Origin: an uncultured Lachnospiraceae bacterium
GTDB lineage: Bacteria; Bacillota; Clostridia; Lachnospirales; Lachnospiraceae
Reading direction: 5' to 3'
Assembly: GCA_902794095.1 (NCBI GenBank)
Contig: CADBFZ010000005.1
Span: forward strand, 160,819-224,818
Length of the DNA: 64,000 nucleotides
Shown here: piece after piece, positions 1 to 64,000 of the stretch
How the letters are laid out: each line of letters begins with the position of its first letter
Numbering within the stretch: the first letter of the stretch is position 1
Notes under the pieces: model-generated
What the model saw: only the letters and a program-made list of their open reading frames with translations
Told to the model about the DNA's origin: nothing
Databases searched by the model: none
Made by a program: the position numbers and the translations under genes

Positions 1-2
1 AG

Positions 3-1199
3 ACACAGGTAAAAGCGTATTCCATTTTTGCACAGAAATACAATTCTTACATGAATCCCAGTATCCTGGGTACCGGTTCGCTTGACGGATCGGGTTCAGT
101 TCTCGGAATCGATATTGTCGAGAGCATGGGTCTTGAGACCGTTGCAGACGACAAGAATGTCTTCGTTGAAGTCAACAATGTATCCATATTTTCGAACATC
201 GACGAGCAGTTTACCGATTCTCACGAGAAACTGGTTCTTTTGTTCGATCACAATGTAACTCCCACCGATATGTATGTGAACAGGCTTAAGGAGCTTAAGG
301 CTTCCGGCTATAAGCTTGCCATCAGAAAGCTGCAGGTTAAGCAGTTTGAGGAGTACAAGCCCATCTTAAGTCTCGTTGATTTCGTTCTTCTCGACCATAA
401 GAAGATTGATATCACCAAGGCTAAGATCTATTTCCAGAAGGTATACCCCAACGTATCACTCGTTGCGGTTAACGTTAACACCCAGGAAGACTATGATGTT
501 CTTACCAAGGACGGAGGATATGACCTCTATGAAGGTAAGTTCTTCAGACTTCCCGTAGTTAATTCCAAAGAAGATATCAGCCCGATGAAGGCTACCTACA
601 TCGAGCTTCTCAATATCGTAAACGATCCCGATTTTGACCTTGATAAGGCTGCTGCAGTAATCGAGCACGATACCGCGCTTGTTATTTCACTCCTTGCAAT
701 GGTTAACCGTATGACGGTCAATTCCGGAATCTCTACAGTCGGACACGCAGCCGCTATGCTGGGTCAGAAAGAGCTTAAGCGTTGGATCAATACCGCGGTC
801 ACCAAAGAGCTTTGCTCCGACAAGCCCGGTGAGATTACCAGAGTATCACTTATCAGAGCAAGGTTTGCAGAGCTCATCGCTCCCGTATTCGGACTTACCG
901 CAAGTTCTTCTGAGCTGTTCCTGATGGGACTGTTCTCGGTAATCGATGCAATGCTCGATAAGCCCATGAAGGAAGCTCTTGAGATGGTTAAGGTCAGCAA
1001 GGACATTTCCAATGCACTTGTTGATGGAACCGGAAAATACGCTCCCGTTCTTGAGTTCATGAATGCTTACGGCGATGCAAACTGGTCGGAAGTATCCAGA
1101 CAGCTGATCCTTGTAAACGGTAAGGATTCCGATATATACGAGGCATACACCGGTGCGCTCAGCTGGTTCAGAGATCTCTTCTACGGCAAAGCGAAATAA
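3..1199 (+). CDS. EAL/HDOD-type signalling protein (YuxH-like), 5' end outside window
   Basis: The frame is open to the left edge. The codons before the first ATG (51) read TQVKAYSIFAQKY, which fits the family's usual N-terminus (KVYAYELLFR), so the true start lies upstream. The first half resembles a degenerate EAL domain; the usual catalytic signatures are not visible, so phosphodiesterase activity is unlikely. The second half (about residues 195-300 from the ATG at 51) resembles an HDOD domain (ATYIELLNIVNDPDFDL, then HDTALVISLLAMVN). Proteins of this architecture act as c-di-GMP-related or protein-protein signalling modules in the cytoplasm. No operon partner is visible upstream, and a terminator follows directly. 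Family call fairly secure; exact role unknown. Confidence 0.8.
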   Translation, partial: TQVKAYSIFAQKYNSYMNPSILGTGSLDGSGSVLGIDIVESMGLETVADDKNVFVEVNNVSIFSNIDEQFTDSHEKLVLLFDHNVTPTDMYVNRLKELKASGYKLAIRKLQVKQFEEYKPILSLVDFVLLDHKKIDITKAKIYFQKVYPNVSLVAVNVNTQEDYDVLTKDGGYDLYEGKFFRLPVVNSKEDISPMKATYIELLNIVNDPDFDLDKAAAVIEHDTALVISLLAMVNRMTVNSGISTVGHAAAMLGQKELKRWINTAVTKELCSDKPGEITRVSLIRARFAELIAPVFGLTASSSELFLMGLFSVIDAMLDKPMKEALEMVKVSKDISNALVDGTGKYAPVLEFMNAYGDANWSEVSRQLILVNGKDSDIYEAYTGALSWFRDLFYGKAK

Positions 1200-1212
1200 A
1201 ATTTGTTTACTT

Positions 1213-1246
1213 AAGACCGCGCCTTAATAGGGTGCGGTCTTTTTTT
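1213..1246 (+). terminator. Intrinsic terminator after the EAL/HDOD gene
   Basis: A 10-bp stem (AGACCGCGCC / GGTGCGGTCT, one G-T pair) with a short loop is followed directly by seven T. It lies 13 bases after the stop codon. The Shine-Dalgarno of the next gene (GAAAGGA) starts right at its end. Confidence 0.9.
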
Positions 1247-1259
1247 GAAAGGACATAAG

Positions 1260-3614
1260 ATGGATATCGAAACCATTAGAGAAACAATAGATCATCTCTA
1301 TGAGCAGGGAAAATCTCTGGAGGCTGAAAACGTACTCCTTTCAACCGCAGGTGCGGCTGCAGAGGAAGGCGACGATCATCTGCTTCTTCAGATCTTAAAC
1401 GAGCTTATCGGCCACTACCGCGAAACCGGCGAGTGGGAGAAGGCCTTTGAGATCACGGACCGCGCGGTCTACATTGCGGGACGTATTTTCCCCACGGAGT
1501 CCATTCCTTATGCCACCACTCTTCTTAACGCAGCTTCCATGTACAGGGCTGCCGGCAAGCTCGACATGTCCCGCTCCATGTACCACGAGGTTGAGAAGAT
1601 CTACGCCGTAACTCTTAAGTCCGACGACATGCTCTATGCTTCCCTCTACAACAACGAGGCACTTCTTTATCAGGAAGAGGGCGAGTTCCCTAAGGCTAAG
1701 GCCCTGCTTCTCAAAGCCCTCGACATTGACCGCGCTAACGCAAAAGAATACGAAGAAGCGGTTTCACTTGCTAACATCGCCGCAACCATGATCCAGACCG
1801 GAGAACATGATGAGGCTCTTAAAGCGGCAGAAAGCTCAGTTGCTCTCTTTGAAAGTCTGGGTGTTAAGGATCAGCATCTGTGTGCTGCATTTTCCGCCAT
1901 GGGTTCCTACTATTACATAAAGGGAAAGTTCGAACCCGCAGCTTCATGCTTCAAGCAGGGCATGGAGATAATGGAAAGCATCCTGGGACGAAACGGATAT
2001 TACGAGAGATTAAATGAAAACTACAACGCCTGCCTTGCAGCAATGAAGGCATCAAAGCCTGCGGAAGAAAAGCCTCAGAATGCAGTCTCAGCTCAGGCAG
2101 CAGGCGTATCATCACCTGCACAGAACACTTCCGAAAAAGGAATCGATATCTGCAGAAAATATTATGACAGATATGTCAGACCTATGATCGATGAGAAGTT
2201 CCCCGAGTATGCATCCAAGATCGCATGCGGACTTTCGGGAGAAGGTTCAGATGCCTTTGGATACGATGATGCCCTTTCCCGTGACCATGACTGGGGGCCT
2301 TCCGTATGCTTATGGATTAGCAAAGAAACTGATGAAAAAATCGGAGAAGAACTTCGAAATGCATATGCAGAGCTTCCTGCCGAAATGGATGGAATAAAGA
2401 GCGCGCCCTATGTTCGCGGTAAGGACAGAAGAGGAGTTCAGGTAATCCCCGAATTCTTTAAGAGACTTACAGGAGCTCCCGAATATGACGTAATCGACTG
2501 GAGAGAAACCACATCACCACTTCTTGCCGCTGCAGTAAACGGCGAAATCTGGAGAGATGATGAGGGAATCATCACGGAGTTTAGGAATAAGCTTGCCTCC
2601 GGATATCCCGAGAGTATTCTTTTCAAACATCTTGCGGAAAGCTGTGCACGCTTTTCAAGAGAGGGTCAGTACAACGCACCCAGGGTTTCCAAACGCGGAG
2701 ACGAGCTCACAGCCCGCATGTTCATATATGATGCGGCCCGCGAAGCAATGAAGCTTTTATATCTTGCAAACGGTAAGTTCTATCCTCACGACAAATGGCT
2801 CAGATACGGCCTTAAAGACCTTGAGGGCGGAGATACACTGGACGCACTTCTTCAAGCAATGGTGGAAGATCCCGAAAAGGCGGAGGACGTGGGAGCTTTC
2901 CTTGCAATGGAACTCTACAGAAGAGATTACATCAGCGACATCGATCCCTATCTTGATAACCAGACTGAAGAGCTTCTTCAGAAGTCCCTTTGGTCTGCGG
3001 ACTCAATCGATGAACTTTCCATGAAGATCGCAAAGGCCGAGTTTGACGCATTTGACAAAGTGGTAAACGAGGGCGGAAGAGCATACTGTCAGGACGACTG
3101 GAGAACATTCAGCATTATGCGAAGAAGCCAGTATATGACATGGAACAAGACCATGCTCCTTCAGTACCTCTACGATTTTGAGCGTGAGATGAGACTGGGC
3201 CACAACCTCATAACCGAGAAATACGGCCGCATGATGGAGCACACCGCACCCGAAAGGTATGCTGAGATCAAGGACAATTTCCCCGTCCTTTCGGACGAAA
3301 AGAAAACCATAATAGAGCAGATTGTAGCCATCCAGGTAGGATGGATGGAAGAGTTTGCGTCACAATACCCTGCAATGGGCGAGCGTGCACGCAGGATCAG
3401 AACTGCGGATGACAGTGCATACGATACTTCTTATGAGACATATCTGCGCGGAGAACTGGGCACATATTCCGATAAGATGCTGGAACTTTATGCCCGTTTT
3501 ATCGTGGGTTTATCGGGAGAAGGCAAGAATCTTGCGTATGAGACAATGCAAAATACCGCAGTACTTTACGGATATAAAACGATTGAGGACGCTGAAAAGT
3601 TTATGTCGAGATGA
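1260..3614 (+). CDS. TPR - DUF4037 - DUF4125 protein
   Basis: 784 aa, soluble. Residues 1-270 are tetratricopeptide-like helical repeats (LLNELIGHYRETGEWEKAFEI and similar). A low-complexity A/P/S/E linker follows, then about 285-560 match DUF4037, with the SRDHDWGP and GEGSDAFGYDD motifs of a nucleotidyltransferase-like fold. About 590-784 match DUF4125 (NEGGRAYCQDDW, FSIMRRSQYMTWN). The ATG at 1260 is chosen because GAAAGGA sits 6-12 bases upstream; an in-frame TTG at 1245 lies inside the terminator T-run and has no ribosome site. The DUF4037/DUF4125 pair is common in gut and rumen Firmicutes but its function is unknown; the fused TPR suggests a protein partner. No operon partner is visible. 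Confidence 0.85.
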   Translation: MDIETIRETIDHLYEQGKSLEAENVLLSTAGAAAEEGDDHLLLQILNELIGHYRETGEWEKAFEITDRAVYIAGRIFPTESIPYATTLLNAASMYRAAGKLDMSRSMYHEVEKIYAVTLKSDDMLYASLYNNEALLYQEEGEFPKAKALLLKALDIDRANAKEYEEAVSLANIAATMIQTGEHDEALKAAESSVALFESLGVKDQHLCAAFSAMGSYYYIKGKFEPAASCFKQGMEIMESILGRNGYYERLNENYNACLAAMKASKPAEEKPQNAVSAQAAGVSSPAQNTSEKGIDICRKYYDRYVRPMIDEKFPEYASKIACGLSGEGSDAFGYDDALSRDHDWGPSVCLWISKETDEKIGEELRNAYAELPAEMDGIKSAPYVRGKDRRGVQVIPEFFKRLTGAPEYDVIDWRETTSPLLAAAVNGEIWRDDEGIITEFRNKLASGYPESILFKHLAESCARFSREGQYNAPRVSKRGDELTARMFIYDAAREAMKLLYLANGKFYPHDKWLRYGLKDLEGGDTLDALLQAMVEDPEKAEDVGAFLAMELYRRDYISDIDPYLDNQTEELLQKSLWSADSIDELSMKIAKAEFDAFDKVVNEGGRAYCQDDWRTFSIMRRSQYMTWNKTMLLQYLYDFEREMRLGHNLITEKYGRMMEHTAPERYAEIKDNFPVLSDEKKTIIEQIVAIQVGWMEEFASQYPAMGERARRIRTADDSAYDTSYETYLRGELGTYSDKMLELYARFIVGLSGEGKNLAYETMQNTAVLYGYKTIEDAEKFMSR

Positions 3615-3685
3615 CCGATTTGTAGAAAGTTACTAATGAAGTGATTGTCAACACCGGACGATAAGATTTTTTAAAATTTAGTTTT

Positions 3686-3799
3686 CCACCGAAAAAGGGC
3701 TAAAAAAGCCCTAAAAAGGTGTTTATGCACGGAGTTATACACGTTATCCACCATAAAATAACGTTATTTACCCCATATTTTTATGGAAACCACCGAAAA
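3686..3799. repeat. Intergenic repeats with DnaA-box-like 9-mers
   Basis: The 353-base gap 3615-3967 has no credible gene. It holds three copies of CCACC(G/A)(A/T)AAA (3686, 3748, 3790). Three 9-mers match the DnaA-box consensus TTATNCACA at 8 of 9 positions: TTATGCACG (3723-3731), TTATACACG (3735-3743) and TTATCCACC (3744-3752), the last two abutting. The surroundings are AT-rich. A hairpin AGGGCT/AGCCCT at 3696-3712 has a T-run only in the minus-strand reading. An inverted repeat AAGTTGTC / GACAACTT (3850-3857, 3878-3885) lies closer to the GH5 gene and could be an operator. DnaA binding is a guess from motif match only. Confidence 0.4.
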
Positions 3800-3967
3800 T
3801 ATGTTTTGGTAATAATTACATGTTTTGCATAAATTTTCTTGTTTTTTCTAAGTTGTCAGACAATTCAAATGCTTTCGGACAACTTCTTATTTTTCCCTTA
3901 AGAACGGGCATTTAAGGCATTTTAATGGTAAAATAACTGTGTTTTTAGTATAACGCGAGGTGGATAT

Positions 3968-5287
3968 ATGAAATTTATGAAGTTACTACTTATAACAGTT
4001 CTTATATTGTCTTTGGCAGGATGCGGTTCTGTTCAGAATACTCCCGCACCCTCACCGGAAGCATCCGATGAAGAGCAGCAGACGGAAGAACAGGTTTCAG
4101 ATGCAGCCGAGCCTGAACCTGAGCCTGAACCCGAGCCCGAGCCGGAACCCGAGCCTGCCATTCCTTTCAGAACGGATTGCGGAACCACAACGCTTAACGG
4201 CTACACCGTTAAGCCCATTCCCGATACCGAGGCATTTGAATATATCTCCGGTATGGGAGCAGGTATCAATCTCGGAAATGCTTTTGATGCATGTGATTAT
4301 GTCGGGCTTTCCGATGAGATGGCGTATGAAACGGTCTGGTGCGGTGCGCTTACCACCTATGAATACATTGATTCTCTTTGTAACGAGGGATTTAATGTGA
4401 TCCGTATTCCTGTTTCATGGCACAACCATGTCGATGCGGATTATCAAATAAGTGAGCAGTGGCTTACGAGGGTTACCGAGATCGTTGATTACTGTCTCGG
4501 AAAAGACATGTACGTCATCATCAATGCTCATCATGATATCAATACGAATTATTTTTATCCTGATTCGGATCATCTCGATAATACTCTTAAGTACACCGAG
4601 GCAATCTGGACACAGCTCTCCGAGAATTTCAAGGACCGCGGTGAAAAGCTTATCTTCGAGTGTATCAATGAGCCCAGACTCAGGGATACTTCTTATGAGT
4701 GGTGGTATGCATCCGTTGATGAGACCGTTAAGGATGCCTACAATTCATTAATGGAAGCCAATCAGACATTCGTGGATACGGTAAGAGCAAGCGGCGGAAA
4801 CAATGCTGACAGATATCTGATGGTCTGCGGATACTGTGACATGCCTTCAGCTACTTATTCAGACGATTTTGCGCTTCCCTGGGATACCGCTACAGACAGG
4901 CTCATAGTTACCGTTCATTCATATAATCCGTATCCTTTTGCCGGAGAAGCTTCCGGAACAACAAGCTTCGGCTTTGCTGAAGAAAGGGAAAACAAGCTGA
5001 TCTTCTCATACCTTTATGACAGATTTGTGGCAAACGGAATTCCCGTTATCATCGGCGAGTACGGCGCAACCGATAAGTGCAACACCGAGGACAGAGTTGC
5101 CTACTATCAGTTTATGGGAGAGTGCTCGGCTCTTTATACCATACCTCTCATCGTCTGGGATAATAATGCATTCAACAATACCGGTGCACCTGCTGCCGAG
5201 ATGTTCGGCCTTATCGACAGAGCTACGGGAAATGTTATTCAGCGTGAGTGCGTAGATGCAATCACCGATGTTTATAAGACAAATTAG
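3968..5287 (+). CDS. Lipoprotein glycoside hydrolase family 5 (endoglucanase-like)
   Basis: 439 aa. Signal peptide with lipobox LAGC (Cys 19), then an acidic and Glu-Pro repeat linker to about residue 63, then a GH5 TIM barrel. Recognisable signatures are GINLGNAFDA, the GFNVIRIPVSW strand, the INEP motif with the acid/base Glu 235, and IIGEYG with the nucleophile Glu 364. The layout resembles GH5 subfamily 4, which cuts beta-1,4-glucans, xyloglucan or mannans; the exact substrate cannot be read. It should act tethered to the outside of the membrane, releasing oligosaccharides. The ribosome site GAGGTGG precedes the ATG. There is no carbohydrate-binding module. The next gene is a sigma factor 49 bases downstream. 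Confidence 0.9.
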   Translation: MKFMKLLLITVLILSLAGCGSVQNTPAPSPEASDEEQQTEEQVSDAAEPEPEPEPEPEPEPEPAIPFRTDCGTTTLNGYTVKPIPDTEAFEYISGMGAGINLGNAFDACDYVGLSDEMAYETVWCGALTTYEYIDSLCNEGFNVIRIPVSWHNHVDADYQISEQWLTRVTEIVDYCLGKDMYVIINAHHDINTNYFYPDSDHLDNTLKYTEAIWTQLSENFKDRGEKLIFECINEPRLRDTSYEWWYASVDETVKDAYNSLMEANQTFVDTVRASGGNNADRYLMVCGYCDMPSATYSDDFALPWDTATDRLIVTVHSYNPYPFAGEASGTTSFGFAEERENKLIFSYLYDRFVANGIPVIIGEYGATDKCNTEDRVAYYQFMGECSALYTIPLIVWDNNAFNNTGAPAAEMFGLIDRATGNVIQRECVDAITDVYKTN

Positions 5288-5336
5288 TGACCTTTCGTCC
5301 CCATAATCCGTCTTCATGTATGAGGAGGTAAAAAAC

Positions 5337-5894
5337 GTGGAAGATTCTGCAATAATCGATCTTTATTTTGCAAGATCGGAAAACGCGATCAAAGAGACTG
5401 CGACAAAGTACGGAAAGATGCTCATGAGCGTCTCTGTTCGTATACTTCGCAGTATGGAAGACGCGGAAGAAGCGTTAAGTGATACGTATATGAAGACATG
5501 GAACAGCATACCTCCCACAAGGCCCAATATCCTGTCTGCATTTTTAACCAAGATTGTCAGGAACGTTTCTCTTGATAAGCTTGATGCCATGCATGCGGAT
5601 AAAAGGGGTGCGGGTATGATCCCCGCAATTCTTGACGAGCTCGAAGAATGTATTGCCGACAACCGCCTGCCAGTACCCGGTGAGGGAATGGAACTCAGGG
5701 AGATCCTGAATTCTTTTCTCGAGAATGAAAAACCCGAGAGCAGGAAGATCTTCGTCAGAAGATATTTCTTCGGAAGTGACGTCAAAGAGATCGCTGAATT
5801 CTATGGAATTGGGGAAAGCAAGGTGAAGATGAGTCTTGCCCGCAGCAGGGAGAGACTTAAAAGTTGCCTTGAGGAAGAGGGTGTCACGGTATGA
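5337..5894 (+). CDS. ECF-type RNA polymerase sigma factor
   Basis: 185 aa from the GTG at 5337. GAGGAGGT (5322-5329) stands 7 bases before this GTG. The in-frame ATG at 5316 lies upstream of that ribosome site and has none of its own, so it is probably not used. Region 2 is seen in the DAEEALSDTYMKTW stretch and region 4 in the helix-turn-helix DVKEIAEFYGIGESKVKMSL. It should direct RNA polymerase to a small envelope-stress or surface regulon. It overlaps the following gene by 4 nt (ATGA), the usual arrangement for a sigma/anti-sigma pair. Confidence 0.87.
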   Translation: MEDSAIIDLYFARSENAIKETATKYGKMLMSVSVRILRSMEDAEEALSDTYMKTWNSIPPTRPNILSAFLTKIVRNVSLDKLDAMHADKRGAGMIPAILDELEECIADNRLPVPGEGMELREILNSFLENEKPESRKIFVRRYFFGSDVKEIAEFYGIGESKVKMSLARSRERLKSCLEEEGVTV

Positions 5895-6763
5895 AGACGG
5901 ATAAGAATACGCTCTTTAGGGCGATAGGCGAAATTGATGAAAAGTATGTCAGCGAGATCCTCGAAGAAGATGCTTCGGCGGCCTCGGTGATTAAGAGTTT
6001 TGATGCGGCCAGGGCTGCAACGAGTGCGAAGAAGAAGGCATCCGGAACCAAGAAGTTCCTGATGTATTACCTTCCCGCCGTAGCAGGCTTCCTGCTTTGC
6101 GCGATCATTGTAAAGTCCTTCATGACCACAAAGGTCAGTGAAAGTGCAAGCGCCGGTAATTCAATGGCAACTTCAGATTGTGCGGCGGCGGAACCTGCGG
6201 CAGCTTCGGAAGTTGTATATGATGAGGCGGAAACAAATGGAGCAGAGAGCATGGATGCTACAACGGTAGCGATAATCGATGAGGATGAAGACTCTACACA
6301 GTCAGATTCGGGTGCTTCATTCGGAGTCGGAGAGGAAGACATCATGATCGACGGAATGCCTAATCCTTTTGTAGATTGCGATTCACTTGAAGAAGCGTGC
6401 GAGATAGCAGGCATTGACCTTGAGATTCCCGATGACTTCGGATTTGAATTCGAAAGAATCTACCGTGCAATGGATGGCAGAATGATCGAAGTTATCTTCA
6501 TGGACGGATCTGAGGAAGTTTACCGAATCCGCAAGGGACTTGTATCCGAATTTGGTGAGGATATAAGCGGCGATTACAATGAATACAGCGTATCTTCCGA
6601 GGCAAGGATTGCCGGATGCAGAGCCGAACTTTTCGGAAATTTCGAAGACGAGATGATGATGGCAAGATGGAATGACGGAACGTATGCATATTCTGTCACC
6701 TGCGAAGATCCCATTCCCGAAGCGTCCATGATCGGAATTATGAATATGATGATGGAACAGTAA
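5891..6763 (+). CDS. Membrane protein, probable anti-sigma factor
   Basis: 290 aa. The N-terminal cytoplasmic part (about 1-55) starts NTLFRAIGEIDEKYVSEIL, a pattern common in anti-sigma proteins coded next to ECF sigma genes in Lachnospiraceae. One membrane segment lies near residues 57-78 (YYLPAVAGFLLCAIIV). An acidic, alanine/serine-rich linker follows, then an extracellular domain of about 130 residues resembling DUF4367. It probably holds the sigma factor at the membrane until an outside signal arrives; this is inferred from context and topology. Translationally coupled to the sigma gene. Confidence 0.72.
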   Translation: MKTDKNTLFRAIGEIDEKYVSEILEEDASAASVIKSFDAARAATSAKKKASGTKKFLMYYLPAVAGFLLCAIIVKSFMTTKVSESASAGNSMATSDCAAAEPAAASEVVYDEAETNGAESMDATTVAIIDEDEDSTQSDSGASFGVGEEDIMIDGMPNPFVDCDSLEEACEIAGIDLEIPDDFGFEFERIYRAMDGRMIEVIFMDGSEEVYRIRKGLVSEFGEDISGDYNEYSVSSEARIAGCRAELFGNFEDEMMMARWNDGTYAYSVTCEDPIPEASMIGIMNMMMEQ

Positions 6764-6783
6764 TACGTTTTACGAGGCATACT

Positions 6784-7413
6784 ATGAGCGATAAGAAGTA
6801 CATTGCACTTACATTTGATGACGGTCCTTCCGATACCACAAGTCTTAAAGTACTTAATAAGTTAAAAGAGTACGGTGTCAAGGCGAGCTTTTTCCTTATC
6901 GGTGAAAATATTACTCCCGAAAGAGAAGAGATCATCAGGGCTGAGCTAGAATACGGATGTGACATCGAAAATCATTCCCTCACTCATTCCGATATGAGGG
7001 AACTGGATGCCGAGACCATAAAGGCCGAGATTGAGGAAACAACACGCAGGATAGTTGCCATAACAGGTAAGGAGCCCATGTTCTTCAGACCTCCTTACAT
7101 TAATTACAACGACCTGATGTTTGAAACCATCCCCTATATATTTATCTGCGGAATCGCATGTGATGACTGGATTCCCGAAGTAAGTGCCGAGGTTCGTGCT
7201 CGTAAAGCCATTGAAGGAGCAAGAGACGGAGCACTGGTTCTTCTGCACGACAGTGAGGGTAATGATAACACTGTTGAGGCGCTGGATATTATTATTCCCG
7301 AACTTAAGAACCGGGGATATGAATTTGTAACGCTCAGAGAACTCTTTGCAAGAGCGGGTATTACTCCTGAGAACGCAAAGAGAGATATCTATACATATAC
7401 ATTAGATGTTTAA
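6784..7413 (+). CDS. Polysaccharide deacetylase (NodB domain) without signal peptide
   Basis: 209 aa, one NodB domain. Motif 1 is TFDDGPS (about residues 10-16), motif 2 is ENHSLTHSD with the metal-binding histidines, motif 3 is FFRPPY, and the late motif is LVLLHDSEG. The family removes acetyl groups from peptidoglycan, chitin or xylan. No signal peptide or membrane segment is visible: the protein begins MSDKKYIALTFDD. It therefore either acts inside the cell or leaves by an unusual route. It lies 20 bases after the anti-sigma gene and 14 before a lipoprotein gene, so it is probably part of the same operon. Confidence 0.87.
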   Translation: MSDKKYIALTFDDGPSDTTSLKVLNKLKEYGVKASFFLIGENITPEREEIIRAELEYGCDIENHSLTHSDMRELDAETIKAEIEETTRRIVAITGKEPMFFRPPYINYNDLMFETIPYIFICGIACDDWIPEVSAEVRARKAIEGARDGALVLLHDSEGNDNTVEALDIIIPELKNRGYEFVTLRELFARAGITPENAKRDIYTYTLDV

Positions 7414-7427
7414 GGAGAAATATTTAG

Positions 7428-8444
7428 ATGAAAAAGAAGATCCTTATGTTGTTTTTAAGTCTTTCGCTTTCTTTATCAATGCTTGCGGGCTGCTCAGGCA
7501 AGCCTGAGGATTCCGGAGAGATCCTTACTCCCGCGGAACCGGATGAAGATGCGGAAGAAGAGGAAATTGCAGAGACTGAAGTCGACATAGAAGAACAGGT
7601 TATTGAAGAAGTACCCGAAGAGGAGCCTGCAGAGGAAGAAAACGCGATGCCCAGATCCGATGCATATGACATGTTCATTGCAGGGGAGATGGATGTGGAA
7701 GTTGTCTATGAAGAAGAGTATACCGGTCCCAAGCAGGGAACATATTCATACGAGGAACTTCGCGATGCGGTAATAGAGGAACTTGGCGCAGGCTGGGGAG
7801 ATGACCTTGAGGTTAAGTACGATGTCAAGTATGCTCTCATGACTCCCGATTCCGGGCAGGAGGGCGATGACATACTTGTTATGTATGTTGAGTGTCAGGA
7901 TCCTTCATTCTACAGCTGGATCGGATTTATCGGATACAACGGCGGAAAGCTCGAACTGAATTATTACACCCAGTTCGGATACAGATCATATTTTGATCTT
8001 TATTACAACGGTGATATTTTAAGCGGAGGATCAGGCGGAGCCGGAGCCCATTACCAGGATTACCGGATCGTTAAGCCCGATGCTACCGTCGAAACTGTTT
8101 ATTCTTCGGCTTACCTCTATGCGGGATGGTGCAGCGATGTATTCTATGCCGTAGATCCCGAATATGATTACAGCTCGATTCCTGAACTTGACGGTTCATC
8201 CGAACTTGAGATCACAGAAGTCTGCAAAGACGGTCAGGTATATATCTGCGTTGAGAAATGGAGCGGTGCAAAAGCTGTCAAGGAGCAGGAGGAAGCTTAC
8301 GTAAAAGCTCTTGAAGATCTGGGCGTGATCGTGGTTGAAGATGCCGATATCGAGAAGCTTACGGCAAATACCGTAGATGAGAGCAAGACCATGACCTGGA
8401 ATGATATCGAGACCGTGACCGTAGAAGCAAGTGAAGATTTCTGA
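7428..8444 (+). CDS. Lipoprotein of unknown function
   Basis: 338 aa. Signal peptide with lipobox LAGC (Cys 22), then a strongly acidic linker (Glu/Asp-rich, about residues 28-75), then a domain of about 250 residues rich in Tyr and Asp that I do not recognise. It contains SYEELRDAVIEELGAGWGDD and a Gly-rich SGGSGGAGAH stretch, with no obvious catalytic motif. It is the last gene of the sigma/anti-sigma/deacetylase group and is followed by a strong terminator. Ribosome site AAGGAGAAA. Probably a surface protein of that regulon. Confidence 0.75.
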   Translation: MKKKILMLFLSLSLSLSMLAGCSGKPEDSGEILTPAEPDEDAEEEEIAETEVDIEEQVIEEVPEEEPAEEENAMPRSDAYDMFIAGEMDVEVVYEEEYTGPKQGTYSYEELRDAVIEELGAGWGDDLEVKYDVKYALMTPDSGQEGDDILVMYVECQDPSFYSWIGFIGYNGGKLELNYYTQFGYRSYFDLYYNGDILSGGSGGAGAHYQDYRIVKPDATVETVYSSAYLYAGWCSDVFYAVDPEYDYSSIPELDGSSELEITEVCKDGQVYICVEKWSGAKAVKEQEEAYVKALEDLGVIVVEDADIEKLTANTVDESKTMTWNDIETVTVEASEDF

Positions 8445-8463
8445 TAAAGTTTAGTATTAGTAT

Positions 8464-8505
8464 AAAACCAAGAATTAGTGTAAACTGTTCTTGGTTTTAT
8501 TTTTT
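8464..8505 (+). terminator. Intrinsic terminator ending the sigma-factor operon
   Basis: An 11-bp perfect stem (AAAACCAAGAA / TTCTTGGTTTT) with a 13-base loop, followed by ATTTTTT. It begins 19 bases after the lipoprotein stop codon. Confidence 0.88.
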
Positions 8506-8534
8506 GGGGACACAATTGTACAAGGGGTATTGAA

Positions 8535-9512
8535 ATGTTTAGGACCAAAGCACTCAGATTATTGGGGATAATTATGTCTGTGCTTCTGTTCGCGGGATGT
8601 TCATCCGGCGCAGAAGACCCTGCAGAGCCTACCCTCCTACTCGGTTTCAGCCAGATCGGAACCGAAAGCGCATGGAGAATAGGTAACACCAGGGATATAC
8701 AGAATTCCGCGCAGAATTTTGGCGTAAGTCTCATGCTTGAAAATGCAAATCAAAGCCAGGAAAACCAGATTGCAGCCATCAGGCGTTTTATTGCCTATAA
8801 GGTGGATGTAATCGCCTTTTCGCCCATCGTGGAAGACGGCTGGGATAATGTTTTGATGGAAGCTAAGGAAGCGGGCATTCCCGTAATCCTCGTAGACAGA
8901 GATATCGAAACTACCAAAGAAGGCCTTACCACATGCCTTATCGGAGCTGACTTTTATAACGAGGGAGTCATGGCTGCGGAGTACCTGATCCGTAAGGCTG
9001 ACGATCTCGGACTTGATCATGTAAACATTGTTGAGATCACGGGTACGGAAAACTCAACTCCCATGAGGCAGCGTCAGGCAGGCTTTGCGGACACCATAGC
9101 AGGTGATGAACGCATGTGCATTCTTGAGAGCATCGACGGGGATTTCTTAAAGAGTCGCGGTGCGGAGTGCATGAGATATCTGCTTGAAACATACGGAGAT
9201 GACATAGATGTCGTTTTCAGCCACAACGATGAGATGACTCTGGGAGCACTCCCTGAGATTGAAAATGTGGGACTTAATCCCGGAAGCGACATTATCATAA
9301 TATCCATAGACGGCGGACAGGAAGCCATTGATGTACTTAAGGAAGGCAGGATCAACTGCGTGGTTGAGTGCACACCCAATCTGGGAAACGAACTTATGGA
9401 GACCGCACTCAGACTTAAAGCAGGTGAAACGGTGGAAGAAGTGATCCACCCTCAGGAGAGAATATTCAGCGACGAACAGGATCTGTCGAATCTTGAACCG
9501 AGGGGATATTAA
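8535..9512 (+). CDS. Substrate-binding lipoprotein (YtfQ-like), probable sensor partner
   Basis: 325 aa. Lipobox FAGC (Cys 22) after the signal peptide, then a periplasmic-binding-protein fold of the galactofuranose/ribose class: LGFSQIGTESAWRIGN near the N-terminus, AFSPIVEDGWDNVL and VILVDRD in the middle. It lies 9 bases before a histidine kinase gene, while a second binding protein (12373) sits directly before the transporter genes. That suggests this copy presents sugar to the kinase rather than to the transporter; this is inference. The ribosome site is weak (AAGGGG). It opens the locus after the terminator. Confidence 0.85.
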   Translation: MFRTKALRLLGIIMSVLLFAGCSSGAEDPAEPTLLLGFSQIGTESAWRIGNTRDIQNSAQNFGVSLMLENANQSQENQIAAIRRFIAYKVDVIAFSPIVEDGWDNVLMEAKEAGIPVILVDRDIETTKEGLTTCLIGADFYNEGVMAAEYLIRKADDLGLDHVNIVEITGTENSTPMRQRQAGFADTIAGDERMCILESIDGDFLKSRGAECMRYLLETYGDDIDVVFSHNDEMTLGALPEIENVGLNPGSDIIIISIDGGQEAIDVLKEGRINCVVECTPNLGNELMETALRLKAGETVEEVIHPQERIFSDEQDLSNLEPRGY

Positions 9513-9521
9513 AGGCGGTAA

Positions 9522-10991
9522 ATGGAGAGAATCAGGAAGGAAAAATCTATTCTCGGGCAGATCAGTGACCTGAGCCATAAGCTGGTTATCATGCTGGTGA
9601 TTCCCATCATTATCAGCCTGGTTTTGATGCTTGTTTATGCTTCCAAGTACCACAGCGCCATCGTCAGAATGGAGACCATTACAAGTCTTAAGACTGTTGT
9701 GACGGAGGACATTCCCGGCAGTGCATGGAACATAATAAGCGGCAGGGAGACATTCCCCGAGAGCAATATATATCTTAAGATCAAAGACGTTAACGAAACC
9801 ATCGAGACCATAACGGAGCGCACCGGTTCGGAGAACAGACTATCTCTCATAGTCGCAAGCCGTACCATGCAGACACTTCAAAACTATGTCGATATGATCC
9901 GCGAAAATATCGAAGCGGATGTTCCCGTTGTCGAGAATGAAGAAGTGTTAAACGAAGTAAGAGGCTGTGCGTCCCTTGTGGACAGTATGCTTAACGACTA
10001 CATCGCTCAGGAGATAACTTCCACGGCACACATGTCCGTAAGCCTTATGATCGGAGTTATCATAACCGCAGTCTGTGAAGTTCTTATAGTAGTCCTTGCA
10101 ATGCTTGTGAGAAACAGATCGGTTATGGCCACGGAGAAATCCATTAAAGAGCCCATCGAAAGACTTGAGGAAGCCACCGCCAGGTTTGCGGAAGGATCTC
10201 TTGATGAGAAGATAGTGGATACCGAAGTTACTGAGCTTAGGAACCTTACGGCTCAGGTTAATATCATGGCGGACAATCTGAAGACCATGATGAGAAAGAG
10301 TCATCAGGACGCAAAGAACCTTCGTAAAGCAGAACTAAGAACTCTTCAGGCCCAGATTAATCCCCACTTCCTGTATAACACTCTGGATGCGATCGTATGG
10401 AAGGCGGAAGCTGAAGATACGGATGAGGTCATCGGACTTACAAGTTCACTCAGCGACTTCTTCAGAATAAGTTTGTCATCCGGCGCAGACTGGATACCAA
10501 TCAGTCAGGAGAAGAAACATATCGAAGGATATCTGAAGATACAGCAGACCAGATACCGCGACATCCTTCGCTATGAGATCGACATTCCCGATGATATAGG
10601 ACAGTACTACATATTAAAGCTTCTTCTTCAGCCCCTTGTTGAAAATGCGATCTATCACGGAATCAAGATCAAAAGAGGCGGCGGTAAGATATTCGTATCC
10701 GGAAAGCTCGAGGACGGTTACCTGGTATTTAGCGTAAGGGATACGGGCCTTGGAATGACTCCGGAACAATTGAACGAATTAAACGAGAGAATGAAAAAAG
10801 AAATCCCCACCGTCAGCGAAGGCGGCAGCGGAGGTTTCGGCTTGGTTAACGTTAACTTAAGAATACGTTTGTACTATAACCAGGAAGCAGGACTTAAGAT
10901 AGAAAGCAGTGCCGAAGGAACGGAAGTATCATTCCGTGTTCCCTGTAAGGTACGAGAGGAGATATTCGAAGATGAAAGTATTTCTGGCTGA
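9522..10991 (+). CDS. Sensor histidine kinase, YesM/LytS type
   Basis: 489 aa. Two membrane segments (about residues 19-41 and 175-200) enclose an extracellular helical region. A HAMP-like linker follows, then a His_kinase domain whose phospho-acceptor is His 282 in NPHFLYNTLD. The ATPase part shows LLQPLVENAIYHGI (N box) and VRDTGLGM (G1). It autophosphorylates and passes phosphate to the regulator encoded next, with which it overlaps by 20 nt. Both neighbouring genes encode sugar-binding proteins, so it most likely senses a sugar through the lipoprotein at 8535. Confidence 0.92.
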   Translation: MERIRKEKSILGQISDLSHKLVIMLVIPIIISLVLMLVYASKYHSAIVRMETITSLKTVVTEDIPGSAWNIISGRETFPESNIYLKIKDVNETIETITERTGSENRLSLIVASRTMQTLQNYVDMIRENIEADVPVVENEEVLNEVRGCASLVDSMLNDYIAQEITSTAHMSVSLMIGVIITAVCEVLIVVLAMLVRNRSVMATEKSIKEPIERLEEATARFAEGSLDEKIVDTEVTELRNLTAQVNIMADNLKTMMRKSHQDAKNLRKAELRTLQAQINPHFLYNTLDAIVWKAEAEDTDEVIGLTSSLSDFFRISLSSGADWIPISQEKKHIEGYLKIQQTRYRDILRYEIDIPDDIGQYYILKLLLQPLVENAIYHGIKIKRGGGKIFVSGKLEDGYLVFSVRDTGLGMTPEQLNELNERMKKEIPTVSEGGSGGFGLVNVNLRIRLYYNQEAGLKIESSAEGTEVSFRVPCKVREEIFEDESISG

Positions 10992-12219
10992 TGATGAGGT
11001 CGTTGTCAGAGAGGGTATAAGAGAATCTTTTCCTTGGGATAAAACGGACTACACACTTGTAGGTGAAGCTCCCGACGGAGAGATGGCTCTTCCCATGATC
11101 CGTGACACAAACCCCGACATAGTCATAACGGATATAAGAATGCCCTTCATGGACGGAATAGAGCTGTGCAGAACTCTTCGCGCGCAGATGCCCTGGATCG
11201 GCATCATCGTTCTCAGCGGATATGATGAATTTGAATATGCACGTCAGTGCATTCAGCTGGGCGTTCGTGAGTATCTTGTAAAGCCCATAAATGCAGAGAA
11301 CCTTCGTGAAGCACTTGATAAAGTAAGTGCTCAGCTTCGTGATGAGAGAAAAGCAATCGATCATGCCGCAAGCTTAAGAGCACGTATCGCCAATGACGAA
11401 GGACTTGTCAGAGAGAAACTTATCGCATCTTTATATTCTGAGGAAGCTGCTGCGGACGATTCCCACAGCGTTTTAAATCATCTTCAGTCCATGGGATGCA
11501 ATATTATCGCGCCTTACTATGCGGTTGTAAACGCAGCCTTTAATCCCGTAAGCGATGGTCAGCAGATTGCCTATGCTTTGGCGGAAGGTAGCGGGGGTAT
11601 CATGCATGCTTCTTCTACAAGGACCGGATCCACTCTTCTTGTTCTTGGAGACAGCGCAGAGGATGCGGAGGAGCGCGCTTATGCTTTTGCGAACTCACTT
11701 GTAATGGAACTTGAGCGTGCAGGCGGTAAGGACATTTGTGTTGGTATCGGCGAGATCGTTGATGCTCCCGAAGAAATCTTAAACAGCTTTAAAACCGCAC
11801 GTCACATCAGACATATCCTTGTGGAGCGTGAATCGGATAAGTCCATGATACTCGGAACGAGAGAGATGGGCGAAGTTTCGGATGATGCAAATGCTCCCGG
11901 AGTTATCAGTGAAGCAAAGCTTTATATGTCCGAGCATTTCACCGATCCCAACCTTATGCTTCAGGATGTCGCAAAGGCGGTAAATATGAGTAACAGCAGA
12001 TTCTCCACAGTCTTTTCCCAGCAGAACGGACAGAGCTTCACGGAGTATCTTATTTTCCTCAGACTTAATAAGGCTAAGGAAATGCTTCGCACCACCAATA
12101 TCAAAAGTTCTCAGATAGCGAGGGAATCGGGATACAACGACTCTCACTATTTCAGTTATATTTTCAAAAAGAATACCGGAATGACACCTTCCGAGTATCG
12201 CACGCAGTATCAAAATTAA
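10972..12219 (+). CDS. Response regulator, YesN type (REC - AraC HTH)
   Basis: 415 aa from the ATG at 10972, which has GAGAGGAGA upstream inside the end of the kinase gene; the frame runs further up (ATG 10909) without a ribosome site. REC domain about 1-120 with acidic pocket Asp 7/Asp 8 and phospho-acceptor Asp 54 (IVITDIRMP). The middle is a regulatory region, and the C-terminal 100 residues form an AraC-type double helix-turn-helix (LQDVAKAVNMSNSRFSTVF, then IARESGYNDSHYFSYIFKK). It probably activates the transporter genes that start at 12373. Confidence 0.92.
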   Translation: MKVFLADDEVVVREGIRESFPWDKTDYTLVGEAPDGEMALPMIRDTNPDIVITDIRMPFMDGIELCRTLRAQMPWIGIIVLSGYDEFEYARQCIQLGVREYLVKPINAENLREALDKVSAQLRDERKAIDHAASLRARIANDEGLVREKLIASLYSEEAAADDSHSVLNHLQSMGCNIIAPYYAVVNAAFNPVSDGQQIAYALAEGSGGIMHASSTRTGSTLLVLGDSAEDAEERAYAFANSLVMELERAGGKDICVGIGEIVDAPEEILNSFKTARHIRHILVERESDKSMILGTREMGEVSDDANAPGVISEAKLYMSEHFTDPNLMLQDVAKAVNMSNSRFSTVFSQQNGQSFTEYLIFLRLNKAKEMLRTTNIKSSQIARESGYNDSHYFSYIFKKNTGMTPSEYRTQYQN

Positions 12220-12372
12220 CCTCTTTAAAATAAAAATCCACCGTTTTCTAAAAATCGGCCTTTTTTCAAAATAATTTTCAACCATGTCAAAATGAACCTC
12301 CATTTACTCTTCCCTTAGGGTGATTTATCGTTTAATTAACCGCATAGGGCGGAGAAATGGAGGAAATGCATT

Positions 12373-13356
12373 ATGAGAAAGTTTAAGGCATTGTTAATGT
12401 CGGGAGTACTTGCACTTTCGCTCGTACTTACCGCGTGTGGATCAGGCGGATCCGGAAATTCAGGAAATTCCGGCGGAGACGGACTTATCAAGGTTGGTGT
12501 TATCAATAACCCTCCTTCAGAGTCCGGATATCGTGAAGCTAACGTTAAGGATATGGAAGCTGTATTCTCAGAGGCTAACGGCTATGAGCTGAAGACCTTC
12601 TACAGCATCAAGAACGATGAGCAGCTCCAGGCAGCTCAGGGCTTCATCACCGAAGGCGTTGACTATCTCCTTATTTCCGCAGCTGAGACCACCGGCTGGG
12701 ACGAAGTTCTTAAGAAGGCTAAGGAAGCCGGAATCAAAGTTTTCCTTTTCGACCGTATGATCGATGTAGATGAGAGCCTCTATGAGGCAGCAGTTGTTTC
12801 TGACATGGCTAAGGAAGGCGAGACCGCAGTTCAGTGGCTCCTTTCACAGAACCTTTCCGAGTACAACGTAATCCACATCCAGGGTGCTATGGGTTCTGAC
12901 GCTCAGATCGGACGTACCGGTGCTCTTGACGCTCAGTTTAATTCAGGCGCTATGAACTGCGTAGTTCAGCAGACCGCTACTTGGGACGAGGCAGAAGCAA
13001 AGAAGATCGTTGAATCCGTTATCAACAGCGGCGCAGACTTCAACGTAATCTATGCAGAGAACGACGGAATGGCTAAGGGCGCAGTTGCAGCTCTTGACGA
13101 AGCAGGTATCACTCACGGTGTAAACGGCAAAGTTATCGTTATGGGATTTGACTGCAACCGTTGGGCACTCAGAGAGCTCCTTGCAGGTAACTGGAACTAT
13201 GACGGTCAGTGCTCACCTTTCCAGGCACAGATCATCAGCGACATCATCCAGGGCAAGACCACTGTAGACAGCAAGATTATCATCAACGAAGAGAAGGGAT
13301 TTGATGCAGCAACCCTTACTCAGGCTGATATCGACACCTACGGACTTGGCGAATAA
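12373..13356 (+). CDS. Sugar ABC transporter substrate-binding lipoprotein (YtfQ-like)
   Basis: 327 aa. Lipobox LTAC (Cys 22), a Gly/Ser/Asn-rich spacer, then a type I binding-protein fold: VGVINNPPSESGYREAN, YLLISAAETTGWDEVL, VFLFDRMI, IYAENDGMAKGAV. This is the galactofuranose/ribose family. It should deliver sugar to the permeases encoded at 14934 and 16016. Ribosome site GGAGGAAA. Codon use is more biased (highly expressed style) than in the regulator before it. A terminator-like hairpin directly after the gene probably gives it excess expression over the membrane parts, as is usual for binding proteins. Confidence 0.92.
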   Translation: MRKFKALLMSGVLALSLVLTACGSGGSGNSGNSGGDGLIKVGVINNPPSESGYREANVKDMEAVFSEANGYELKTFYSIKNDEQLQAAQGFITEGVDYLLISAAETTGWDEVLKKAKEAGIKVFLFDRMIDVDESLYEAAVVSDMAKEGETAVQWLLSQNLSEYNVIHIQGAMGSDAQIGRTGALDAQFNSGAMNCVVQQTATWDEAEAKKIVESVINSGADFNVIYAENDGMAKGAVAALDEAGITHGVNGKVIVMGFDCNRWALRELLAGNWNYDGQCSPFQAQIISDIIQGKTTVDSKIIINEEKGFDAATLTQADIDTYGLGE

Positions 13357-13374
13357 TTACATGATCTGACAAAT

Positions 13375-13419
13375 GGCGCAGCTGTGCTGTACAAAACAGT
13401 AATGGCTGCGCCGTTTTTT
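13375..13419 (+). terminator. Intra-operon terminator/attenuator hairpin
   Basis: An 8-bp perfect GC-rich stem (GGCGCAGC / GCTGCGCC) with an inner CTGT/ACAG helix, followed by G and six T. The AGGAGG ribosome site of the ATPase gene begins at the next base. Partial termination or 3'-end protection here would lower transporter mRNA relative to binding-protein mRNA. Confidence 0.8.
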
Positions 13420-13432
13420 AGGAGGAATAACC

Positions 13433-14932
13433 ATGCAGGACGAAGTTTTGCTGCAAATGAGTCATATAGATAAAAGATTCCCCGGAGTACTTGCACTTAA
13501 CGGGGTGGATTTCACTTTGAGAAGAGGCGAGATCCATGCACTTATGGGAGAGAACGGAGCAGGTAAATCTACTCTTATTAAGGTTCTTACGGGCGTATAC
13601 AGAATGGATGGCGGAACTATAACTGTTGAGGGTAACAGTATATCCATTCATTCACCTCAGGATGCACAGAATAACGGAATCAGCACAGTTTATCAGGAAA
13701 TCACTCTGTGCCCGAATCTTACCGTTGCCGAGAACATGTACATCGGAAGAGAAGACGGGGCATGGATTAATCATAAAGACTACGAAAAGAAAGCAGGCGA
13801 GATACTAGAGAGATTAAGTATTCCCGCAAGAGCAACCCAGCAGTTGGGCGATTGTTCCCTGGCTGTTCAGCAGATGGTTGCCATTGCACGTGCGGTTGAT
13901 ATGAAGTGTAAGGTTCTTATTCTCGATGAGCCCACTTCATCCCTTGATGACAAAGAAGTAAACATGCTCTTTAAGCTGATGAGAGATCTCAAGGCTCAGG
14001 GCGTAGGAATCATATTCGTAACTCACTTCCTTGAACAGGTTTACGAAGTAAGCGATCGTATCACCGTTCTCAGAAACGGCGAGCTTGTTGGCGAATATCT
14101 TACCGAAGAACTTCCTCAGGTTGAGCTTGTTGCGAAGATGATCGGTAAGGACCTTGATGAACTTAATGACCTCGGCAGCGCCGAGGAAAAGAAAACATCC
14201 GACAAGGAAGTCTTCTACGAAGCAACCGGACTTTCAAGCAGCGATGCACTTCCATTTGATTTCCAGATCAGGAAGGGTGAAGTTAACGGATTTACCGGAC
14301 TTCTGGGATCCGGACGAAGCGAGAGCGTAAGAGCAATCTTTGGTGCGGATAAGGTAACCGGCGGCGCAGTTAAGATTAACGGAAAGTCCGTCAAGATCAC
14401 ACGTCCCATCGATGCAATGAAGAACGGTATCGGATATCTTGCTGAAGACAGAAAGCGCGACGGTATCATCGCAGAACTTAGCGTAAGAGAAAATATAATC
14501 CTTGCTCTTCAGGTTATGAAGGGATTGTTTAAACCCATCAGCAGAAGTGAAGCGGAAGCATTTGCGGATGAATATATCAAGGCTCTTAACATTAAGACCG
14601 CAAGCCGCGAAACTCCCGTAGGTTCACTCAGCGGAGGTAACCAGCAGAAGGTTATACTTGCAAGATGGCTTCTTACTCATCCCGATTACCTGATCCTTGA
14701 TGAGCCTACAAGAGGAATCGATGTAGGTACCAAACTTGAGATTCAGAAACTTGTTTTAAAACTTGCGGAAGACGGAGTGAGCGTAACATTCATTTCATCG
14801 GAAGTAGAAGAGATGCTCAGAACATGCAGCAGACTTATCGTAATGCGTGACAGACATATCGTGGGCGAACTCAAAGGCGCTGACCTTAACCAGACTCAGG
14901 TAATGAAGACCATTGCGGGAGGTGAAGCTTAA
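13433..14932 (+). CDS. Sugar ABC transporter ATPase (RbsA/MglA/YtfR type)
   Basis: 499 aa, two nucleotide-binding domains in one chain. Domain 1 has Walker A GENGAGKST (about residues 41-49) and Walker B ILDEPTSSL. Domain 2 keeps the signature SGGNQQK and Walker B ILDEPTRGID, but its Walker A is degenerate (TGLLGSGRSE), as usual in this family. It powers import through the two permeases encoded next. Ribosome site AGGAGG, 7 bases before the ATG. One base separates its stop from the next start. Confidence 0.95.
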   Translation: MQDEVLLQMSHIDKRFPGVLALNGVDFTLRRGEIHALMGENGAGKSTLIKVLTGVYRMDGGTITVEGNSISIHSPQDAQNNGISTVYQEITLCPNLTVAENMYIGREDGAWINHKDYEKKAGEILERLSIPARATQQLGDCSLAVQQMVAIARAVDMKCKVLILDEPTSSLDDKEVNMLFKLMRDLKAQGVGIIFVTHFLEQVYEVSDRITVLRNGELVGEYLTEELPQVELVAKMIGKDLDELNDLGSAEEKKTSDKEVFYEATGLSSSDALPFDFQIRKGEVNGFTGLLGSGRSESVRAIFGADKVTGGAVKINGKSVKITRPIDAMKNGIGYLAEDRKRDGIIAELSVRENIILALQVMKGLFKPISRSEAEAFADEYIKALNIKTASRETPVGSLSGGNQQKVILARWLLTHPDYLILDEPTRGIDVGTKLEIQKLVLKLAEDGVSVTFISSEVEEMLRTCSRLIVMRDRHIVGELKGADLNQTQVMKTIAGGEA

Positions 14933-14933
14933 A

Positions 14934-16013
14934 ATGGCTGGAAACATAAAGAAAAAATTTAGCGGCGGCCTCGGTCAGCTCACCATACCGGTTATCGCAA
15001 TCGCTCTTCTGGTAATCTTCAATCTTATAAGAGATCCTTCTTTCTTCAGCGTAGGACTCTCTCATAACAATGACGGAAACATAGTTCTTGCAGGTAACCT
15101 TATCAGTATCATTAACGGTGCCAGCGAACTCGCAGTACTTGCCATGGGTATGACACTTGTTACCGCAGCCTGCGGCGGACAGGACATAAGCGTTGGTGCT
15201 GCTGCAGCGATCGCAGGAAGCGTATTCGTAAAGGTACTTAAAACATCTCCCGATATCAGCGGAGGAAAAGTACTTCTTGCATTTATCTGTGCCTGCATTG
15301 TAGCAATGCTTTTCGGAACATTTAACGGAACGCTGGTAGCGGTATTTAAGATACAGCCCATGATCGCCACGCTGATCCTATACACCTGCGGAAGATCCAT
15401 AGCTTACTGGATCAACGGCGGTGCAACCCCTACCATCTCAAGCCCCATCATCTCCGCAATCGGAAGTTTCATTCCGGGCATTCCCATTCCTACACCGGTT
15501 CTTATCGTTGTAGCCATGGCCATAGTATTTAAACTTGTTTTCAAGTTTACATCACTTGAACTTCTTACCCAGTCTGTAGGTATCAACGGAAGTGCGGCAA
15601 GATTAAACGGAATCAACTCCACATTCATCAAGCTTTTATCATTCATTATTCTCGGTGTTTGCGTAGCAGTTTCAGGAAGCATCGGAGTAAGCCGTCTGGG
15701 ACTTATCAACCATGAGACACTCCTTCTTGATATAGAGATGGATACGATCCTTGCGGTTGCAATCGGAGGTAATAACCTCGGAGGCGGTAAGTTTAAAATA
15801 AGCGGAAGTATCATCGGTGCTTACGTAATACAGATGCTCACGATCACGCTCTATGCCATGAAGGTTTCATCAACAGACGTTAAAGCTTATAAGGCGATAG
15901 TCATCATCCTTCTGGTTGTTATCGGATCGCCGGTTGTTAAAGAGAAGTTCGGAAAATTCGTATCGAAACTTCTGGATAACAGATCCAAAGCGTCTTTGAA
16001 AGGAGCTCAGTGA
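14934..16013 (+). CDS. Sugar ABC transporter permease (YtfT/RbsC type)
   Basis: 359 aa from the ATG at 14934, preceded by GGGAGGTG; the in-frame TTG at 14913 has no ribosome site and is inside the ATPase gene. A polytopic membrane protein with the BPD_transp_2 pattern, including MGMTLVTAACGGQDISVGAAAAIAG and the VAIGGNNLGGGKFKISGSI loop that contacts the ATPase. It pairs with the next permease to form a heterodimeric channel, as in the YtfT/YjfF galactofuranose system. Confidence 0.93.
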   Translation: MAGNIKKKFSGGLGQLTIPVIAIALLVIFNLIRDPSFFSVGLSHNNDGNIVLAGNLISIINGASELAVLAMGMTLVTAACGGQDISVGAAAAIAGSVFVKVLKTSPDISGGKVLLAFICACIVAMLFGTFNGTLVAVFKIQPMIATLILYTCGRSIAYWINGGATPTISSPIISAIGSFIPGIPIPTPVLIVVAMAIVFKLVFKFTSLELLTQSVGINGSAARLNGINSTFIKLLSFIILGVCVAVSGSIGVSRLGLINHETLLLDIEMDTILAVAIGGNNLGGGKFKISGSIIGAYVIQMLTITLYAMKVSSTDVKAYKAIVIILLVVIGSPVVKEKFGKFVSKLLDNRSKASLKGAQ

Positions 16014-16015
16014 CC

Positions 16016-17044
16016 ATGAATAAGAAAACAGGTTTAAAACGTGAGCCGCTTACCGATGCTCAGCTTTTGATGAGCATTACGATCGTGATCTTCATACTGA
16101 TGTATCTTGCTGCGATGGCATTTTTACAGGGTGGTTTCTTACATCCCCAGCAGATATTCGACATGCTCAATGATAATGCATCACTTATCATAGTATCCTG
16201 CGGACTTACGATCGTAATGATCGGTGCAGGAATTGACATTAGTGTCGGTGCTGTAACATCCCTCGTAGTAATGAGCTGTGTACTGTATTTAAACGGCGGA
16301 GGAAATATCTTCGGTTCCATTCTCCTCGCACTTGGAATCGGACTTGCCTTCGGAGTTGTACACGGATTCCTCATCAGCTATCTGGAGATTCAGCCCTTCA
16401 TCGTAACCCTTGCCGGAATGTTCTTTGCAAGAGGTATGACGACCATTCTTTCCGTTAATCCTCAGAAGGTTGAACATGAAGGATTCGCAGCACTCCGTGA
16501 TGTTAAGATAGAGATCAACGCACTGGGATATACGGCTAAGAACGGAAATTTCGTCCCCGCAAGAATGGAACTTGGAGTTGTTGTTGCACTCCTTTGCGTA
16601 GTAGTTATCTTCATCCTTCTTAAGTACGTTCGTCTCGGCCGTAACATATATGCGATCGGCGGAAACCAGCAGAGCGCGCTTATGCTCGGAATAAACGTTA
16701 AGAGAACCCGCTTTATCAGCTACGTTATCAGCGGACTTTTAAGCGGAATCTCAGGCTATGTATTCATGATGCATACCGGTGCGGGAAATGCTACGAATGC
16801 AGCCGGAATGGAAATGAATGCAATTGCATCATCCATCATCGGCGGAACGCTTCTTACAGGCGGTGTCGGAAACGTGCTCGGAACATTCTTCGGTACCATG
16901 ACTCTTACCACTATTAAGAAGATCGTTGTATCCAGCGGACTTAACGATCCCTGGTGGCAGAGCATCACAACGGGCGGAATGCTTTGCTTCTTTATCCTCC
17001 TTCAGAGCGTAGTTCTGAATAAGAGAAGCAAGAGCAAGAAATAA
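16016..17044 (+). CDS. Sugar ABC transporter permease (YjfF type)
   Basis: 342 aa from the ATG at 16016, 10 bases after AGGAG; a GTG at 16010 overlaps the previous stop but is only 4 bases from that site. A polytopic membrane protein of the same family as its neighbour (CGLTIVMIGAGIDISVGAVTSL, NIYAIGGNQQSALMLGINV, SSIIGGTLLTGGVGN). Together with 12373, 13433 and 14934 it makes a complete importer, most like the galactofuranose YtfQRT-YjfF system; ribose, galactose or arabinose cannot be excluded. Confidence 0.92.
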   Translation: MNKKTGLKREPLTDAQLLMSITIVIFILMYLAAMAFLQGGFLHPQQIFDMLNDNASLIIVSCGLTIVMIGAGIDISVGAVTSLVVMSCVLYLNGGGNIFGSILLALGIGLAFGVVHGFLISYLEIQPFIVTLAGMFFARGMTTILSVNPQKVEHEGFAALRDVKIEINALGYTAKNGNFVPARMELGVVVALLCVVVIFILLKYVRLGRNIYAIGGNQQSALMLGINVKRTRFISYVISGLLSGISGYVFMMHTGAGNATNAAGMEMNAIASSIIGGTLLTGGVGNVLGTFFGTMTLTTIKKIVVSSGLNDPWWQSITTGGMLCFFILLQSVVLNKRSKSKK

Positions 17045-17075
17045 ACCAAGTGACAACAGTTCATTTAGTGCAAAA

Positions 17076-17117
17076 GAAAACACGGGGTCATGTGATATGA
17101 CTCCGTGTTTTCTATTA
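17076..17117. terminator. Bidirectional terminator between sugar ABC operon and chemoreceptor
   Basis: A 15-bp stem (GAAAACACGGGGTCA / TGACTCCGTGTTTTC, one G-T pair) with a 6-base loop. The A-rich/T-rich edges make it usable from both sides; it lies between two convergent genes ending at 17044 and 17133. Confidence 0.85.
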
Positions 17118-17132
17118 TGATCATCTGACAGC

Positions 17133-18878
17133 TTAGTCGTTGAAGAAGCTGATGTTTTCTTTAAGCTCTTCTGAAAGCTGCTGGAGCTGTTCTGCGGATT
17201 CACTTATAAGGCTGAATGTTGCATTGAGTTCCTGCATAGCCGCATTGGTCTCTTCGGTTGATGCTGCGTTTTCTTCCGATACGGCTGAGAGTTCGTTGAT
17301 GATTCCGACAAGTGATTCCTTGGAATCAAGGAGATTCTGGATCTGCGAAGTGATCTCCTGAGTCTGGCCTGCAATTTCGGTAACTTCATCGACCATTGAC
17401 TGAACGTCCTTGCCGGTGTCGTTTATCTTCGCATTTTGCTTCTCAAATCCTACGCCCATCTCTTCGATGGTTGCAACCGACTTGGCTGATTCGTCAACGA
17501 GCTCTTTAACGATCTTGGAGATCTCAACTGCGGCATTTCCGGACTGGTCTGCGAGATTACCGATTTCTTCTGCAACGACTGCAAATCCTCTTCCTGCTTC
17601 ACCCGCTCTTGCGGCTTCGATTGAAGCGTTGAGTGAGAGAAGATTGGTCTGTGATGAAATGTCGGTAATGATCTTTGATGCGCTTGCGATGTTCTTGACC
17701 GCATCGTTTGTAGCTGAGATCTGTGAGTGGATTGCCTGCATGTTGCCTACGACTTCCTGGTTCTGAACAAGAAGCTCGCGCATGGTATCCATTGTCTCAT
17801 TACATCTGTCCTTCATGGTCTCTGTCTTTTCTGCAAGAGCGGAGATTATGGAAGTGATATGTGAGATGTTACTTTCGATCTCTTTGGTATTATTGGATGC
17901 TGTCTCAACGCTTTCAGCCTGACCTATGGCACCCTGTGATACTTCATCGACTGCCTGAAGAACCTGTTCGGAAGCCTGAGTTGCCTGGGTTGCGGATTCT
18001 GCAAGATCTGTTCCGGATTCATTGATGTGATCGGACATTTCCTTAGTGCGCTTGATGATCACATCGAGCTTCTCTGAAAGATTCTTTGCGGCTTTATGAA
18101 TCTGCCCGATCTCGTCCTTACCCATATCCTTCTCATCGGGGAACTCGTATCTGAGATTTCCGTTTGAGAGTTCATCGAGCGACTTGGTAACTTCTTTGAT
18201 ACTTGAAGTGGTCTGTCTTAAGATTAAGAATACAAACAGTATGAGGATTACGATAACGATCGCATAAAATACCGAATATGACATGATGGCAGCCGCATTT
18301 CTTGCGGTAAGAGCCTCGCGCTCCTGCTGTGCCCATATCTCTGTGATCTCCATCATGTTGGCCATATGTCTTCTAGCGGTGATGAAGGTTGTTTGATAGT
18401 GGAACCATGATCCGGTATCCGCTTCGATATCGTATTGTCCGTCCCATCTTTCGAAAGACTCAAGGAATGCCTGATAAGCTTCTTCAAAGGTCTCGCCCTC
18501 TTCGCAGGTGATTCCTCTGTAGAGAGTTTCGCTTGTAGCTGCAAGCTCAGCGGCGGCATCAACCTTCTCTACCAGGCCTTCCTTACCGTCGTGGTATTCT
18601 TCGAGATTGGTGGATACCATGCTTTCGAACATTCCGGCGGTATTATGGTAATTGTAGTAATAGGTTGCTCCGTTGAGAGCCCTGTACAGGTCTCTGTCCG
18701 CACTGACCAGATTATTGTTTACCTGATAGAGCATATCGTAATAAACGGAAGAAACTTCTGCTTCCGTATCTTTGATCTTGTAACCGGTTAATACAACCGA
18801 CACAACAATCGCAATGACAAGAGGGAGTGCAAGTGCAAAAAGCTTCCATCCCATCTTTACATTTTTGAGTACCTTCAT
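17133..18878 (-). CDS. Methyl-accepting chemotaxis protein
   Basis: 581 aa. Membrane segments near residues 12-30 and 202-224 flank an extracellular helical ligand-binding region of about 170 residues. A HAMP domain (ITKPxxx-like [17 protein letters not shown]) follows, then the long coiled-coil signalling domain with the highly conserved hairpin tip [25 protein letters not shown]-type sequence and [14 protein letters not shown]. It senses a chemical outside the cell and controls CheA at the flagellar motor pathway. It is a close paralogue of the gene at 19063; the signalling halves are nearly the same while the sensor parts differ. Its own promoter is at 18938-18966. Confidence 0.95.
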
Positions 18879-18937
18879 AATCTTTCCCTTTCCTAAATAA
18901 ACGTGTACCGTTTTCCTACGCGTAAATCCTTGATTTC

Positions 18938-18966
18938 ATTATCTTTGTGGAATAGCCGATTGTCTA
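18938..18966 (-). promoter_or_regulatory. Sigma-A-like promoter of the first chemoreceptor
   Basis: On the minus strand: TAGACA, 17-base spacer, GATAAT, about 60 bases before the start codon. The same two hexamers with the same spacing stand before the paralogue at 19063, while the spacer sequences differ, so the boxes look selected. It is not the flagellar sigma-28 type (TAAA / GCCGATAA). Confidence 0.72.
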
Positions 18967-19008
18967 CAAAATCATAAAAATTTAACAAATATGAAGAATG
19001 TATGACCA

Positions 19009-19040
19009 ATAAAAAACCGGCCGCCTTTTCGGACGACCGG
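19009..19040 (-). terminator. Intrinsic terminator of the second chemoreceptor gene
   Basis: On the minus strand: CCGGTCG(T)CC, a GAAAA loop, GGCGGCCGG, then TTTTTTATT. It begins 22 bases after the stop codon at 19063, so the two chemoreceptor genes are separate transcription units. Confidence 0.85.
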
Positions 19041-19062
19041 ATTAAGAATATGTTCAAAAATC

Positions 19063-20811
19063 TTAGGTTGTAAAGAAGCTGATCTTGTCCTGAAGCTCCG
19101 AAGCAAGATTGCGAAGCTGACCTGCGGATTCGCTGATGATATTGAAGGTTGCATTGAGCTCTTCCATGGAAGCATTTGTCTCCTGGGTGGATGCTGCGTT
19201 TTCTTCTGATACCGCGGAGAGTTCGGAGATGATGTTGACGAGGGATTCTTTTGCTGCGTTAAGATCGCTGATCTGATCGGAGATGACTTCGGTCTCATTT
19301 GCGATAGCGTTAACTTCGGATACCATAGCCTTGACATCGTCGCCTGTTGAGTTGATCTGAGTGTTCTGTTTTTCGAAGCCGACACTCATTTCCTCAATCG
19401 TTGCAACGGACTTCTCGGATTCTTCAACGAGGTTCTTAACGATCTGGGAAATCTTGACAGCTGCGTTACCGGACTGGTCTGCCAGGTTACCGATCTCGGT
19501 AGCAACAACTGCGAATCCTCTTCCTGACTCACCTGCTCTTGCTGCCTCTATGGAAGCGTTAAGGGACAGGAGATTGGTCTGTGATGAAATGTCTGTGATG
19601 ATCTGTGAAGCTTCGGCAATGTTCTTAACCGCTTCGTTGGTTGCGGAGATCTGTGAGTGGATTTCCTTCATGCTGGCAACAACTTCAGCATTCTGTGCAA
19701 GGAGTCCGCGCATGGTTTCCATGGTCTCGTTACACTTAGCTTTCATATCTTCTGTCTTGGAAGAAAGTGAAGCGATTACGGTGTTGATCTTATCGATGTT
19801 GTCACCGATATCGGAAGTGTTACGCGCTGCGGTCTCTACGCTTTCAGCCTGGGTAACCGCACCCTGTGAAATCTCGCCTACAGCTTCGGATACCTGGCTT
19901 GAAGCCTGTGAAGCCTGGTCTGCGGAATTGGACAATTCGCTTCCGGAAGCGGAGAGCTGTATCGACATATCCTTGGTGCTTCCGATGATATCACTGAGTT
20001 TGTCCGAAAGGTTCTTGGATGCGAGATGGATCTTACCCAGTTCATCATTTCCCATGTCTTTGACATCGGGGAAGGTGTGTCCGAGATTTCCGGATGCAAG
20101 ATTGTCGAGTGCTACGGTAACTTCGCCGATGGAATTAGTGATCTGACGAAGGATGAGCAGTACGAATATCACAAGGCAGACAATGACTATCAGATATACT
20201 ACGATGAATGCAATATTGGATGCCCTGTTTTTAGCGGTAAGAGCGGCGTTGGTATTCTCAGCCCAAACTTCGGTTACTTCCTGCATTGTGTCGAGGTATT
20301 CTCTTGCAGGTTCAAAGGAGTTCATGAAATCTTCCCAGGAACCTTCACCGGTTCTGAGACTGTAAGTCTTCTGCCATTCATTGAAGGCTCTCTCGAATCC
20401 TTCGGCTGCTTCCTTGAAGGTGCTTCCACCTTCGTTGGTGGTGCCGGTGTAGAGATCCTCAACGGATTTTGCTATTTCAATGGCAGTCTGTGTTCTTTCG
20501 GCTACCTGATCGACATTTTTATCGAAATCGTCAAGTGCGGCCGCAACTATTTCTTCGGGGATATATACGAAACCGGCAGAGGCCTCATGATATTTTGCGG
20601 CAGCAGACATCGCCTGATAGAAATCTCTGTCGGCGTTGATCAGATTTGTGTTAATGGTATAAAGCTTGTCATAATAAAGCCCGGTTACTTCCTTGGCAGT
20701 ATTGTCAATCTTGTAACTGGCCATTATGACGGACAGGATTACGGCAATAATAAGTGGCAGTGACAGAGCAAATAGTTTTACTTTCATTGAAGCATTTTTG
20801 ATTATGTTCAT
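19063..20811 (-). CDS. Methyl-accepting chemotaxis protein (paralogue)
   Basis: 582 aa. The same plan as the neighbour: membrane segments about 12-30 and 202-224, an extracellular four-helix-like sensor, HAMP, then a signalling domain with the hairpin tip [21 protein letters not shown] and [14 protein letters not shown]. No C-terminal CheR/CheB-docking pentapeptide is seen in either protein. The pair arose by tandem duplication, with the ligand part diverging (this copy carries a Gly/Ser-containing [12 protein letters not shown] stretch). Long frames on the opposite strand are antisense shadows. Confidence 0.95.
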
Positions 20812-20848
20812 ACTTTACCCTCTCTTTGCTTTTATAACTGATTCCATA

Positions 20849-20877
20849 ATTATCTGACAACTTGATAACGTTGTCTA
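20849..20877 (-). promoter_or_regulatory. Sigma-A-like promoter of the second chemoreceptor
   Basis: On the minus strand: TAGACA, 17-base spacer, GATAAT, about 38 bases before the start codon. Identical boxes and spacing to the promoter at 18938. It lies back to back with the plus-strand promoter at 20892, their -35 boxes about 15 bases apart. The spacer contains TCTGACAACTT (plus-strand reading), an 11-mer seen again at 44296 and, inverted, at 3850. Confidence 0.75.
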
Positions 20878-20891
20878 TAATAAATAAATAA

Positions 20892-20920
20892 TTAACAACC
20901 CTTTTAACGTGTTATATACT
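20892..20920 (+). promoter_or_regulatory. Sigma-A promoter of the small acidic protein gene
   Basis: TTAACA, 17-base spacer, TATACT: five of six consensus bases in each box. The start codon is about 47 bases downstream. Confidence 0.72.
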
Positions 20921-20966
20921 TTCTGTGAAAAGAGAACGAAAAATGCCAAGGCGCAGGAGGTAATAT

Positions 20967-21344
20967 ATGTCCGATACCGGATTTAATTCAGTAAGATTCG
21001 AATGCATGGGAGAGACCGAGGATGATACCTATTCCGTATTTCTTGCTCAGAGCGATGAAGGATACGAGATGGTTTGGTACGATGCAATGGGAGATCCCAT
21101 CATCGAGGTCGGAATATCAGCGTCCGAGTGGAACGATGCAATGAAGCTCATTTCCGATTGTGGCGTCAGGGACTGGGACGGATTCGATGAGTTTGACGAG
21201 TCCTCTGTTTCGGGGTTTTCTTTTGAAGCGGAAGATGAAGAGGGAAACATTATCTGGGCTCAGGGAGCGGGTTCTTTTCCCGAAGGATATGAGGATTTCG
21301 AGAAGGGCATCAGAGAAGTATTCAAGGGATATTTCGAAGATTAA
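20967..21344 (+). CDS. Small acidic protein of unknown function
   Basis: 125 aa, very acidic, with no signal peptide, membrane segment or Cys cluster. It contains SVRFECMGETEDDTYSVFL and ISASEWNDAMKLISDCGVRDWDGF, a pattern of alternating beta strands and acidic loops, suggesting a small soluble beta-rich domain. A full AGGAGG site stands 9 bases before the ATG and a good promoter lies upstream, so it is likely a real gene. No family recognised. It is divergent from a chemoreceptor gene and precedes the hibernation-factor gene, but neither gives a functional clue. Confidence 0.72.
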   Translation: MSDTGFNSVRFECMGETEDDTYSVFLAQSDEGYEMVWYDAMGDPIIEVGISASEWNDAMKLISDCGVRDWDGFDEFDESSVSGFSFEAEDEEGNIIWAQGAGSFPEGYEDFEKGIREVFKGYFED

Positions 21345-21372
21345 AGAATGTCGCAAAATTGCGCTCTTTCGA

Positions 21373-21401
21373 TTGTAAAACGTTTTCCGATATGGTAGAA
21401 T
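21373..21401 (+). promoter_or_regulatory. Promoter of the hibernation factor gene
   Basis: TTGTAA, 17-base spacer, TAGAAT. Transcription would start near 21408, leaving a 5' leader of about 120 nt before the hpf start codon. Confidence 0.72.
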
Positions 21402-21407
21402 AATTTC

Positions 21408-21519
21408 AACGCAAAGAGCAAAAAGGCAGGAATAAAACCTTCCCGCACTGATGGCCGGAAAAAGACAAAGACCGTAAAGCGTGCACCTGAAAGCCTGAGC
21501 GAAAACCAAATAGAAGGTG
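21408..21519 (+). ncRNA. Structured 5' leader upstream of hpf (raiA-type RNA candidate)
   Basis: The leader between the promoter and hpf shows nested pairings: ACGC (21409-21412) with GCGT (21479-21482), AAGG with CCTT around an AATAAAA-containing loop, and CACCT (21484-21488) with AGGTG (21515-21519). The last pairing would cover the hpf Shine-Dalgarno. Firmicutes are known to carry a conserved 'raiA' RNA upstream of raiA/hpf genes; position and size fit, but I could not check the consensus. Otherwise it is an ordinary translational-control leader. Confidence 0.4.
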
Positions 21520-21529
21520 AGGGATGTAT

Positions 21530-22054
21530 ATGAAATTTGTCATCATCGGTAAGAACACCACTGTAACCCCCGGACTCAAAGCTGCCGTCGAGGATAAGAT
21601 CGGCAAGCTGTCAAAATATTTTGACGAGGACACGACCGCTCATGTAACTCTCTCAGTCGTAAGAGAAGAGCAGAAAGTAGAAGTTACGATCCCCGTTAAA
21701 GGAACCATCATTCGTTCCGAGCAGGCCAGCAGCGATATGTATGTCTCCATCGATCTGGTAGAAGAGATCATCGAAAGACAGCTCAAGAAATATCGCAACA
21801 AGATCATCGACAGACATCAGGCAGCAGGCGACCTCGCAAACTATGCTCCCGAAGAGAGTGCCGATGAGGATGGCATCAAGATCGTAAGAAGTAAGAAGTT
21901 TGAGATCAAGCCCATGTATCCCGAAGATGCGTGCATGCAGATGGATCTCCTCGGACATAACTTCTTCGTCTTCATCAACGCAGAGACCGATCAGGTCAAT
22001 GTCGTTTATAAGAGAAAGGGCGATACATACGGACTTATCGAGCCCGAGGTATAA
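21530..22054 (+). CDS. hpf: Ribosome hibernation promoting factor, long form
   Basis: 174 aa. The N-terminal beta-alpha-beta domain (MKFVIIGKNTTVTPGLKAAV...) is the ribosome-binding HPF/RaiA fold; the C-terminal domain (about 118-174: VRSKKFEIKPMYPEDACMQMDLLGHNFFVF) is the dimerisation domain that joins two 70S ribosomes into 100S particles. The ATG at 21530 is preferred to that at 21524, because AAGGTGAGG ends 7 bases before it and MKFVI is the usual family start. It stabilises idle ribosomes in stationary phase or starvation. The leader upstream may regulate it. Confidence 0.95.
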   Translation: MKFVIIGKNTTVTPGLKAAVEDKIGKLSKYFDEDTTAHVTLSVVREEQKVEVTIPVKGTIIRSEQASSDMYVSIDLVEEIIERQLKKYRNKIIDRHQAAGDLANYAPEESADEDGIKIVRSKKFEIKPMYPEDACMQMDLLGHNFFVFINAETDQVNVVYKRKGDTYGLIEPEV

Positions 22055-22078
22055 CGCTTAAAACCGAATAGAAATTTA

Positions 22079-22112
22079 AAGCAGTCTTCCACATCGGAAG
22101 GCTGCTTTTTAT
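22079..22112 (+). terminator. Intrinsic terminator after hpf
   Basis: An 11-bp stem (AGCAGTCTTCC / GGAAGGCTGCT, one G-T pair), ACATC loop, then TTTTATT. Confidence 0.88.
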
Positions 22113-22204
22113 TGTGAAAAAAAAATTTATCGAAAGCATTTTTGTAAAAAAACAAAATATAGTGTTCGTTATAGATTCAGACTACTATTCGCAATATTTT
22201 ACAA

Positions 22205-22233
22205 TTGTATTTAAGTTAAGGCTATGGTACAAT
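22205..22233 (+). promoter_or_regulatory. Promoter of the butyrate operon
   Basis: TTGTAT, 17-base spacer, TACAAT in an AT-rich region. It leaves a leader of about 78 nt before thlA. The remaining gap (22113-22204) shows no other feature. Confidence 0.7.
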
Positions 22234-22317
22234 TCAAATTGGTCTGACAAAAAAATAACAATCTCAAAAACAGTGTTTAGAAACTAATTTAATGAGATAA
22301 AAATCGGAGGTAAACAA

Positions 22318-23514
22318 ATGTCAAAGAAGGTTGTAATCGCAGGTGCATGTCGTACCGCAATCGGCACTATGGGAGGATCTCTTTCAGGAATCCCCGCAGC
22401 TGAGCTCGGAGCTATCGTAATCAAGGAGGCTGTAAATCGTGCAGGAATCAAGCCTTCAGACGTTGACCAGGTTTACATGGGATGCGTTATCCAGGCAGGA
22501 CAGGGACAGAACGTTGCTCGTCAGGCAACTCTTAAGGCAGGACTTCCCATCGAGGTTCCCGCTGTTACCATGAACGTAGTTTGCGGATCAGGTCTTAACT
22601 GCGTAAACCAGGCTGCACAGATGATCATGGCAGGTGATGCCGATGTTGTAGTTGCAGGTGGTATGGAGAACATGTCCATGGCTCCTTTCGCACTTCCCAA
22701 CGGAAGATACGGATACAGAATGATGTGGCCCAGCCAGAGCAAGGGCGGTCTTGTAGACACCATGGTAAACGATGCTCTTTGGGATGCATTCAATGACTAT
22801 CACATGATCACAACCGCTGACAATGTTGCAAGAGAGTGGAACCTCACCAGAGAAGAACTCGACGAGTTCGCACTTAAGTCTCAGCAGAAGGCTTGCGCTG
22901 CTATCGAGTCAGGCGCTTTCAAGAAGGAGATCGTTCCCGTTGAGATCAAGAAGAAGAAAGAGACCGTTATCTTCGATACCGACGAAGGCCCCAGACAAGG
23001 ATCAACCATCGAAGGACTTGCTAAGCTTAAGCCCCTCAATCCCGACGGATTCGTAACCGCAGGTAATGCATCCGGAATCAACGACGGTGCTGCTGCAATG
23101 ATCCTTATGTCTGAAGAGAAGGCTAAGGAGCTCGGCGTTAAGCCCATGGCTACTTTCGTAGCAGGCGCTCTTGCAGGTGTTCGTCCCGAAGTAATGGGTA
23201 TCGGACCTGTAGCTGCAACCAAGAAGGTTATGGCTAAGGCAGGATACAAGATCGAAGACTTCGACATCATCGAGGCTAACGAGGCATTCGCTGCACAGTC
23301 CGTAGCAGTAGGTAAGGATCTCGGAATCGATGTTGATAAGCAGCTCAATCCTAACGGCGGCGCAATCGCTCTCGGACATCCTGTTGGAGCATCAGGCGCT
23401 CGTATCCTTGTAACCCTTCTCCATGAGATGGAAGCTAAGGATGCAAAGAAGGGACTTGCAACCCTCTGCATCGGCGGCGGAATGGGATGCGCTACTATCG
23501 TTGAGAGAGATTGA
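22318..23514 (+). CDS. thlA: Acetyl-CoA C-acetyltransferase (thiolase)
   Basis: 398 aa, full thiolase length. It joins two acetyl-CoA to acetoacetyl-CoA, the first step of butyrate formation in the cytoplasm. Catalytic residues are visible: Cys 89 in VVCGSGLN, His 354 in [12 protein letters not shown], and Cys 384 in CIGGGMGCA. The ribosome site is GGAGG, 9 bases before the ATG. First gene of six in the same direction with short gaps. Codon use is strongly biased, as expected for a highly expressed fermentation gene. Confidence 0.96.
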
Positions 23515-23528
23515 TAAGGAGACAATAA

Positions 23529-24323
23529 ATGAGCTTTGTACTTTATGAAGTTAATGGTAGTGTAGCTACCATCACTATCAACAGACCCGAAGCACTCAAC
23601 GCTCTTAACTCTGCGGTTCTCGATGAGCTTAATGCAGTTATCGACGGAATTGACACCGGTGTCGTAAGAGCAGTTGTTCTTACCGGCGCAGGCGAGAAGA
23701 GCTTCGTTGCAGGAGCTGATATCGGAGAGATGAGCACCCTTACCAAGGCTGAGGGTGAAGCATTTGGTAAGAAGGGAAATGATGTTTTCAGAAAGCTTGA
23801 GACTCTTCCCGTTCCCGTAATCGCAGCTGTTAACGGATTCGCACTCGGCGGCGGATGTGAGCTTTCAATGAGCTGTGACATTCGTATCTGCTCCGACAAT
23901 GCTATGTTCGGACAGCCCGAAGTAGGTCTCGGAATTACCCCCGGATTCGGCGGAACCCAGAGACTTGCAAGAACCGTAGGCGTAGGAATGGCTAAGCAGC
24001 TTATCTATACCGCAAGAAATATCAAGGCAGACGAAGCACTTCGTATCGGTCTTGTAAATGCAGTATATCCTCAGGCGGAGCTTATGGACGAAGCCCTTAA
24101 GATGGCAAGCACCATCGCAGGCAACGCTCCCATCGCCGTTAGAAATTGCAAGAAGGCAATTAACGACGGTCTTCAGGTAGACATCGATGCTGCACTTGTT
24201 ATTGAAGAGAAGCTCTTCGGTGACTGCTTCGAAAGTTACGATCAGAAGGAAGGCATGGCTAATTTCCTTCGTAAGAAAGACGACCCCGCAAAGGTTAAGC
24301 ACGTAGAATTTAAGAACGCCTGA
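23529..24323 (+). CDS. crt: 3-Hydroxybutyryl-CoA dehydratase (crotonase)
   Basis: 264 aa, enoyl-CoA hydratase/isomerase fold. It removes water from 3-hydroxybutyryl-CoA to give crotonyl-CoA. It shows the oxyanion-hole region KSFVAGADIGEM, the GFALGGGCELSMSCDIRI helix with one catalytic Glu, and the FGQPEVGLGITPGFGGTQRL stretch with the second. It starts 14 bases after thlA. A strong hairpin follows before hbd, possibly an mRNA-processing or stabilising element. Confidence 0.95.
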   Translation: MSFVLYEVNGSVATITINRPEALNALNSAVLDELNAVIDGIDTGVVRAVVLTGAGEKSFVAGADIGEMSTLTKAEGEAFGKKGNDVFRKLETLPVPVIAAVNGFALGGGCELSMSCDIRICSDNAMFGQPEVGLGITPGFGGTQRLARTVGVGMAKQLIYTARNIKADEALRIGLVNAVYPQAELMDEALKMASTIAGNAPIAVRNCKKAINDGLQVDIDAALVIEEKLFGDCFESYDQKEGMANFLRKKDDPAKVKHVEFKNA

Positions 24324-24329
24324 TTTATG

Positions 24330-24356
24330 GTCAGGGCCTTTTTACAGGGCCCTGAC
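24330..24356 (+). other. Hairpin between crt and hbd
   Basis: A 9-bp perfect stem (GTCAGGGCC / GGCCCTGAC) with a 9-base loop, followed only by TTTACG. Too few T for a strong terminator; more likely a partial attenuator or RNA-stability element inside the butyrate operon. Confidence 0.6.
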
Positions 24357-24404
24357 TTTACGACGTTTTAAAGAATAAAAATTTTAATTATAAAGGAGGC
24401 ACAT

Positions 24405-25277
24405 ATGAAGGTAGGTGTTATCGGCGCAGGAACAATGGGCCAGGGCATCGCAAAGGCATTTGCCCAGATTGACGGCTACACTGTTGCACTCTGCGACATC
24501 AAGCAGGAATGGGCAGAGGGCGGAAAGGACAAGATCGTTAAGGGCTATGCTAAGCTCGTAGAGAAAGGCAAGCTCACTCAGGAAGAAGTTGATAAGATCA
24601 CCGGATCTATCACCCCCGGACTTAAAGAGGATATCTGTGCTGACTGCGACCTCATCGTTGAAGCAGCATTCGAAGATATGACTGTTAAGCAGACTACTTT
24701 CAAAGAGCTCGATGCAATCTGCAAGGCTGACTGCATCTTCGCATCAAATACCTCTTCACTTTCCATCACCGAGATCGGAAAGGGTGTAAACCGTCCCGTA
24801 GTAGGAATGCACTTCTTCAATCCCGCTGACAGAATGAAGCTCATTGAGGTTATCGCAGGTGTTAACACTCCCGCTGAGACCGTTGAGAAGATCAAGAAGA
24901 TCTCCGAAGAGATCGGCAAGACTCCCGTTCAGGTTAACGAGGCAGCAGGTTTCGTAGTAAACCGTATCCTTATCCCCATGATCAACGAAGCAGCTTTCAT
25001 CAAGATGGAAGGTGTATCAGACATCGAGGGTATCGACTCCGCAATGAAGCTCGGTGCTAACCATCCCATGGGCCCCCTTGAACTCGGCGACTATGTAGGA
25101 CTTGATATCTGCCTTGCTATTATGGACGTTCTCTACAAGGAGACCGGCGACAGCAAGTACAGAGCATGCCCTCTTATCCGTAAGATGGTTCGTGGTGGAA
25201 ACCTCGGATGCAAGACCGGTAAGGGATTCTATGTTTACAATGCAGACAGAACCAAGACTGCTGTTGATAAGCTTTGA
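24405..25277 (+). CDS. hbd: 3-Hydroxybutyryl-CoA dehydrogenase
   Basis: 290 aa. Reduces acetoacetyl-CoA to 3-hydroxybutyryl-CoA with NAD(P)H. N-terminal Rossmann motif GAGTMGQG (about residues 7-14); catalytic His in the GMHFFNPADRMKLIEVI motif with the conserved NTSSLSIT before it; C-terminal helical domain with NHPMGPLELGDYVGLD. The expected length for the clostridial enzyme. AAAGGAGG ribosome site. Third gene of the operon. Confidence 0.96.
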   Translation: MKVGVIGAGTMGQGIAKAFAQIDGYTVALCDIKQEWAEGGKDKIVKGYAKLVEKGKLTQEEVDKITGSITPGLKEDICADCDLIVEAAFEDMTVKQTTFKELDAICKADCIFASNTSSLSITEIGKGVNRPVVGMHFFNPADRMKLIEVIAGVNTPAETVEKIKKISEEIGKTPVQVNEAAGFVVNRILIPMINEAAFIKMEGVSDIEGIDSAMKLGANHPMGPLELGDYVGLDICLAIMDVLYKETGDSKYRACPLIRKMVRGGNLGCKTGKGFYVYNADRTKTAVDKL

Positions 25278-25331
25278 TAATTAACGCTTAATGCGTTGTG
25301 TAAATATAAAAAACGAAAGGATTAATAAGTC

Positions 25332-26498
25332 ATGGATTTTACTTTGAACAAAGAACATGAAATGGCTCGTACCCTCTTCAAGGAGTTCGCTGAGAATGAA
25401 GCTAAGCCCCTTGCTCAGGAAGTAGACGAGAAAGAAATGTTCCCCAGAGAGACCGTAGACAAGATGGCTAAGTACGGTTTCCTCGGAATACCCGTTCCCA
25501 AGGAGTTCGGCGGACAGGGCTGCGATATCCTCACCTACGTTATGTGCGTTGAGGAACTTTCTAAGGTTTGCGGCACCAGCGGAGTTATCGTTTCCGCACA
25601 CACCTCACTGTGTGTAGATCCTATTATGACATTCGGAACTCCCGAGCAGAAAGCTAAGTATCTTGTACCCCTTGCAAAGGGCGAGAAGCTTGGAGCATTC
25701 GGTCTTACCGAGCCCGGCGCAGGAACCGATGCACAGGGACAGCAGACCAAGGCTGTTCTCGATGGAGATGAGTGGGTTCTCAACGGATCCAAGTGCTTCA
25801 TCACCAACGGTAAGGAAGCTGACGTTTATGTCATTTTCGCAGTTACCGGTAAGATCGAGAAGAAGGGCCGTGTAATGAAAGAGATCTCTGCTTTCATCGT
25901 AGAGAAGGGAACTCCCGGATTTACTTTCGGTACCAAAGAGAACAAGATGGGTATCCGCGGATCATCCACCTATGAGCTTATCTTCACCGACTGCCGTATC
26001 CCCAAGGAGAATCTCCTCGGACAGCAGGGCAAGGGATTCAACATCGCAATGCACACCCTTGACGGCGGACGTATCGGAATCGCTGCTCAGGCACTCGGAA
26101 TTGCAGAGGGTGCTCTCGAGAGAACCATCGCTTACACCAAAGAGCGTAAGCAGTTCGGAAAGTCAATTTCCGCATTCCAGAACACTCAGTTCCAGCTTGC
26201 TGACATGGCTACCAAGGTAGAAGCAGCTAAGATGCTTGTTTACAAGGCAGCTCTGAAGAAGCAGGAATATGTAACCAATCCTAAGGTTTCTTACTCTGTA
26301 GAAGCAGCTATGGCTAAGCTCTATGCAGCAGAAGTTGCAATGGAAGTTACCACCAAGGCTGTACAGCTTCACGGCGGATACGGATACATCAGAGAGTACG
26401 AAGTTGAGCGTATGATGAGAGACGCTAAGATCACCGAGATTTACGAAGGAACTTCAGAAGTTCAGCGCATGGTCATCTCCGCTAACATTCTTAAATAA
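25332..26498 (+). CDS. bcd: Butyryl-CoA dehydrogenase
   Basis: 388 aa, short-chain acyl-CoA dehydrogenase family, FAD-dependent. It reduces crotonyl-CoA to butyryl-CoA. Signatures: [16 protein letters not shown], the [21 protein letters not shown] helix, [20 protein letters not shown], and the catalytic base Glu 372 in [10 protein letters not shown]. With EtfB and EtfA, encoded next, it forms the complex that in clostridia couples crotonyl-CoA reduction to ferredoxin reduction by electron bifurcation. Confidence 0.96.
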
Positions 26499-26532
26499 CC
26501 CGCCAAAAAATTACAGGAAAGGAAAATAAACC

Positions 26533-27318
26533 GTGAAAATTATAGTTTGTATAAAGCAGGTTCCGGATACAAAGGGCGGCGTTAAGTTCAATCCCGACGG
26601 TACTCTGGACAGAGCAGCAATGCTCGCTATCATGAATCCCGATGACAAGGCCGGCCTCGAGGCAGCTCTTCGTCTTAAGGACCAGTACGGTGCTGAGGTA
26701 ACAGTTCTTACCATGGGACTTCCCAAGGCAGCAGATGCATTAAGAGAAGCTCTTGCAATGGGCGCTGACAAAGCAGTCCTTGTAACCGACAGAGTTCTCG
26801 GCGGTGCTGATACCTGGGCAACCTCCACCACCATCGCAGGTGCTATCAGAAATCTTGATTATGATCTCATCATCACCGGACGTCAGGCAATCGACGGAGA
26901 CACCGCACAGGTTGGACCTCAGATTGCTGAGCACCTCCAGCTTCCTGTTATCTCCTATGCACAGGATCTCAAGGTTGAGGGTGATAAGGTTATCGTTCAG
27001 AGACAGTATGATGACAGATATCATGTTGTTGAAGCTAAGATGCCCTGCCTCGTAACCGCTCTTTCAGAGCTCAATCCTCCCAGATACATGACTCCCGGCG
27101 GAATCTTCGATGCTTGCAAAGCAGAGATCACCACTTGGGGAAGAGCAGACCTCAAGGATGTTGAGGATTGCAACCTCGGACTTAACGGATCACCCACCAA
27201 GATCGCTAAGGCTTCCGATAAGGTACGTAAGGGAGCAGGTGAGAAGATCGTTCCCGATTCACCTTCAGACGGAGTTAAGTACATCGTAGAGAAGCTTTCT
27301 GAGAAGCACGTTATCTAA
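26533..27318 (+). CDS. etfB: Electron transfer flavoprotein, beta subunit
   Basis: 261 aa with a GTG start (26533) preceded by GGAAAGGA. Begins MKIIVCIKQVPDT, the family start; contains ALAMGADKAVLVTD and DLIITGRQAIDGDTAQVGPQ, the nucleotide-binding part. Its pairing with bcd and etfA in one operon fits the bifurcating Etf type, in which the beta subunit carries the bifurcating FAD. Cytoplasmic. Confidence 0.95.
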   Translation: MKIIVCIKQVPDTKGGVKFNPDGTLDRAAMLAIMNPDDKAGLEAALRLKDQYGAEVTVLTMGLPKAADALREALAMGADKAVLVTDRVLGGADTWATSTTIAGAIRNLDYDLIITGRQAIDGDTAQVGPQIAEHLQLPVISYAQDLKVEGDKVIVQRQYDDRYHVVEAKMPCLVTALSELNPPRYMTPGGIFDACKAEITTWGRADLKDVEDCNLGLNGSPTKIAKASDKVRKGAGEKIVPDSPSDGVKYIVEKLSEKHVI

Positions 27319-27335
27319 TAGTAGGAGGAAGACAA

Positions 27336-28385
27336 ATGAGCTTAGAAGAATATAAAGACGTATATGTCTTTGCTCAGCAGGTTGACGGTGAGATCAGCGG
27401 AATCTCCTACGAGCTGCTCGGCAAAGCTAAGGATCTCGCAGCCGCCCTCGGACAGAAGGTTGTTGCAGTCCTTCTCGGATACAATGTTAAGGGTCTCGCT
27501 GATTCTCTTGCAGAGTACGGCGCAGACAAGGTCATCGTTGTTGATGACAAAGAGCTCGAAGTTTACAGAACCGAGCCCTATGCACACGGACTTGCTTCCG
27601 TTATCAATGAGTTCAAGCCTGAGATCATGCTCGTAGGCGCTACCGCTATCGGACGTGACCTCGGACCTACCGTTTCCGCAAGAGTTGCTACCGGACTTAC
27701 CGCTGACTGCACACAGCTTGACATCGGTGATTTCCCTCTCGTAGCAATCCCCGGCAAGGAGTCAGAGCAGAAGCACAATCAGCTTCTCATGACCCGTCCC
27801 GCATTCGGTGGAAACACCATCGCTACCATCGCTTGCCCTAACAACAGACCTCAGATGGCTACCGTTCGTCCCGGCGTTATGCAGAAGATCGAGCCCATCA
27901 AGGGTGCTAAGGCAGAGGTTGTAGATTACAATCCCGGATTCACTCCCGACAATCGTTATGTCACCGTTAAGGAAGTTGTTAAGGCAGTTTCCGATACCGT
28001 TGACATCATGAACGCTAAGATCCTTGTATCCGGCGGACGTGGAGTCGGATCACCCGAGAACTTCAAGATCCTTGAGGATCTCGCAGCAGTACTCGGTGGA
28101 GAAGTTTCCTGCTCAAGAGCTGTTGTAGACAGCGGCTGGAAGCCTAAGGATCTCCAGGTTGGTCAGACCGGTAAGACCGTTAGACCTCACGTATACTTCG
28201 CAATCGGTATTTCAGGTGCTATCCAGCACGTTGCAGGTATGGAAGAGTCAGACATCATCATCGCTATCAACAAGGATGAGGATGCTCCCATCTTCGACGT
28301 AGCAGACTACGGTATCGTAGGTGACCTCAACAAGATCGTTCCCGAGCTCACCGAGTCCATCAAGAAGGCACTTGCTGAGAAGTAA
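27336..28385 (+). CDS. etfA: Electron transfer flavoprotein, alpha subunit
   Basis: 349 aa. The N-terminal part resembles EtfB (VYVFAQQVDGEISGISYELLGKA); the C-terminal FAD domain has VSGGRGVGSPENF, SRAVVDSGWKPKDLQVGQTGKTVRPHVYFAIGISGAIQHVAGM and AINKDEDAPIFDVADYGIVGD. Last gene of the operon, followed by a strong terminator. The butyrate-releasing enzymes (butyryl-CoA:acetate CoA-transferase, or phosphotransbutyrylase with butyrate kinase) are not in this window. Confidence 0.96.
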   Translation: MSLEEYKDVYVFAQQVDGEISGISYELLGKAKDLAAALGQKVVAVLLGYNVKGLADSLAEYGADKVIVVDDKELEVYRTEPYAHGLASVINEFKPEIMLVGATAIGRDLGPTVSARVATGLTADCTQLDIGDFPLVAIPGKESEQKHNQLLMTRPAFGGNTIATIACPNNRPQMATVRPGVMQKIEPIKGAKAEVVDYNPGFTPDNRYVTVKEVVKAVSDTVDIMNAKILVSGGRGVGSPENFKILEDLAAVLGGEVSCSRAVVDSGWKPKDLQVGQTGKTVRPHVYFAIGISGAIQHVAGMEESDIIIAINKDEDAPIFDVADYGIVGDLNKIVPELTESIKKALAEK

Positions 28386-28428
28386 TTCACGGCCGGGCTT
28401 TCAAAGACGCATAATAGGTCAGTTATAG

Positions 28429-28464
28429 ATATCCGCACCCTACGCAGGGTGCGGATATTTTTTT
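28429..28464 (+). terminator. Intrinsic terminator of the butyrate operon
   Basis: A 13-bp perfect stem (ATATCCGCACCCT / AGGGTGCGGATAT) with a tight ACGC loop, followed by six T. One of the strongest terminators in the window. Confidence 0.93.
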
Positions 28465-28480
28465 CGATCGGATCCACGGA

Positions 28481-28738
28481 GCTAAAATTTCTTCAGAAAT
28501 CGGTGGTTTGTTAGCCAGGAATGGGGGAAAGCTGAGTGATCTGGCATCAAAAGCTAAAAACTCTTCAGAAATCAATGAATTTGTTAGCCGGGAATGGGGG
28601 AAAGCTGAGTGATCTGGCATCAAAAAGCTAAAAACTCCTCAGAAATCAATGAATTTGTTAGCCGGGAATGGGAGAAAACTGAGTGATCTGGCATCAAAAA
28701 GCTAAAAACTCCTCGGAAATCAATGAATTTGTTAGCCC
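28481..28738. repeat. Tandem repeat, about 73-74 bp, 3.5 copies
   Basis: Copies of GCTAAAA begin at 28481, 28553, 28627 and 28701 (spacing 72, 74, 74). Each starts with a GCTAA...TTAGC inverted repeat of about 37 bases (with inner TTCA/TGAA pairing), followed by GGGAATGGGGGAAA and GAGTGATCTGGCATC. The last copy stops after its palindromic half. Divergence is low; the first copy is the most different. The period is not a multiple of three and no frame repeats, so it does not code for a protein repeat. The rest of the gap 28386-28922 holds a terminator, AT-rich sequence and a promoter. Confidence 0.85.
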
Positions 28739-28829
28739 AGGAAGCCGGGCGACGTGTACTACCTGCGATGTTCAGGAGTCTGTATGGGCTACTTTATATT
28801 TTTTAAAGACATTTTCACGAATCTTTAAG

Positions 28830-28859
28830 TTGTTATTTAACAAAATATATACATATAAT
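28830..28859 (+). promoter_or_regulatory. Promoter of the thioredoxin-reductase-like gene
   Basis: TTGTTA, 18-base spacer, TATAAT in very AT-rich DNA, leaving a leader of about 57 nt before the start codon at 28923. Confidence 0.65.
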
Positions 28860-28922
28860 AACTATAGGTTATGAAATTAAGTAAAAAAATGTGAATATAT
28901 AAATTATGAAAAGGGGATAAAT

Positions 28923-29774
28923 ATGAGATATGATGTAGCCATTATAGGAACAGGTCCTGCGGGACTCGAAGCCGCAATTACACTTAAGATCAGAAAAAAG
29001 AACATTATCGTCATCGGTAAGAAAGATTCAAGTAACAAAGTAAGAAGTGCAGAGAGAATTGATAACTACCTGGGAATTCCTGCGGTAAGCGGAGACGATC
29101 TTGCCGCCAAGATGCTTGAGCATGCTCAGTCCATGGGTGTTGAGATCACCGAGGGAAGAGTAAGCATGATCTATCCCTACGGAGAGTATTTTGCAATCCA
29201 GTGCGGAGAAGAGATCCTTGAAGCTACATCCGTAATTCTCTGTGCGGGTGTTGCTCCTGCCAAGACCATTCCCGGCGAGAGCGATTATCTCGGAAGAGGT
29301 GTAAGCTATTGTGCAACATGCGATGCCGCAATGTATAAGGATAAGAAAGCGGTAGTCGTATCCTACTCACCCGCTTTCGAAGAGGAAGCTACATTCCTTA
29401 AAAAGTATGCTTCCGAAGTTATCTACATTCCGGTATATGACATCAAATCCGAAGAAGTTGAGGGTGCCGAGATTGTTAAAGCAAATCCCGTAGAGATCAA
29501 AGGTGCCATGAAAGCCAATACTCTCGTTACCGATAACGGTGAGATCGCAACCGACGGAATATTCGTACTTCGCGACCAGATAGCTCCCTCATCAATGGTT
29601 CCCGGACTTGAGACCGAAGGCTCTGCCGTTAAGTGCTCACGCGACATGTCCACATCGATTCCAGGATTATTTGCTGCCGGCGATATCACCGGGGCTCCCT
29701 ATCAGCTCATTAAGGCAGCAGGCGAAGGACTCACAGCCGCACTCAGTGCAGTTTCATATTTGGCAAAAGTATAA
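28923..29774 (+). CDS. Thioredoxin-reductase-like flavoprotein lacking NADPH motifs
   Basis: 283 aa, shorter than NADPH-thioredoxin reductase (about 310-320). FAD site GTGPAGLEA near residue 9, redox-active disulphide Cys 130/Cys 133 in SYCATCDAA, and the C-terminal FAD motif GLFAAGDITGAPYQLIKAAGEG. The NADPH half is degenerate: where GGGxSA is expected the sequence reads VVSYSPAFEEEA, and no HRR-type 2'-phosphate motif is seen. These losses are described for ferredoxin-dependent flavin thioredoxin reductases of clostridia, so it likely takes electrons from ferredoxin to reduce thioredoxin; assignment inferred. Ribosome site AAAGGGG. Confidence 0.75.
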   Translation: MRYDVAIIGTGPAGLEAAITLKIRKKNIIVIGKKDSSNKVRSAERIDNYLGIPAVSGDDLAAKMLEHAQSMGVEITEGRVSMIYPYGEYFAIQCGEEILEATSVILCAGVAPAKTIPGESDYLGRGVSYCATCDAAMYKDKKAVVVSYSPAFEEEATFLKKYASEVIYIPVYDIKSEEVEGAEIVKANPVEIKGAMKANTLVTDNGEIATDGIFVLRDQIAPSSMVPGLETEGSAVKCSRDMSTSIPGLFAAGDITGAPYQLIKAAGEGLTAALSAVSYLAKV

Positions 29775-29802
29775 TAGTATTAGTTATAAAAATATTTGTG
29801 AC

Positions 29803-29889
29803 AAGGGGACGGTTCTCCTGTCATCTTCGGCTCAGGCTTGCTCCAAGCGACTTGAACTGAGAAAAAGATGACAATAGGACCGTCCCCTT
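29803..29889. repeat. Large palindromic element with 25-bp arms
   Basis: Arms 29803-29827 and 29865-29889 begin AAGGGGACGGT and end ACCGTCCCCTT, pairing with a 5-base internal mismatch; an inner hairpin GCTTG/CAAGC sits within CTCAG/CTGAG. It ends in TTTT, so it may also end transcription of the preceding gene. The GGGGACGGT core resembles REP-like palindromes common in Firmicutes genomes; no associated transposase is visible. The rest of the gap (29890-30135) is AT-rich and shows nothing I can call. Confidence 0.7.
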
Positions 29890-30135
29890 TTCATATGCCG
29901 TCTTTGTCAAAATGCACATTAAAATACAACTAAAAATGTATGAAAGTGCTTACATGGACGACATAACTATACCCCACATTAGTCAAAAAGCACAAAAAAT
30001 TTTTACAACGGTTTATTTTTTATGTGCAGATGTAAAAAAATTGCTTGTTGAGGTAAAGTTTTTCCATTTACAGAAATTAAAGGTTTATTTACAATTTGTT
30101 CATAAAAAGGGAAATGGCGTTAGAGGTCTGTTTAT

Positions 30136-30681
30136 ATGAGAAGCCTTAAAACTCTTAAACTTGTACTTATCTCCATGCTTACGATCGTGATGATCGCCGG
30201 ATGCTCAAGCGCATCCAAGCAGGAGTGGGCATACATACACGAGCCGGGCGTAACGATCCTTTCACTTTCCGATAACGGAAAAGCAGAGTACAAAGGAGTC
30301 AAGTACACCTACACCCTCGAGAATGATTACCTGACACTTACCGATAAGAATGGAAATGAACTCGGGATGAGATTCGTTCCCGACGACGACAGGATGCTCC
30401 TTTATGAGACCGCCGTTTATCAGTACACCGGTGAAGGACAGGCAAACGGACTCATAGGATTCTGGCAGGAAGTAGACGGAAATCTTTCTTTTGAATTTAC
30501 CGACAAGGGAACCTTCAGAGAGGATTACTACTCACCGGGATATTACGTGGTCGACGAAGAGAAGGGAATGATACAGCTTATCTACAATGATATGTATCCC
30601 GACACCTTCATTTATTACCACCTCGATGGCAATACACTTACAGTTGAGTATCCCTGGCCCGTGGTACCGACCGAGAAATAA
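30136..30681 (+). CDS. Small lipoprotein of unknown function
   Basis: 181 aa. Signal peptide with lipobox IAGC (Cys 23), then a compact beta-rich domain: GVTILSLSDNGKAEYKGVKYTYTLENDYLTLTD, and a second similar half with GLIGFWQEVDGNLSFEFTDKGTF and GNTLTVEYPW. The repeated 'GxW-x-FxxxGxF' pattern resembles lipocalin-like DUFs of gut Firmicutes lipoproteins. Ribosome site GAGGT, 9 bases before the ATG. It stands alone between two intergenic regions. Function not recognised. Confidence 0.72.
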   Translation: MRSLKTLKLVLISMLTIVMIAGCSSASKQEWAYIHEPGVTILSLSDNGKAEYKGVKYTYTLENDYLTLTDKNGNELGMRFVPDDDRMLLYETAVYQYTGEGQANGLIGFWQEVDGNLSFEFTDKGTFREDYYSPGYYVVDEEKGMIQLIYNDMYPDTFIYYHLDGNTLTVEYPWPVVPTEK

Positions 30682-30698
30682 ACGGTCACCCCAATCTG

Positions 30699-30728
30699 AT
30701 ATTTCTTAGGCTATAGCCTATGAGATAT
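30699..30728. promoter_or_regulatory. Palindrome before the second sugar ABC operon (operator candidate)
   Basis: A perfect 14-bp palindrome TAGGCTATAGCCTA (30707-30720), extended with ATAT-T-TC flanks to about 30 bases at 6 of 8 further positions. It lies 36 bases before the binding-protein start codon. It is not a terminator (no T-run directly after). It suits a dimeric repressor or activator; which one is unknown. Confidence 0.45.
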
Positions 30729-30763
30729 AAATACTTTTTTCATAATCATTAAAGGAGGAAATT

Positions 30764-32095
30764 ATGAAAAGAAAACTGTTGTCACTTGTAATGGCAGGCG
30801 CAATGGTACTTTCACTCGCTGCTTGTGGAAACACCACCACAGGTAACACTGGCGACACCGGAAACACCGGTGCAGGAAATACCGGAGTTGAGCCTACCGC
30901 AACCGAAATCCCCACCGATGAGGAGATCACCCTTAACATGTGGTGTATCGCTACTGAGAGCGACTCTAACCGTCACTCTTATGAAGCAGCTATCGCTGAC
31001 ATGGCTGAGAAGTATCCCAACATCACTCTTAACTGGGAAGCATTCGAGAACGAGTCTTACAAGACTAAGATCAAGGCTGCTGTTTCAGCTAACGAGATGC
31101 CTGATATCTTCTTCACCTGGTCATGCGCATTCCTTCAGGACTTCGTAGATGCAGGAAAGGTTTACTGCCTTGACGCTGCTTACGAAGAGTTCAAGGATGA
31201 GCTTCCTGAGTCTATGCTCGGAAACTCCACCTATGACGGAAAGCACTATGGTGTTCCTCTTACCATGAACATCGTTGGTCTTTTCGCAAACATGGATCTC
31301 CTTAAGTCAGTTGGCTATGATGAGATTCCCGGAACTTATGAAGAGTTCATCGAGTGCTGCGACGCTCTTAAGGCAGCAGGCATCATCCCCTTCGGATGTG
31401 CAGGAAAAGAGACTTGGTGTGTTACCGAGTATCTTGAGTCCGTTATCGAGAAGTCTGTAGGTTATGAGACTCTTAACGACATCTTCCTTGGAAGAGCAAC
31501 TTGGGACAACGCTGACGTTGCTGCAGCAGTTGATACCTTCCAGAGCCTTGTAAACAACGGATACTTCGATCCCAACGGAATCGCTCTTGGAAACGACGAA
31601 GTAAAGGCTAACTTCATGGATGGCAAGTATGCTTTCTACATGAACGGAACCTGGAACTGCGCTGACTTCGCTAACAACGCAGAGTTCTTCCCCAAGGTTA
31701 AGGTTGCAGAGTTCCCCGTAATCAACGCTGACAAGGCTACTCTTGGACAGCTCATCGGCGGACCTTCCGATACTCTTGCAGTTGCAGCTTCTTCTGCAAA
31801 CGCAGACATCGCTGCTAAGTACTGCTTCGAGCTTGGAAAGCTTATCTGCCACTATGGCTACCTTGATGGCTGCGGACTTCCCGCTTGGACTCCTTACGGC
31901 GATACCTCAGCTGTTAACGCTCTTACTCAGGATGTAGCAGTTATCTGCGGAAACGCTACCGGATACGTTCTCTTCGGAGACACCGCTATGAACGCAGACG
32001 ATGCTAACACCTACCTTTCATACGTAGACCTCGTTTACGGATGTGAAGTCGATGGTCAGGGATTCATCGAAGGACTTTCCACCGACATAAGATAA
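30764..32095 (+). CDS. Extracellular solute-binding protein family 1 (sugar ABC transporter)
   Basis: 443 aa. Lipobox LAAC (Cys 22), a Gly/Asn/Thr-rich spacer, then a family 1 binding protein for oligosaccharides (MsmE/MalE class): EITLNMWCIATESDSN, MPDIFFTWSCAFLQDFVDAGKVYCLD, GVPLTMNIVGLFANMDLL, FMDGKYAFYMNGTWNCADF. It captures a sugar outside the cell for the permeases at 32237 and 33029. No ATPase gene is present; such systems usually share an MsmK-type ATPase encoded elsewhere. Ribosome site AAAGGAGG; highly biased codon use. Confidence 0.93.
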   Translation: MKRKLLSLVMAGAMVLSLAACGNTTTGNTGDTGNTGAGNTGVEPTATEIPTDEEITLNMWCIATESDSNRHSYEAAIADMAEKYPNITLNWEAFENESYKTKIKAAVSANEMPDIFFTWSCAFLQDFVDAGKVYCLDAAYEEFKDELPESMLGNSTYDGKHYGVPLTMNIVGLFANMDLLKSVGYDEIPGTYEEFIECCDALKAAGIIPFGCAGKETWCVTEYLESVIEKSVGYETLNDIFLGRATWDNADVAAAVDTFQSLVNNGYFDPNGIALGNDEVKANFMDGKYAFYMNGTWNCADFANNAEFFPKVKVAEFPVINADKATLGQLIGGPSDTLAVAASSANADIAAKYCFELGKLICHYGYLDGCGLPAWTPYGDTSAVNALTQDVAVICGNATGYVLFGDTAMNADDANTYLSYVDLVYGCEVDGQGFIEGLSTDIR

Positions 32096-32122
32096 TTTAA
32101 TCCCTGTTGTTACTTGTATAGA

Positions 32123-32213
32123 CGTGCGGCCTTCTGCCTTGCAACAACCCCCTCGCGCCAGCGGAGGTCGCACGGATATACTATTTAATTATTGACGGAT
32201 CCGAAAGGGTCCG
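32123..32213 (+). other. Structured spacer between binding-protein and permease genes
   Basis: CGTGCG (32123-32128) pairs with CGCACG (32169-32174) around an inner CCTCGC / GCGGAGG hairpin. A second hairpin CGGATCC-GAAA-GGGTCCG (32196-32213) with a GAAA tetraloop follows. These probably protect or terminate the binding-protein mRNA so that less permease is made. T-runs are poor, so termination would be partial. Confidence 0.55.
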
Positions 32214-32236
32214 AATTATTTTGGAAGGCTTAGCCA

Positions 32237-33027
32237 ATGAAGAAAAAAGATATCGTCAATTATTTAGCGGTATTCCTGTTCTTATTACCTGCGCTCGCGC
32301 TGTTTATAGGAATACTGATCGCGCCTATCATTAAATCGGCGTACTACAGTCTGCTCTCGGTAATGCCTGCATCCTTGCAGCTTTGTCGGTTTTCATACAG
32401 CTTCCCGTATCCCTTGGACTTGCACTTGCACTCGGAAGAGGAATCAAGGGCGAGAAACCTTTCCTTTCAATTTATTTCATGCCCGTTCTTATCTCTACCG
32501 TAGTTATCGGTCAGCTCTGGCTGAAGATCTACAACCCCGATTACGGTCTTCTTAATTCCGGTCTTACCAAGCTCGGACTTGAGAACCTTTGCCATATCTG
32601 GCTCGGTGATAAGAAAACCGCACTTCTTTCTGTATTCGTACCTACCCTGTGGCAGTACGTAGGTTATCATATGCTCCTTATGTATGCCGGAGTTAAGGGC
32701 GTATCCCCCGACATCCGTGAGGCAGCAAGAATCGATGGTGCAACCGAAGGACAGGTTAACAGATACATCGTCATCCCTGTTATCAAGCCTATCATTAAGG
32801 TCAGCGTTATCTTCGCGGTAACCGGATCACTTAAATCCTTCGACCTTATCTATGTCCTTACCAACGGCGGACCTCTCCATGCAACGGAAGTTCCTTCAAC
32901 CCGTATGATCGAGATGCTGTTCCAGCGTAACCGTTACGGTATGGGTTCGGCGATTGCGGTAATGATGATCATCCTCTGCTTCGCCTTCGCGCTTCTTATA
33001 AGCAAAGCGTTTAAGGAGGAAGATTGA
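32237..33027 (+). pseudogene. Sugar ABC transporter permease (MalF/LacF type), internal deletion and frameshift
   Basis: Frame 1 starts at the ATG 32237 and codes a normal N-terminus (MKKKDIVNYLAVFLFLLPAL, ending AYYSLLS), then runs out of phase. The correct downstream sequence resumes in another frame (GNACILAALSVFIQLPVSLG) and continues to 33027 with the EAARIDGA loop that contacts the ATPase. The 791 bases are not a multiple of three and lack roughly 90 bases compared with family length (about 290 aa). The missing part is the periplasmic loop after the first membrane helix. Either a recent inactivating deletion or an assembly fault; the rest of the operon is intact. Confidence 0.8.
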
Positions 33028-33028
33028 T

Positions 33029-33895
33029 ATGGCAAATTACAGTAAGTTTGATAAGGATGCTTCATCCTCAAGATTTAGTATTAAAACCTTTTTCCTTTAT
33101 GTTATATTAGTTATATGGGCTGTGGTTAACCTGTTCCCCGTATACTGGATGTTCACTTTCTCGCTCAAGACCAACGAGGAAATCTTCGGTAAGAACCTCA
33201 TCGGACTTCCTTGGGATTGGAAATGGTCCAACTATGCGTCAGCATGGCACACCGGAAACATGCCCAGATACTTCATTAACTCCGTCATTGTATCTGTATC
33301 GGCAATCTTACTCGTTATCATTGCTTCAATGATGGCAACTTATGCACTTACTCGTCTTAAGTGGAAGCTCAGCGGTCACGTAAATGCGTTCTTCATGCTC
33401 GGACTTACCATCCCCATCCACGCATCAATCGTACCCGTATTCATCACTCTGAGAAATATGCACTTGCTCAACAGCCATTTCTCACTGATCTTCCCTTATG
33501 CAGCATTCTCACTCTCCATGGGTATCCTTATTTGTACCGGATTCATGGTAGAGATTCCTAAGGATCTTGACGAGGCTGCATATATCGATGGTTGCGGACC
33601 TTTCAGAACATTCGGCGTAGTTATCGTACCTCTTATGAAGCCCGCACTTGCTACCATCAGCATCTATACCTTCCTTCAGTGCTGGAACGAGCTGATGTTC
33701 GCAAATGTATTCATAAGTGATAGTGCATTCAAAACTCTCCCTGTAGGTATCCAGGCTCTGTCCGGACAGTACACTACAGAGTGGGGTCCCATAGGTGCGG
33801 CACTTGTTATTGCAACATTCCCTATGCTGATTGTTTACCTTTTCATGAGCGGAAAGATTCAGGAAAGCTTCGTTGTTGGTGCCGTTAAGGGATGA
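33029..33895 (+). CDS. Sugar ABC transporter permease (MalG type)
   Basis: 288 aa. Six predicted membrane segments; N-terminal VIWAVVNLFPVYWMFTFSLKTNEEIFG and the EAAYIDGCGPFRTFGVVIVPLMKPAL ATPase-contact loop are typical. Partner of the permease encoded just before; its ribosome site (AAGGAGG) lies inside the end of that gene. The reading frame is fully intact, so damage to the partner is probably recent or an artefact. Confidence 0.93.
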   Translation: MANYSKFDKDASSSRFSIKTFFLYVILVIWAVVNLFPVYWMFTFSLKTNEEIFGKNLIGLPWDWKWSNYASAWHTGNMPRYFINSVIVSVSAILLVIIASMMATYALTRLKWKLSGHVNAFFMLGLTIPIHASIVPVFITLRNMHLLNSHFSLIFPYAAFSLSMGILICTGFMVEIPKDLDEAAYIDGCGPFRTFGVVIVPLMKPALATISIYTFLQCWNELMFANVFISDSAFKTLPVGIQALSGQYTTEWGPIGAALVIATFPMLIVYLFMSGKIQESFVVGAVKG

Positions 33896-33920
33896 TCCTT
33901 AATTAAGGCGGTAATTACCA

Positions 33921-35663
33921 ATGCGAATCGGCTCGCTGTCACGCAGACTTCGTTGGGTATTCTTCGTAGTCGTAGCGTTATTGACTATAGCTTTTCTGGT
34001 ATCCACTCTTCTCATTGTCAGGAGAGAGGAGCAGGAAGCTGCGGTCAGAGAAGCAGAGAGCAAGCTTATCGGATTATCCGGAAGTATCTCTTCATCTATT
34101 GAGGGATACAAGGAATTATCAAAACTTATGATTATGGAGGAGCCTCTCGCTGCCTTCCTCAAAGAGGAAGACAGCGCAGAGGCTTTTAATCATATAATCG
34201 ATGCTAAATACAGCATGCAGAGAATCATCAATGTAACCAGCGGCGTTGACGCTGTTTACGCATTCAGAACCGACGGAATGTATGCCTGTACCAAAAGAGG
34301 CGTATTTGTACTTGATAAAGAATCTTATGAGGAAGAGCTTTGGCCCGCAGCAGTTCTTGAACTGAGGGGCAGGGCAATTGAATATGCGAACGGTAACGGC
34401 GCGCTCAGGAAGATAGACAATTATCCGTTTATCTCCATAGAGCGTGCTTTTTATGATATGAATACCCAGGAGCGTACGGGATATCTGATGCTCCTTGTAT
34501 CCGGTAAAGTTATCGATCAGGCACTTGCTACGCATCAGGGCAGTGATATCTGCGTTGTGGGATTGGACGGAACCTATCTGTCCGGCGACAGAAGTCTTGT
34601 CAGGGTATATGACAGATCCCTTGCCGGAAGTGCCGTAACTCACAAACCCTATTTCGTACGCGGACAGAGGGTTATGATCTCGGGAGTAAGGGTTGCCGAC
34701 ACCCCCATTATCGTAATCAGCTGTATACCTCTTGAAGGAAAACCCCTTCCCGGAAGAACACTTGGAGTTTTGATCTTCCTTATGGGTGCTATGACAGTAG
34801 GTATCTTTGTTCTCGGAAGATTCGTATCCGTAAACATCACAAAGCCCATTAACCGTCTTTCAAAGGCAATGAATATCGGCGAGAGCGCTAAGGAACTTGT
34901 TCCCATAAGCGACAAGATGCCCGACAATGAGATCGGTCTTCTCAAGGATTCGTATAATTCCATGGTCATCAGGATCAGTAATCTGATCCAAGAACTGATA
35001 ACCAAAGAGCAGACCATTCAGAGAGCGGAGATGAGAGTGCTTCAAGAGCAGATAAAACCTCATTTCCTATATAACTCCATCGGTATGATAAGCTCCCTGG
35101 CACTGAGAAACGGAGCGGGAGAAGTAAGCTCGGCTCTTGAAACCCTGGGAAGATTCTACAGAAACTTCCTCAGCAAAGGAGACCGTGAAATACCTCTCGA
35201 GAGAGAAGTACTTATCGTCAAAGACTATCTCTCTCTTCAGAAGCTCAGATACGGTGAGATAATCCGCGATGAGTATGATGTTAAGGATGAGTGCCTTAAG
35301 TGCATCGTTCCCAAGCTTATCCTTCAGCCCCTTGTAGAAAACAGTATCTACCATGGAATCAGACTTAAGGGTGAAGAAGGAATCATCAGGATCTCCGCTA
35401 CCATAGAAGACGACAATCTCCTCCATCTGGTGGTCTATGACACGGGTGTCGGAATGGACAAAGAGACCGCAGAAAAACTCATGTCCGGTAAGAAGAACGT
35501 GTCTCCGGATGAAGAGAGCTTCGGCCTTTGGGGGACCATAGAGAGATTGAGATATTATTTCAATCGTGATAATGTTGTAAAGATTGATAGTGAAGAAGGT
35601 GAATTTACCAGGATCGAGTTTATCGTTCCGGTAACCTACGTACCGAGGGCGGAGGAAAAGTAA
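33921..35663 (+). CDS. Sensor histidine kinase, YesM type
   Basis: 580 aa. Membrane segments near residues 11-33 and 285-307 flank a large extracellular sensor region (about 250 residues, dCACHE-like layout). HAMP (NITKPINRLSKAMN) follows, then His_kinase with phospho-acceptor His 381 in KPHFLYNSIG and ATPase motifs LILQPLVENSIYHGI and VYDTGVGM. It probably senses the sugar or oligosaccharide taken up by the preceding ABC system and phosphorylates the regulator encoded 3 bases downstream. It follows the MalG gene by 25 bases. Confidence 0.92.
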   Translation: MRIGSLSRRLRWVFFVVVALLTIAFLVSTLLIVRREEQEAAVREAESKLIGLSGSISSSIEGYKELSKLMIMEEPLAAFLKEEDSAEAFNHIIDAKYSMQRIINVTSGVDAVYAFRTDGMYACTKRGVFVLDKESYEEELWPAAVLELRGRAIEYANGNGALRKIDNYPFISIERAFYDMNTQERTGYLMLLVSGKVIDQALATHQGSDICVVGLDGTYLSGDRSLVRVYDRSLAGSAVTHKPYFVRGQRVMISGVRVADTPIIVISCIPLEGKPLPGRTLGVLIFLMGAMTVGIFVLGRFVSVNITKPINRLSKAMNIGESAKELVPISDKMPDNEIGLLKDSYNSMVIRISNLIQELITKEQTIQRAEMRVLQEQIKPHFLYNSIGMISSLALRNGAGEVSSALETLGRFYRNFLSKGDREIPLEREVLIVKDYLSLQKLRYGEIIRDEYDVKDECLKCIVPKLILQPLVENSIYHGIRLKGEEGIIRISATIEDDNLLHLVVYDTGVGMDKETAEKLMSGKKNVSPDEESFGLWGTIERLRYYFNRDNVVKIDSEEGEFTRIEFIVPVTYVPRAEEK

Positions 35664-35666
35664 GAA

Positions 35667-36410
35667 ATGTACAATGTAATGCTGATAGACGATGAAGCCT
35701 CCGCAAGGAAGCTGATGATGGATTCCATCGACTGGGAAAGCCTTGATATGCATGTCGTAGGAGAGGCTGAAAGCGGAATTGAGGCCATCAATACCATAGA
35801 TGATATCAAGCCCGATATAGCATTTGTCGATATATCCATGCCTTTCATGGACGGAATTCAGTTTTCCGAGATTGCTACCCAGAGATATCCGGATCTTATC
35901 ATTATCATAATGACGGCATTCGACAAATTCGAATATGCGAGAAAATGCGTAAGCATGCCCATATTCGAATATATGTTAAAGCCCATGGTCAGATCTGAGG
36001 TTACCGAGGTCCTTAAGAGAGCCAAGGCCCGCCTTGATGAGAGAGGACCTGTTCAGTGGGAGTCATCCGATACTCCCGAAGAGCAGCTTTCCGCAACGGA
36101 AGCCGTTATGAAGTATATTCAGGAGAATTATACGGATTCCACACTTAACCTCACTTCCGTGGCACAGGCTTTCGGATTCTCATCCAGCTACTTAAGCAGA
36201 AAGTTCAAATCCGAGACCGGAAAGGGATTTGCGCAATATCTGACACAGGTCAGGATGGAAAATGCGATGAAACTTGCGGGTCCCGATGTTAAGATGTTCA
36301 ATATATCCGCCAAGGTCGGCATTCCCGACCCGAATTATTTTGGCAGATGCTTTAAGAAATTCACGGGCAAGAGCTATTCCGAATATGCTCAGGGATGTGC
36401 GGAGAAGTAA
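35667..36410 (+). CDS. Response regulator, short YesN type (REC - AraC HTH)
   Basis: 247 aa. REC domain about 1-120 with Asp 8/Asp 9 and phospho-acceptor Asp 55 (IAFVDISMP); a short linker; AraC-type DNA-binding domain (LNLTSVAQAFGFSSSYLSRKFKSETG, then ISAKVGIPDPNYFGRCFKKFTG). It lacks the long middle region of the regulator at 10972. It probably controls the transporter operon before it; the palindrome at 30699 is a candidate site, though AraC proteins more often use direct repeats. Confidence 0.9.
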   Translation: MYNVMLIDDEASARKLMMDSIDWESLDMHVVGEAESGIEAINTIDDIKPDIAFVDISMPFMDGIQFSEIATQRYPDLIIIIMTAFDKFEYARKCVSMPIFEYMLKPMVRSEVTEVLKRAKARLDERGPVQWESSDTPEEQLSATEAVMKYIQENYTDSTLNLTSVAQAFGFSSSYLSRKFKSETGKGFAQYLTQVRMENAMKLAGPDVKMFNISAKVGIPDPNYFGRCFKKFTGKSYSEYAQGCAEK

Positions 36411-36423
36411 GAATATGGCAAAT

Positions 36424-36474
36424 TTCGACATTGCGGAATTTGTGATAAAATAGACAGGATGCGCCCGGCGCATC
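36424..36474 (+). promoter_or_regulatory. Promoter and leader hairpin of the por operon
   Basis: TTCGAC, 16-base spacer, TAAAAT (36446-36451). An inverted repeat CAAATTTC / GGAATTTG (36419-36442, 8-base loop) overlaps the -35 region and could be an operator. A perfect 7-bp hairpin GATGCGC-CCG-GCGCATC lies at 36458-36474 at the start of the mRNA, suiting a 5' stabiliser. Confidence 0.5.
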
Positions 36475-36503
36475 AGTGTAAGGGTTGAAACGGAGTAAAG
36501 AAG

Positions 36504-37079
36504 ATGAACGATATGATCGAAATCAGATGGCACGGCCGTGGTGGCCAGGGTGCCAAGACCGCAAGCCAGCTTCTTGCTGATGCGGCTTTCATGTCCGGAA
36601 AGTATGTACAGTCCTTCCCGGAGTACGGTCCCGAAAGGTCCGGTGCGCCTATTACGGCCTACAACAGAATCTCTGAAGAGAGATGCCCCATTCATTCCAA
36701 TATCTATGACCCCGATTACGTAGCTGTCGTTGATGAAACACTTCTCGAGAGCGTAGACGTAACCGCAGGATTATCCGAAAGCGGAGCGATTATCATCAAT
36801 TCCGCAAAGAGCCCCGAGGAATTAAAGCCTCTTCTCAAGGGCTATGCAGGAAGAGTCTGCACCATCGATGCAAGAGCTATTTCCCTTGCATATCTCGGAA
36901 AATATTTCCCCAACACCCCCATGCTTGCTGCAGTCGTTGAAGTAAGCAAATGCGTGGACAAGGAGCAGTTCCTTAAGGATATGGAGGGCTCCTACAGACA
37001 TAAATTTGCTAAGAAACCCCAGCTCGTCGAAGGTAACCTTCAGTGCCTCAGAGCTGCCATGAAGGAAGTGAGGGGATAA
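36504..37079 (+). CDS. porC: Pyruvate:ferredoxin oxidoreductase, gamma subunit
   Basis: 191 aa. The gamma-domain start EIRWHGRGGQGAKTASQLLADAA and SFPEYGPERSGAPITAYNRIS are diagnostic for 2-oxoacid:ferredoxin oxidoreductases. It is the first of four genes in the order gamma-delta-alpha-beta, the order of four-subunit pyruvate enzymes. The complex oxidises pyruvate to acetyl-CoA and CO2 and reduces ferredoxin in the cytoplasm. Other 2-oxoacids (2-ketoisovalerate) are possible but the alpha subunit fits pyruvate best. Confidence 0.9.
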   Translation: MNDMIEIRWHGRGGQGAKTASQLLADAAFMSGKYVQSFPEYGPERSGAPITAYNRISEERCPIHSNIYDPDYVAVVDETLLESVDVTAGLSESGAIIINSAKSPEELKPLLKGYAGRVCTIDARAISLAYLGKYFPNTPMLAAVVEVSKCVDKEQFLKDMEGSYRHKFAKKPQLVEGNLQCLRAAMKEVRG

Positions 37080-37080
37080 G

Positions 37081-37383
37081 ATGGGACTTAAAGCAGAAGA
37101 GATAAATGAACATATAGCATGGCAGGATGTGACTGTCGGATGTGAGATATATGAGGCCGGCACCAGCCGCCTTACCAAGACCGGAGAGTGGAGAAGCAAG
37201 ACTCCGGAGTGGATTGAAGAGAAGTGCAAGCAGTGCCTTCTGTGCGCACCTTTTTGTCCCGATGCCTCTATCCCCGTATGTGAGGGCAAAAGAGGAGAAT
37301 TTGATTACGATCACTGCAAGGGATGCGGAATCTGCATAAAGGCTTGTCCTTTCCAGGCTATCCGCTGGAAGGAGGAGAACTGA
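37081..37383 (+). CDS. porD: Pyruvate:ferredoxin oxidoreductase, delta subunit (2[4Fe-4S])
   Basis: 100 aa. Two ferredoxin-type cluster motifs: CKQCLLCAPFCPDAS and CKGCGICIKACPFQA. It carries electrons from the TPP/cluster centre of the beta subunit out to ferredoxin. One base separates it from porC, and its stop codon overlaps the porA start by one base. Confidence 0.92.
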   Translation: MGLKAEEINEHIAWQDVTVGCEIYEAGTSRLTKTGEWRSKTPEWIEEKCKQCLLCAPFCPDASIPVCEGKRGEFDYDHCKGCGICIKACPFQAIRWKEEN

Positions 37384-38567
37384 TGAGCATCAGAGAGAGA
37401 TTATCGGGTAACGAAGCCATTGCAACCGCAATGAGACAGATCAATCCCGATGTATTCGCAATGTTCCCCATAACTCCTTCAACCGAGATCCCTCAGTATT
37501 TTGCACAGTATGTTGCTGACGGTAAGGTTGATACAGAGTTCATCTGTGTAGAGAGTGAGCATTCATCACTTTCCGCATGTCTCGGCGCAGAGGCTGCAGG
37601 CTGCAGAGCAGTTACCGCAACTTCCTCCGCAGGACTTTCATTCATGAACGAAGTATTGTATGTTGCGGCTTCTTCGAGACTTCCCGTAGTTCTCGCAGTT
37701 GCATGCCGTGCTCTTACCGGCCCCATCAACATCAATCATGACTATTCCGATTCCATGGCTGAGCGTGATTCCGGATTTATCCAGATCTACGCTGAGAACA
37801 ACCAGGAAGTATATGATAACTATCTTCAGGCACACCGTATTGCGGAGCATCCCGATGTAAGGCTTCCCCTCATGATCTGTGAGGACGGATTCATCACATC
37901 ACATGCGATCGAAAACATCGAGCTTGAAGAGGACGATAAGGTTAAGGCATTCGTAGGAGAGTATCACCCCGAGAATTATCTTCTCAAGGAAGAGAATCCT
38001 CTTGCAGTAGGCCCTTACGGTATCAGTGCTTATTATATGGAAGCACGTGTCGCACAGGCTCACGCAATGATGAATGCAAAGCAGGTAATCTTAGACGTAG
38101 CTGCAGATTTCGAGAAGACTTTCGGAAGAAAGTACGGACTCATCGAAGAGTACAAGATGGAAGATGCAGAGCTTGCGATGGTTATCATGGGATCATCTGC
38201 AGGAACCGCCAAGGCTGCTGTCGATGAATTAAGAGCTCAGGGAGTAAAGGCAGGTCTTATCAAGATCAGAGTATTCAGACCTTTCCCCGGCGAAGAGATA
38301 GCAAATGCACTTAAGAACTGCAAGGCAGTTGCAATCATGGATAAGTCAGAAGGCTTCTCCGGATGCGGTGGTCCTCTTTATGCGGAAACTTCCGGTGCAT
38401 GCTACAACTTAAAAACAAGACCTCTTATGGTTGATATAGTATTCGGTCTCGGCGGAAGAGATTTTACCGTGGAATCCGCCAAGAGTGTGTATGACAGACT
38501 GGCCAAGATCGCAGAGACAGGCGAAACCGGAGACATCTATACACACATGGGACAGCGTGAGAGGTAA
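37383..38567 (+). CDS. porA: Pyruvate:ferredoxin oxidoreductase, alpha subunit
   Basis: 394 aa from the ATG at 37383, with GGAGGAGAA directly upstream; the frame extends up to 37323 without a ribosome site. Domain I starts GNEAIATAMRQINPDVFAMFPITPSTEI; then EFICVESEHSSLSACLGAEAAGCRAVTATSS and RALTGPININHDYSDSMAERDSGFIQIYAENNQE, very close to PorA of anaerobes. C-terminal domain II has AELAMVIMGSSAGTAKAAVDELRAQGVKAGLIKIR. Confidence 0.92.
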   Translation: MSIRERLSGNEAIATAMRQINPDVFAMFPITPSTEIPQYFAQYVADGKVDTEFICVESEHSSLSACLGAEAAGCRAVTATSSAGLSFMNEVLYVAASSRLPVVLAVACRALTGPININHDYSDSMAERDSGFIQIYAENNQEVYDNYLQAHRIAEHPDVRLPLMICEDGFITSHAIENIELEEDDKVKAFVGEYHPENYLLKEENPLAVGPYGISAYYMEARVAQAHAMMNAKQVILDVAADFEKTFGRKYGLIEEYKMEDAELAMVIMGSSAGTAKAAVDELRAQGVKAGLIKIRVFRPFPGEEIANALKNCKAVAIMDKSEGFSGCGGPLYAETSGACYNLKTRPLMVDIVFGLGGRDFTVESAKSVYDRLAKIAETGETGDIYTHMGQRER

Positions 38568-38572
38568 TCAAA

Positions 38573-39508
38573 ATGGCATATAATCTTAAAGAGGAAATGA
38601 ATAAAAAAGAACGCTTCAATCCCGGACACAGACTCTGTGCCGGCTGTGGAGCGGGTATCGTTTGCAGAGCCATGATGAGAGCTGTAGACGAAAATGACAA
38701 GGCTGTCATTTGTAATGCGACCGGATGTCTTGAGGTTTCATCCTTCCAGTACCCTTACACTGCATGGGATGATTCTTACATCCACACTGCATTTGAAAAT
38801 GCATCTTCAACAGCATCGGGTGTATGCGCAGCTGTAGAAGTAATGAAGAGAAAGGGCAAGATCAATCCGGATACCAATTACAAGGTTCTTGTAATCGGCG
38901 GAGACGGCGGAACCTATGATATCGGATTCCAGTCACTTTCCGGTGCACTCGAAAGAGGACACGATCTTACATATTTCTGCTACGACAATAATGCGTATAT
39001 GAATACCGGAACCCAGAGGTCTTCCGCAACTCCCAGATTTGCAGCTGCAACCACAACTCCCGCAGGTGTAGATTCCGTAGGTAAGAAGCAGGATCAGAAG
39101 GATCTTACCCAGATCGTAGTAGCACACGGTGTTCACTATGCCGCACAGACCACTCTTTTCGGCAACATGAAGGACTTCCACGAGAAGGCACACAGGGCTA
39201 TCTACACCGAAGGCCCCACCTTCGTAAATGTCCTTACTCCCTGCCCCAGAGGCTGGAACTATCCCACCGAAGATCTCCTTGCAATCTGCAAGGCTGCCAT
39301 CGATACATGCGTATGGCCCGTATATGAAGTTGTTGACGGAGAGTACAGACTTACATATGAGCCCAAGAAGAAACTTCCCGTTGAGGAGTTCATGAAGCTT
39401 CAGGGAAGATTCGCACACTGCTTCAAGAAGGGCAATGAGTGGACCATCGAAGCAGCTCAGAAGTATGTAGACAAGAAGTGGGAAGATCTTCTCGCTAAGT
39501 GTAAATAA
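38573..39508 (+). CDS. porB: Pyruvate:ferredoxin oxidoreductase, beta subunit (TPP)
   Basis: 311 aa. The TPP-binding motif GGDGGTYDIGFQSLSGALERGHDLTYFCYDNNAYMNTG is complete; Cys residues of the proximal cluster are in RLCAGCGAG (near residue 20) and CNATGC. It makes the catalytic heart of the complex with PorA. Five bases after porA and 11 before the next gene, so transcription likely continues into it. Confidence 0.93.
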   Translation: MAYNLKEEMNKKERFNPGHRLCAGCGAGIVCRAMMRAVDENDKAVICNATGCLEVSSFQYPYTAWDDSYIHTAFENASSTASGVCAAVEVMKRKGKINPDTNYKVLVIGGDGGTYDIGFQSLSGALERGHDLTYFCYDNNAYMNTGTQRSSATPRFAAATTTPAGVDSVGKKQDQKDLTQIVVAHGVHYAAQTTLFGNMKDFHEKAHRAIYTEGPTFVNVLTPCPRGWNYPTEDLLAICKAAIDTCVWPVYEVVDGEYRLTYEPKKKLPVEEFMKLQGRFAHCFKKGNEWTIEAAQKYVDKKWEDLLAKCK

Positions 39509-39519
39509 GGAGGATCGAT

Positions 39520-40425
39520 ATGTCGAAACAATTATTCAGTAACGATCATATTATTTCATGGCTCAAGTATTTCTCGGAGAATACCGATATCGATCTCGAG
39601 CATGTTAAGATCCTCGATATCACCAGGAAAAATAAAAACCTCATCCCCACAGTAGAAGCACACCGCTGTACTCTTGTTTTCACCGAAGCAGGAGATCAGG
39701 ACATCTTCTACCGCATGTGGAGCGTAGGTCTTGGTGAGTGCGAAGTCATCTATAATGAAGGATCCGAACCTACAGGTGAGATAAAAAGAAAACAGCTCGC
39801 CGACATGATCGACCGCGGCATCAATGCCAGCGCCGGCATGATCGTGCTTAATCCCAATGCAAGAAGCACCATCAAATTCGGAATGGACAACAAGAACTTC
39901 GCATCCGGTTCCGTAAGATATGTAGGAAGCGAGATCCGTTCCGTCATCCTGTCCAAGATGCAGATTGCAGAGAATAAGAACTTCTGCGTAATCTCCGGTG
40001 AGTCCATTGCTGTCGAGACAGCTATGATCTGCGGAGAGGGTTCCGTTATTGCCGTTGAGTACAAAGAAAGCGACAGAGAGACCCTTGAGGAGAACGTAGG
40101 AAAGTTCGGTCTTAAGAACATCACCATCGTAGACCATGTTGATGCCAAGACCTTCAAGGACCTTCCCGTTCCCGATACCACCATGCTGGTTGCATCCGCA
40201 AGCATGGAGCAGGAGATCACCTATCTTACAAGCCTTAATCCCAACATGGAATTTGTCATCTACACTCTGGATTTCAGAGTAGCTGCAACCATGCGCGATA
40301 TTCTCGGAAGATTCGGAATGAACGATGTCAGCATCATTCAGATAAGCGTATCCAAGCTTAATTCCAAGAATCTCTTCGAGACCCAGCCTTCACCCTGGAT
40401 CATTACAGCAAGGGCCGGCGAATAA
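39520..40425 (+). CDS. CbiE/CbiT-like protein of unknown role, downstream of por genes
   Basis: 301 aa. The N-terminal half contains GLGECEVIYNEGSEPTGEI and SAGMIVLNPNARSTIKFG, reminiscent of the CbiE precorrin methylase. The C-terminal half (ENKNFCVISGESIAVETAMICGEGSVIAVEYKESDRETLEENVGKFGLKNITIVD) follows the CbiT/Rossmann methyltransferase layout, but the glycine-rich SAM loop is altered. No cobalamin genes are near. It has its own AAGGAGG site and sits 11 bases after porB, so it may serve the oxidoreductase rather than corrin synthesis. Similarity judged by eye; function unknown. Confidence 0.55.
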   Translation: MSKQLFSNDHIISWLKYFSENTDIDLEHVKILDITRKNKNLIPTVEAHRCTLVFTEAGDQDIFYRMWSVGLGECEVIYNEGSEPTGEIKRKQLADMIDRGINASAGMIVLNPNARSTIKFGMDNKNFASGSVRYVGSEIRSVILSKMQIAENKNFCVISGESIAVETAMICGEGSVIAVEYKESDRETLEENVGKFGLKNITIVDHVDAKTFKDLPVPDTTMLVASASMEQEITYLTSLNPNMEFVIYTLDFRVAATMRDILGRFGMNDVSIIQISVSKLNSKNLFETQPSPWIITARAGE

Positions 40426-40499
40426 GTTTTTCTTTATTTTTTCCTAAATAGTGATAAAATACGTATGTATTTTTTCGCTAAAGCTTAAGGAGAGGTAAT

Positions 40500-41510
40500 A
40501 TGAGCAAAATCAGCATCCCCGAGGGTTATGTGTCTCATCTTAATCTTCATGACACACAGGTTGCCATAAAGACCGTCAAAGACTATTTTCAGGCAAGACT
40601 TTCCGAGAGACTTAATCTTCAGAGAGTTTCTGCTCCTTTATTTGTAACACCCGAGTCGGGATTAAACGATAACCTTAACGGTGTCGAGCATCCCGTTGAA
40701 TTCACAATCAGCCACGAAGGTGGAAGAAAGGCGGAGGTCGTTCAGTCCCTTGCAAAGTGGAAGAGATATGCACTTGCTAAGTACGGCTTCGAAGTGGACG
40801 AAGGTCTCTACACCGACATGAATGCTATCAGAGCCGATGAAGAGCCCGACAACATCCACTCTGTATTCGTAGACCAGTGGGATTGGGAGAAGATCATCCT
40901 CAAGGCTGACAGAAACTTCACCACTCTTAAGGATACCGTTCTCGATGTATATGCGGCTCTGAGAAAGACCGAGAAGTACATGGCCATCCAGTACGATTAC
41001 ATCGAAGAGATCCTTCCTCACGATATTTTCTTCATCACTTCACAGGAGCTTGAGGATATGTTCCCCGGTAAGACTGCGAAGGAGAGAGAGTATCTCATTG
41101 CAAAAGAAAAAGGTGCCGTATGTATCATGCAGATCGGCGATAAGTTAAAGTCAGGCGAGGTTCACGATTTCAGAGCTCCCGACTACGATGACTGGGCACT
41201 TAACTGCGACATTTTCGTATATTATCCCGTTCTTGATATCGCACTTGAGCTTTCAAGCATGGGTATCAGAGTTGATGAAGAGTCCATCAAGACTCAGCTC
41301 GACAAGGCAGGATGCCCTGAGAGAGCTCAGCTTCCTTTCCAGAAAGCAATCATCGACGGAAAGCTTCCTTACACCATTGGCGGAGGAATCGGACAGTCAA
41401 GAATCTGCATGTTCTTCCTCAGAAAAGCTCATATCGGCGAGGTTCAGTCTTCAATCTGGCCCGATGATATGGTAAAAGAGTGCGAGGCAGCAGGAATCAA
41501 GCTTCTCTAA
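40500..41510 (+). CDS. asnA: Aspartate-ammonia ligase (asparagine synthetase A)
   Basis: 336 aa, the usual AsnA length. It makes asparagine from aspartate, ammonia and ATP via an AMP intermediate; the fold is that of a class II aminoacyl-tRNA synthetase. Recognisable: FVTPESGLNDNLNGVEHPVEF, EVVQSLAKWKRYALAKYG, DMNAIRADEE, and the class II end motif TIGGGIGQSRICMFFLRKAHIGEVQSSIWPDDM. AAGGAGAGG ribosome site. It has its own strong terminator. Confidence 0.95.
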   Translation: MSKISIPEGYVSHLNLHDTQVAIKTVKDYFQARLSERLNLQRVSAPLFVTPESGLNDNLNGVEHPVEFTISHEGGRKAEVVQSLAKWKRYALAKYGFEVDEGLYTDMNAIRADEEPDNIHSVFVDQWDWEKIILKADRNFTTLKDTVLDVYAALRKTEKYMAIQYDYIEEILPHDIFFITSQELEDMFPGKTAKEREYLIAKEKGAVCIMQIGDKLKSGEVHDFRAPDYDDWALNCDIFVYYPVLDIALELSSMGIRVDEESIKTQLDKAGCPERAQLPFQKAIIDGKLPYTIGGGIGQSRICMFFLRKAHIGEVQSSIWPDDMVKECEAAGIKLL

Positions 41511-41523
41511 TACTTACAAACTC

Positions 41524-41561
41524 AAGGACGGTTCTCTTAACACAAGGGAGCCGTCCTTTTT
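41524..41561 (+). terminator. Intrinsic terminator after asnA
   Basis: A 13-bp stem (AAGGACGGTTCTC / GGGAGCCGTCCTT, two G-T pairs) followed by TTTTTA. Its arm shares GGACGGTTCTC with the palindrome at 29803, hinting that it may derive from the same repeat family. Confidence 0.88.
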
Positions 41562-41680
41562 ATGTGTATTAGAAAAAATGCATTACATAGAGGTTTTCTG
41601 TGTTACAATGTCCTCGGATGCAATAGTGCATCGGGTTGCGCCACATCTCGCTTGAAGAGAGCGGCAGCAAAGGAGAAAAT

Positions 41681-42262
41681 ATGAATACACAGAAAAAGAC
41701 TAACATTATCGTTGGACTCGGCCTCTTAACGGCAATCGTCATCGTACTTCAGGCACTGGCACTTACGGTACGTTTCGGAGTCTTCACCATCACGCTCGTA
41801 CTTGCACCTATTATCGTAGGCGCAGCGCTTTACGGCTGGTGGGCAGGAGCTTGGCTCGGATTTGTATTTGGTGTAGTTGTTCTGTTTACTGATGCGGGTG
41901 CATTCCTTGCAGTAAACGTACCCGGAACCATCATCACCTGTATTTTAAAGGGTGCGTGTGCCGGAATCGTTGCAGGTATCGTCTACAAGCTGGTTTCATC
42001 CAAGAACAGATTTGTTGCGGTACTTTTAGCCGGAATAGCTGCACCTGTTGTAAACACCGGACTTTTCCTTCTCGGATGCGTACTCTTTTTCATGGATACC
42101 ATCAATGAGTGGGCAATTGCAGGGGGATTCCCCAGCGCAGGAAATTTCCTGATCTTCGGAATGGTAGGTGCTAACTTCTTCGTAGAGCTCATCATCAATC
42201 TTGCGCTCAGCACCGCGATCGTACAGATCATAGGCATTGCCAAGAAATCCAATGTAGCATGA
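41681..42262 (+). CDS. ECF transporter S component (probable pantothenate type)
   Basis: 193 aa from the ATG at 41681 (AAAGGAGAA upstream); a frame start at 41636 has no ribosome site. Five to six hydrophobic segments; the N-terminal TNIIVGLGLLTAIVIVLQAL pattern and the loop ALYGWWAGAWLGFVFG fit S components of energy-coupling-factor vitamin transporters. The energising module (EcfA1/A2/T) is elsewhere, as usual for group II systems. The next gene is pantothenate kinase, so pantothenate is the likely substrate; this rests on context only. Confidence 0.75.
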   Translation: MNTQKKTNIIVGLGLLTAIVIVLQALALTVRFGVFTITLVLAPIIVGAALYGWWAGAWLGFVFGVVVLFTDAGAFLAVNVPGTIITCILKGACAGIVAGIVYKLVSSKNRFVAVLLAGIAAPVVNTGLFLLGCVLFFMDTINEWAIAGGFPSAGNFLIFGMVGANFFVELIINLALSTAIVQIIGIAKKSNVA

Positions 42263-42267
42263 CTTTA

Positions 42268-42296
42268 CGGGCATGGCTTTATAGCCGTGCCCTTTT
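42268..42296 (+). terminator. Terminator-like hairpin between S component and coaX
   Basis: A 9-bp stem (GGGCATGGC / GCCGTGCCC, one G-T pair), 6-base loop, then TTTT. The coaX ribosome site follows within 10 bases, so it probably attenuates rather than separates the two genes. Confidence 0.7.
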
Positions 42297-42316
42297 GATT
42301 TGCAGGAGGGATACAT

Positions 42317-43099
42317 ATGATACTTGCATTTGACGTCGGAAATACAAATATCGTCATGGGCGTTCTTGATGAGGAGAAGACTTACTTCCTCACGAGATTT
42401 GCTACCGATCACGCCAAGACCGAGGCAGAGTATGCCGTGCTTGTTAAGAATATTCTTGAGATCAAGGGCGTAAAGCTGGATGAGATCAAGGGCGGTATCA
42501 TTTCGTCCGTTGTTCCTCCCATGAATGACATACTCGGTGCGGTTATCAGACTCCTCACCGGACACAATGCACTTATCGTAGGCCCCGGACTTAAGACAGG
42601 CCTCAACATCGCAGTTGGCGATCCTTCCGAAGTCGGTGCGGATCTTGTTGTTGGCGCGGTTGCAGCAATTGCCAAGTACGAAGCTCCCATGCTCATCATG
42701 GACCTGGGCACCGCAACCACCATAACTGCCATCGGCAAAAACAAAGAATTCCTGGGCGTTATTATCTATCCCGGTGTTAAGGTTTCTTACGATGCGCTTG
42801 TCGGAAGAACCGCACTCCTTTCCAGCATCTCTTATGATGTTCCCGAGAAGGTTATCGGAACCAACACCAGGGACTGTATGCAGTCCGGACTTATCTACGG
42901 AAATGCTGCAATGCTGGACGGACTCATCGACAGATGTGAGAAGGAGATGGGAGGTGTTAAGTCCCTCATTGCAACCGGCGGACTTTCATCCAGGATCACA
43001 CCTTATTGCACTCACGATATTGTTTTCGACGATGACCTTCTCATCGACGGACTCAGGATCATCTACTACAAGAACGTAAAAGGATCTAAGAAGAAATAA
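42317..43099 (+). CDS. coaX: Type III pantothenate kinase
   Basis: 260 aa. Phosphorylates pantothenate with ATP in the first step of CoA synthesis; CoaX needs a monovalent cation. Family motifs: the ATP loop start MILAFDVGNTNIVMGVLD, GADLVVGAVAAIAKY, the MDLGTATTITAI motif and GVIIYPGVKVSYDALVGRTALL. Cytoplasmic. Ribosome site GGAGGG. Coupled by position with the S component upstream. Confidence 0.95.
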   Translation: MILAFDVGNTNIVMGVLDEEKTYFLTRFATDHAKTEAEYAVLVKNILEIKGVKLDEIKGGIISSVVPPMNDILGAVIRLLTGHNALIVGPGLKTGLNIAVGDPSEVGADLVVGAVAAIAKYEAPMLIMDLGTATTITAIGKNKEFLGVIIYPGVKVSYDALVGRTALLSSISYDVPEKVIGTNTRDCMQSGLIYGNAAMLDGLIDRCEKEMGGVKSLIATGGLSSRITPYCTHDIVFDDDLLIDGLRIIYYKNVKGSKKK

Positions 43100-43102
43100 T
43101 AT

Positions 43103-43771
43103 ATGGACAGTATAATGGACGGGATTCCGGTAAAGATCATATATTCGCGCAGGAAAAGCCTGTCCATGAAGTTTGACAAGACAGGAACTCTTATAGTGAA
43201 CGCACCTTCCTTCGTATCTGAGGGGGAGGTGCGTACTTTTTTGCGGGAACATACGAGGTGGATAAGGCTTAACTATGTGAAGGCTGTGGACATGGCGCGG
43301 AACCTGGAGGAGCACGAGTTTAAGGACGGCGGCAAGGTGCTGTATCTGGGTGAGGAGTATGGGATTAAGATCTCCGGAAGGGGAAGAATAGTTAAGTCCG
43401 GTGAGGGTTTTCTTTTCCCGGAAGGGTCCACGCAGGAGACATACGAAAGGTGGCTTAAAGCTCGCGCAAAAGAATACCTTCCGCTAAGGCTTAGGTACAG
43501 AGCGTATGAGATGGGGATTTCCTACAGGGATGTGAGAATATCCGGGGCAAAGTCAAAGTGGGGATCGTGCTCGGAGACGGGGATGATCACTTTGAGCTGG
43601 AGACTGATGATGTGTCCGCCGGAGTCAATTGAGTATGTTTTGATACATGAGCTGTGCCATAGAATTCATATGGATCATTCGAAGGTATTTTGGGCTGAGG
43701 TTGAGAGCAGAATGCCGGATTACAAGAAGCATAAGAAGTGGCTCGATGACCACGGGTATCTCATGGAATAA
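43103..43771 (+). CDS. YgjP-like metallopeptidase domain protein (DUF45)
   Basis: 222 aa. The zinc-binding HELCHRIHMDHS motif lies near residue 178, with a later acidic partner, as in SprT/YgjP-type (M48-related) zinc proteins; KSKWGSCSETGMITLSWRLMMCPPESIEYV is the family core. Soluble; probably a cytoplasmic protease-like enzyme of unknown target. It starts 3 bases after coaX with a weak ribosome site. Base use differs from its neighbours (many GGG, AGG and GTG codons), so it may be less expressed or recently acquired. It ends against the hairpin of the convergent RNA locus. Confidence 0.85.
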   Translation: MDSIMDGIPVKIIYSRRKSLSMKFDKTGTLIVNAPSFVSEGEVRTFLREHTRWIRLNYVKAVDMARNLEEHEFKDGGKVLYLGEEYGIKISGRGRIVKSGEGFLFPEGSTQETYERWLKARAKEYLPLRLRYRAYEMGISYRDVRISGAKSKWGSCSETGMITLSWRLMMCPPESIEYVLIHELCHRIHMDHSKVFWAEVESRMPDYKKHKKWLDDHGYLME

Positions 43772-43774
43772 AAA

Positions 43775-44190
43775 AGGCAAATTTTTAGGCGCCACCCGAT
43801 AAAACTTTCATCGAATGGCGCCCCTAGTAGATGGGTTCCTCAATATCCATTGGCGGATACCTCCTGTATTATATTTTAACCCATTCGCTTCCGGCTTCCT
43901 CTCTCTTGAAATCGCTTCATTCTTCATACGACCTGTTCGTCCGGACACATATATAAACGGTGCAGTCTGCGTTCTGAGACGATATGCATATAAGCTTGTG
44001 TCGTGTTTTCACTCTTTCTTAAGATCCGTCCGGTTGCTCCGGGATATTAACGGTTTATATATCAGCTAGTACATTGGTCCACCCTCCATGCGACGGTTAT
44101 CAGCTTCTACTTAATGTCCCATCGGACCGTCCTCCTTTTCTAAAAGCCTTGATGAGATTTCGTTTTGTTTTTCATCTGCTTTTGTTTTAT
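43775..44190 (-). ncRNA. Unrecognised stand-alone RNA with three SD-preceded mini-ORFs
   Basis: A strong promoter at 44197-44225 would start a minus-strand transcript near 44190. No minus-strand frame above 60 codons exists here. The 3' hairpin (43788-43822: GGCGCCATTCGAT / ATCGGGTGGCGCC, 13 pairs with two G-T) is very stable; a T-run comes 12-18 bases after it. Three GGAGG sites precede ATGs by 8, 8 and 9 bases: ATG 44122 (MGH), ATG 44074 (MY) and ATG 43850 (MDIEEPIY). The first two modules share the order GGAGG, GG(T/A)CC, ATG, TAG, GCTGATA, ACCGT. A 10-bp long-range stem ATATATAAAC / GTTTATATAT is possible. I counted 14 GGA triplets. The gap 43772-44511 has no protein gene I can support. 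Confidence 0.6.
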
Positions 44191-44196
44191 GTGCCT

Positions 44197-44225
44197 ATAA
44201 TAATCTAAATATTTCGCCTTGTCAA
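44197..44225 (-). promoter_or_regulatory. Strong sigma-A promoter of the non-coding locus
   Basis: On the minus strand: TTGACA (perfect), 17-base spacer, TATTAT (five of six). It is the best -35 box I found in the window. It points away from thrH into a region without long ORFs. Upstream (44226-44511) the sequence is AT-rich, then A- and C-rich, and shows nothing I can call. Confidence 0.82.
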
Positions 44226-44511
44226 CACCTTTTTCAAAAAATATTTTAGAAATAGCAAATATATTTCGATAACGTTTAAGTAATTGCTAAAATATTCTGA
44301 CAACTTACACCCAAAACCCGACGGAAAATCACCGGAAAAGGCGCAAATCAGAGGAATTTTAAATCTATACAAAATTCGGATGTGTAAAAGTGTCCGATCC
44401 GGCTCCCCAAAAGGCCTCGAAAAGCCCAAAAACCTTTATTTTTACGGCATTTTCTGTTATTCTTATGGTTGGATTTTAATGAAGATTTTTAAGTGAAAGG
44501 GATTTATAAAA

Positions 44512-45117
44512 ATGTATATTACTTGTCTTGACCTTGAGGGAGTTCTTGTTCCCGAAATCTGGATCGCATTCTCTGAAAAGACCGGTATTCCGGAACTCAG
44601 AAGGACCACAAGGGATGAGCCTGATTATGATAAGCTCATGAACTTCAGACTCGGAATTCTCAAAGAGCACGGCCTCGGACTTAAGGAGATCCAGGAGACT
44701 ATCGCAACGTTAGATCCCCTCCCCGGCGCAAAGGAGTTCCTTGACGAGCTCAGAAGCAGGACCCAGGTTCTGATCCTCAGCGATACTTTCGAGCAGTTTG
44801 CAGCACCTCTTATGAAGAAGCTCGGCATGCCCACCATCCTCTGCAACACCCTTGAGGTAGCAGAAAGCGGCGAGATCACCGGCTATAGAATGAGATGCGA
44901 CAAGTCCAAGCTCACCACCGTTAAGGCTCTTCAGTCCATCGGATATGAGACCATCGCAAGCGGCGATTCCTTCAACGATCTCGGAATGATCCAGGCCAGC
45001 AAGGCAGGTTTTCTTTTCAGAACTACTGACCAGCTTAAGAAGGACTATCCTCAGTACCCCGCTTTCGAAGAGTACGACGAGCTCCTTAACGCTATCACTG
45101 ATGTAATGAAGGATTAA
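44512..45117 (+). CDS. thrH: Bifunctional phosphoserine phosphatase/homoserine phosphotransferase
   Basis: 201 aa, HAD superfamily, close to ThrH over its full length: MYITCLDLEGVLVPEIWIAFSEKTGI (nucleophile Asp 7), TRDEPDYDKLM, LILSDTFEQFAAPLMKKLG (motif II), and IASGDSFNDLGMI (motif IV). ThrH of Pseudomonas removes phosphate from phosphoserine and can move it to homoserine; here it may supply serine synthesis. Ribosome site AAAGGG. Its stop overlaps the truA start by one base. Confidence 0.9.
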   Translation: MYITCLDLEGVLVPEIWIAFSEKTGIPELRRTTRDEPDYDKLMNFRLGILKEHGLGLKEIQETIATLDPLPGAKEFLDELRSRTQVLILSDTFEQFAAPLMKKLGMPTILCNTLEVAESGEITGYRMRCDKSKLTTVKALQSIGYETIASGDSFNDLGMIQASKAGFLFRTTDQLKKDYPQYPAFEEYDELLNAITDVMKD

Positions 45118-45914
45118 TGACCAATTACAAGCTGATAATAAGATACGACGGCACCGGATACCGCGGGTGGGAACATCAGCCCGGCGAGGAGAAGACCATT
45201 CAGGGAAAACTCGAGACCGCGGTAATCAGGATGCTTAACCCCTCCGGGGTAAAAGAAAACGAAGGGCAGCCTGGCGACAGTCTCGGCTCCTTCGAAGGCG
45301 ACATTCCCGATATCATCTCTGCGGGCAGGACCGATGGCGGCGTACATGCACTTGCCATGTGTGCCAATGTAAAGCTTGATACGAAGCTGACCTGCACCGA
45401 GATAAGGGACGGTCTTAACAGGAACCTCCCCGATGACATCTGTGTCACAGACGTAAGCGTAGCGGGGGACAGGTTTCATGCAAGGTATAACGCAAAGGGC
45501 AAGACCTACAGATATACCTGCTATGCCGGAGAACTCAAGCCTGTTTTCGACAGAAGATATTGCTACGAGCTGGGAAAGGTGCCTGATATCGAGGCGATGA
45601 AAAAGGCCGCATCAATTATTATCGGCGAGCACGACTTTACTTCTTTTTGCGGAAACACACGTATGAAGAAGTCATGCGTAAGAACCGTCGACAAGATCGA
45701 CATTGAATACAAAGACAGTTATCTGACTTTAACCTATCACGGAAACGGCTTCCTCCAGTACATGGTAAGGATCATGACGGGAACCCTCCTTGAAGTGGGA
45801 CAGGGTAAGAGAACTCCCGAATCCGTGGCCGAGCTTTTCGATACATTGGACAGAAGCAAGGCAGGTTTTACGGCACCTGCAAGAGGACTTGCTCTTGTGG
45901 AGGTAGATTATTAA
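45117..45914 (+). CDS. truA: tRNA pseudouridine synthase A
   Basis: 265 aa. Converts U38-U40 of tRNA anticodon arms to pseudouridine. Catalytic Asp 73 lies in SAGRTDGGVHAL (the usual motif is GRTDAGVHA). Other signatures: IRYDGTGYRGWEHQP, RFHARYNAKGKTYRYTCY, HDFTSFCGNT, and GNGFLQYMVRIMTGTLLEVGQG. There is a longer acidic insert near residues 42-62 than in short homologues. Coupled to thrH by an ATG/TAA overlap. Confidence 0.95.
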   Translation: MTNYKLIIRYDGTGYRGWEHQPGEEKTIQGKLETAVIRMLNPSGVKENEGQPGDSLGSFEGDIPDIISAGRTDGGVHALAMCANVKLDTKLTCTEIRDGLNRNLPDDICVTDVSVAGDRFHARYNAKGKTYRYTCYAGELKPVFDRRYCYELGKVPDIEAMKKAASIIIGEHDFTSFCGNTRMKKSCVRTVDKIDIEYKDSYLTLTYHGNGFLQYMVRIMTGTLLEVGQGKRTPESVAELFDTLDRSKAGFTAPARGLALVEVDY

Positions 45915-45929
45915 CCGGGAAGGCACTTT

Positions 45930-46949
45930 ATGTCCGAAAAGGTATTGTACATAAGAGCGGATATGAACCCGCAGATCTCAGTCGGGCATGTGATGAGATG
46001 CCTTTCGGTTGCTGACTCTGCCAAGGAGCGCGGTATTAAGACCGTCTTCATCGCAGCGGACGACCAGCCCGCATCGCTGGTCCGAGAAAGAGGCCACGAG
46101 CTCATCGTTCTCGGAACCGATTGGCAGAACATGGACGGCGAACTTCCCGAACTTGAGAAGCTTATCACCGAGAGGAAGATAGATAGGATCCTCATCGATA
46201 CTTATCAGGTTACGGACTCATATCTGAGATATGTAAACGCACTTACCAAAGTTTTCTATCTCGATGACGTCAATGCTTTTCCATATCCCGTGTATGCGGT
46301 GATCAATTATTCGAACCACGCATCGGAATCAACATATCCGGTAAGATACCCCGGAACAAGATTCTATCTCGGATGCGGATATGCTCCCCTTCGTGAAGCA
46401 TTTAAAAATCCTCATCCCAAGAAAATAAATCAATCCGTTAAAAACGTGTTGATCTTATCCGGCGGTTCGGATCCTTACGGCATGCTTCCCGCCATACTTG
46501 AAGCACTGCCACTGAATAAGTACGAAACCGTAAACGCCATCTGCGGCAATTACAATGCGAACCTGGACATTATCAAAACCAAGTTTGCATCCTACCCTTC
46601 GGTGCACATATTACCTCGCGTGGAGAAAATATGGCGCTATTACGAAGAAGCCGATGTGGTAGTATCTGCAGGCGGAAGTACGCTTTACGAATTATCGTCC
46701 ATGGGAGTTCCTACGATCACGTATTCTTTTGTGGACAATCAGATCCCGAATGTCAGGGCATTTGACTTAGATGGTGTAATGCCTTATGCGGGAGATGCAC
46801 GCGGCGGCAATGTTCCGGCACGCGTAGCAAAACTGCTTGAAGATCTCGATGACCCCGCTGTCAGAAATGAAAACTCGAGAAGACTTCAAAGACTCGTTGA
46901 CGGACGAGGCGCAGACCGAATGGTGGATGTAATATGCGAAGGACCTTAA
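45930..46949 (+). CDS. PseG-like UDP-sugar hydrolase/glycosyltransferase-fold protein
   Basis: 339 aa. Begins VLYIRADMNPQISVGHVMRCLSVADSAKERG, the family start with the catalytic-type His after SVG; a C-terminal GT-B half has VVVSAGGSTLYELSSMGVPTITYSFVDNQ. PseG cuts UDP from an altrose derivative in pseudaminic acid synthesis. The other pse genes are not seen in this window, so it may act in a related pathway. It opens the surface-glycan locus and overlaps the ABC gene by 16 nt. Confidence 0.75.
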   Translation: MSEKVLYIRADMNPQISVGHVMRCLSVADSAKERGIKTVFIAADDQPASLVRERGHELIVLGTDWQNMDGELPELEKLITERKIDRILIDTYQVTDSYLRYVNALTKVFYLDDVNAFPYPVYAVINYSNHASESTYPVRYPGTRFYLGCGYAPLREAFKNPHPKKINQSVKNVLILSGGSDPYGMLPAILEALPLNKYETVNAICGNYNANLDIIKTKFASYPSVHILPRVEKIWRYYEEADVVVSAGGSTLYELSSMGVPTITYSFVDNQIPNVRAFDLDGVMPYAGDARGGNVPARVAKLLEDLDDPAVRNENSRRLQRLVDGRGADRMVDVICEGP

Positions 46950-48679
46950 GCAAATTAAATAAGATTCTTTCTGAAAAACAGAAAAAACACATGGCGTTTT
47001 TAACCGTCATGATGGTCATCGGTGCTCTTATTCAGACTGCAGGTGTCGGAATGCTGGTATCGGTGGTCAATATAGTGATCGATCCCGTAAAGAGTGCAAG
47101 CTCTCAGGCTGCTCAGATCTTCTACAACGTGATCGGTAAATCCCCAGAAGACGGATATCACATCTTCCAGTATTTCGTGATGTCATTTATGATCTTCGTC
47201 TTCATAGTTAAGAACCTGTATCTCTACGTTCAGCAGAAAGCAATGTATGCTTTCGTCTACAGAAATCAGTTTTCAACGTCCGAGCGAATGATGAGGAATT
47301 TCGTCCGCAAGGATTATGAATACTATCTCAATGCGGACACTGCGGTTGTCCAGAGATCAATCACCTCTGACGTTAACAATATGTACGCACTGATCCTTTC
47401 GATCCTTCAGCTTATCTCTGACGGATTTGTATCATTTTGCGTATGCATATTCTGCCTTATTCAGAGCGGACTGATGACCATAATCCTGGCAGCCGTTCTT
47501 ATAATTCTTCTCTGGATCATCAAGAAGAAATTAAAGCCCGTCATGTATAAAGCCGGTAAGGACAATCAGGATTACTACAGCGGACTTTTCAAGTGGATTT
47601 CACAAAGCGTCCTTGGAATCAAGGAAGTTAAGATCTTCGGACGCGAGAAATATTTCGTCGACAGCTACAACGAATGCGGTGACGGATATGTAAATGCTGT
47701 TCAGAAGTATTCACTTTACAACAGCATTCCCAAGCTCCTCATCGAAGCTGTGTGTGTTGCCGTCATGATGATCTACATGATAGTCATGATCGCAATCGGA
47801 AGAGATCCCGAGTCCCTCATGACAGACTTTGCAACACTTGCAGCGGCTGCACTGGTTCTTCTTCCTGCGGTCAACCGTATCAATAACCAGATCAATGCCA
47901 TGGCATACTTTGAACCTTTCCTGATGAACGTAAGCGACAATCTTCAGGATGACATAGACGATGAAAACACCGACATGGCTTTTGCGGCGGATGTCGATAA
48001 GCTCGAGCTTCATAAGTCGATAACCTTCGAAGGCATTACTTATTCATATCCGAACTCGGATGTGAAGATACTTGATAAAGCTGATTTTGAAATTCCCATC
48101 GGATCCAGCATTGGTATCGTAGGAACTACCGGAGCGGGTAAGAGTACTCTTGTTGATATTCTTCTCGGACTCTTAAAACCTCAGGCAGGCGTTATCAAAG
48201 CTGACGGCGCGGATATTAAGGATAACTACAGAAGCTTTCTTAAGAATGTCGGATATATCCCTCAGATGATCTTCATGCTGGATGATACCATCAGAAACAA
48301 TGTTGCGTTTGGTATTCCCGCATCTGAGCAGAGTGAAGAGCGTATCTGGGAAGCGTTAAAAGAAGCCGCTCTCGATGACTTCGTAAGAGGACTTCCCGAA
48401 GGACTTGATACGGGAATAGGAGAGCGCGGAATAAGAATCTCCGGCGGACAGCGTCAGAGAATCGGAATCGCAAGAGCACTTTATGCAGATCCCGAAGTAC
48501 TTGTTCTCGATGAGGCAACATCCGCACTTGATAACGAAACCGAGAATCTGATCATGGAATCCATCAACAGATTTATGGGACGTAAGACTCTTGTGATCAT
48601 CGCACACAGACTTCAGACCATTGAAAAGTGCGACATGGTATTCAGAGTAGGTGACGGACGCATAGTAAGAGAAAGATGA
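46934..48679 (+). CDS. ABC exporter, fused permease-ATPase (glycan or lipid flippase type)
   Basis: 581 aa. Six membrane segments (about 20-310), then an ATPase domain with Walker A GTTGAGKST (about 396-404), Q-loop VGYIPQMIFMLDDT, signature ISGGQRQR and Walker B VLVLDEATSAL. It resembles PglK/MsbA-type half-transporters that flip lipid-linked oligosaccharides. The surrounding glycan genes support such a role. It overlaps the genes on both sides (16 and 4 nt), so tight coupling is likely. Confidence 0.88.
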   Translation: MRRTLSKLNKILSEKQKKHMAFLTVMMVIGALIQTAGVGMLVSVVNIVIDPVKSASSQAAQIFYNVIGKSPEDGYHIFQYFVMSFMIFVFIVKNLYLYVQQKAMYAFVYRNQFSTSERMMRNFVRKDYEYYLNADTAVVQRSITSDVNNMYALILSILQLISDGFVSFCVCIFCLIQSGLMTIILAAVLIILLWIIKKKLKPVMYKAGKDNQDYYSGLFKWISQSVLGIKEVKIFGREKYFVDSYNECGDGYVNAVQKYSLYNSIPKLLIEAVCVAVMMIYMIVMIAIGRDPESLMTDFATLAAAALVLLPAVNRINNQINAMAYFEPFLMNVSDNLQDDIDDENTDMAFAADVDKLELHKSITFEGITYSYPNSDVKILDKADFEIPIGSSIGIVGTTGAGKSTLVDILLGLLKPQAGVIKADGADIKDNYRSFLKNVGYIPQMIFMLDDTIRNNVAFGIPASEQSEERIWEALKEAALDDFVRGLPEGLDTGIGERGIRISGGQRQRIGIARALYADPEVLVLDEATSALDNETENLIMESINRFMGRKTLVIIAHRLQTIEKCDMVFRVGDGRIVRER

Positions 48680-49536
48680 GTAAAGATAAGTTCATCTCCA
48701 ATTTGATATATGCGATCTGCGGTGCGGTATTGGTATGCGCAGTCTTCGGAATATGGACCATGACTGCTAAGAGAAACGTACCCGAGAAAACAGGAAGCAC
48801 CGTTGCAATATTCGGAGACAGCATCATCGCATATTCCCAGGATGAATTAAGCGTTGCATCACTCCTTGGAAGATATATGGAGAGTGATGTTACGGATCTT
48901 TCTTTTGGCGGAACCACCATGGCTTATACCGTAGAGGATTCGACTCTTGCATCCGACAGAAATTTCCTCAGCATGGCATCCATTGCCCTGGCATATGCAG
49001 CTGATGATTTTGCGCTTTTAAGAAATCACGAAACCAAGGCACCTGCCACGGAGTATTTCGAAGACAGGGAAAAGCAGTTGGAAGCACTGGACCTTAAGAA
49101 TACAGACATCGTGATAATCGAACATTGCTTAAATGATTATCACTGCGCAGTTTCAATAGGGGATAAAACTTCCGATTCGATCTATACATACACCGGAGCG
49201 CTCAGAACCGTTGTTGAAAAGATCCGCGATATCAATCCGAATATCAGGATCATAATCGTATCACCCACGGAGAAGTGGATGCCTGACGGAGTTAACGCAA
49301 GCGATTATGATTACGGCGGAGGAGTCCTTGATGAATATGTAAGGGCTCAGAGAGAAGTTGCAGAAGACCTGGGAGCCGAATACATATATCTCTATGACTT
49401 ATACGATACACCGGGAGTTGATGAACACGGCGAACCCATTTCGGGAATTGACTATACCGTTGACGGAACACATCCGAATTATTACGGAAGAGTACTTATA
49501 GCTCAGACCATAGCTGAGTATTTAAATGGAAATTGA
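48676..49536 (+). CDS. Membrane-anchored SGNH-family hydrolase
   Basis: 286 aa. One N-terminal membrane anchor (about 7-28), then an extracellular SGNH/GDSL esterase fold: block I AIFGDSI with Ser 49, block II SFGGTT, block III EHCLNDY, and block V VDGTHPNYYG with Asp/His. Such enzymes in glycan loci remove or transfer acetyl groups on the polymer. The motifs are complete, so it should be active. It starts inside the ABC gene stop (ATGA). Confidence 0.83.
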   Translation: MSKDKFISNLIYAICGAVLVCAVFGIWTMTAKRNVPEKTGSTVAIFGDSIIAYSQDELSVASLLGRYMESDVTDLSFGGTTMAYTVEDSTLASDRNFLSMASIALAYAADDFALLRNHETKAPATEYFEDREKQLEALDLKNTDIVIIEHCLNDYHCAVSIGDKTSDSIYTYTGALRTVVEKIRDINPNIRIIIVSPTEKWMPDGVNASDYDYGGGVLDEYVRAQREVAEDLGAEYIYLYDLYDTPGVDEHGEPISGIDYTVDGTHPNYYGRVLIAQTIAEYLNGN

Positions 49537-49538
49537 TT

Positions 49539-51080
49539 ATGACTGTTAACGAATCCATTACAAAACTGTATAAGAAATTTTCGGCATCGGACAAAGTAGC
49601 ATTCGTATCTGCTTTTGTGACCGGGCTCCTTGTTCATATGCCCGCAATGCTGATGGATGTTCCCAATCATGACGGACTTGCCAGCATGCATTTCTCACAG
49701 AACATGATCACGTCCGGAAGATGGTTTCTTGCGGCGGTATGCGCAGCATCATCCTTCTACACAGTTCCCTGGATCATCGGATTGATAGGACTGCTTGAAC
49801 TTGCAATCACCGCAGTTTTACTTAAGAGAATCTTCGAGATTGAAAACGGAGTATCGGTCTTTTTAATCTCCGCACTTCTCGTGGCATTCCCTTCACTTGC
49901 ATCCACCTTCGCATATGTCTTTACACTTGACGGATATATGGCGGGACTCATGCTTGCGGTACTTGCGGTTTACCTTGCCAAGAACAACCACTACATTCTC
50001 GGCGGCATAGCACTTGCATTCAGCCTCGGTACTTATCAGGCATATCTTCCCTTTGCAATGCTTCTTTCCATCTGCCTTGTATGGATGAAGATGGCATCCG
50101 GGGAAAAGAATGGGATTAAGAAATGCCTTGAGTATGTCTACATGGGAATGATCGGTGCAGTGCTTTATCTGGTTCTCCTTAAAATTCTCCTGGCAATCGA
50201 GGGTAAGGTTCTCGATACATATCAGGGAATCGACAATTTGGAAAATGCGGGACTTTCAAACAGAATCTCCGCACTTCCTCATCTCTATAAAGATTTTGTA
50301 AGCTTCACATTCTCGAAAGGATTCCTTGCGGGAGATGTGTGCGCGGCTGCAGGATTTGTTCTTGCTGTCTGTGCAGCGGTATCTGCAATATATCTTGTGA
50401 TCAAAGGCGGGATTTATAAGAAGGCATGGTTTTATTTTGTACTCCTTATCTCTGCCGTACTTGTTCCGCTTTCTGCAAACATCGTGCTTATGATCACTCC
50501 CGATGTTAAATACCATCTCATCATGAGATATCAGTGGGTGCTTTTCCTGATCGTAAGCGTAGTACTTTGTGACAAGGCTGTCGGAAAATTCGACAAAGCA
50601 AAATATAAGGCCTCCATCTCATGGCTCAGTGCCCTGGCTGCGACCATCATCGTAATCGCATATGCTGTGACCGACAACATCGGATATACAAATCTTCAGA
50701 GGATGTACGAGAAAACTTACGGCTATACCTTAAGACTTCTTGACCGCATAGAACAGACTCCCGGATATTATCAAGGCGTCCCTGTAGCAATCATGGGCGT
50801 AATAGGAGATGATGAATATCCTCCCACGGAAGTTACCGAGCCTGCCACAAGTGAGATGATAGGACTTACCGGGAATTGGCTTATCTACTCTGCAGACAAT
50901 TACGATCAGTTCGTAAGATATTATCTGGGAGCAACTTTAAATCTTGTTCCTGCTGAGAAAGAAACCGAGATTTATTATTCCGACGAGTATATCGCAATGG
51001 AAAGCTTCCCCGGAGATACAAGCGTTCAAATGATCGACGGCATCATCTGCGTTAAGACCGAAGATGCCTTAAGAGACTAA
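49539..51080 (+). CDS. Polytopic membrane glucosyltransferase-domain protein (GtrII family)
   Basis: 513 aa from the ATG at 49539; an in-frame TTG at 49533 overlaps the previous stop. About ten membrane segments. The N-terminal MPAMLMDVPNHDGLASMHFSQNMITSGRWFL and YVFTLDGYMAGLMLAVLAVYLAKN stretches match the Glucos_trans_II family, which moves glucose from a lipid carrier to a surface polymer at the outer face. The GT2 gene next door would make that lipid-linked sugar, the pairing known for O-antigen glucosylation (GtrB with GtrII). Confidence 0.82.
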   Translation: MTVNESITKLYKKFSASDKVAFVSAFVTGLLVHMPAMLMDVPNHDGLASMHFSQNMITSGRWFLAAVCAASSFYTVPWIIGLIGLLELAITAVLLKRIFEIENGVSVFLISALLVAFPSLASTFAYVFTLDGYMAGLMLAVLAVYLAKNNHYILGGIALAFSLGTYQAYLPFAMLLSICLVWMKMASGEKNGIKKCLEYVYMGMIGAVLYLVLLKILLAIEGKVLDTYQGIDNLENAGLSNRISALPHLYKDFVSFTFSKGFLAGDVCAAAGFVLAVCAAVSAIYLVIKGGIYKKAWFYFVLLISAVLVPLSANIVLMITPDVKYHLIMRYQWVLFLIVSVVLCDKAVGKFDKAKYKASISWLSALAATIIVIAYAVTDNIGYTNLQRMYEKTYGYTLRLLDRIEQTPGYYQGVPVAIMGVIGDDEYPPTEVTEPATSEMIGLTGNWLIYSADNYDQFVRYYLGATLNLVPAEKETEIYYSDEYIAMESFPGDTSVQMIDGIICVKTEDALRD

Positions 51081-51105
51081 TTAATTATGCGAAGAAAGGA
51101 ATGCC

Positions 51106-52050
51106 ATGATATCCGTAGTACTTCCCGCATACAATGAAAAAGAAAACATAGTTCCCGCAGTAACCGAGATCTCCAAAGTGATCGAAGGATGCGGCGAAGA
51201 TTACGAACTCCTTTTTATAAGCGACGGATCTTCCGACGGAACATATGACATTATTAAAGAGCAGTCTGCTGCAAATCCTCATGTAAAGGGTGCGGAGTTT
51301 TCCAGAAACTTCGGTAAGGAAGCTGCAATCTTTGCAGGCCTTTCCATCAGCTCCGGCGATGCGGTCATCGTAATGGACTGCGACCTTCAGCATCCCGTAA
51401 GCGCGATCCCGGAAATGATCGCCAAGTGGAAAGAAGGAGCCGAAGTAGTAGAGGGCATTAAGAAGAGCAGAGGACGAGAAGGAATCTTCCACAAGCTTGC
51501 AGCCGGCATCTTCTACGGAGTAATGAGTGCCCTTATCAAGATCGATATGTCCAGCTCATCCGACTTTAAGCTTCTCGACAGAAAGGCAGTGGATGCACTT
51601 CTTGAACTTCCCGAGAGCAACACATTCTTCAGAGCGCTTTCTTTCTGGATCGGATTTAGGTCAGAGAAGATCTACTACGATGTTGAGGAAAGAAGAACCG
51701 GAAAGAGCAAGTGGTCCCTTGGCGGACTTATCAGATACGCCATCAGAAATGCAACATCCTTCTCAACACTTCCTCTTAAACTCGTCACATGGATGGGATG
51801 GATATTCATTCTTTTCGCAGTGATACTCGGAATACAGACCTTGTTCAAGTTCTTCAGCGGAACTGCGGATAACGGATTTACGACAGTAATTTTACTTCAG
51901 TTAATAGTCGGCGGATTTATGATGCTCAGCATCGGAATAGCCGGTCATTATATAGCAAGGATCTACGAAGAGGTCAAAGGAAGACCCAGATTCATCATCA
52001 GGGATACAACGGGCGACCTTTTCGGAAATTTGAAAGGACAGTGGAAATAA
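51106..52050 (+). CDS. Family 2 glycosyltransferase, GtrB/DPM1-like
   Basis: 314 aa. GT-A domain: ISVVLPAYNEKENIVPAV at the start, FISDGSSDGTYD, MDCDLQHP (the DxD-like metal motif), and the RRTGKSKWSL motif typical of polyprenyl-phosphate sugar transferases. Two C-terminal membrane segments (about 228-250 and 262-288). It probably puts glucose or another hexose on undecaprenyl phosphate on the inner face for the GtrII protein. Directly followed (no gap) by the aminotransferase gene. Confidence 0.9.
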   Translation: MISVVLPAYNEKENIVPAVTEISKVIEGCGEDYELLFISDGSSDGTYDIIKEQSAANPHVKGAEFSRNFGKEAAIFAGLSISSGDAVIVMDCDLQHPVSAIPEMIAKWKEGAEVVEGIKKSRGREGIFHKLAAGIFYGVMSALIKIDMSSSSDFKLLDRKAVDALLELPESNTFFRALSFWIGFRSEKIYYDVEERRTGKSKWSLGGLIRYAIRNATSFSTLPLKLVTWMGWIFILFAVILGIQTLFKFFSGTADNGFTTVILLQLIVGGFMMLSIGIAGHYIARIYEEVKGRPRFIIRDTTGDLFGNLKGQWK

Positions 52051-53181
52051 ATGAAGATCAATTTTAACGTTCCTCCCTATATCGACAGCGCAATGGATTA
52101 TATCGCAGAATGCGTGCGCAACCAGAAGATCTGCGGCGACGGAGCTTATACCAAGAAATGTAACGAATGGATTGAAAAGAAAACAGGCACCGCCAAATGC
52201 CTTCTTGCAACAAGCTGCACACATGCTACCGAGCTTGCTGCCATCCTTTGTGATATCAAACCCGGTGATGAAGTTATCATGCCTTCATACACCTTCGTAT
52301 CAACCGCTAACGCATTCGTACTCAGAGGTGCGGTTCCGGTATTTGTAGATATCAGACCCGATACCATGAATATCGATGAGAAGAAGATCGAAGATGCAAT
52401 CACCGATAAGACCAAGGTCATCGCTCCCGTTCACTATGCGGGTGTAGGCTGCGAGATGGATACCATCATGGATATCGCAAAGCGTCATAACCTTAAAGTC
52501 GTAGAAGATGCCGCTCAGGGCGTTATGGCAACTTACAAGGGAAAATCTCTCGGTGCAATCGGAGACTTCGGTGCGTACTCTTTTCACGAGACCAAGAATT
52601 ACTCATCGGGTGAAGGCGGAGCAATCCTTATCAAGAATCCCGAGGATGCAGAGCGTGCCGAGATAATCCGTGAGAAGGGAACAAACAGAGCAAAGTTCTT
52701 CCGCGGTCAGATCGATAAGTACACATGGGTTGATATGGGATCTTCATACCTTCCCAGCGATATGAACGCAGCATACCTCTACTCACAGCTTGAGGTTGCG
52801 GATCAGATCAACGAGGACAGACTTGCAAGCTGGAATCACTATTACGAGAGACTTACCAAGCTTGCTGACGAGGAGAAGATTTCTCTTCCTTATGTACCCG
52901 AAGAGTGCCGGCATAACGCTCACATGTTCTACATTAAGTGTAAGGATATCGATGAGAGACAGGCTCTTATCAAGCACCTTGCAGCTAATGACATCATGGC
53001 TGTTTTCCATTACATTCCTCTTCACTCTGCACCTGCAGGAAAGTCCCTTGGAAGATTCCACGGCACAGATGAGTACACTACCAAAGAAAGCGAGAGACTT
53101 CTTAGACTTCCCATGTTCTATGGTCTTAAGCCCGATCAGGTAGATTTGATTTGCGATAAGATTACGGAGTTTTATGCTTAA
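52051..53181 (+). CDS. wecE: dTDP-4-amino-4,6-dideoxygalactose transaminase (WecE/RffA-like)
   Basis: 376 aa, DegT/DnrJ/EryC1/StrS aminotransferase. PLP lysine Lys 182 in FHETKNYSSGEGGAI; other signatures are CLLATSCTHATELAAIL, PGDEVIMPSYTFVSTANAFV, and VEDAAQGVMATYKGK. WecE turns dTDP-4-keto-6-deoxyglucose to an amino sugar; its substrate would come from RfbA and RfbB, encoded 6-8 kb downstream. So the surface polymer likely holds a 4-amino-4,6-dideoxy sugar. It overlaps the next gene by 8 nt. Confidence 0.9.
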   Translation: MKINFNVPPYIDSAMDYIAECVRNQKICGDGAYTKKCNEWIEKKTGTAKCLLATSCTHATELAAILCDIKPGDEVIMPSYTFVSTANAFVLRGAVPVFVDIRPDTMNIDEKKIEDAITDKTKVIAPVHYAGVGCEMDTIMDIAKRHNLKVVEDAAQGVMATYKGKSLGAIGDFGAYSFHETKNYSSGEGGAILIKNPEDAERAEIIREKGTNRAKFFRGQIDKYTWVDMGSSYLPSDMNAAYLYSQLEVADQINEDRLASWNHYYERLTKLADEEKISLPYVPEECRHNAHMFYIKCKDIDERQALIKHLAANDIMAVFHYIPLHSAPAGKSLGRFHGTDEYTTKESERLLRLPMFYGLKPDQVDLICDKITEFYA

Positions 53182-54580
53182 AAACGCGTCCGGAAAAATA
53201 AGCCGCGTATTTAAACTTGCGGTTTTGATCTTCCTGTCCGCGCAGATCCTTGTGGGATGTGCATGGGGCTTTCTTAACTGCTCCTCACTTCAGGTATTTC
53301 CCGATACGGTAGAGTTGGTTAAGTTATCCGGCACATTGAAACTTACCGGTGAAACGGGAATACTTTATCCTGCACTTTTAATCGTGATCAGGACCCTTAC
53401 CGTAAATGGTCCGATCAAGTTCTACTGGGTGATGTATCTTATCCAGATAATACTCGCACTCGCGTCCTGGTTTGTTTTTGCGAGAAACGTTTTAAGATTT
53501 GATTCGAAATATAAAGATGCATTCTTCGCACTTGCGGTTGTGACAGGCCCTTTTGCCATGCAGGTGCATCTTGCGGTTTTGGAATATTCTTTTGTTTCTT
53601 CTTTTGTCTGCCTTCTGGTTTCTTTTCAGATCAGGTTCGTGCGCGAGTGGAAGGATGAAGATAGAAAGCCCGGACTTGAGAAAGCTCTCAGGGACATCAG
53701 TGTAACTTCGCTCTTTTGGCTTGCAGCAGCTCTAACGAGAAAAGAATTCATCGTGATCGGATGTATTCCGGTCATCGCACTTCTCATCACCATCATTAAA
53801 AGAATGATTAAGAGCGAAGGAAAGAAGCTTGTTTCGATCATCTCGCCTGTCATCCTGATCCTAGCATTTACGGGAATCATCTGTATGACGGATTCGCTTT
53901 TCAGAAGCGGTGAGAGATTGTCACTTGCAGATTCCGTTAAAAGAGATCTCTACTACAGAGTTGCCTGGAGTGAGAACTTCCGTGACAGATATCACTGGCC
54001 TGAGTTTCTTACAAGCTTTGTTGATGAAGGAACCATGACACACTTCATGAACGATGCGGGACTTATCAGGGGTGAGTTTACCGAGTTTGCAACAGGAAAG
54101 CTTGGAAGTGAAGAGACCACTGCGAAGTTTTATGAGTGGGCGAAGATTTCTTTTGCTGGAAATAAGAAACAGATAGTTAAAGAGACAGTCTCTGATATTG
54201 CGGGATATGTCTTTGCACCTGCCAAGACCGAATACATTCTCAGGGGAAGTGAGTTCCCGGGATTTGCGGCAGGTAACTATGATGTGATGAAGCAACAGTG
54301 CCCGAAGCTTACCAAGTTTTATTTAAGAGGATTCAGCGTAGGATACATGGCGATGATAGTCATGTGCCTTGTAGGAATCCTGATTGAGAAGATAGCTGTT
54401 AAGCGAGGTTCGCTTACAAACTTCATCCCCCTGCTTCTCATCATTGTATTAACTTCGATAAGATATGCATTCCTGGGATGCAATGTTTACGATCACAGGA
54501 AAGTAGTGTTTACCACTTGTATGTGGATTGCAATTTTGACTGTATATGCTTTTAGGAATACTGATAACAATCTGTCTTGA
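53174..54580 (+). CDS. Polytopic membrane protein of the glycan locus, unknown
   Basis: 468 aa with about ten hydrophobic segments. An extracellular part near residues 240-355 holds SLADSVKRDLYYRVAWSENFRDRYHWPEF and similar. The general layout (N-terminal loop with charged residues after helix 1, several long helices, extracellular soluble region) resembles GT-C-type glycosyltransferases or polymerases, but I see no definite catalytic motif. Its position between WecE and DUF6077 genes suggests a role in assembly of the surface glycan. Confidence 0.72.
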   Translation: MLKNASGKISRVFKLAVLIFLSAQILVGCAWGFLNCSSLQVFPDTVELVKLSGTLKLTGETGILYPALLIVIRTLTVNGPIKFYWVMYLIQIILALASWFVFARNVLRFDSKYKDAFFALAVVTGPFAMQVHLAVLEYSFVSSFVCLLVSFQIRFVREWKDEDRKPGLEKALRDISVTSLFWLAAALTRKEFIVIGCIPVIALLITIIKRMIKSEGKKLVSIISPVILILAFTGIICMTDSLFRSGERLSLADSVKRDLYYRVAWSENFRDRYHWPEFLTSFVDEGTMTHFMNDAGLIRGEFTEFATGKLGSEETTAKFYEWAKISFAGNKKQIVKETVSDIAGYVFAPAKTEYILRGSEFPGFAAGNYDVMKQQCPKLTKFYLRGFSVGYMAMIVMCLVGILIEKIAVKRGSLTNFIPLLLIIVLTSIRYAFLGCNVYDHRKVVFTTCMWIAILTVYAFRNTDNNLS

Positions 54581-55604
54581 GATACTGCTTCCCGTTATCA
54601 CCGGGGCTGCAGTTGCGTTCTCGTTAAATGACGGAAGATCAAAGTCCGATCTTCTGGCGATGTCCTATGTCTATGGACAGATAATTCTTTTTGCCATATT
54701 CCAGCCGGTATTTGTCTTCTCCATACTTAAGGATTTCAAATTCTCAAAAGCCCTTGCGCTTTTCATGATCCTCATGGGAATAGTTCTTGCAGCACTTGTA
54801 GTTATCTGCATCCTTAAATACAAGAAGCTGATCGGAACCGTACTTAAGAGCAAGATTGAAAAGCCTGACTTTTGGATGATCGCAGCTTTGGCCGTTGTGG
54901 GAATCATGATGGTCATGTCCGTGGTTATGGCATATTACGACGGAGATGATGCATATTACGTAGCTGCGGCTGCTGAAGGTATCAACTCGGATTCCATGTA
55001 TAAGAAGGAGCCCTACACGGGATATGCGATCACATCTCCCTACAGATATCTCTTCGCACCCTTCCCCATGTGGCTTGCTATGTTATCTAAGCTTACGGGA
55101 ATCAGGGTATCTGCCATGGCTCATTCATTCCTTCCCTGGAGCATGATCCTACTTGCGGTAAGTGTTACATATATCTTCTCAAGGTATCTTTTCGGAGACG
55201 ATAAGAAAAAGCGCGGGGTCTTCATGTTCTTCATTACGATCTTGATTGCCTTCGGGGATTATTCCATCCACACACCGGAGAACTTCCTCCTGGCAAGATC
55301 AAGACAGGGAAAGGCTGCACTTGCTTCCTTCATCCTTCCCGCTGTGGTGGCTTTGATATTTGGAATTATTAAAGAGTATGAAGCAAAGAAGAAAGTAAAC
55401 CCGGTAAGACTTATCATGCTGATGCTCGTTGGATTTGCGGGAGCGCTTTGCTCCACCCTTGGAGGAGTGCTTTGCGTAAGCATTGTCCTTACGGGATCCC
55501 TTTGCATGCTTTTGACATACAGGAAGATTAAATACCCGTTTTTGATGGCAGTATTTTCAATGCCCTGTCTTTTTTTCCCGCTGTTGTATTTTGTGTATAC
55601 GTAA
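54546..55604 (+). CDS. DUF6077-like membrane protein, N-terminal part (frame breaks at the end)
   Basis: 352 aa with about nine membrane segments; includes YYDGDDAYYVAAAAEG and PYTGYAITSPYRYLFAPFPMWLAML, resembling the DUF6077 family of Lachnospiraceae glycan loci. The frame stops at LLYFVYT inside what looks like a continuing membrane protein; the rest is encoded in another frame from 55591. Together the two parts give about 610 aa, a more normal length. Starts 35 nt inside the previous gene with no clear ribosome site. Confidence 0.65.
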   Translation: MLLGILITICLEILLPVITGAAVAFSLNDGRSKSDLLAMSYVYGQIILFAIFQPVFVFSILKDFKFSKALALFMILMGIVLAALVVICILKYKKLIGTVLKSKIEKPDFWMIAALAVVGIMMVMSVVMAYYDGDDAYYVAAAAEGINSDSMYKKEPYTGYAITSPYRYLFAPFPMWLAMLSKLTGIRVSAMAHSFLPWSMILLAVSVTYIFSRYLFGDDKKKRGVFMFFITILIAFGDYSIHTPENFLLARSRQGKAALASFILPAVVALIFGIIKEYEAKKKVNPVRLIMLMLVGFAGALCSTLGGVLCVSIVLTGSLCMLLTYRKIKYPFLMAVFSMPCLFFPLLYFVYT

Positions 55605-56370
55605 GAGGCAAAAGGTGTTCGGTACTATTTTCTCAGTAATAAAAAGCTATATGGGAACCGGCATCATCACAGTGGTATTTCTGCTGTGCCTGGCTTACCT
55701 TGCCTTTTTCGAGAAGGACAGGGTTAAGAGATGCGTGTTCGTATACATGCCACTTGTCGTGATCGTTATTTTCCTCTGCCCCGCAACTTACGTATTCTAC
55801 GGTAAGATGTCCGAGGCGGTTACTTATTACAGGCTTATCTGGCTTATCCCTGTAACTCCCGTGATCGCATATGCCTGCACATTGATGGTTTCAAACGCTA
55901 AGGGGGCTTGGCGTAATCTTGTAGTGGCAGGTCTTGCTGTCTGTATTCTTTTCTCAGGGAGACTGATGTACAGGGATGTGAACATGGTGAGGGCTGAGAA
56001 CCTTGATCATATGCCTGACGTTGTCGTGGATATCTGCGATGCGCTCCATGTGGACGGAAGGGAAGTCAGAGTTGTCATGCCCGAGGAGCTTACGCAGTTT
56101 GTGAGGCAGTACGATCCTTGTATCTGCCTGGCGTACGGACGTGAGTATCTGATGGGTATCTATGCTCAGCCCGACGATCTGAGAGATTCGATGATTGCAG
56201 AGAACAGGGATCCTCATGAAGTCGGACTTCAGGCAGTTTGGAGAGGGGTTCACTATATAGTCGTAAGACCGGGTGAGGAATTTGACGAGCCTCCCTTGTA
56301 TTACGAAGAATATTTGGTTATAGACGGATTTACGATCTATAAAAACACGCTCCTTGACACTGATGTGTAA
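55591..56370 (+). CDS. DUF6077-like membrane protein, C-terminal part (frameshifted)
   Basis: 259 aa from a TTG with no ribosome site, overlapping the previous frame by 14 nt. It continues the membrane helices (GTGIITVVFLLCLAYLAFF and three more) and ends in a soluble domain (VVVDICDALHVDGREVRVVMPEELTQFVRQYDPCICLAYGREYLMG). The lack of its own start signals argues that it is the second half of the gene at 54546, split by a single frameshift near 55590-55610. A sequencing error or a real mutation cannot be told apart here. Confidence 0.62.
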   Translation: MCIRKRQKVFGTIFSVIKSYMGTGIITVVFLLCLAYLAFFEKDRVKRCVFVYMPLVVIVIFLCPATYVFYGKMSEAVTYYRLIWLIPVTPVIAYACTLMVSNAKGAWRNLVVAGLAVCILFSGRLMYRDVNMVRAENLDHMPDVVVDICDALHVDGREVRVVMPEELTQFVRQYDPCICLAYGREYLMGIYAQPDDLRDSMIAENRDPHEVGLQAVWRGVHYIVVRPGEEFDEPPLYYEEYLVIDGFTIYKNTLLDTDV

Positions 56371-56415
56371 TGTAGAGCGGGTTTTGGCAGAATTGCCTTA
56401 AAATCTGCCGATTTG

Positions 56416-56444
56416 TTGTGAAACTTGCAGAAAAATGGTATAAT
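56416..56444 (+). promoter_or_regulatory. Promoter directly before the large GH25 gene
   Basis: TTGTGA, 17-base spacer, TATAAT (perfect -10). Expected transcription start is near 56451, only a few bases before the ATG at 56455, so the message would be almost leaderless. Confidence 0.7.
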
Positions 56445-56454
56445 TTAGCAGATT

Positions 56455-58860
56455 ATGGGTTTTAAGATAGGTAACAGAAAGAAAAGACACAGGGCGGAGT
56501 CTGCAGACTCCGATTTTGACGCGTTCAGAGACGACGGATACGTTAACTACGACGAGTTTCCCGAGGAGGATTATCCGGAGGATGAGTACGCCGAAGACTT
56601 TTCCGAAGAGGGCTATTCCGAAGAAGAATATTCTGAAGAACGCTTTTCCGAGGAGGGCTTTTCAGAGGATGAAGAGTACTACGAGGAAGAATATTCCGAG
56701 TACGGGGATGACGGCGACTACGTAGAGGAAGACGAATACGCATCTGAAGAGTATGCAGAGGATGAGTATGACGAGGAGTACAACACGGCTTCTTTTGATA
56801 CGGCGTCCCTGGAGATGCTCAGTCAAGTGGATTACGACACCGCGTCCATAGATTATGAGAGAGTCAGACAGACCGTTGAGGAGCAGGAGTATTTTGATGA
56901 TGAGGTGGGTTACGACACCGCTTCTCTCGACTACACATCCGAGATTGGATATGACACAGCCTCACTTGATTACACCGGTGAGATCGGGTATAAAACAGAA
57001 TCCTTCGATGCAAGGGATATCGGAGAGATCGTAGGTTTCGAGGAGGTAGTAAAGCCTCGCAAACCCCGCACGGTTGAAGAGGACGAATACATCGACCTTG
57101 ACGATAACTACGATCCCGACTATGAGCCCATTAAGCACCGCAAGGGCAAGCTGGCAATTATCATCGCGGCAGCCGCAGCGGTTCTCCTAATTGCGATATT
57201 CGGAGTATGGACCCTTAAAGACAGGATTTTAAACCACTCCGGAAATACGGGAGGCATGCAGGTATCCGATGCGGGAATTCCCTATTCCGAGCAAATGCTT
57301 GGTGCGGGAAATGAAATCTCCGGCATTAACATGATCGGCCAGTCGGGACTTTACTCAGCACTTGATGCAAGAAAGAACTCACTCACCGCAGAGCCTGCTA
57401 TCTCCGATGATCACGACTACGGCGAGACCGATATCATTACAAGAACCAGTGTATCAATCGAACTTATCACGGTTAAATCCGATCTTAAGATCAGATTCAT
57501 CAACAATGAAACCGGTAAGCTCATAGCAAATGTGGCATTTAAGGTTACCGTAACGGATCCGACCGGAAAGGCACTTACCTGGACCGACGACGATCTGGAC
57601 GGAATCATTTATAAGACTTCGATCTCCGAGGGAAAATATACCGTCCATGTCGAGCAGATCGAGGGGGATTCATATCAGGGGTTTTCATGGCCCGCAGATA
57701 AGACGGTAACGGTTAAGAACACCATCGAGTACTCGAGGGTTGATGTACAGGGTGAGGTCAAGGACGCAGCCCAGGTTAACGAGAATGCTGAAGATACAGC
57801 AAGCCGCGGTAACACTTCGGGACAGGATATGTCCAATACGGTTGAGACCATCGATTCTTCAACCACCACTCTTTACACAGAGATCGGTAAGGACACCATC
57901 GCAGATCCCAATCCTGCGCCCACGCCTGAGCCCTCACCTTCACCCACCGAAGATGTATCGGGTAACGAATCACCTTCGCCTTCACCCGAACCTTCACCTT
58001 CTCCTACGGTGGACATGAACGCTCAGCTGAAGGATAAGTCGGGCAACGAAGTATACGTATACGAAAATGATACGTACAGGAAAGCAACCAACGCAGACTA
58101 CGCTAAGTTCGACAAGTTCTATATCGTAAGCGGTGTGAAGTACACCGGATGGCAGACATTCGACGGTGCGACATATTATTACGATAAGGACGGAAAGCCT
58201 GTTACGGGTACCCAGGTAATCAACGGAGTAACTTATCAGTTCGGTTCCGACGGTAAGATGTCATCGGCATCCGGAGTTCTGGGAATCGATGTATCGAAGT
58301 GGCAGGGCGCAATTGACTGGAATGCAGTCAAGGCAGCAGGCGTAGAGTTTGTAATCATAAGAGTAGGTTACAGAGGATCCTCGGCAGGAGCTCTCATCGA
58401 TGATTCAATGTTTGCAACAAACATTCAGGGAGCTAAAGCAGCAGGACTTAAAGTCGGAGTATATTTCGTAACTCAGGCAGTCAACGATGTCGAAGCAGTT
58501 TACGAAGCTTCAATGGTACTCGACAGAATTAAAGGTTATTCCCTCGACTATCCCGTTTTCCTCGATGTTGAGGCAAGCGGCGGAAGAGGAGATACGATAG
58601 ATAAAGCAACAAGAACCGCAGTCATCACCGCTTTTTGTGAGACAATAAGAAGTGCGGGTTATACGGCAGGCATCTATGCTAACAAGACCTGGCTCGGTAC
58701 TAAGATGGATACTTCCGCATTCGGAAATTACGTCATCTGGGTTGCACATTATTCATCAGTCTGCGGATACACCGGCAGATACAACGTTTGGCAGTATACC
58801 GACAAAGGAACACTTCCCGGAATCAACGGATGTGTCGACCTGAACTTGTGGTATTCATAA
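56455..58860 (+). CDS. Membrane-anchored GH25 muramidase with acidic cytoplasmic repeat region
   Basis: 801 aa. Residues 1-230 are cytoplasmic and extremely acidic: EEYSEE-type repeats, then four copies of a YDTAS(I/L)DY-like motif about 13-20 residues apart, then a basic patch (KPRKPR). One membrane segment lies at about 233-255. Outside are an Ig/prealbumin-like domain (about 340-430), a Pro-Ser-Thr-Glu linker (about 485-520), cell-wall-binding-type repeats (YTGWQTFDGATYYYDKDGKPVTG), and a GH25 lysozyme domain (608-801) with GIDVSKWQG and the FLDVEA acid pair. It should cut the MurNAc-GlcNAc backbone. No Shine-Dalgarno is visible. Confidence 0.88.
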   Translation: MGFKIGNRKKRHRAESADSDFDAFRDDGYVNYDEFPEEDYPEDEYAEDFSEEGYSEEEYSEERFSEEGFSEDEEYYEEEYSEYGDDGDYVEEDEYASEEYAEDEYDEEYNTASFDTASLEMLSQVDYDTASIDYERVRQTVEEQEYFDDEVGYDTASLDYTSEIGYDTASLDYTGEIGYKTESFDARDIGEIVGFEEVVKPRKPRTVEEDEYIDLDDNYDPDYEPIKHRKGKLAIIIAAAAAVLLIAIFGVWTLKDRILNHSGNTGGMQVSDAGIPYSEQMLGAGNEISGINMIGQSGLYSALDARKNSLTAEPAISDDHDYGETDIITRTSVSIELITVKSDLKIRFINNETGKLIANVAFKVTVTDPTGKALTWTDDDLDGIIYKTSISEGKYTVHVEQIEGDSYQGFSWPADKTVTVKNTIEYSRVDVQGEVKDAAQVNENAEDTASRGNTSGQDMSNTVETIDSSTTTLYTEIGKDTIADPNPAPTPEPSPSPTEDVSGNESPSPSPEPSPSPTVDMNAQLKDKSGNEVYVYENDTYRKATNADYAKFDKFYIVSGVKYTGWQTFDGATYYYDKDGKPVTGTQVINGVTYQFGSDGKMSSASGVLGIDVSKWQGAIDWNAVKAAGVEFVIIRVGYRGSSAGALIDDSMFATNIQGAKAAGLKVGVYFVTQAVNDVEAVYEASMVLDRIKGYSLDYPVFLDVEASGGRGDTIDKATRTAVITAFCETIRSAGYTAGIYANKTWLGTKMDTSAFGNYVIWVAHYSSVCGYTGRYNVWQYTDKGTLPGINGCVDLNLWYS

Positions 58861-58872
58861 AAGGAGAGAAAA

Positions 58873-59967
58873 ATGAAAACTTATCTTGTAACCGGTGGAG
58901 CCGGATTTATCGGTTCCAACTACATCCATTATATGTTCAAAAAATACGGCGATGACATCCGTATCATCAACGTAGATGTTCTTACCTATGCGGGAAACCT
59001 TGAGAATCTCAAGGACCTCGAGGGAAAGAGCAACTACACTTTCATCAGAGCTGACATCACCGATAAGGATGCCATTAAGAAGATCTTTGATGAGAACGAC
59101 ATCGACCGCGTTGTGCACTTCGCAGCAGAGAGCCATGTAGACAGAAGTATCAAGGATCCCGAGACCTTTATCAGAACCAACGTGCTCGGAACCGGCATCA
59201 TGCTTGCATGCGCAAGAGACGCTTGGGAGTTAGAAGACGGAACCTATCCCGAGGGAAAGAAGTTCCTTCACGTATCGACCGACGAGGTTTACGGATCACT
59301 TCCCGAGGATGAGAACGCGTTCTTCTATGAGACAACTCCTTACAGCCCTCACAGCCCCTACTCTGCAAGTAAGGCAAGCTCAGATATGCTTGTAAGGGCA
59401 TATATGGATACATATCATTTCCCTGCAAACATCACCAACTGCTCCAATAACTACGGCCCTTACCAGTTCCCCGAAAAGCTCATTCCTCTTATGATCAACA
59501 ACGCTCTTAAGGGAAAGAAGCTTCCCGTTTACGGCGACGGTAAGAATGTTCGTGACTGGCTTTATGTTGAAGACCACGCTAAGGCAATCGACATGGTTCA
59601 GGAAAAGGGCAGACTTTTCGAAACCTACAATATCGGCGGACACAATGAGAAGCAGAACATCGAGATCATCCACACCATCCTCGATGTACTCAGAGAAGAG
59701 CTTCCCGATACCGACGAAAGAAAAGCACATATCAATGAAGACCTCATCACCTATGTCGAGGACAGAAAGGGACATGACAGAAGATATGCCATCGCTCCCG
59801 ATAAGATCAAGGCAGAGGTAGGCTGGGAGCCTGAGACCATGTTTAAAGAGGGCATCAGAAAGACCATCAAGTGGTATTTCGAGAATCAGGACTGGATGGA
59901 GAACGTAACCAGCGGAGACTATCAGAAGTATTACGAGAACATGTACGGTTCAAGGAAGGAGATCTGA
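58873..59967 (+). CDS. rfbB: dTDP-glucose 4,6-dehydratase
   Basis: 364 aa. Converts dTDP-glucose to dTDP-4-keto-6-deoxyglucose with bound NAD+. Rossmann motif [28 protein letters not shown] with the catalytic Thr/Asp/Glu; the YSASKASSD motif holds the Tyr and Lys pair. Its product feeds both the rhamnose branch (rfbC) and the WecE amino-sugar branch. Ribosome site AAAGGAGAG. One base separates it from rfbA. Confidence 0.96.
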
Positions 59968-59968
59968 T

Positions 59969-60847
59969 ATGAAGGGAATTATCCTGGCCGGCGGAAGCGG
60001 CACCAGACTTTATCCGCTTACTAAAGCGATTTCAAAACAGATCATGCCCGTATATGACAAGCCCATGATCTACTATCCTCTTTCAACCCTCATGCTTGCG
60101 GGTATCAGAGAGGTACTTATCATTTCAACTCCCAGAGACCTTCCTGTATTCGAAGAACTCTTCGGAACCGGTGAACAGCTCGGAATGAACTTCTCCTATG
60201 CAGTTCAGGAAACTCCCAGAGGACTTGCTGATGCATTCATCGTAGGAAAAGAGTTTATCGGAAATGATGCCGTTGCACTCGTACTCGGAGATAACATCTT
60301 CTACGGACAGAGCTTCTCCAAGGTGCTTAAGGCAGCTGCCGAAAGAACCGAGGCAGAGCCCGGCGCAACCATCTTCGGTTATTACGTAAGAGATCCCAGA
60401 GAGTACGGCGTTGTTGAATTCGACGCTCAGGGCAAGGCAATCTCCATCGAAGAAAAGCCTGCAAATCCCAAGAGTAATTACGCAGTACCCGGATTATATT
60501 TTTATGACAATGATGTCGTAAACATCGCAGCTAATGTAAAGCCCTCGGCAAGAGGAGAGATCGAGATCACTTCCGTTAATAACGAATATCTCAGCAGAGG
60601 AAATCTCCATGTTGAGACTCTCGGAAGAGGATTTGCATGGCTTGATACCGGTAACCACGACAGCCTTCTTGATGCTGCGGATTTCGTAAGCGCATTCCAG
60701 AAGCGTCAGGGACTTTACATCTCCTGCATTGAGGAGATCGCATATAAGAGAGGATTCATCGATAAAGAGCAGCTCCTTAAGCTCTCCGAGCCTCTTATTA
60801 AAACAGCTTACGGTCAGTACTTGGTAGAGGTGGCAAATGGACTCTAG
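59969..60847 (+). CDS. rfbA: Glucose-1-phosphate thymidylyltransferase
   Basis: 292 aa. Makes dTDP-glucose from glucose-1-phosphate and dTTP. The nucleotide loop [32 protein letters not shown] is complete; metal site VLGDNIFYG; sugar site [21 protein letters not shown]. It overlaps the GH25 gene that follows by 11 nt, so the two are translated together. Confidence 0.96.
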
Positions 60848-62117
60848 GTCCCGGACACTTACAATCCTGGGAAGTATGGGCGCAGTACTATTAATAGTAC
60901 TGATAGTTCTTTTGTGCACTTATGACGGGAATAAACCTCCCGCTCAGCAGCCTGTACCTGATGTAACTCAGCAGCAGGCAGTAGCTTCAAGCGATGCAAA
61001 GTCACCCCTTGAAGGACATTTGATCGGAGGAAATCCAAGGGCGTTTTTAAATGATCCGACCTTTTTTGATCCTGTTCCCAATGCAATACTTGAGGCGGCA
61101 ATGGATATGTCGGGAAATCTTTCCCTCATGGTAACCAGCGTCGAAAAGGATCTGAGAGTTCTCATCCTTAATGATGCGGGAGAACTTGTAACGGGAGTTC
61201 CGTTTAACATTAAGCTTACGGATTCCAACGATGTAACCACCAGATATAAAGACCTGGATCAGGACGGGATTATCTATGCCGGAACGCTTGCCGCAGGTGA
61301 TTATGATGTAACTCTTGATCCGGTGGAAGGATACAGGGTTCCTCTTCATTCGACGAGAGTAACCGTTAAAGACAAAGTCGAATACATTCCGATTCAGGAT
61401 ATCTCGGTTCTGATCAAAACAGAAGAAGAGATAAACGCAGCTCAGGAAGATACCGCTAACAGAGAAGATGCTATCGCAGATTCCGATAACAGTGAGATCA
61501 TAACCCTTCAGCCCGGAGGAAACGATCATAAAGCAGGAATTGATGTATCAAGCTGGCAGGGCGATATCGATTGGGACAAGGTCAGAGAATCGGGAATAGA
61601 ATTTGTAATCGTAAGAGCCGGATACAGAGGCTCCGTAACCGGTGCCATAGTTAAGGATAAGAATTTTGACGCGAATGTTACCGGAGCACTTAATGCGGGA
61701 CTTTCCGTCGGAGTATATTTCGTAACACAGGCGGTGAACGAAGCGGAAGCTGTCGAAGAAGCATCCGCAGTTATGGAGATGTGTGAAGGCTATAACCTCA
61801 CTCTTCCGATCTATCTTGATGTTGAAGGGTCGAACGGTGGAAGAGGAGATCAGATAGACGTTGAGACCAGAACTCTGGTATGCGAAGCTTTCTGCAAGAC
61901 TCTTGAAAATGCGGGAGTACAGGGCGGTGTTTATGCATGCAGGTACTGGCTGAATAATAACATCGATGCATCTCGCTTAGACAGATTCAACATCTGGCTT
62001 GCGGAGTACAGAAGCACTCCGCTTTACGGCGGATACTATTCGATGTGGCAGTACACTTCAAGAGGCCGCGTAGACGGCATCGAAGGAAATGTAGATTTCG
62101 ATATTCTTTACTATTGA
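60837..62117 (+). CDS. Second membrane-anchored GH25 muramidase
   Basis: 426 aa. N-terminal membrane anchor (about 8-28) after a very short cytoplasmic tail. Then an Ig/prealbumin-like domain similar to that in the gene at 56455 ([54 protein letters not shown]), a short linker with an EDTANRED motif matching EDTASRGN of the other protein, and GH25 (about 233-426) with [13 protein letters not shown] and [13 protein letters not shown]. It lacks the acidic cytoplasmic region and wall-binding repeats. Its start lies inside rfbA. Confidence 0.9.
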
Positions 62118-62136
62118 TATAAAGGAGTTTTAGAAA

Positions 62137-62694
62137 ATGGGAAAGCTTACCGTTGAGAAATGTGATATCGAAGGACTTATAGTTCTTACTCCCGAAGTTC
62201 ACGGTGATAACCGCGGATATTTCATGGAGACATATCAGCAGAAGGATTTCACCGAAGCAGGTGTTGATGTTACTTTCGTACAGGACAATCAGTCCGCATC
62301 GACCAAGGGCGTGCTCAGAGGACTTCACTATCAGATTAATCACCCTCAGGACAAGCTCGTAAGAGTAATCAAGGGAGAAGTTTTCGATGTTGCCGTAGAC
62401 CTCAGAAAAGGATCCAAGACTTTCGGTAAGTGGTTCGGCGTTCTCCTTTCCGAGGAAAATAAAAAGCAGTTCTTTGTTCCCAAGGGGTTTGCCCACGGCT
62501 TCGTCGTTCTCTCCGATTATGCGGAGTTCTGCTATAAGGTAAGTGATTTCTATACTCCCGGAGATGAGGGCGGAATCATGTACAACGATCCCGACATCGC
62601 AGTTGAGTGGCCCATCCCCGACGATATGGAACTTATCTTCTCCGAACGCGATAAAGTATGGCCTCCCTTCAAAGAGACTTTCTTAAATAAATAA
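62137..62694 (+). CDS. rfbC: dTDP-4-dehydrorhamnose 3,5-epimerase
   Basis: 185 aa, cupin fold. Epimerises dTDP-4-keto-6-deoxyglucose toward L-rhamnose. Motifs: HGDNRGYFMETYQQKDF, QDNQSASTKGVLRGLHYQ (catalytic His), VIKGEVFDVAVDLRKGSKTFGKW, and PKGFAHGFVVLSDYAEFCYKVSDFY. The reductase RfbD is not in the window and may lie downstream. AAAGGAG ribosome site. Confidence 0.95.
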   Translation: MGKLTVEKCDIEGLIVLTPEVHGDNRGYFMETYQQKDFTEAGVDVTFVQDNQSASTKGVLRGLHYQINHPQDKLVRVIKGEVFDVAVDLRKGSKTFGKWFGVLLSEENKKQFFVPKGFAHGFVVLSDYAEFCYKVSDFYTPGDEGGIMYNDPDIAVEWPIPDDMELIFSERDKVWPPFKETFLNK

Positions 62695-62695
62695 T

Positions 62696-63691
62696 ATGCT
62701 TGAAGTCGTATTAAAAAAGAAAAAGATTATAATCGCCGTGGTAGAGCTGCTTCTTGCGGCGCTTGCCACCGGCGTTATTCTACATGTTAATCCCGCAGCC
62801 GATGCACATTATGAACTTATCAAGAAGACCATTTCTGTTACGGTCATAGTATGTGCCGGAATTTTCTTAGCACTCAAATATGACAAGATCGTCACTTTGC
62901 CCGTTGAGATCTGGCAAAACAGAAGACTTATCTTAAAGCTTGCAGGCAATGATTTTAAGAGACGCTATGCAGGTTCATACATGGGTGTTATCTGGGCATT
63001 CATTCAGCCACTGGTTACCATCGGACTTTACTATTTCGTATTCGGAACCATTATGAAGGGAACCAGAACAAGCGGATCGGATGTCCCCTTTGTACTCTTC
63101 CTTACCTGCGGAATGATCCCCTGGTTCTTTTTCAGCGAAGCACTTTCTACCGGAACAAGTGCACTGCTTGAGTATTCATACCTTGTTAAGAAGGTTGTAT
63201 TTAAGATCAGCGTTCTTCCCATTATCAAAGTTGTTGCAGCACTGATGACACATGCATTCTTCGTAGTGCTTCTTATGATCATCGCAGTGCTTAGCGGATA
63301 TTATCCCAACATCTACTGGATACAGATGATCTATTACACATTCTGTGCATTTGTCCTTGCGCTTGCAATCTGCTACACCACATGCTCTGTCATCGTATTT
63401 ATCAGAGATCTGGGTCAGCTTATTGGTGTAATGCTTCAGATCCTTGTATGGGCAACTCCCATCATGTGGAATATCGATCAGCTTGCAGGCCATCCGAAAC
63501 TTGTTTCATTAATGAAATTAAACCCCTGCATCTACATCGTAACCGGATACAGGGATGCCATTTACGGAAGGATCTGGTTCTTCGAAAGATTCTTCTCCAC
63601 AGTTTATTTTTGGGTTATCTGCGCAATCCTCTTTGGAATCGGCGCTATCGTTTACAAGAGACTTAAGCCGCACTTTGCGGATGTATTGTAG
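62696..63691 (+). CDS. ABC-2 type polysaccharide export permease (Wzm/TagG-like)
   Basis: 331 aa. Two N-terminal hydrophobic segments (about 12-30 and 43-62) not found in short Wzm proteins, then the usual core of six: the amphipathic [29 protein letters not shown] start and the [21 protein letters not shown] region. It exports a finished polymer across the membrane with the ATPase encoded next. It begins one base after rfbC. Confidence 0.9.
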
Positions 63692-63699
63692 GAGAATCA

Positions 63700-64000
63700 A
63701 TGGCTGAAGAATTTGCCATAAGGGCTTCTAAAATAGAAAAAAAGTACAAGCTCTACGAGCGAAACCGTGACCGCGTCCTTGATGCATTCGGACTTGCCGG
63801 TAAGAAGGACCGCTTCAAATATCACTATGCTCTTAAGGGAGTTGATTTTGAAGTAAAAAAGGGCGAGACCGTCGGTATCATCGGAACAAATGGATCCGGT
63901 AAATCCACACTTCTTAAGATTCTTACCGGTGTCCTTACACCCACGGCAGGAGATGTATCCGTTAACGGAAGAATCTCCGCACTGCTCGAGCTTGGTGCCG
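63700..64000 (+). CDS. Polysaccharide export ATPase (Wzt/TagH-like), 3' end outside window
   Basis: The first 100 codons are present and the frame is open to the window edge. GGAG lies 5 bases before the ATG. Begins [19 protein letters not shown], then [23 protein letters not shown], a typical Wzt/TagH start, and Walker [10 protein letters not shown]. Partner of the permease before it. Whether it carries a C-terminal glycan-binding domain cannot be seen here. Confidence 0.9.

Follow-up and report, generated by a model that had tools for sequence, protein, structure and literature searches.

Structured RNAs with no assigned function are familiar, and several described systems share traits with the locus reported here. 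CsrB-type sponge RNAs carry repeated purine-rich motifs that resemble ribosome binding sites and come from stand-alone genes present in several copies, and leader-peptide attenuators and minigenes contain very short ORFs on which it matters how the ribosome is placed at the stop codon. The raiA motif, or ModT RNA (Rfam RF03072), is described in one report as a structured, stand-alone RNA of Firmicutes that acts in trans in C. difficile (PMC11706538); ROOL, GOLLD and OLE, whose functions are unknown, are presented in another as large structured RNAs of bacteria, ROOL having first been found in the rumen (PMC12286853); and a study of translated and dual-function small RNAs counted ORFs of 10–50 aa (PMC5521070).

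The present locus lies at about 44190–43788 on the minus strand of the window, the whole 64,000-nt stretch of DNA from an uncultured Lachnospiraceae bacterium that was analysed, and comparison with its relatives supports an undescribed, stand-alone RNA gene of the Lachnospiraceae. The predicted RNA is about 400 nt long (43788–44190, minus strand; alignment A1, 12 sequences), with a 5′ end that we infer to lie about 7 nt past the −10 box. The original prediction had suggested such an undescribed RNA, unlike RNase P RNA, tmRNA, SRP RNA or 6S RNA, and this agrees with the lack of a credible Rfam match to the region, with homologues that show two-sided compensatory changes, and with a promoter and hairpin present in 15/15 of them. 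Rfam 15 gave no match at gathering score in the window; within 43700–44520 there were six matches at E ≤ 10 (best E 0.67), all far below gathering, and for 28 further loci, own and related, searches at E ≤ 1 gave 0 and 4 matches, of which the best had E 0.011 and all fell short of gathering. ARAGORN found no tRNA or tmRNA in 42800–45400, and searches of open-licence papers turned up no title on this RNA.

A promoter of the form TTGACA-N17-TATTAT had been proposed for the minus strand at 44225–44197, and it proved to match 11/12 consensus bases and to be the best of six promoter-like sites in 43000–45200, where shuffled sequences average 3.5; neither the hexamers nor the 17-nt spacing differs in any of the 15 same-genus homologues. 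Between the RNA and the divergent neighbour thrH is an operator-like site, AACGTTATCGAAA (44264–44276, minus strand), which in homologues takes the form AACGTTWTCG and may resemble a CcpA site. Measured from where the −10 box ends, it stands at −80 in 12/15 homologues and at −124 in genome G024, and no copy lies within 160 nt in the two genomes, G003 and G011, that have the RNA at another genomic place; the site may serve the RNA, thrH, or both. The thrH gene (44512–45117, plus strand) encodes a phosphoserine phosphatase/homoserine phosphotransferase (NF010109 and TIGR02137 over cut-off) and adjoins the RNA in 12 of 13 fetched loci of relatives, with 83–97% protein identity. On the other side, the 3′ hairpin of the RNA faces a convergent YgjP-like metallopeptidase gene (43103–43771, plus strand; PF01863), which we regard as context only; in most genus loci this far side is occupied by convergent ygjP or by the end of coaX, and clustering of ORFs found no conserved co-directional downstream gene common to 14 loci.

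The region had also been described as an RNA locus with no sizeable ORF and no frame above 60 codons. This stands for the minus strand within the RNA, where the longest wholly contained frame is 46 aa, but not for the plus strand, which has an 84-aa frame at 43815–44069, nor for a minus-strand frame of 74 aa (44205–44429) that touches only the promoter. The antisense 84-aa frame was rejected as a conserved entity, stops or gaps breaking it in relatives. The RNA gene itself is upheld, but it is not free of coding signals, as it contains three conserved mini-ORFs.

Homologues of the full locus are confined to part of one genus. The BLASTN comparison that had been proposed matched the region in 13/97 genomes, all 13 in one genus of 63, comprising the window's own genome, 11 same-genus genomes with nearly full-length matches (69–92% identity), and G024, whose 47-base match marks a diverged copy. 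Model R1, of the central domain, matches 13/31 genus genomes, newly adding G003, and in 397 genomes of the family it gives two matches, both in this genus; G011 was added by a motif probe. Model R2, built from the resulting 15 sequences, recovers those 15/31 genus genomes at E ≤ 1e-5, and weaker places (G021 at E 0.24, and second places in G018 and G012) were not counted. The 15 genomes retain the promoter, a covarying central domain, the three mini-ORFs and the 3′ hairpin. An exact 20-base probe for mini-ORF 3 found 12 places in named genomes, all of them Lachnospiraceae by title and including strains P6A3 and AC2028. Among the 16 genus genomes without a homologue a probe found eight places in six genomes as against nine for the reversed control, showing no enrichment; none of the eight was accepted, and the one whose context was examined (L165) resembles coding DNA. 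In the window's own genome GAGG-N3..6-TCCRATG occurs at nine places (four for the reversed control), and the other eight show no evident gene start, as judged by frame length only.

The central structured domain (43912–44015, minus strand; helices P1, P2, P3 and P4) is defined by models R1 and R2 and by pair counts. Folded as a single sequence, the minus strand has a z of −1.96, with 0/100 shuffles equally stable, as compared with −1.16 and 12/100 for the plus strand. Across 12 sequences, 99.5% of cells in the four helices pair, against 14–38% in slid controls, and with three distant sequences added the figures are 93.6% and 18–43%. Changes on both sides of a pair were counted in 19 cells, where shuffles average 5.3 and 0/500 reach that number, the tested structure having itself been derived from the same sequences; among them are P1 pairs that go from GC to AU and from CG to UA, and a replacement of AU by GC in P3. 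The number of pairs changed on both sides is six, a figure reached by 22/500 shuffles, and that of pair types is 12, reached by 332/500; neither stands out. The compensatory changes by which a structured RNA is recognised are present, with two of five measures no better than shuffles; for P2 the alignments contain no two-sided change, and the three distant sequences have gaps there. As for the helices proposed in the original prediction, the words of the long-range pairing ATATATAAAC/GTTTATATAT occur jointly in 3/15 homologues, and those of GACGGT/ACCGTC in 2/15, so that neither is supported by relatives, as judged from the presence of the words only.

The three mini-ORFs, all on the minus strand, each follow a Shine-Dalgarno-like GGAGG. 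The first of these sites (44131–44135) lies 8 nt upstream of mini-ORF 1 and is weaker in one subgroup (AAGGAAGT) and in G003 and G011; the second (44083–44087) is GGAGGG in all 12 rows of A1, and the third (43860–43864) is AGGAGG in 15/15 homologues. Mini-ORF 1 (ATGGGACATTAA; 44111–44122) reads MGH-stop in the window and MGH, MGN or MGY followed by TAA or TGA in 15/15, and mini-ORF 2 (ATGTACTAG; 44066–44074) reads MY-stop in 13/15, with TAG or TGA, and MDT-stop or MDM-stop in the other two. Mini-ORF 3 (43824–43850) reads MDIEEPIY-stop, and its form is MD[INF]EEPI[YHCKS]-stop in 13/15 and MDNEPFQ-stop in 2/15, with TAG/TAA swaps at the stop, one TTG start, and synonymous changes at GAG/GAA (twice) and CCC/CCT; variable states number 4, 3 and 5 by codon position, a slight excess. 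The search patterns were derived from the alignment, that for mini-ORF 1 contains the stop, and G011 was located with such a pattern. Selection on the start, stop and codons of an ORF, as is asked of translated small RNAs, appears in these comparisons, and selection on the starts, the stops and some codons of the mini-ORFs is supported. We note that a small hairpin, UCC-AAUG-GGA, can be drawn, partly by eye, with the start codon in its loop; it is impossible for mini-ORF 2.

The terminal hairpin foreseen in the original prediction is present as a strong, terminator-like hairpin at about 43788–43823 (minus strand), starting at the base after the mini-ORF 3 stop. It is kept in 12/12 rows of A1 and follows the last mini-ORF in 15/15 same-genus copies; the window's copy has a weak U-tract (AAAAATTTGCC), and a terminator scan did not call the hairpin. 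In 35 copies (15 of the genus and 20 from other genera) the last mini-ORF has 5–11 codons, and in all 35 the first hairpin pair falls between 6 nt before and 1 nt after the base following the stop, which we offer as description and not as a test, because we picked by eye copies whose last ORF could be recognised, and folding was begun 6 nt before the post-stop base. Loci outside this set are L092, L093, L095, L108, L110 (a masked stretch), L126, L129, L150, L153 and L154, and likewise the six loci of the L119 type discussed below. Retention of the promoter, domain, mini-ORFs and hairpin, and contact between the last stop and the hairpin, are thus supported by the copies compared.

RNAs of the same predicted anatomy were found in genomes of 20 further Lachnospiraceae genera. 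A probe that leaves the stop codon free, GAGG-N3..6-TCCAATGGGA, occurs at 70 places in 56/397 family genomes (11 for the reversed control), and all 70 were fetched and scored for a stop within the next two codons. Early stops number 26 in frame 0 against 10 and 7 in frames +1 and +2 (p 4e-5), and in the 34 sites that lack a long open stretch the counts are 18, 2 and 3 (p 6e-7), tandem and array sites among the 70 being non-independent; the other 36 sites have 8, 8 and 4 by frame. A promoter-like site of at least 10/12 lies within 330 nt upstream in 21 of the 26 early-stop sites, mostly with TTGACA and 17-nt spacing, and in 17 of the other 44; eight of these loci we take to hold this RNA or a sister of it whose first ORF is longer. 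Two of the 26 sites (L124 and L126) were dropped, as they precede ordinary genes, leaving 19 genomes of 19 genera, to which G173 adds a twentieth. The mini-ORF of L124, GGAGG-TCCAATGGGAAAATAG with the product MGK-stop, stands directly upstream of its ordinary gene and is preceded by an element that, by eye, we take to resemble a cobalamin riboswitch.

The last mini-ORF and hairpin are also recognisable in G033, G265, G147 and G447, and G051 and G387 have complete tandem copies, each with its own promoter and hairpin. G446 has an array of about ten motifs, some of them without an early stop or a start, so that, with the start-less ACCACC form described below, not every motif is a mini-ORF. A second family-wide probe, TCCRATGGGANAYTRA, found 24 places against three for the reversed control; outside the genus 3/22 were accepted (L073, L074 and L075), the rest resembling coding DNA by eye. 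A stricter probe that includes the stop found nothing in 391 genomes across the class, a set with 16 family members including the window's own genome, whose copy TCCGATG it cannot match; it would match about 14/397 family genomes. No body shared across genera emerged beyond weak R2 matches in 27 loci (best E 0.012, in G446).

Several further elements came to light at these places. Six loci (L119, L140, L144, L123, L096 and L098) form a second RNA type, with a TTGACA promoter and a GGAGG-TCCAATGGGA front, a different body, and a longer first ORF ending in ...QY..; in it CAATATGAG pairs with CTCATATTG, GTGGTA/TACCAC being replaced by GTGGCA/TGCCAC in one of the six (by eye), and Rfam offers no credible match. 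A start-less motif, GAGG-N-RACCACCRAAA, was seen by eye alongside mini-ORFs in L091, L110, L112, L129, L139, L142 and L074. A mini-ORF MKGR[SDG]P-stop, also noticed by eye, is found in L097, L132, L128, L122 and L075, from five genera, with synonymous changes and one TTG start.

We give a probability of about 0.5 to the reading that this is a stand-alone RNA of about 400 nt, from a fast-evolving Lachnospiraceae group, that acts in trans and is loaded with ribosomes through its mini-ORFs. Transcription, translation and trans action are what we infer from sequence; on this reading one RNA would combine serial mini-ORFs and their Shine-Dalgarno sites with a folded domain, and ribosomes would initiate on it, link 2 to 8 residues and terminate. 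Since the last stop lies at the base of the hairpin, the last ribosome would sit on it. The folding, stability or partner binding of the RNA might then depend on how many initiating ribosomes and release factors are available, the peptides themselves presumably being of little importance. The broader proposal, of a Lachnospiraceae-wide class of serial start-stop RNAs that have the final ribosome sitting on the hairpin at the last stop and that report ribosome and release-factor supply in trans, we advance only tentatively, as possible rather than probable.

Second to a ribosome-loaded RNA, and with a smaller though appreciable chance, comes a base-pairing or scaffold small RNA whose domain or other part does the work and on which ribosome binding only shields against nucleases. 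STAB-SD sites protect some Bacillus mRNAs in this manner, the GGAGG sites are more widely kept than the start codons, the ACCACC forms amount to a purine site without an AUG, and the domain covaries; however, the stops and codons are also kept, which binding of a 30S subunit for protection alone would not need. That retention also speaks against a CsrB-like sponge, in which repeated purine-rich mimics of ribosome binding sites would titrate a translational repressor. The repeated GGAGG motif (about ten in G446), the tandem gene copies, and CsrA in the window's genome and in 8/9 genus carriers tested, the window's included, would suit a sponge, yet of 28 carrier genomes 13 have CsrA over cut-off and 15 do not, and outside the genus it is found in 5/19 and missing at cut-off in 14/19; CsrA is therefore disfavoured as a general partner, and we consider the sponge unlikely, though a protein other than CsrA might be the one titrated.

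A gene whose micro-peptides have an activity of their own, for example as signals, would fit the conservation of the last peptides (MD[INF]EEPI. within the genus and MKL[RQL]... in several others), but mini-ORFs 1 and 2 encode only two or three residues, the last of which varies (H, N, Y, R, K, T or none), and we judge this improbable. The stop at the base of the hairpin in 35/35 chosen copies is what would be expected of a leader or attenuator in which the last ribosome opens the hairpin for a downstream gene; against this, the next gene is convergent in the window and in most genus loci, or is a differing neighbour, no downstream gene is shared, and the chance is slight. Slighter still is that of a diverged housekeeping RNA (RNase P, SRP, 6S or tmRNA) or of no real feature: size and stand-alone position would fit the former, but there is no credible Rfam match and no tmRNA, and the locus is conserved among relatives. 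A longer pairing between the motif and the 3′ terminus of 16S rRNA was considered by hand and set aside; its spacing varies.

The ribosome-loaded reading, if true, would mean an RNA kept for ORFs of 2 to 8 codons, blurring the boundary between coding and non-coding, and would provide a natural system for initiation and termination nearly without elongation. The carriers belong to a dominant bacterial family of gut and rumen, some having tandem copies, and the RNA is open to experiment because Lachnospiraceae bacteria P6A3 and AC2028, both named strains, carry it.

Unlike leader-peptide attenuators and minigenes, the present locus has several ORFs in a putatively independent RNA, with no shared downstream gene. 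It resembles the CsrB-type RNAs in its repeated purine-rich motifs, stand-alone gene and multiple copies, and differs in that the motifs bear start and stop codons and that most carriers beyond the genus are without CsrA. To our knowledge no known kind matches an independent RNA, here a predicted one, with serial start-stop ORFs whose last stop lies on a hairpin; Rfam offers no fit, and searches of open-licence papers gave no title on it. It shares with raiA/ModT a structured, stand-alone character, trans action being only proposed here, and differs in having no Rfam match and in its ORFs, which go unmentioned for ModT in the passages searched (PMC11706538). The lack of an Rfam match likewise separates it from ROOL, GOLLD and OLE; ROOL and GOLLD are reported to be linked to phages and prophages (PMC12286853), whereas a phage origin was rejected for the present RNA, three exact probes finding 0 viral contigs. 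With the translated small RNAs it has in common ORFs that appear to be under selection, and these, at 2–8 codons and in series, set it apart from the ORFs counted in that study (PMC5521070).
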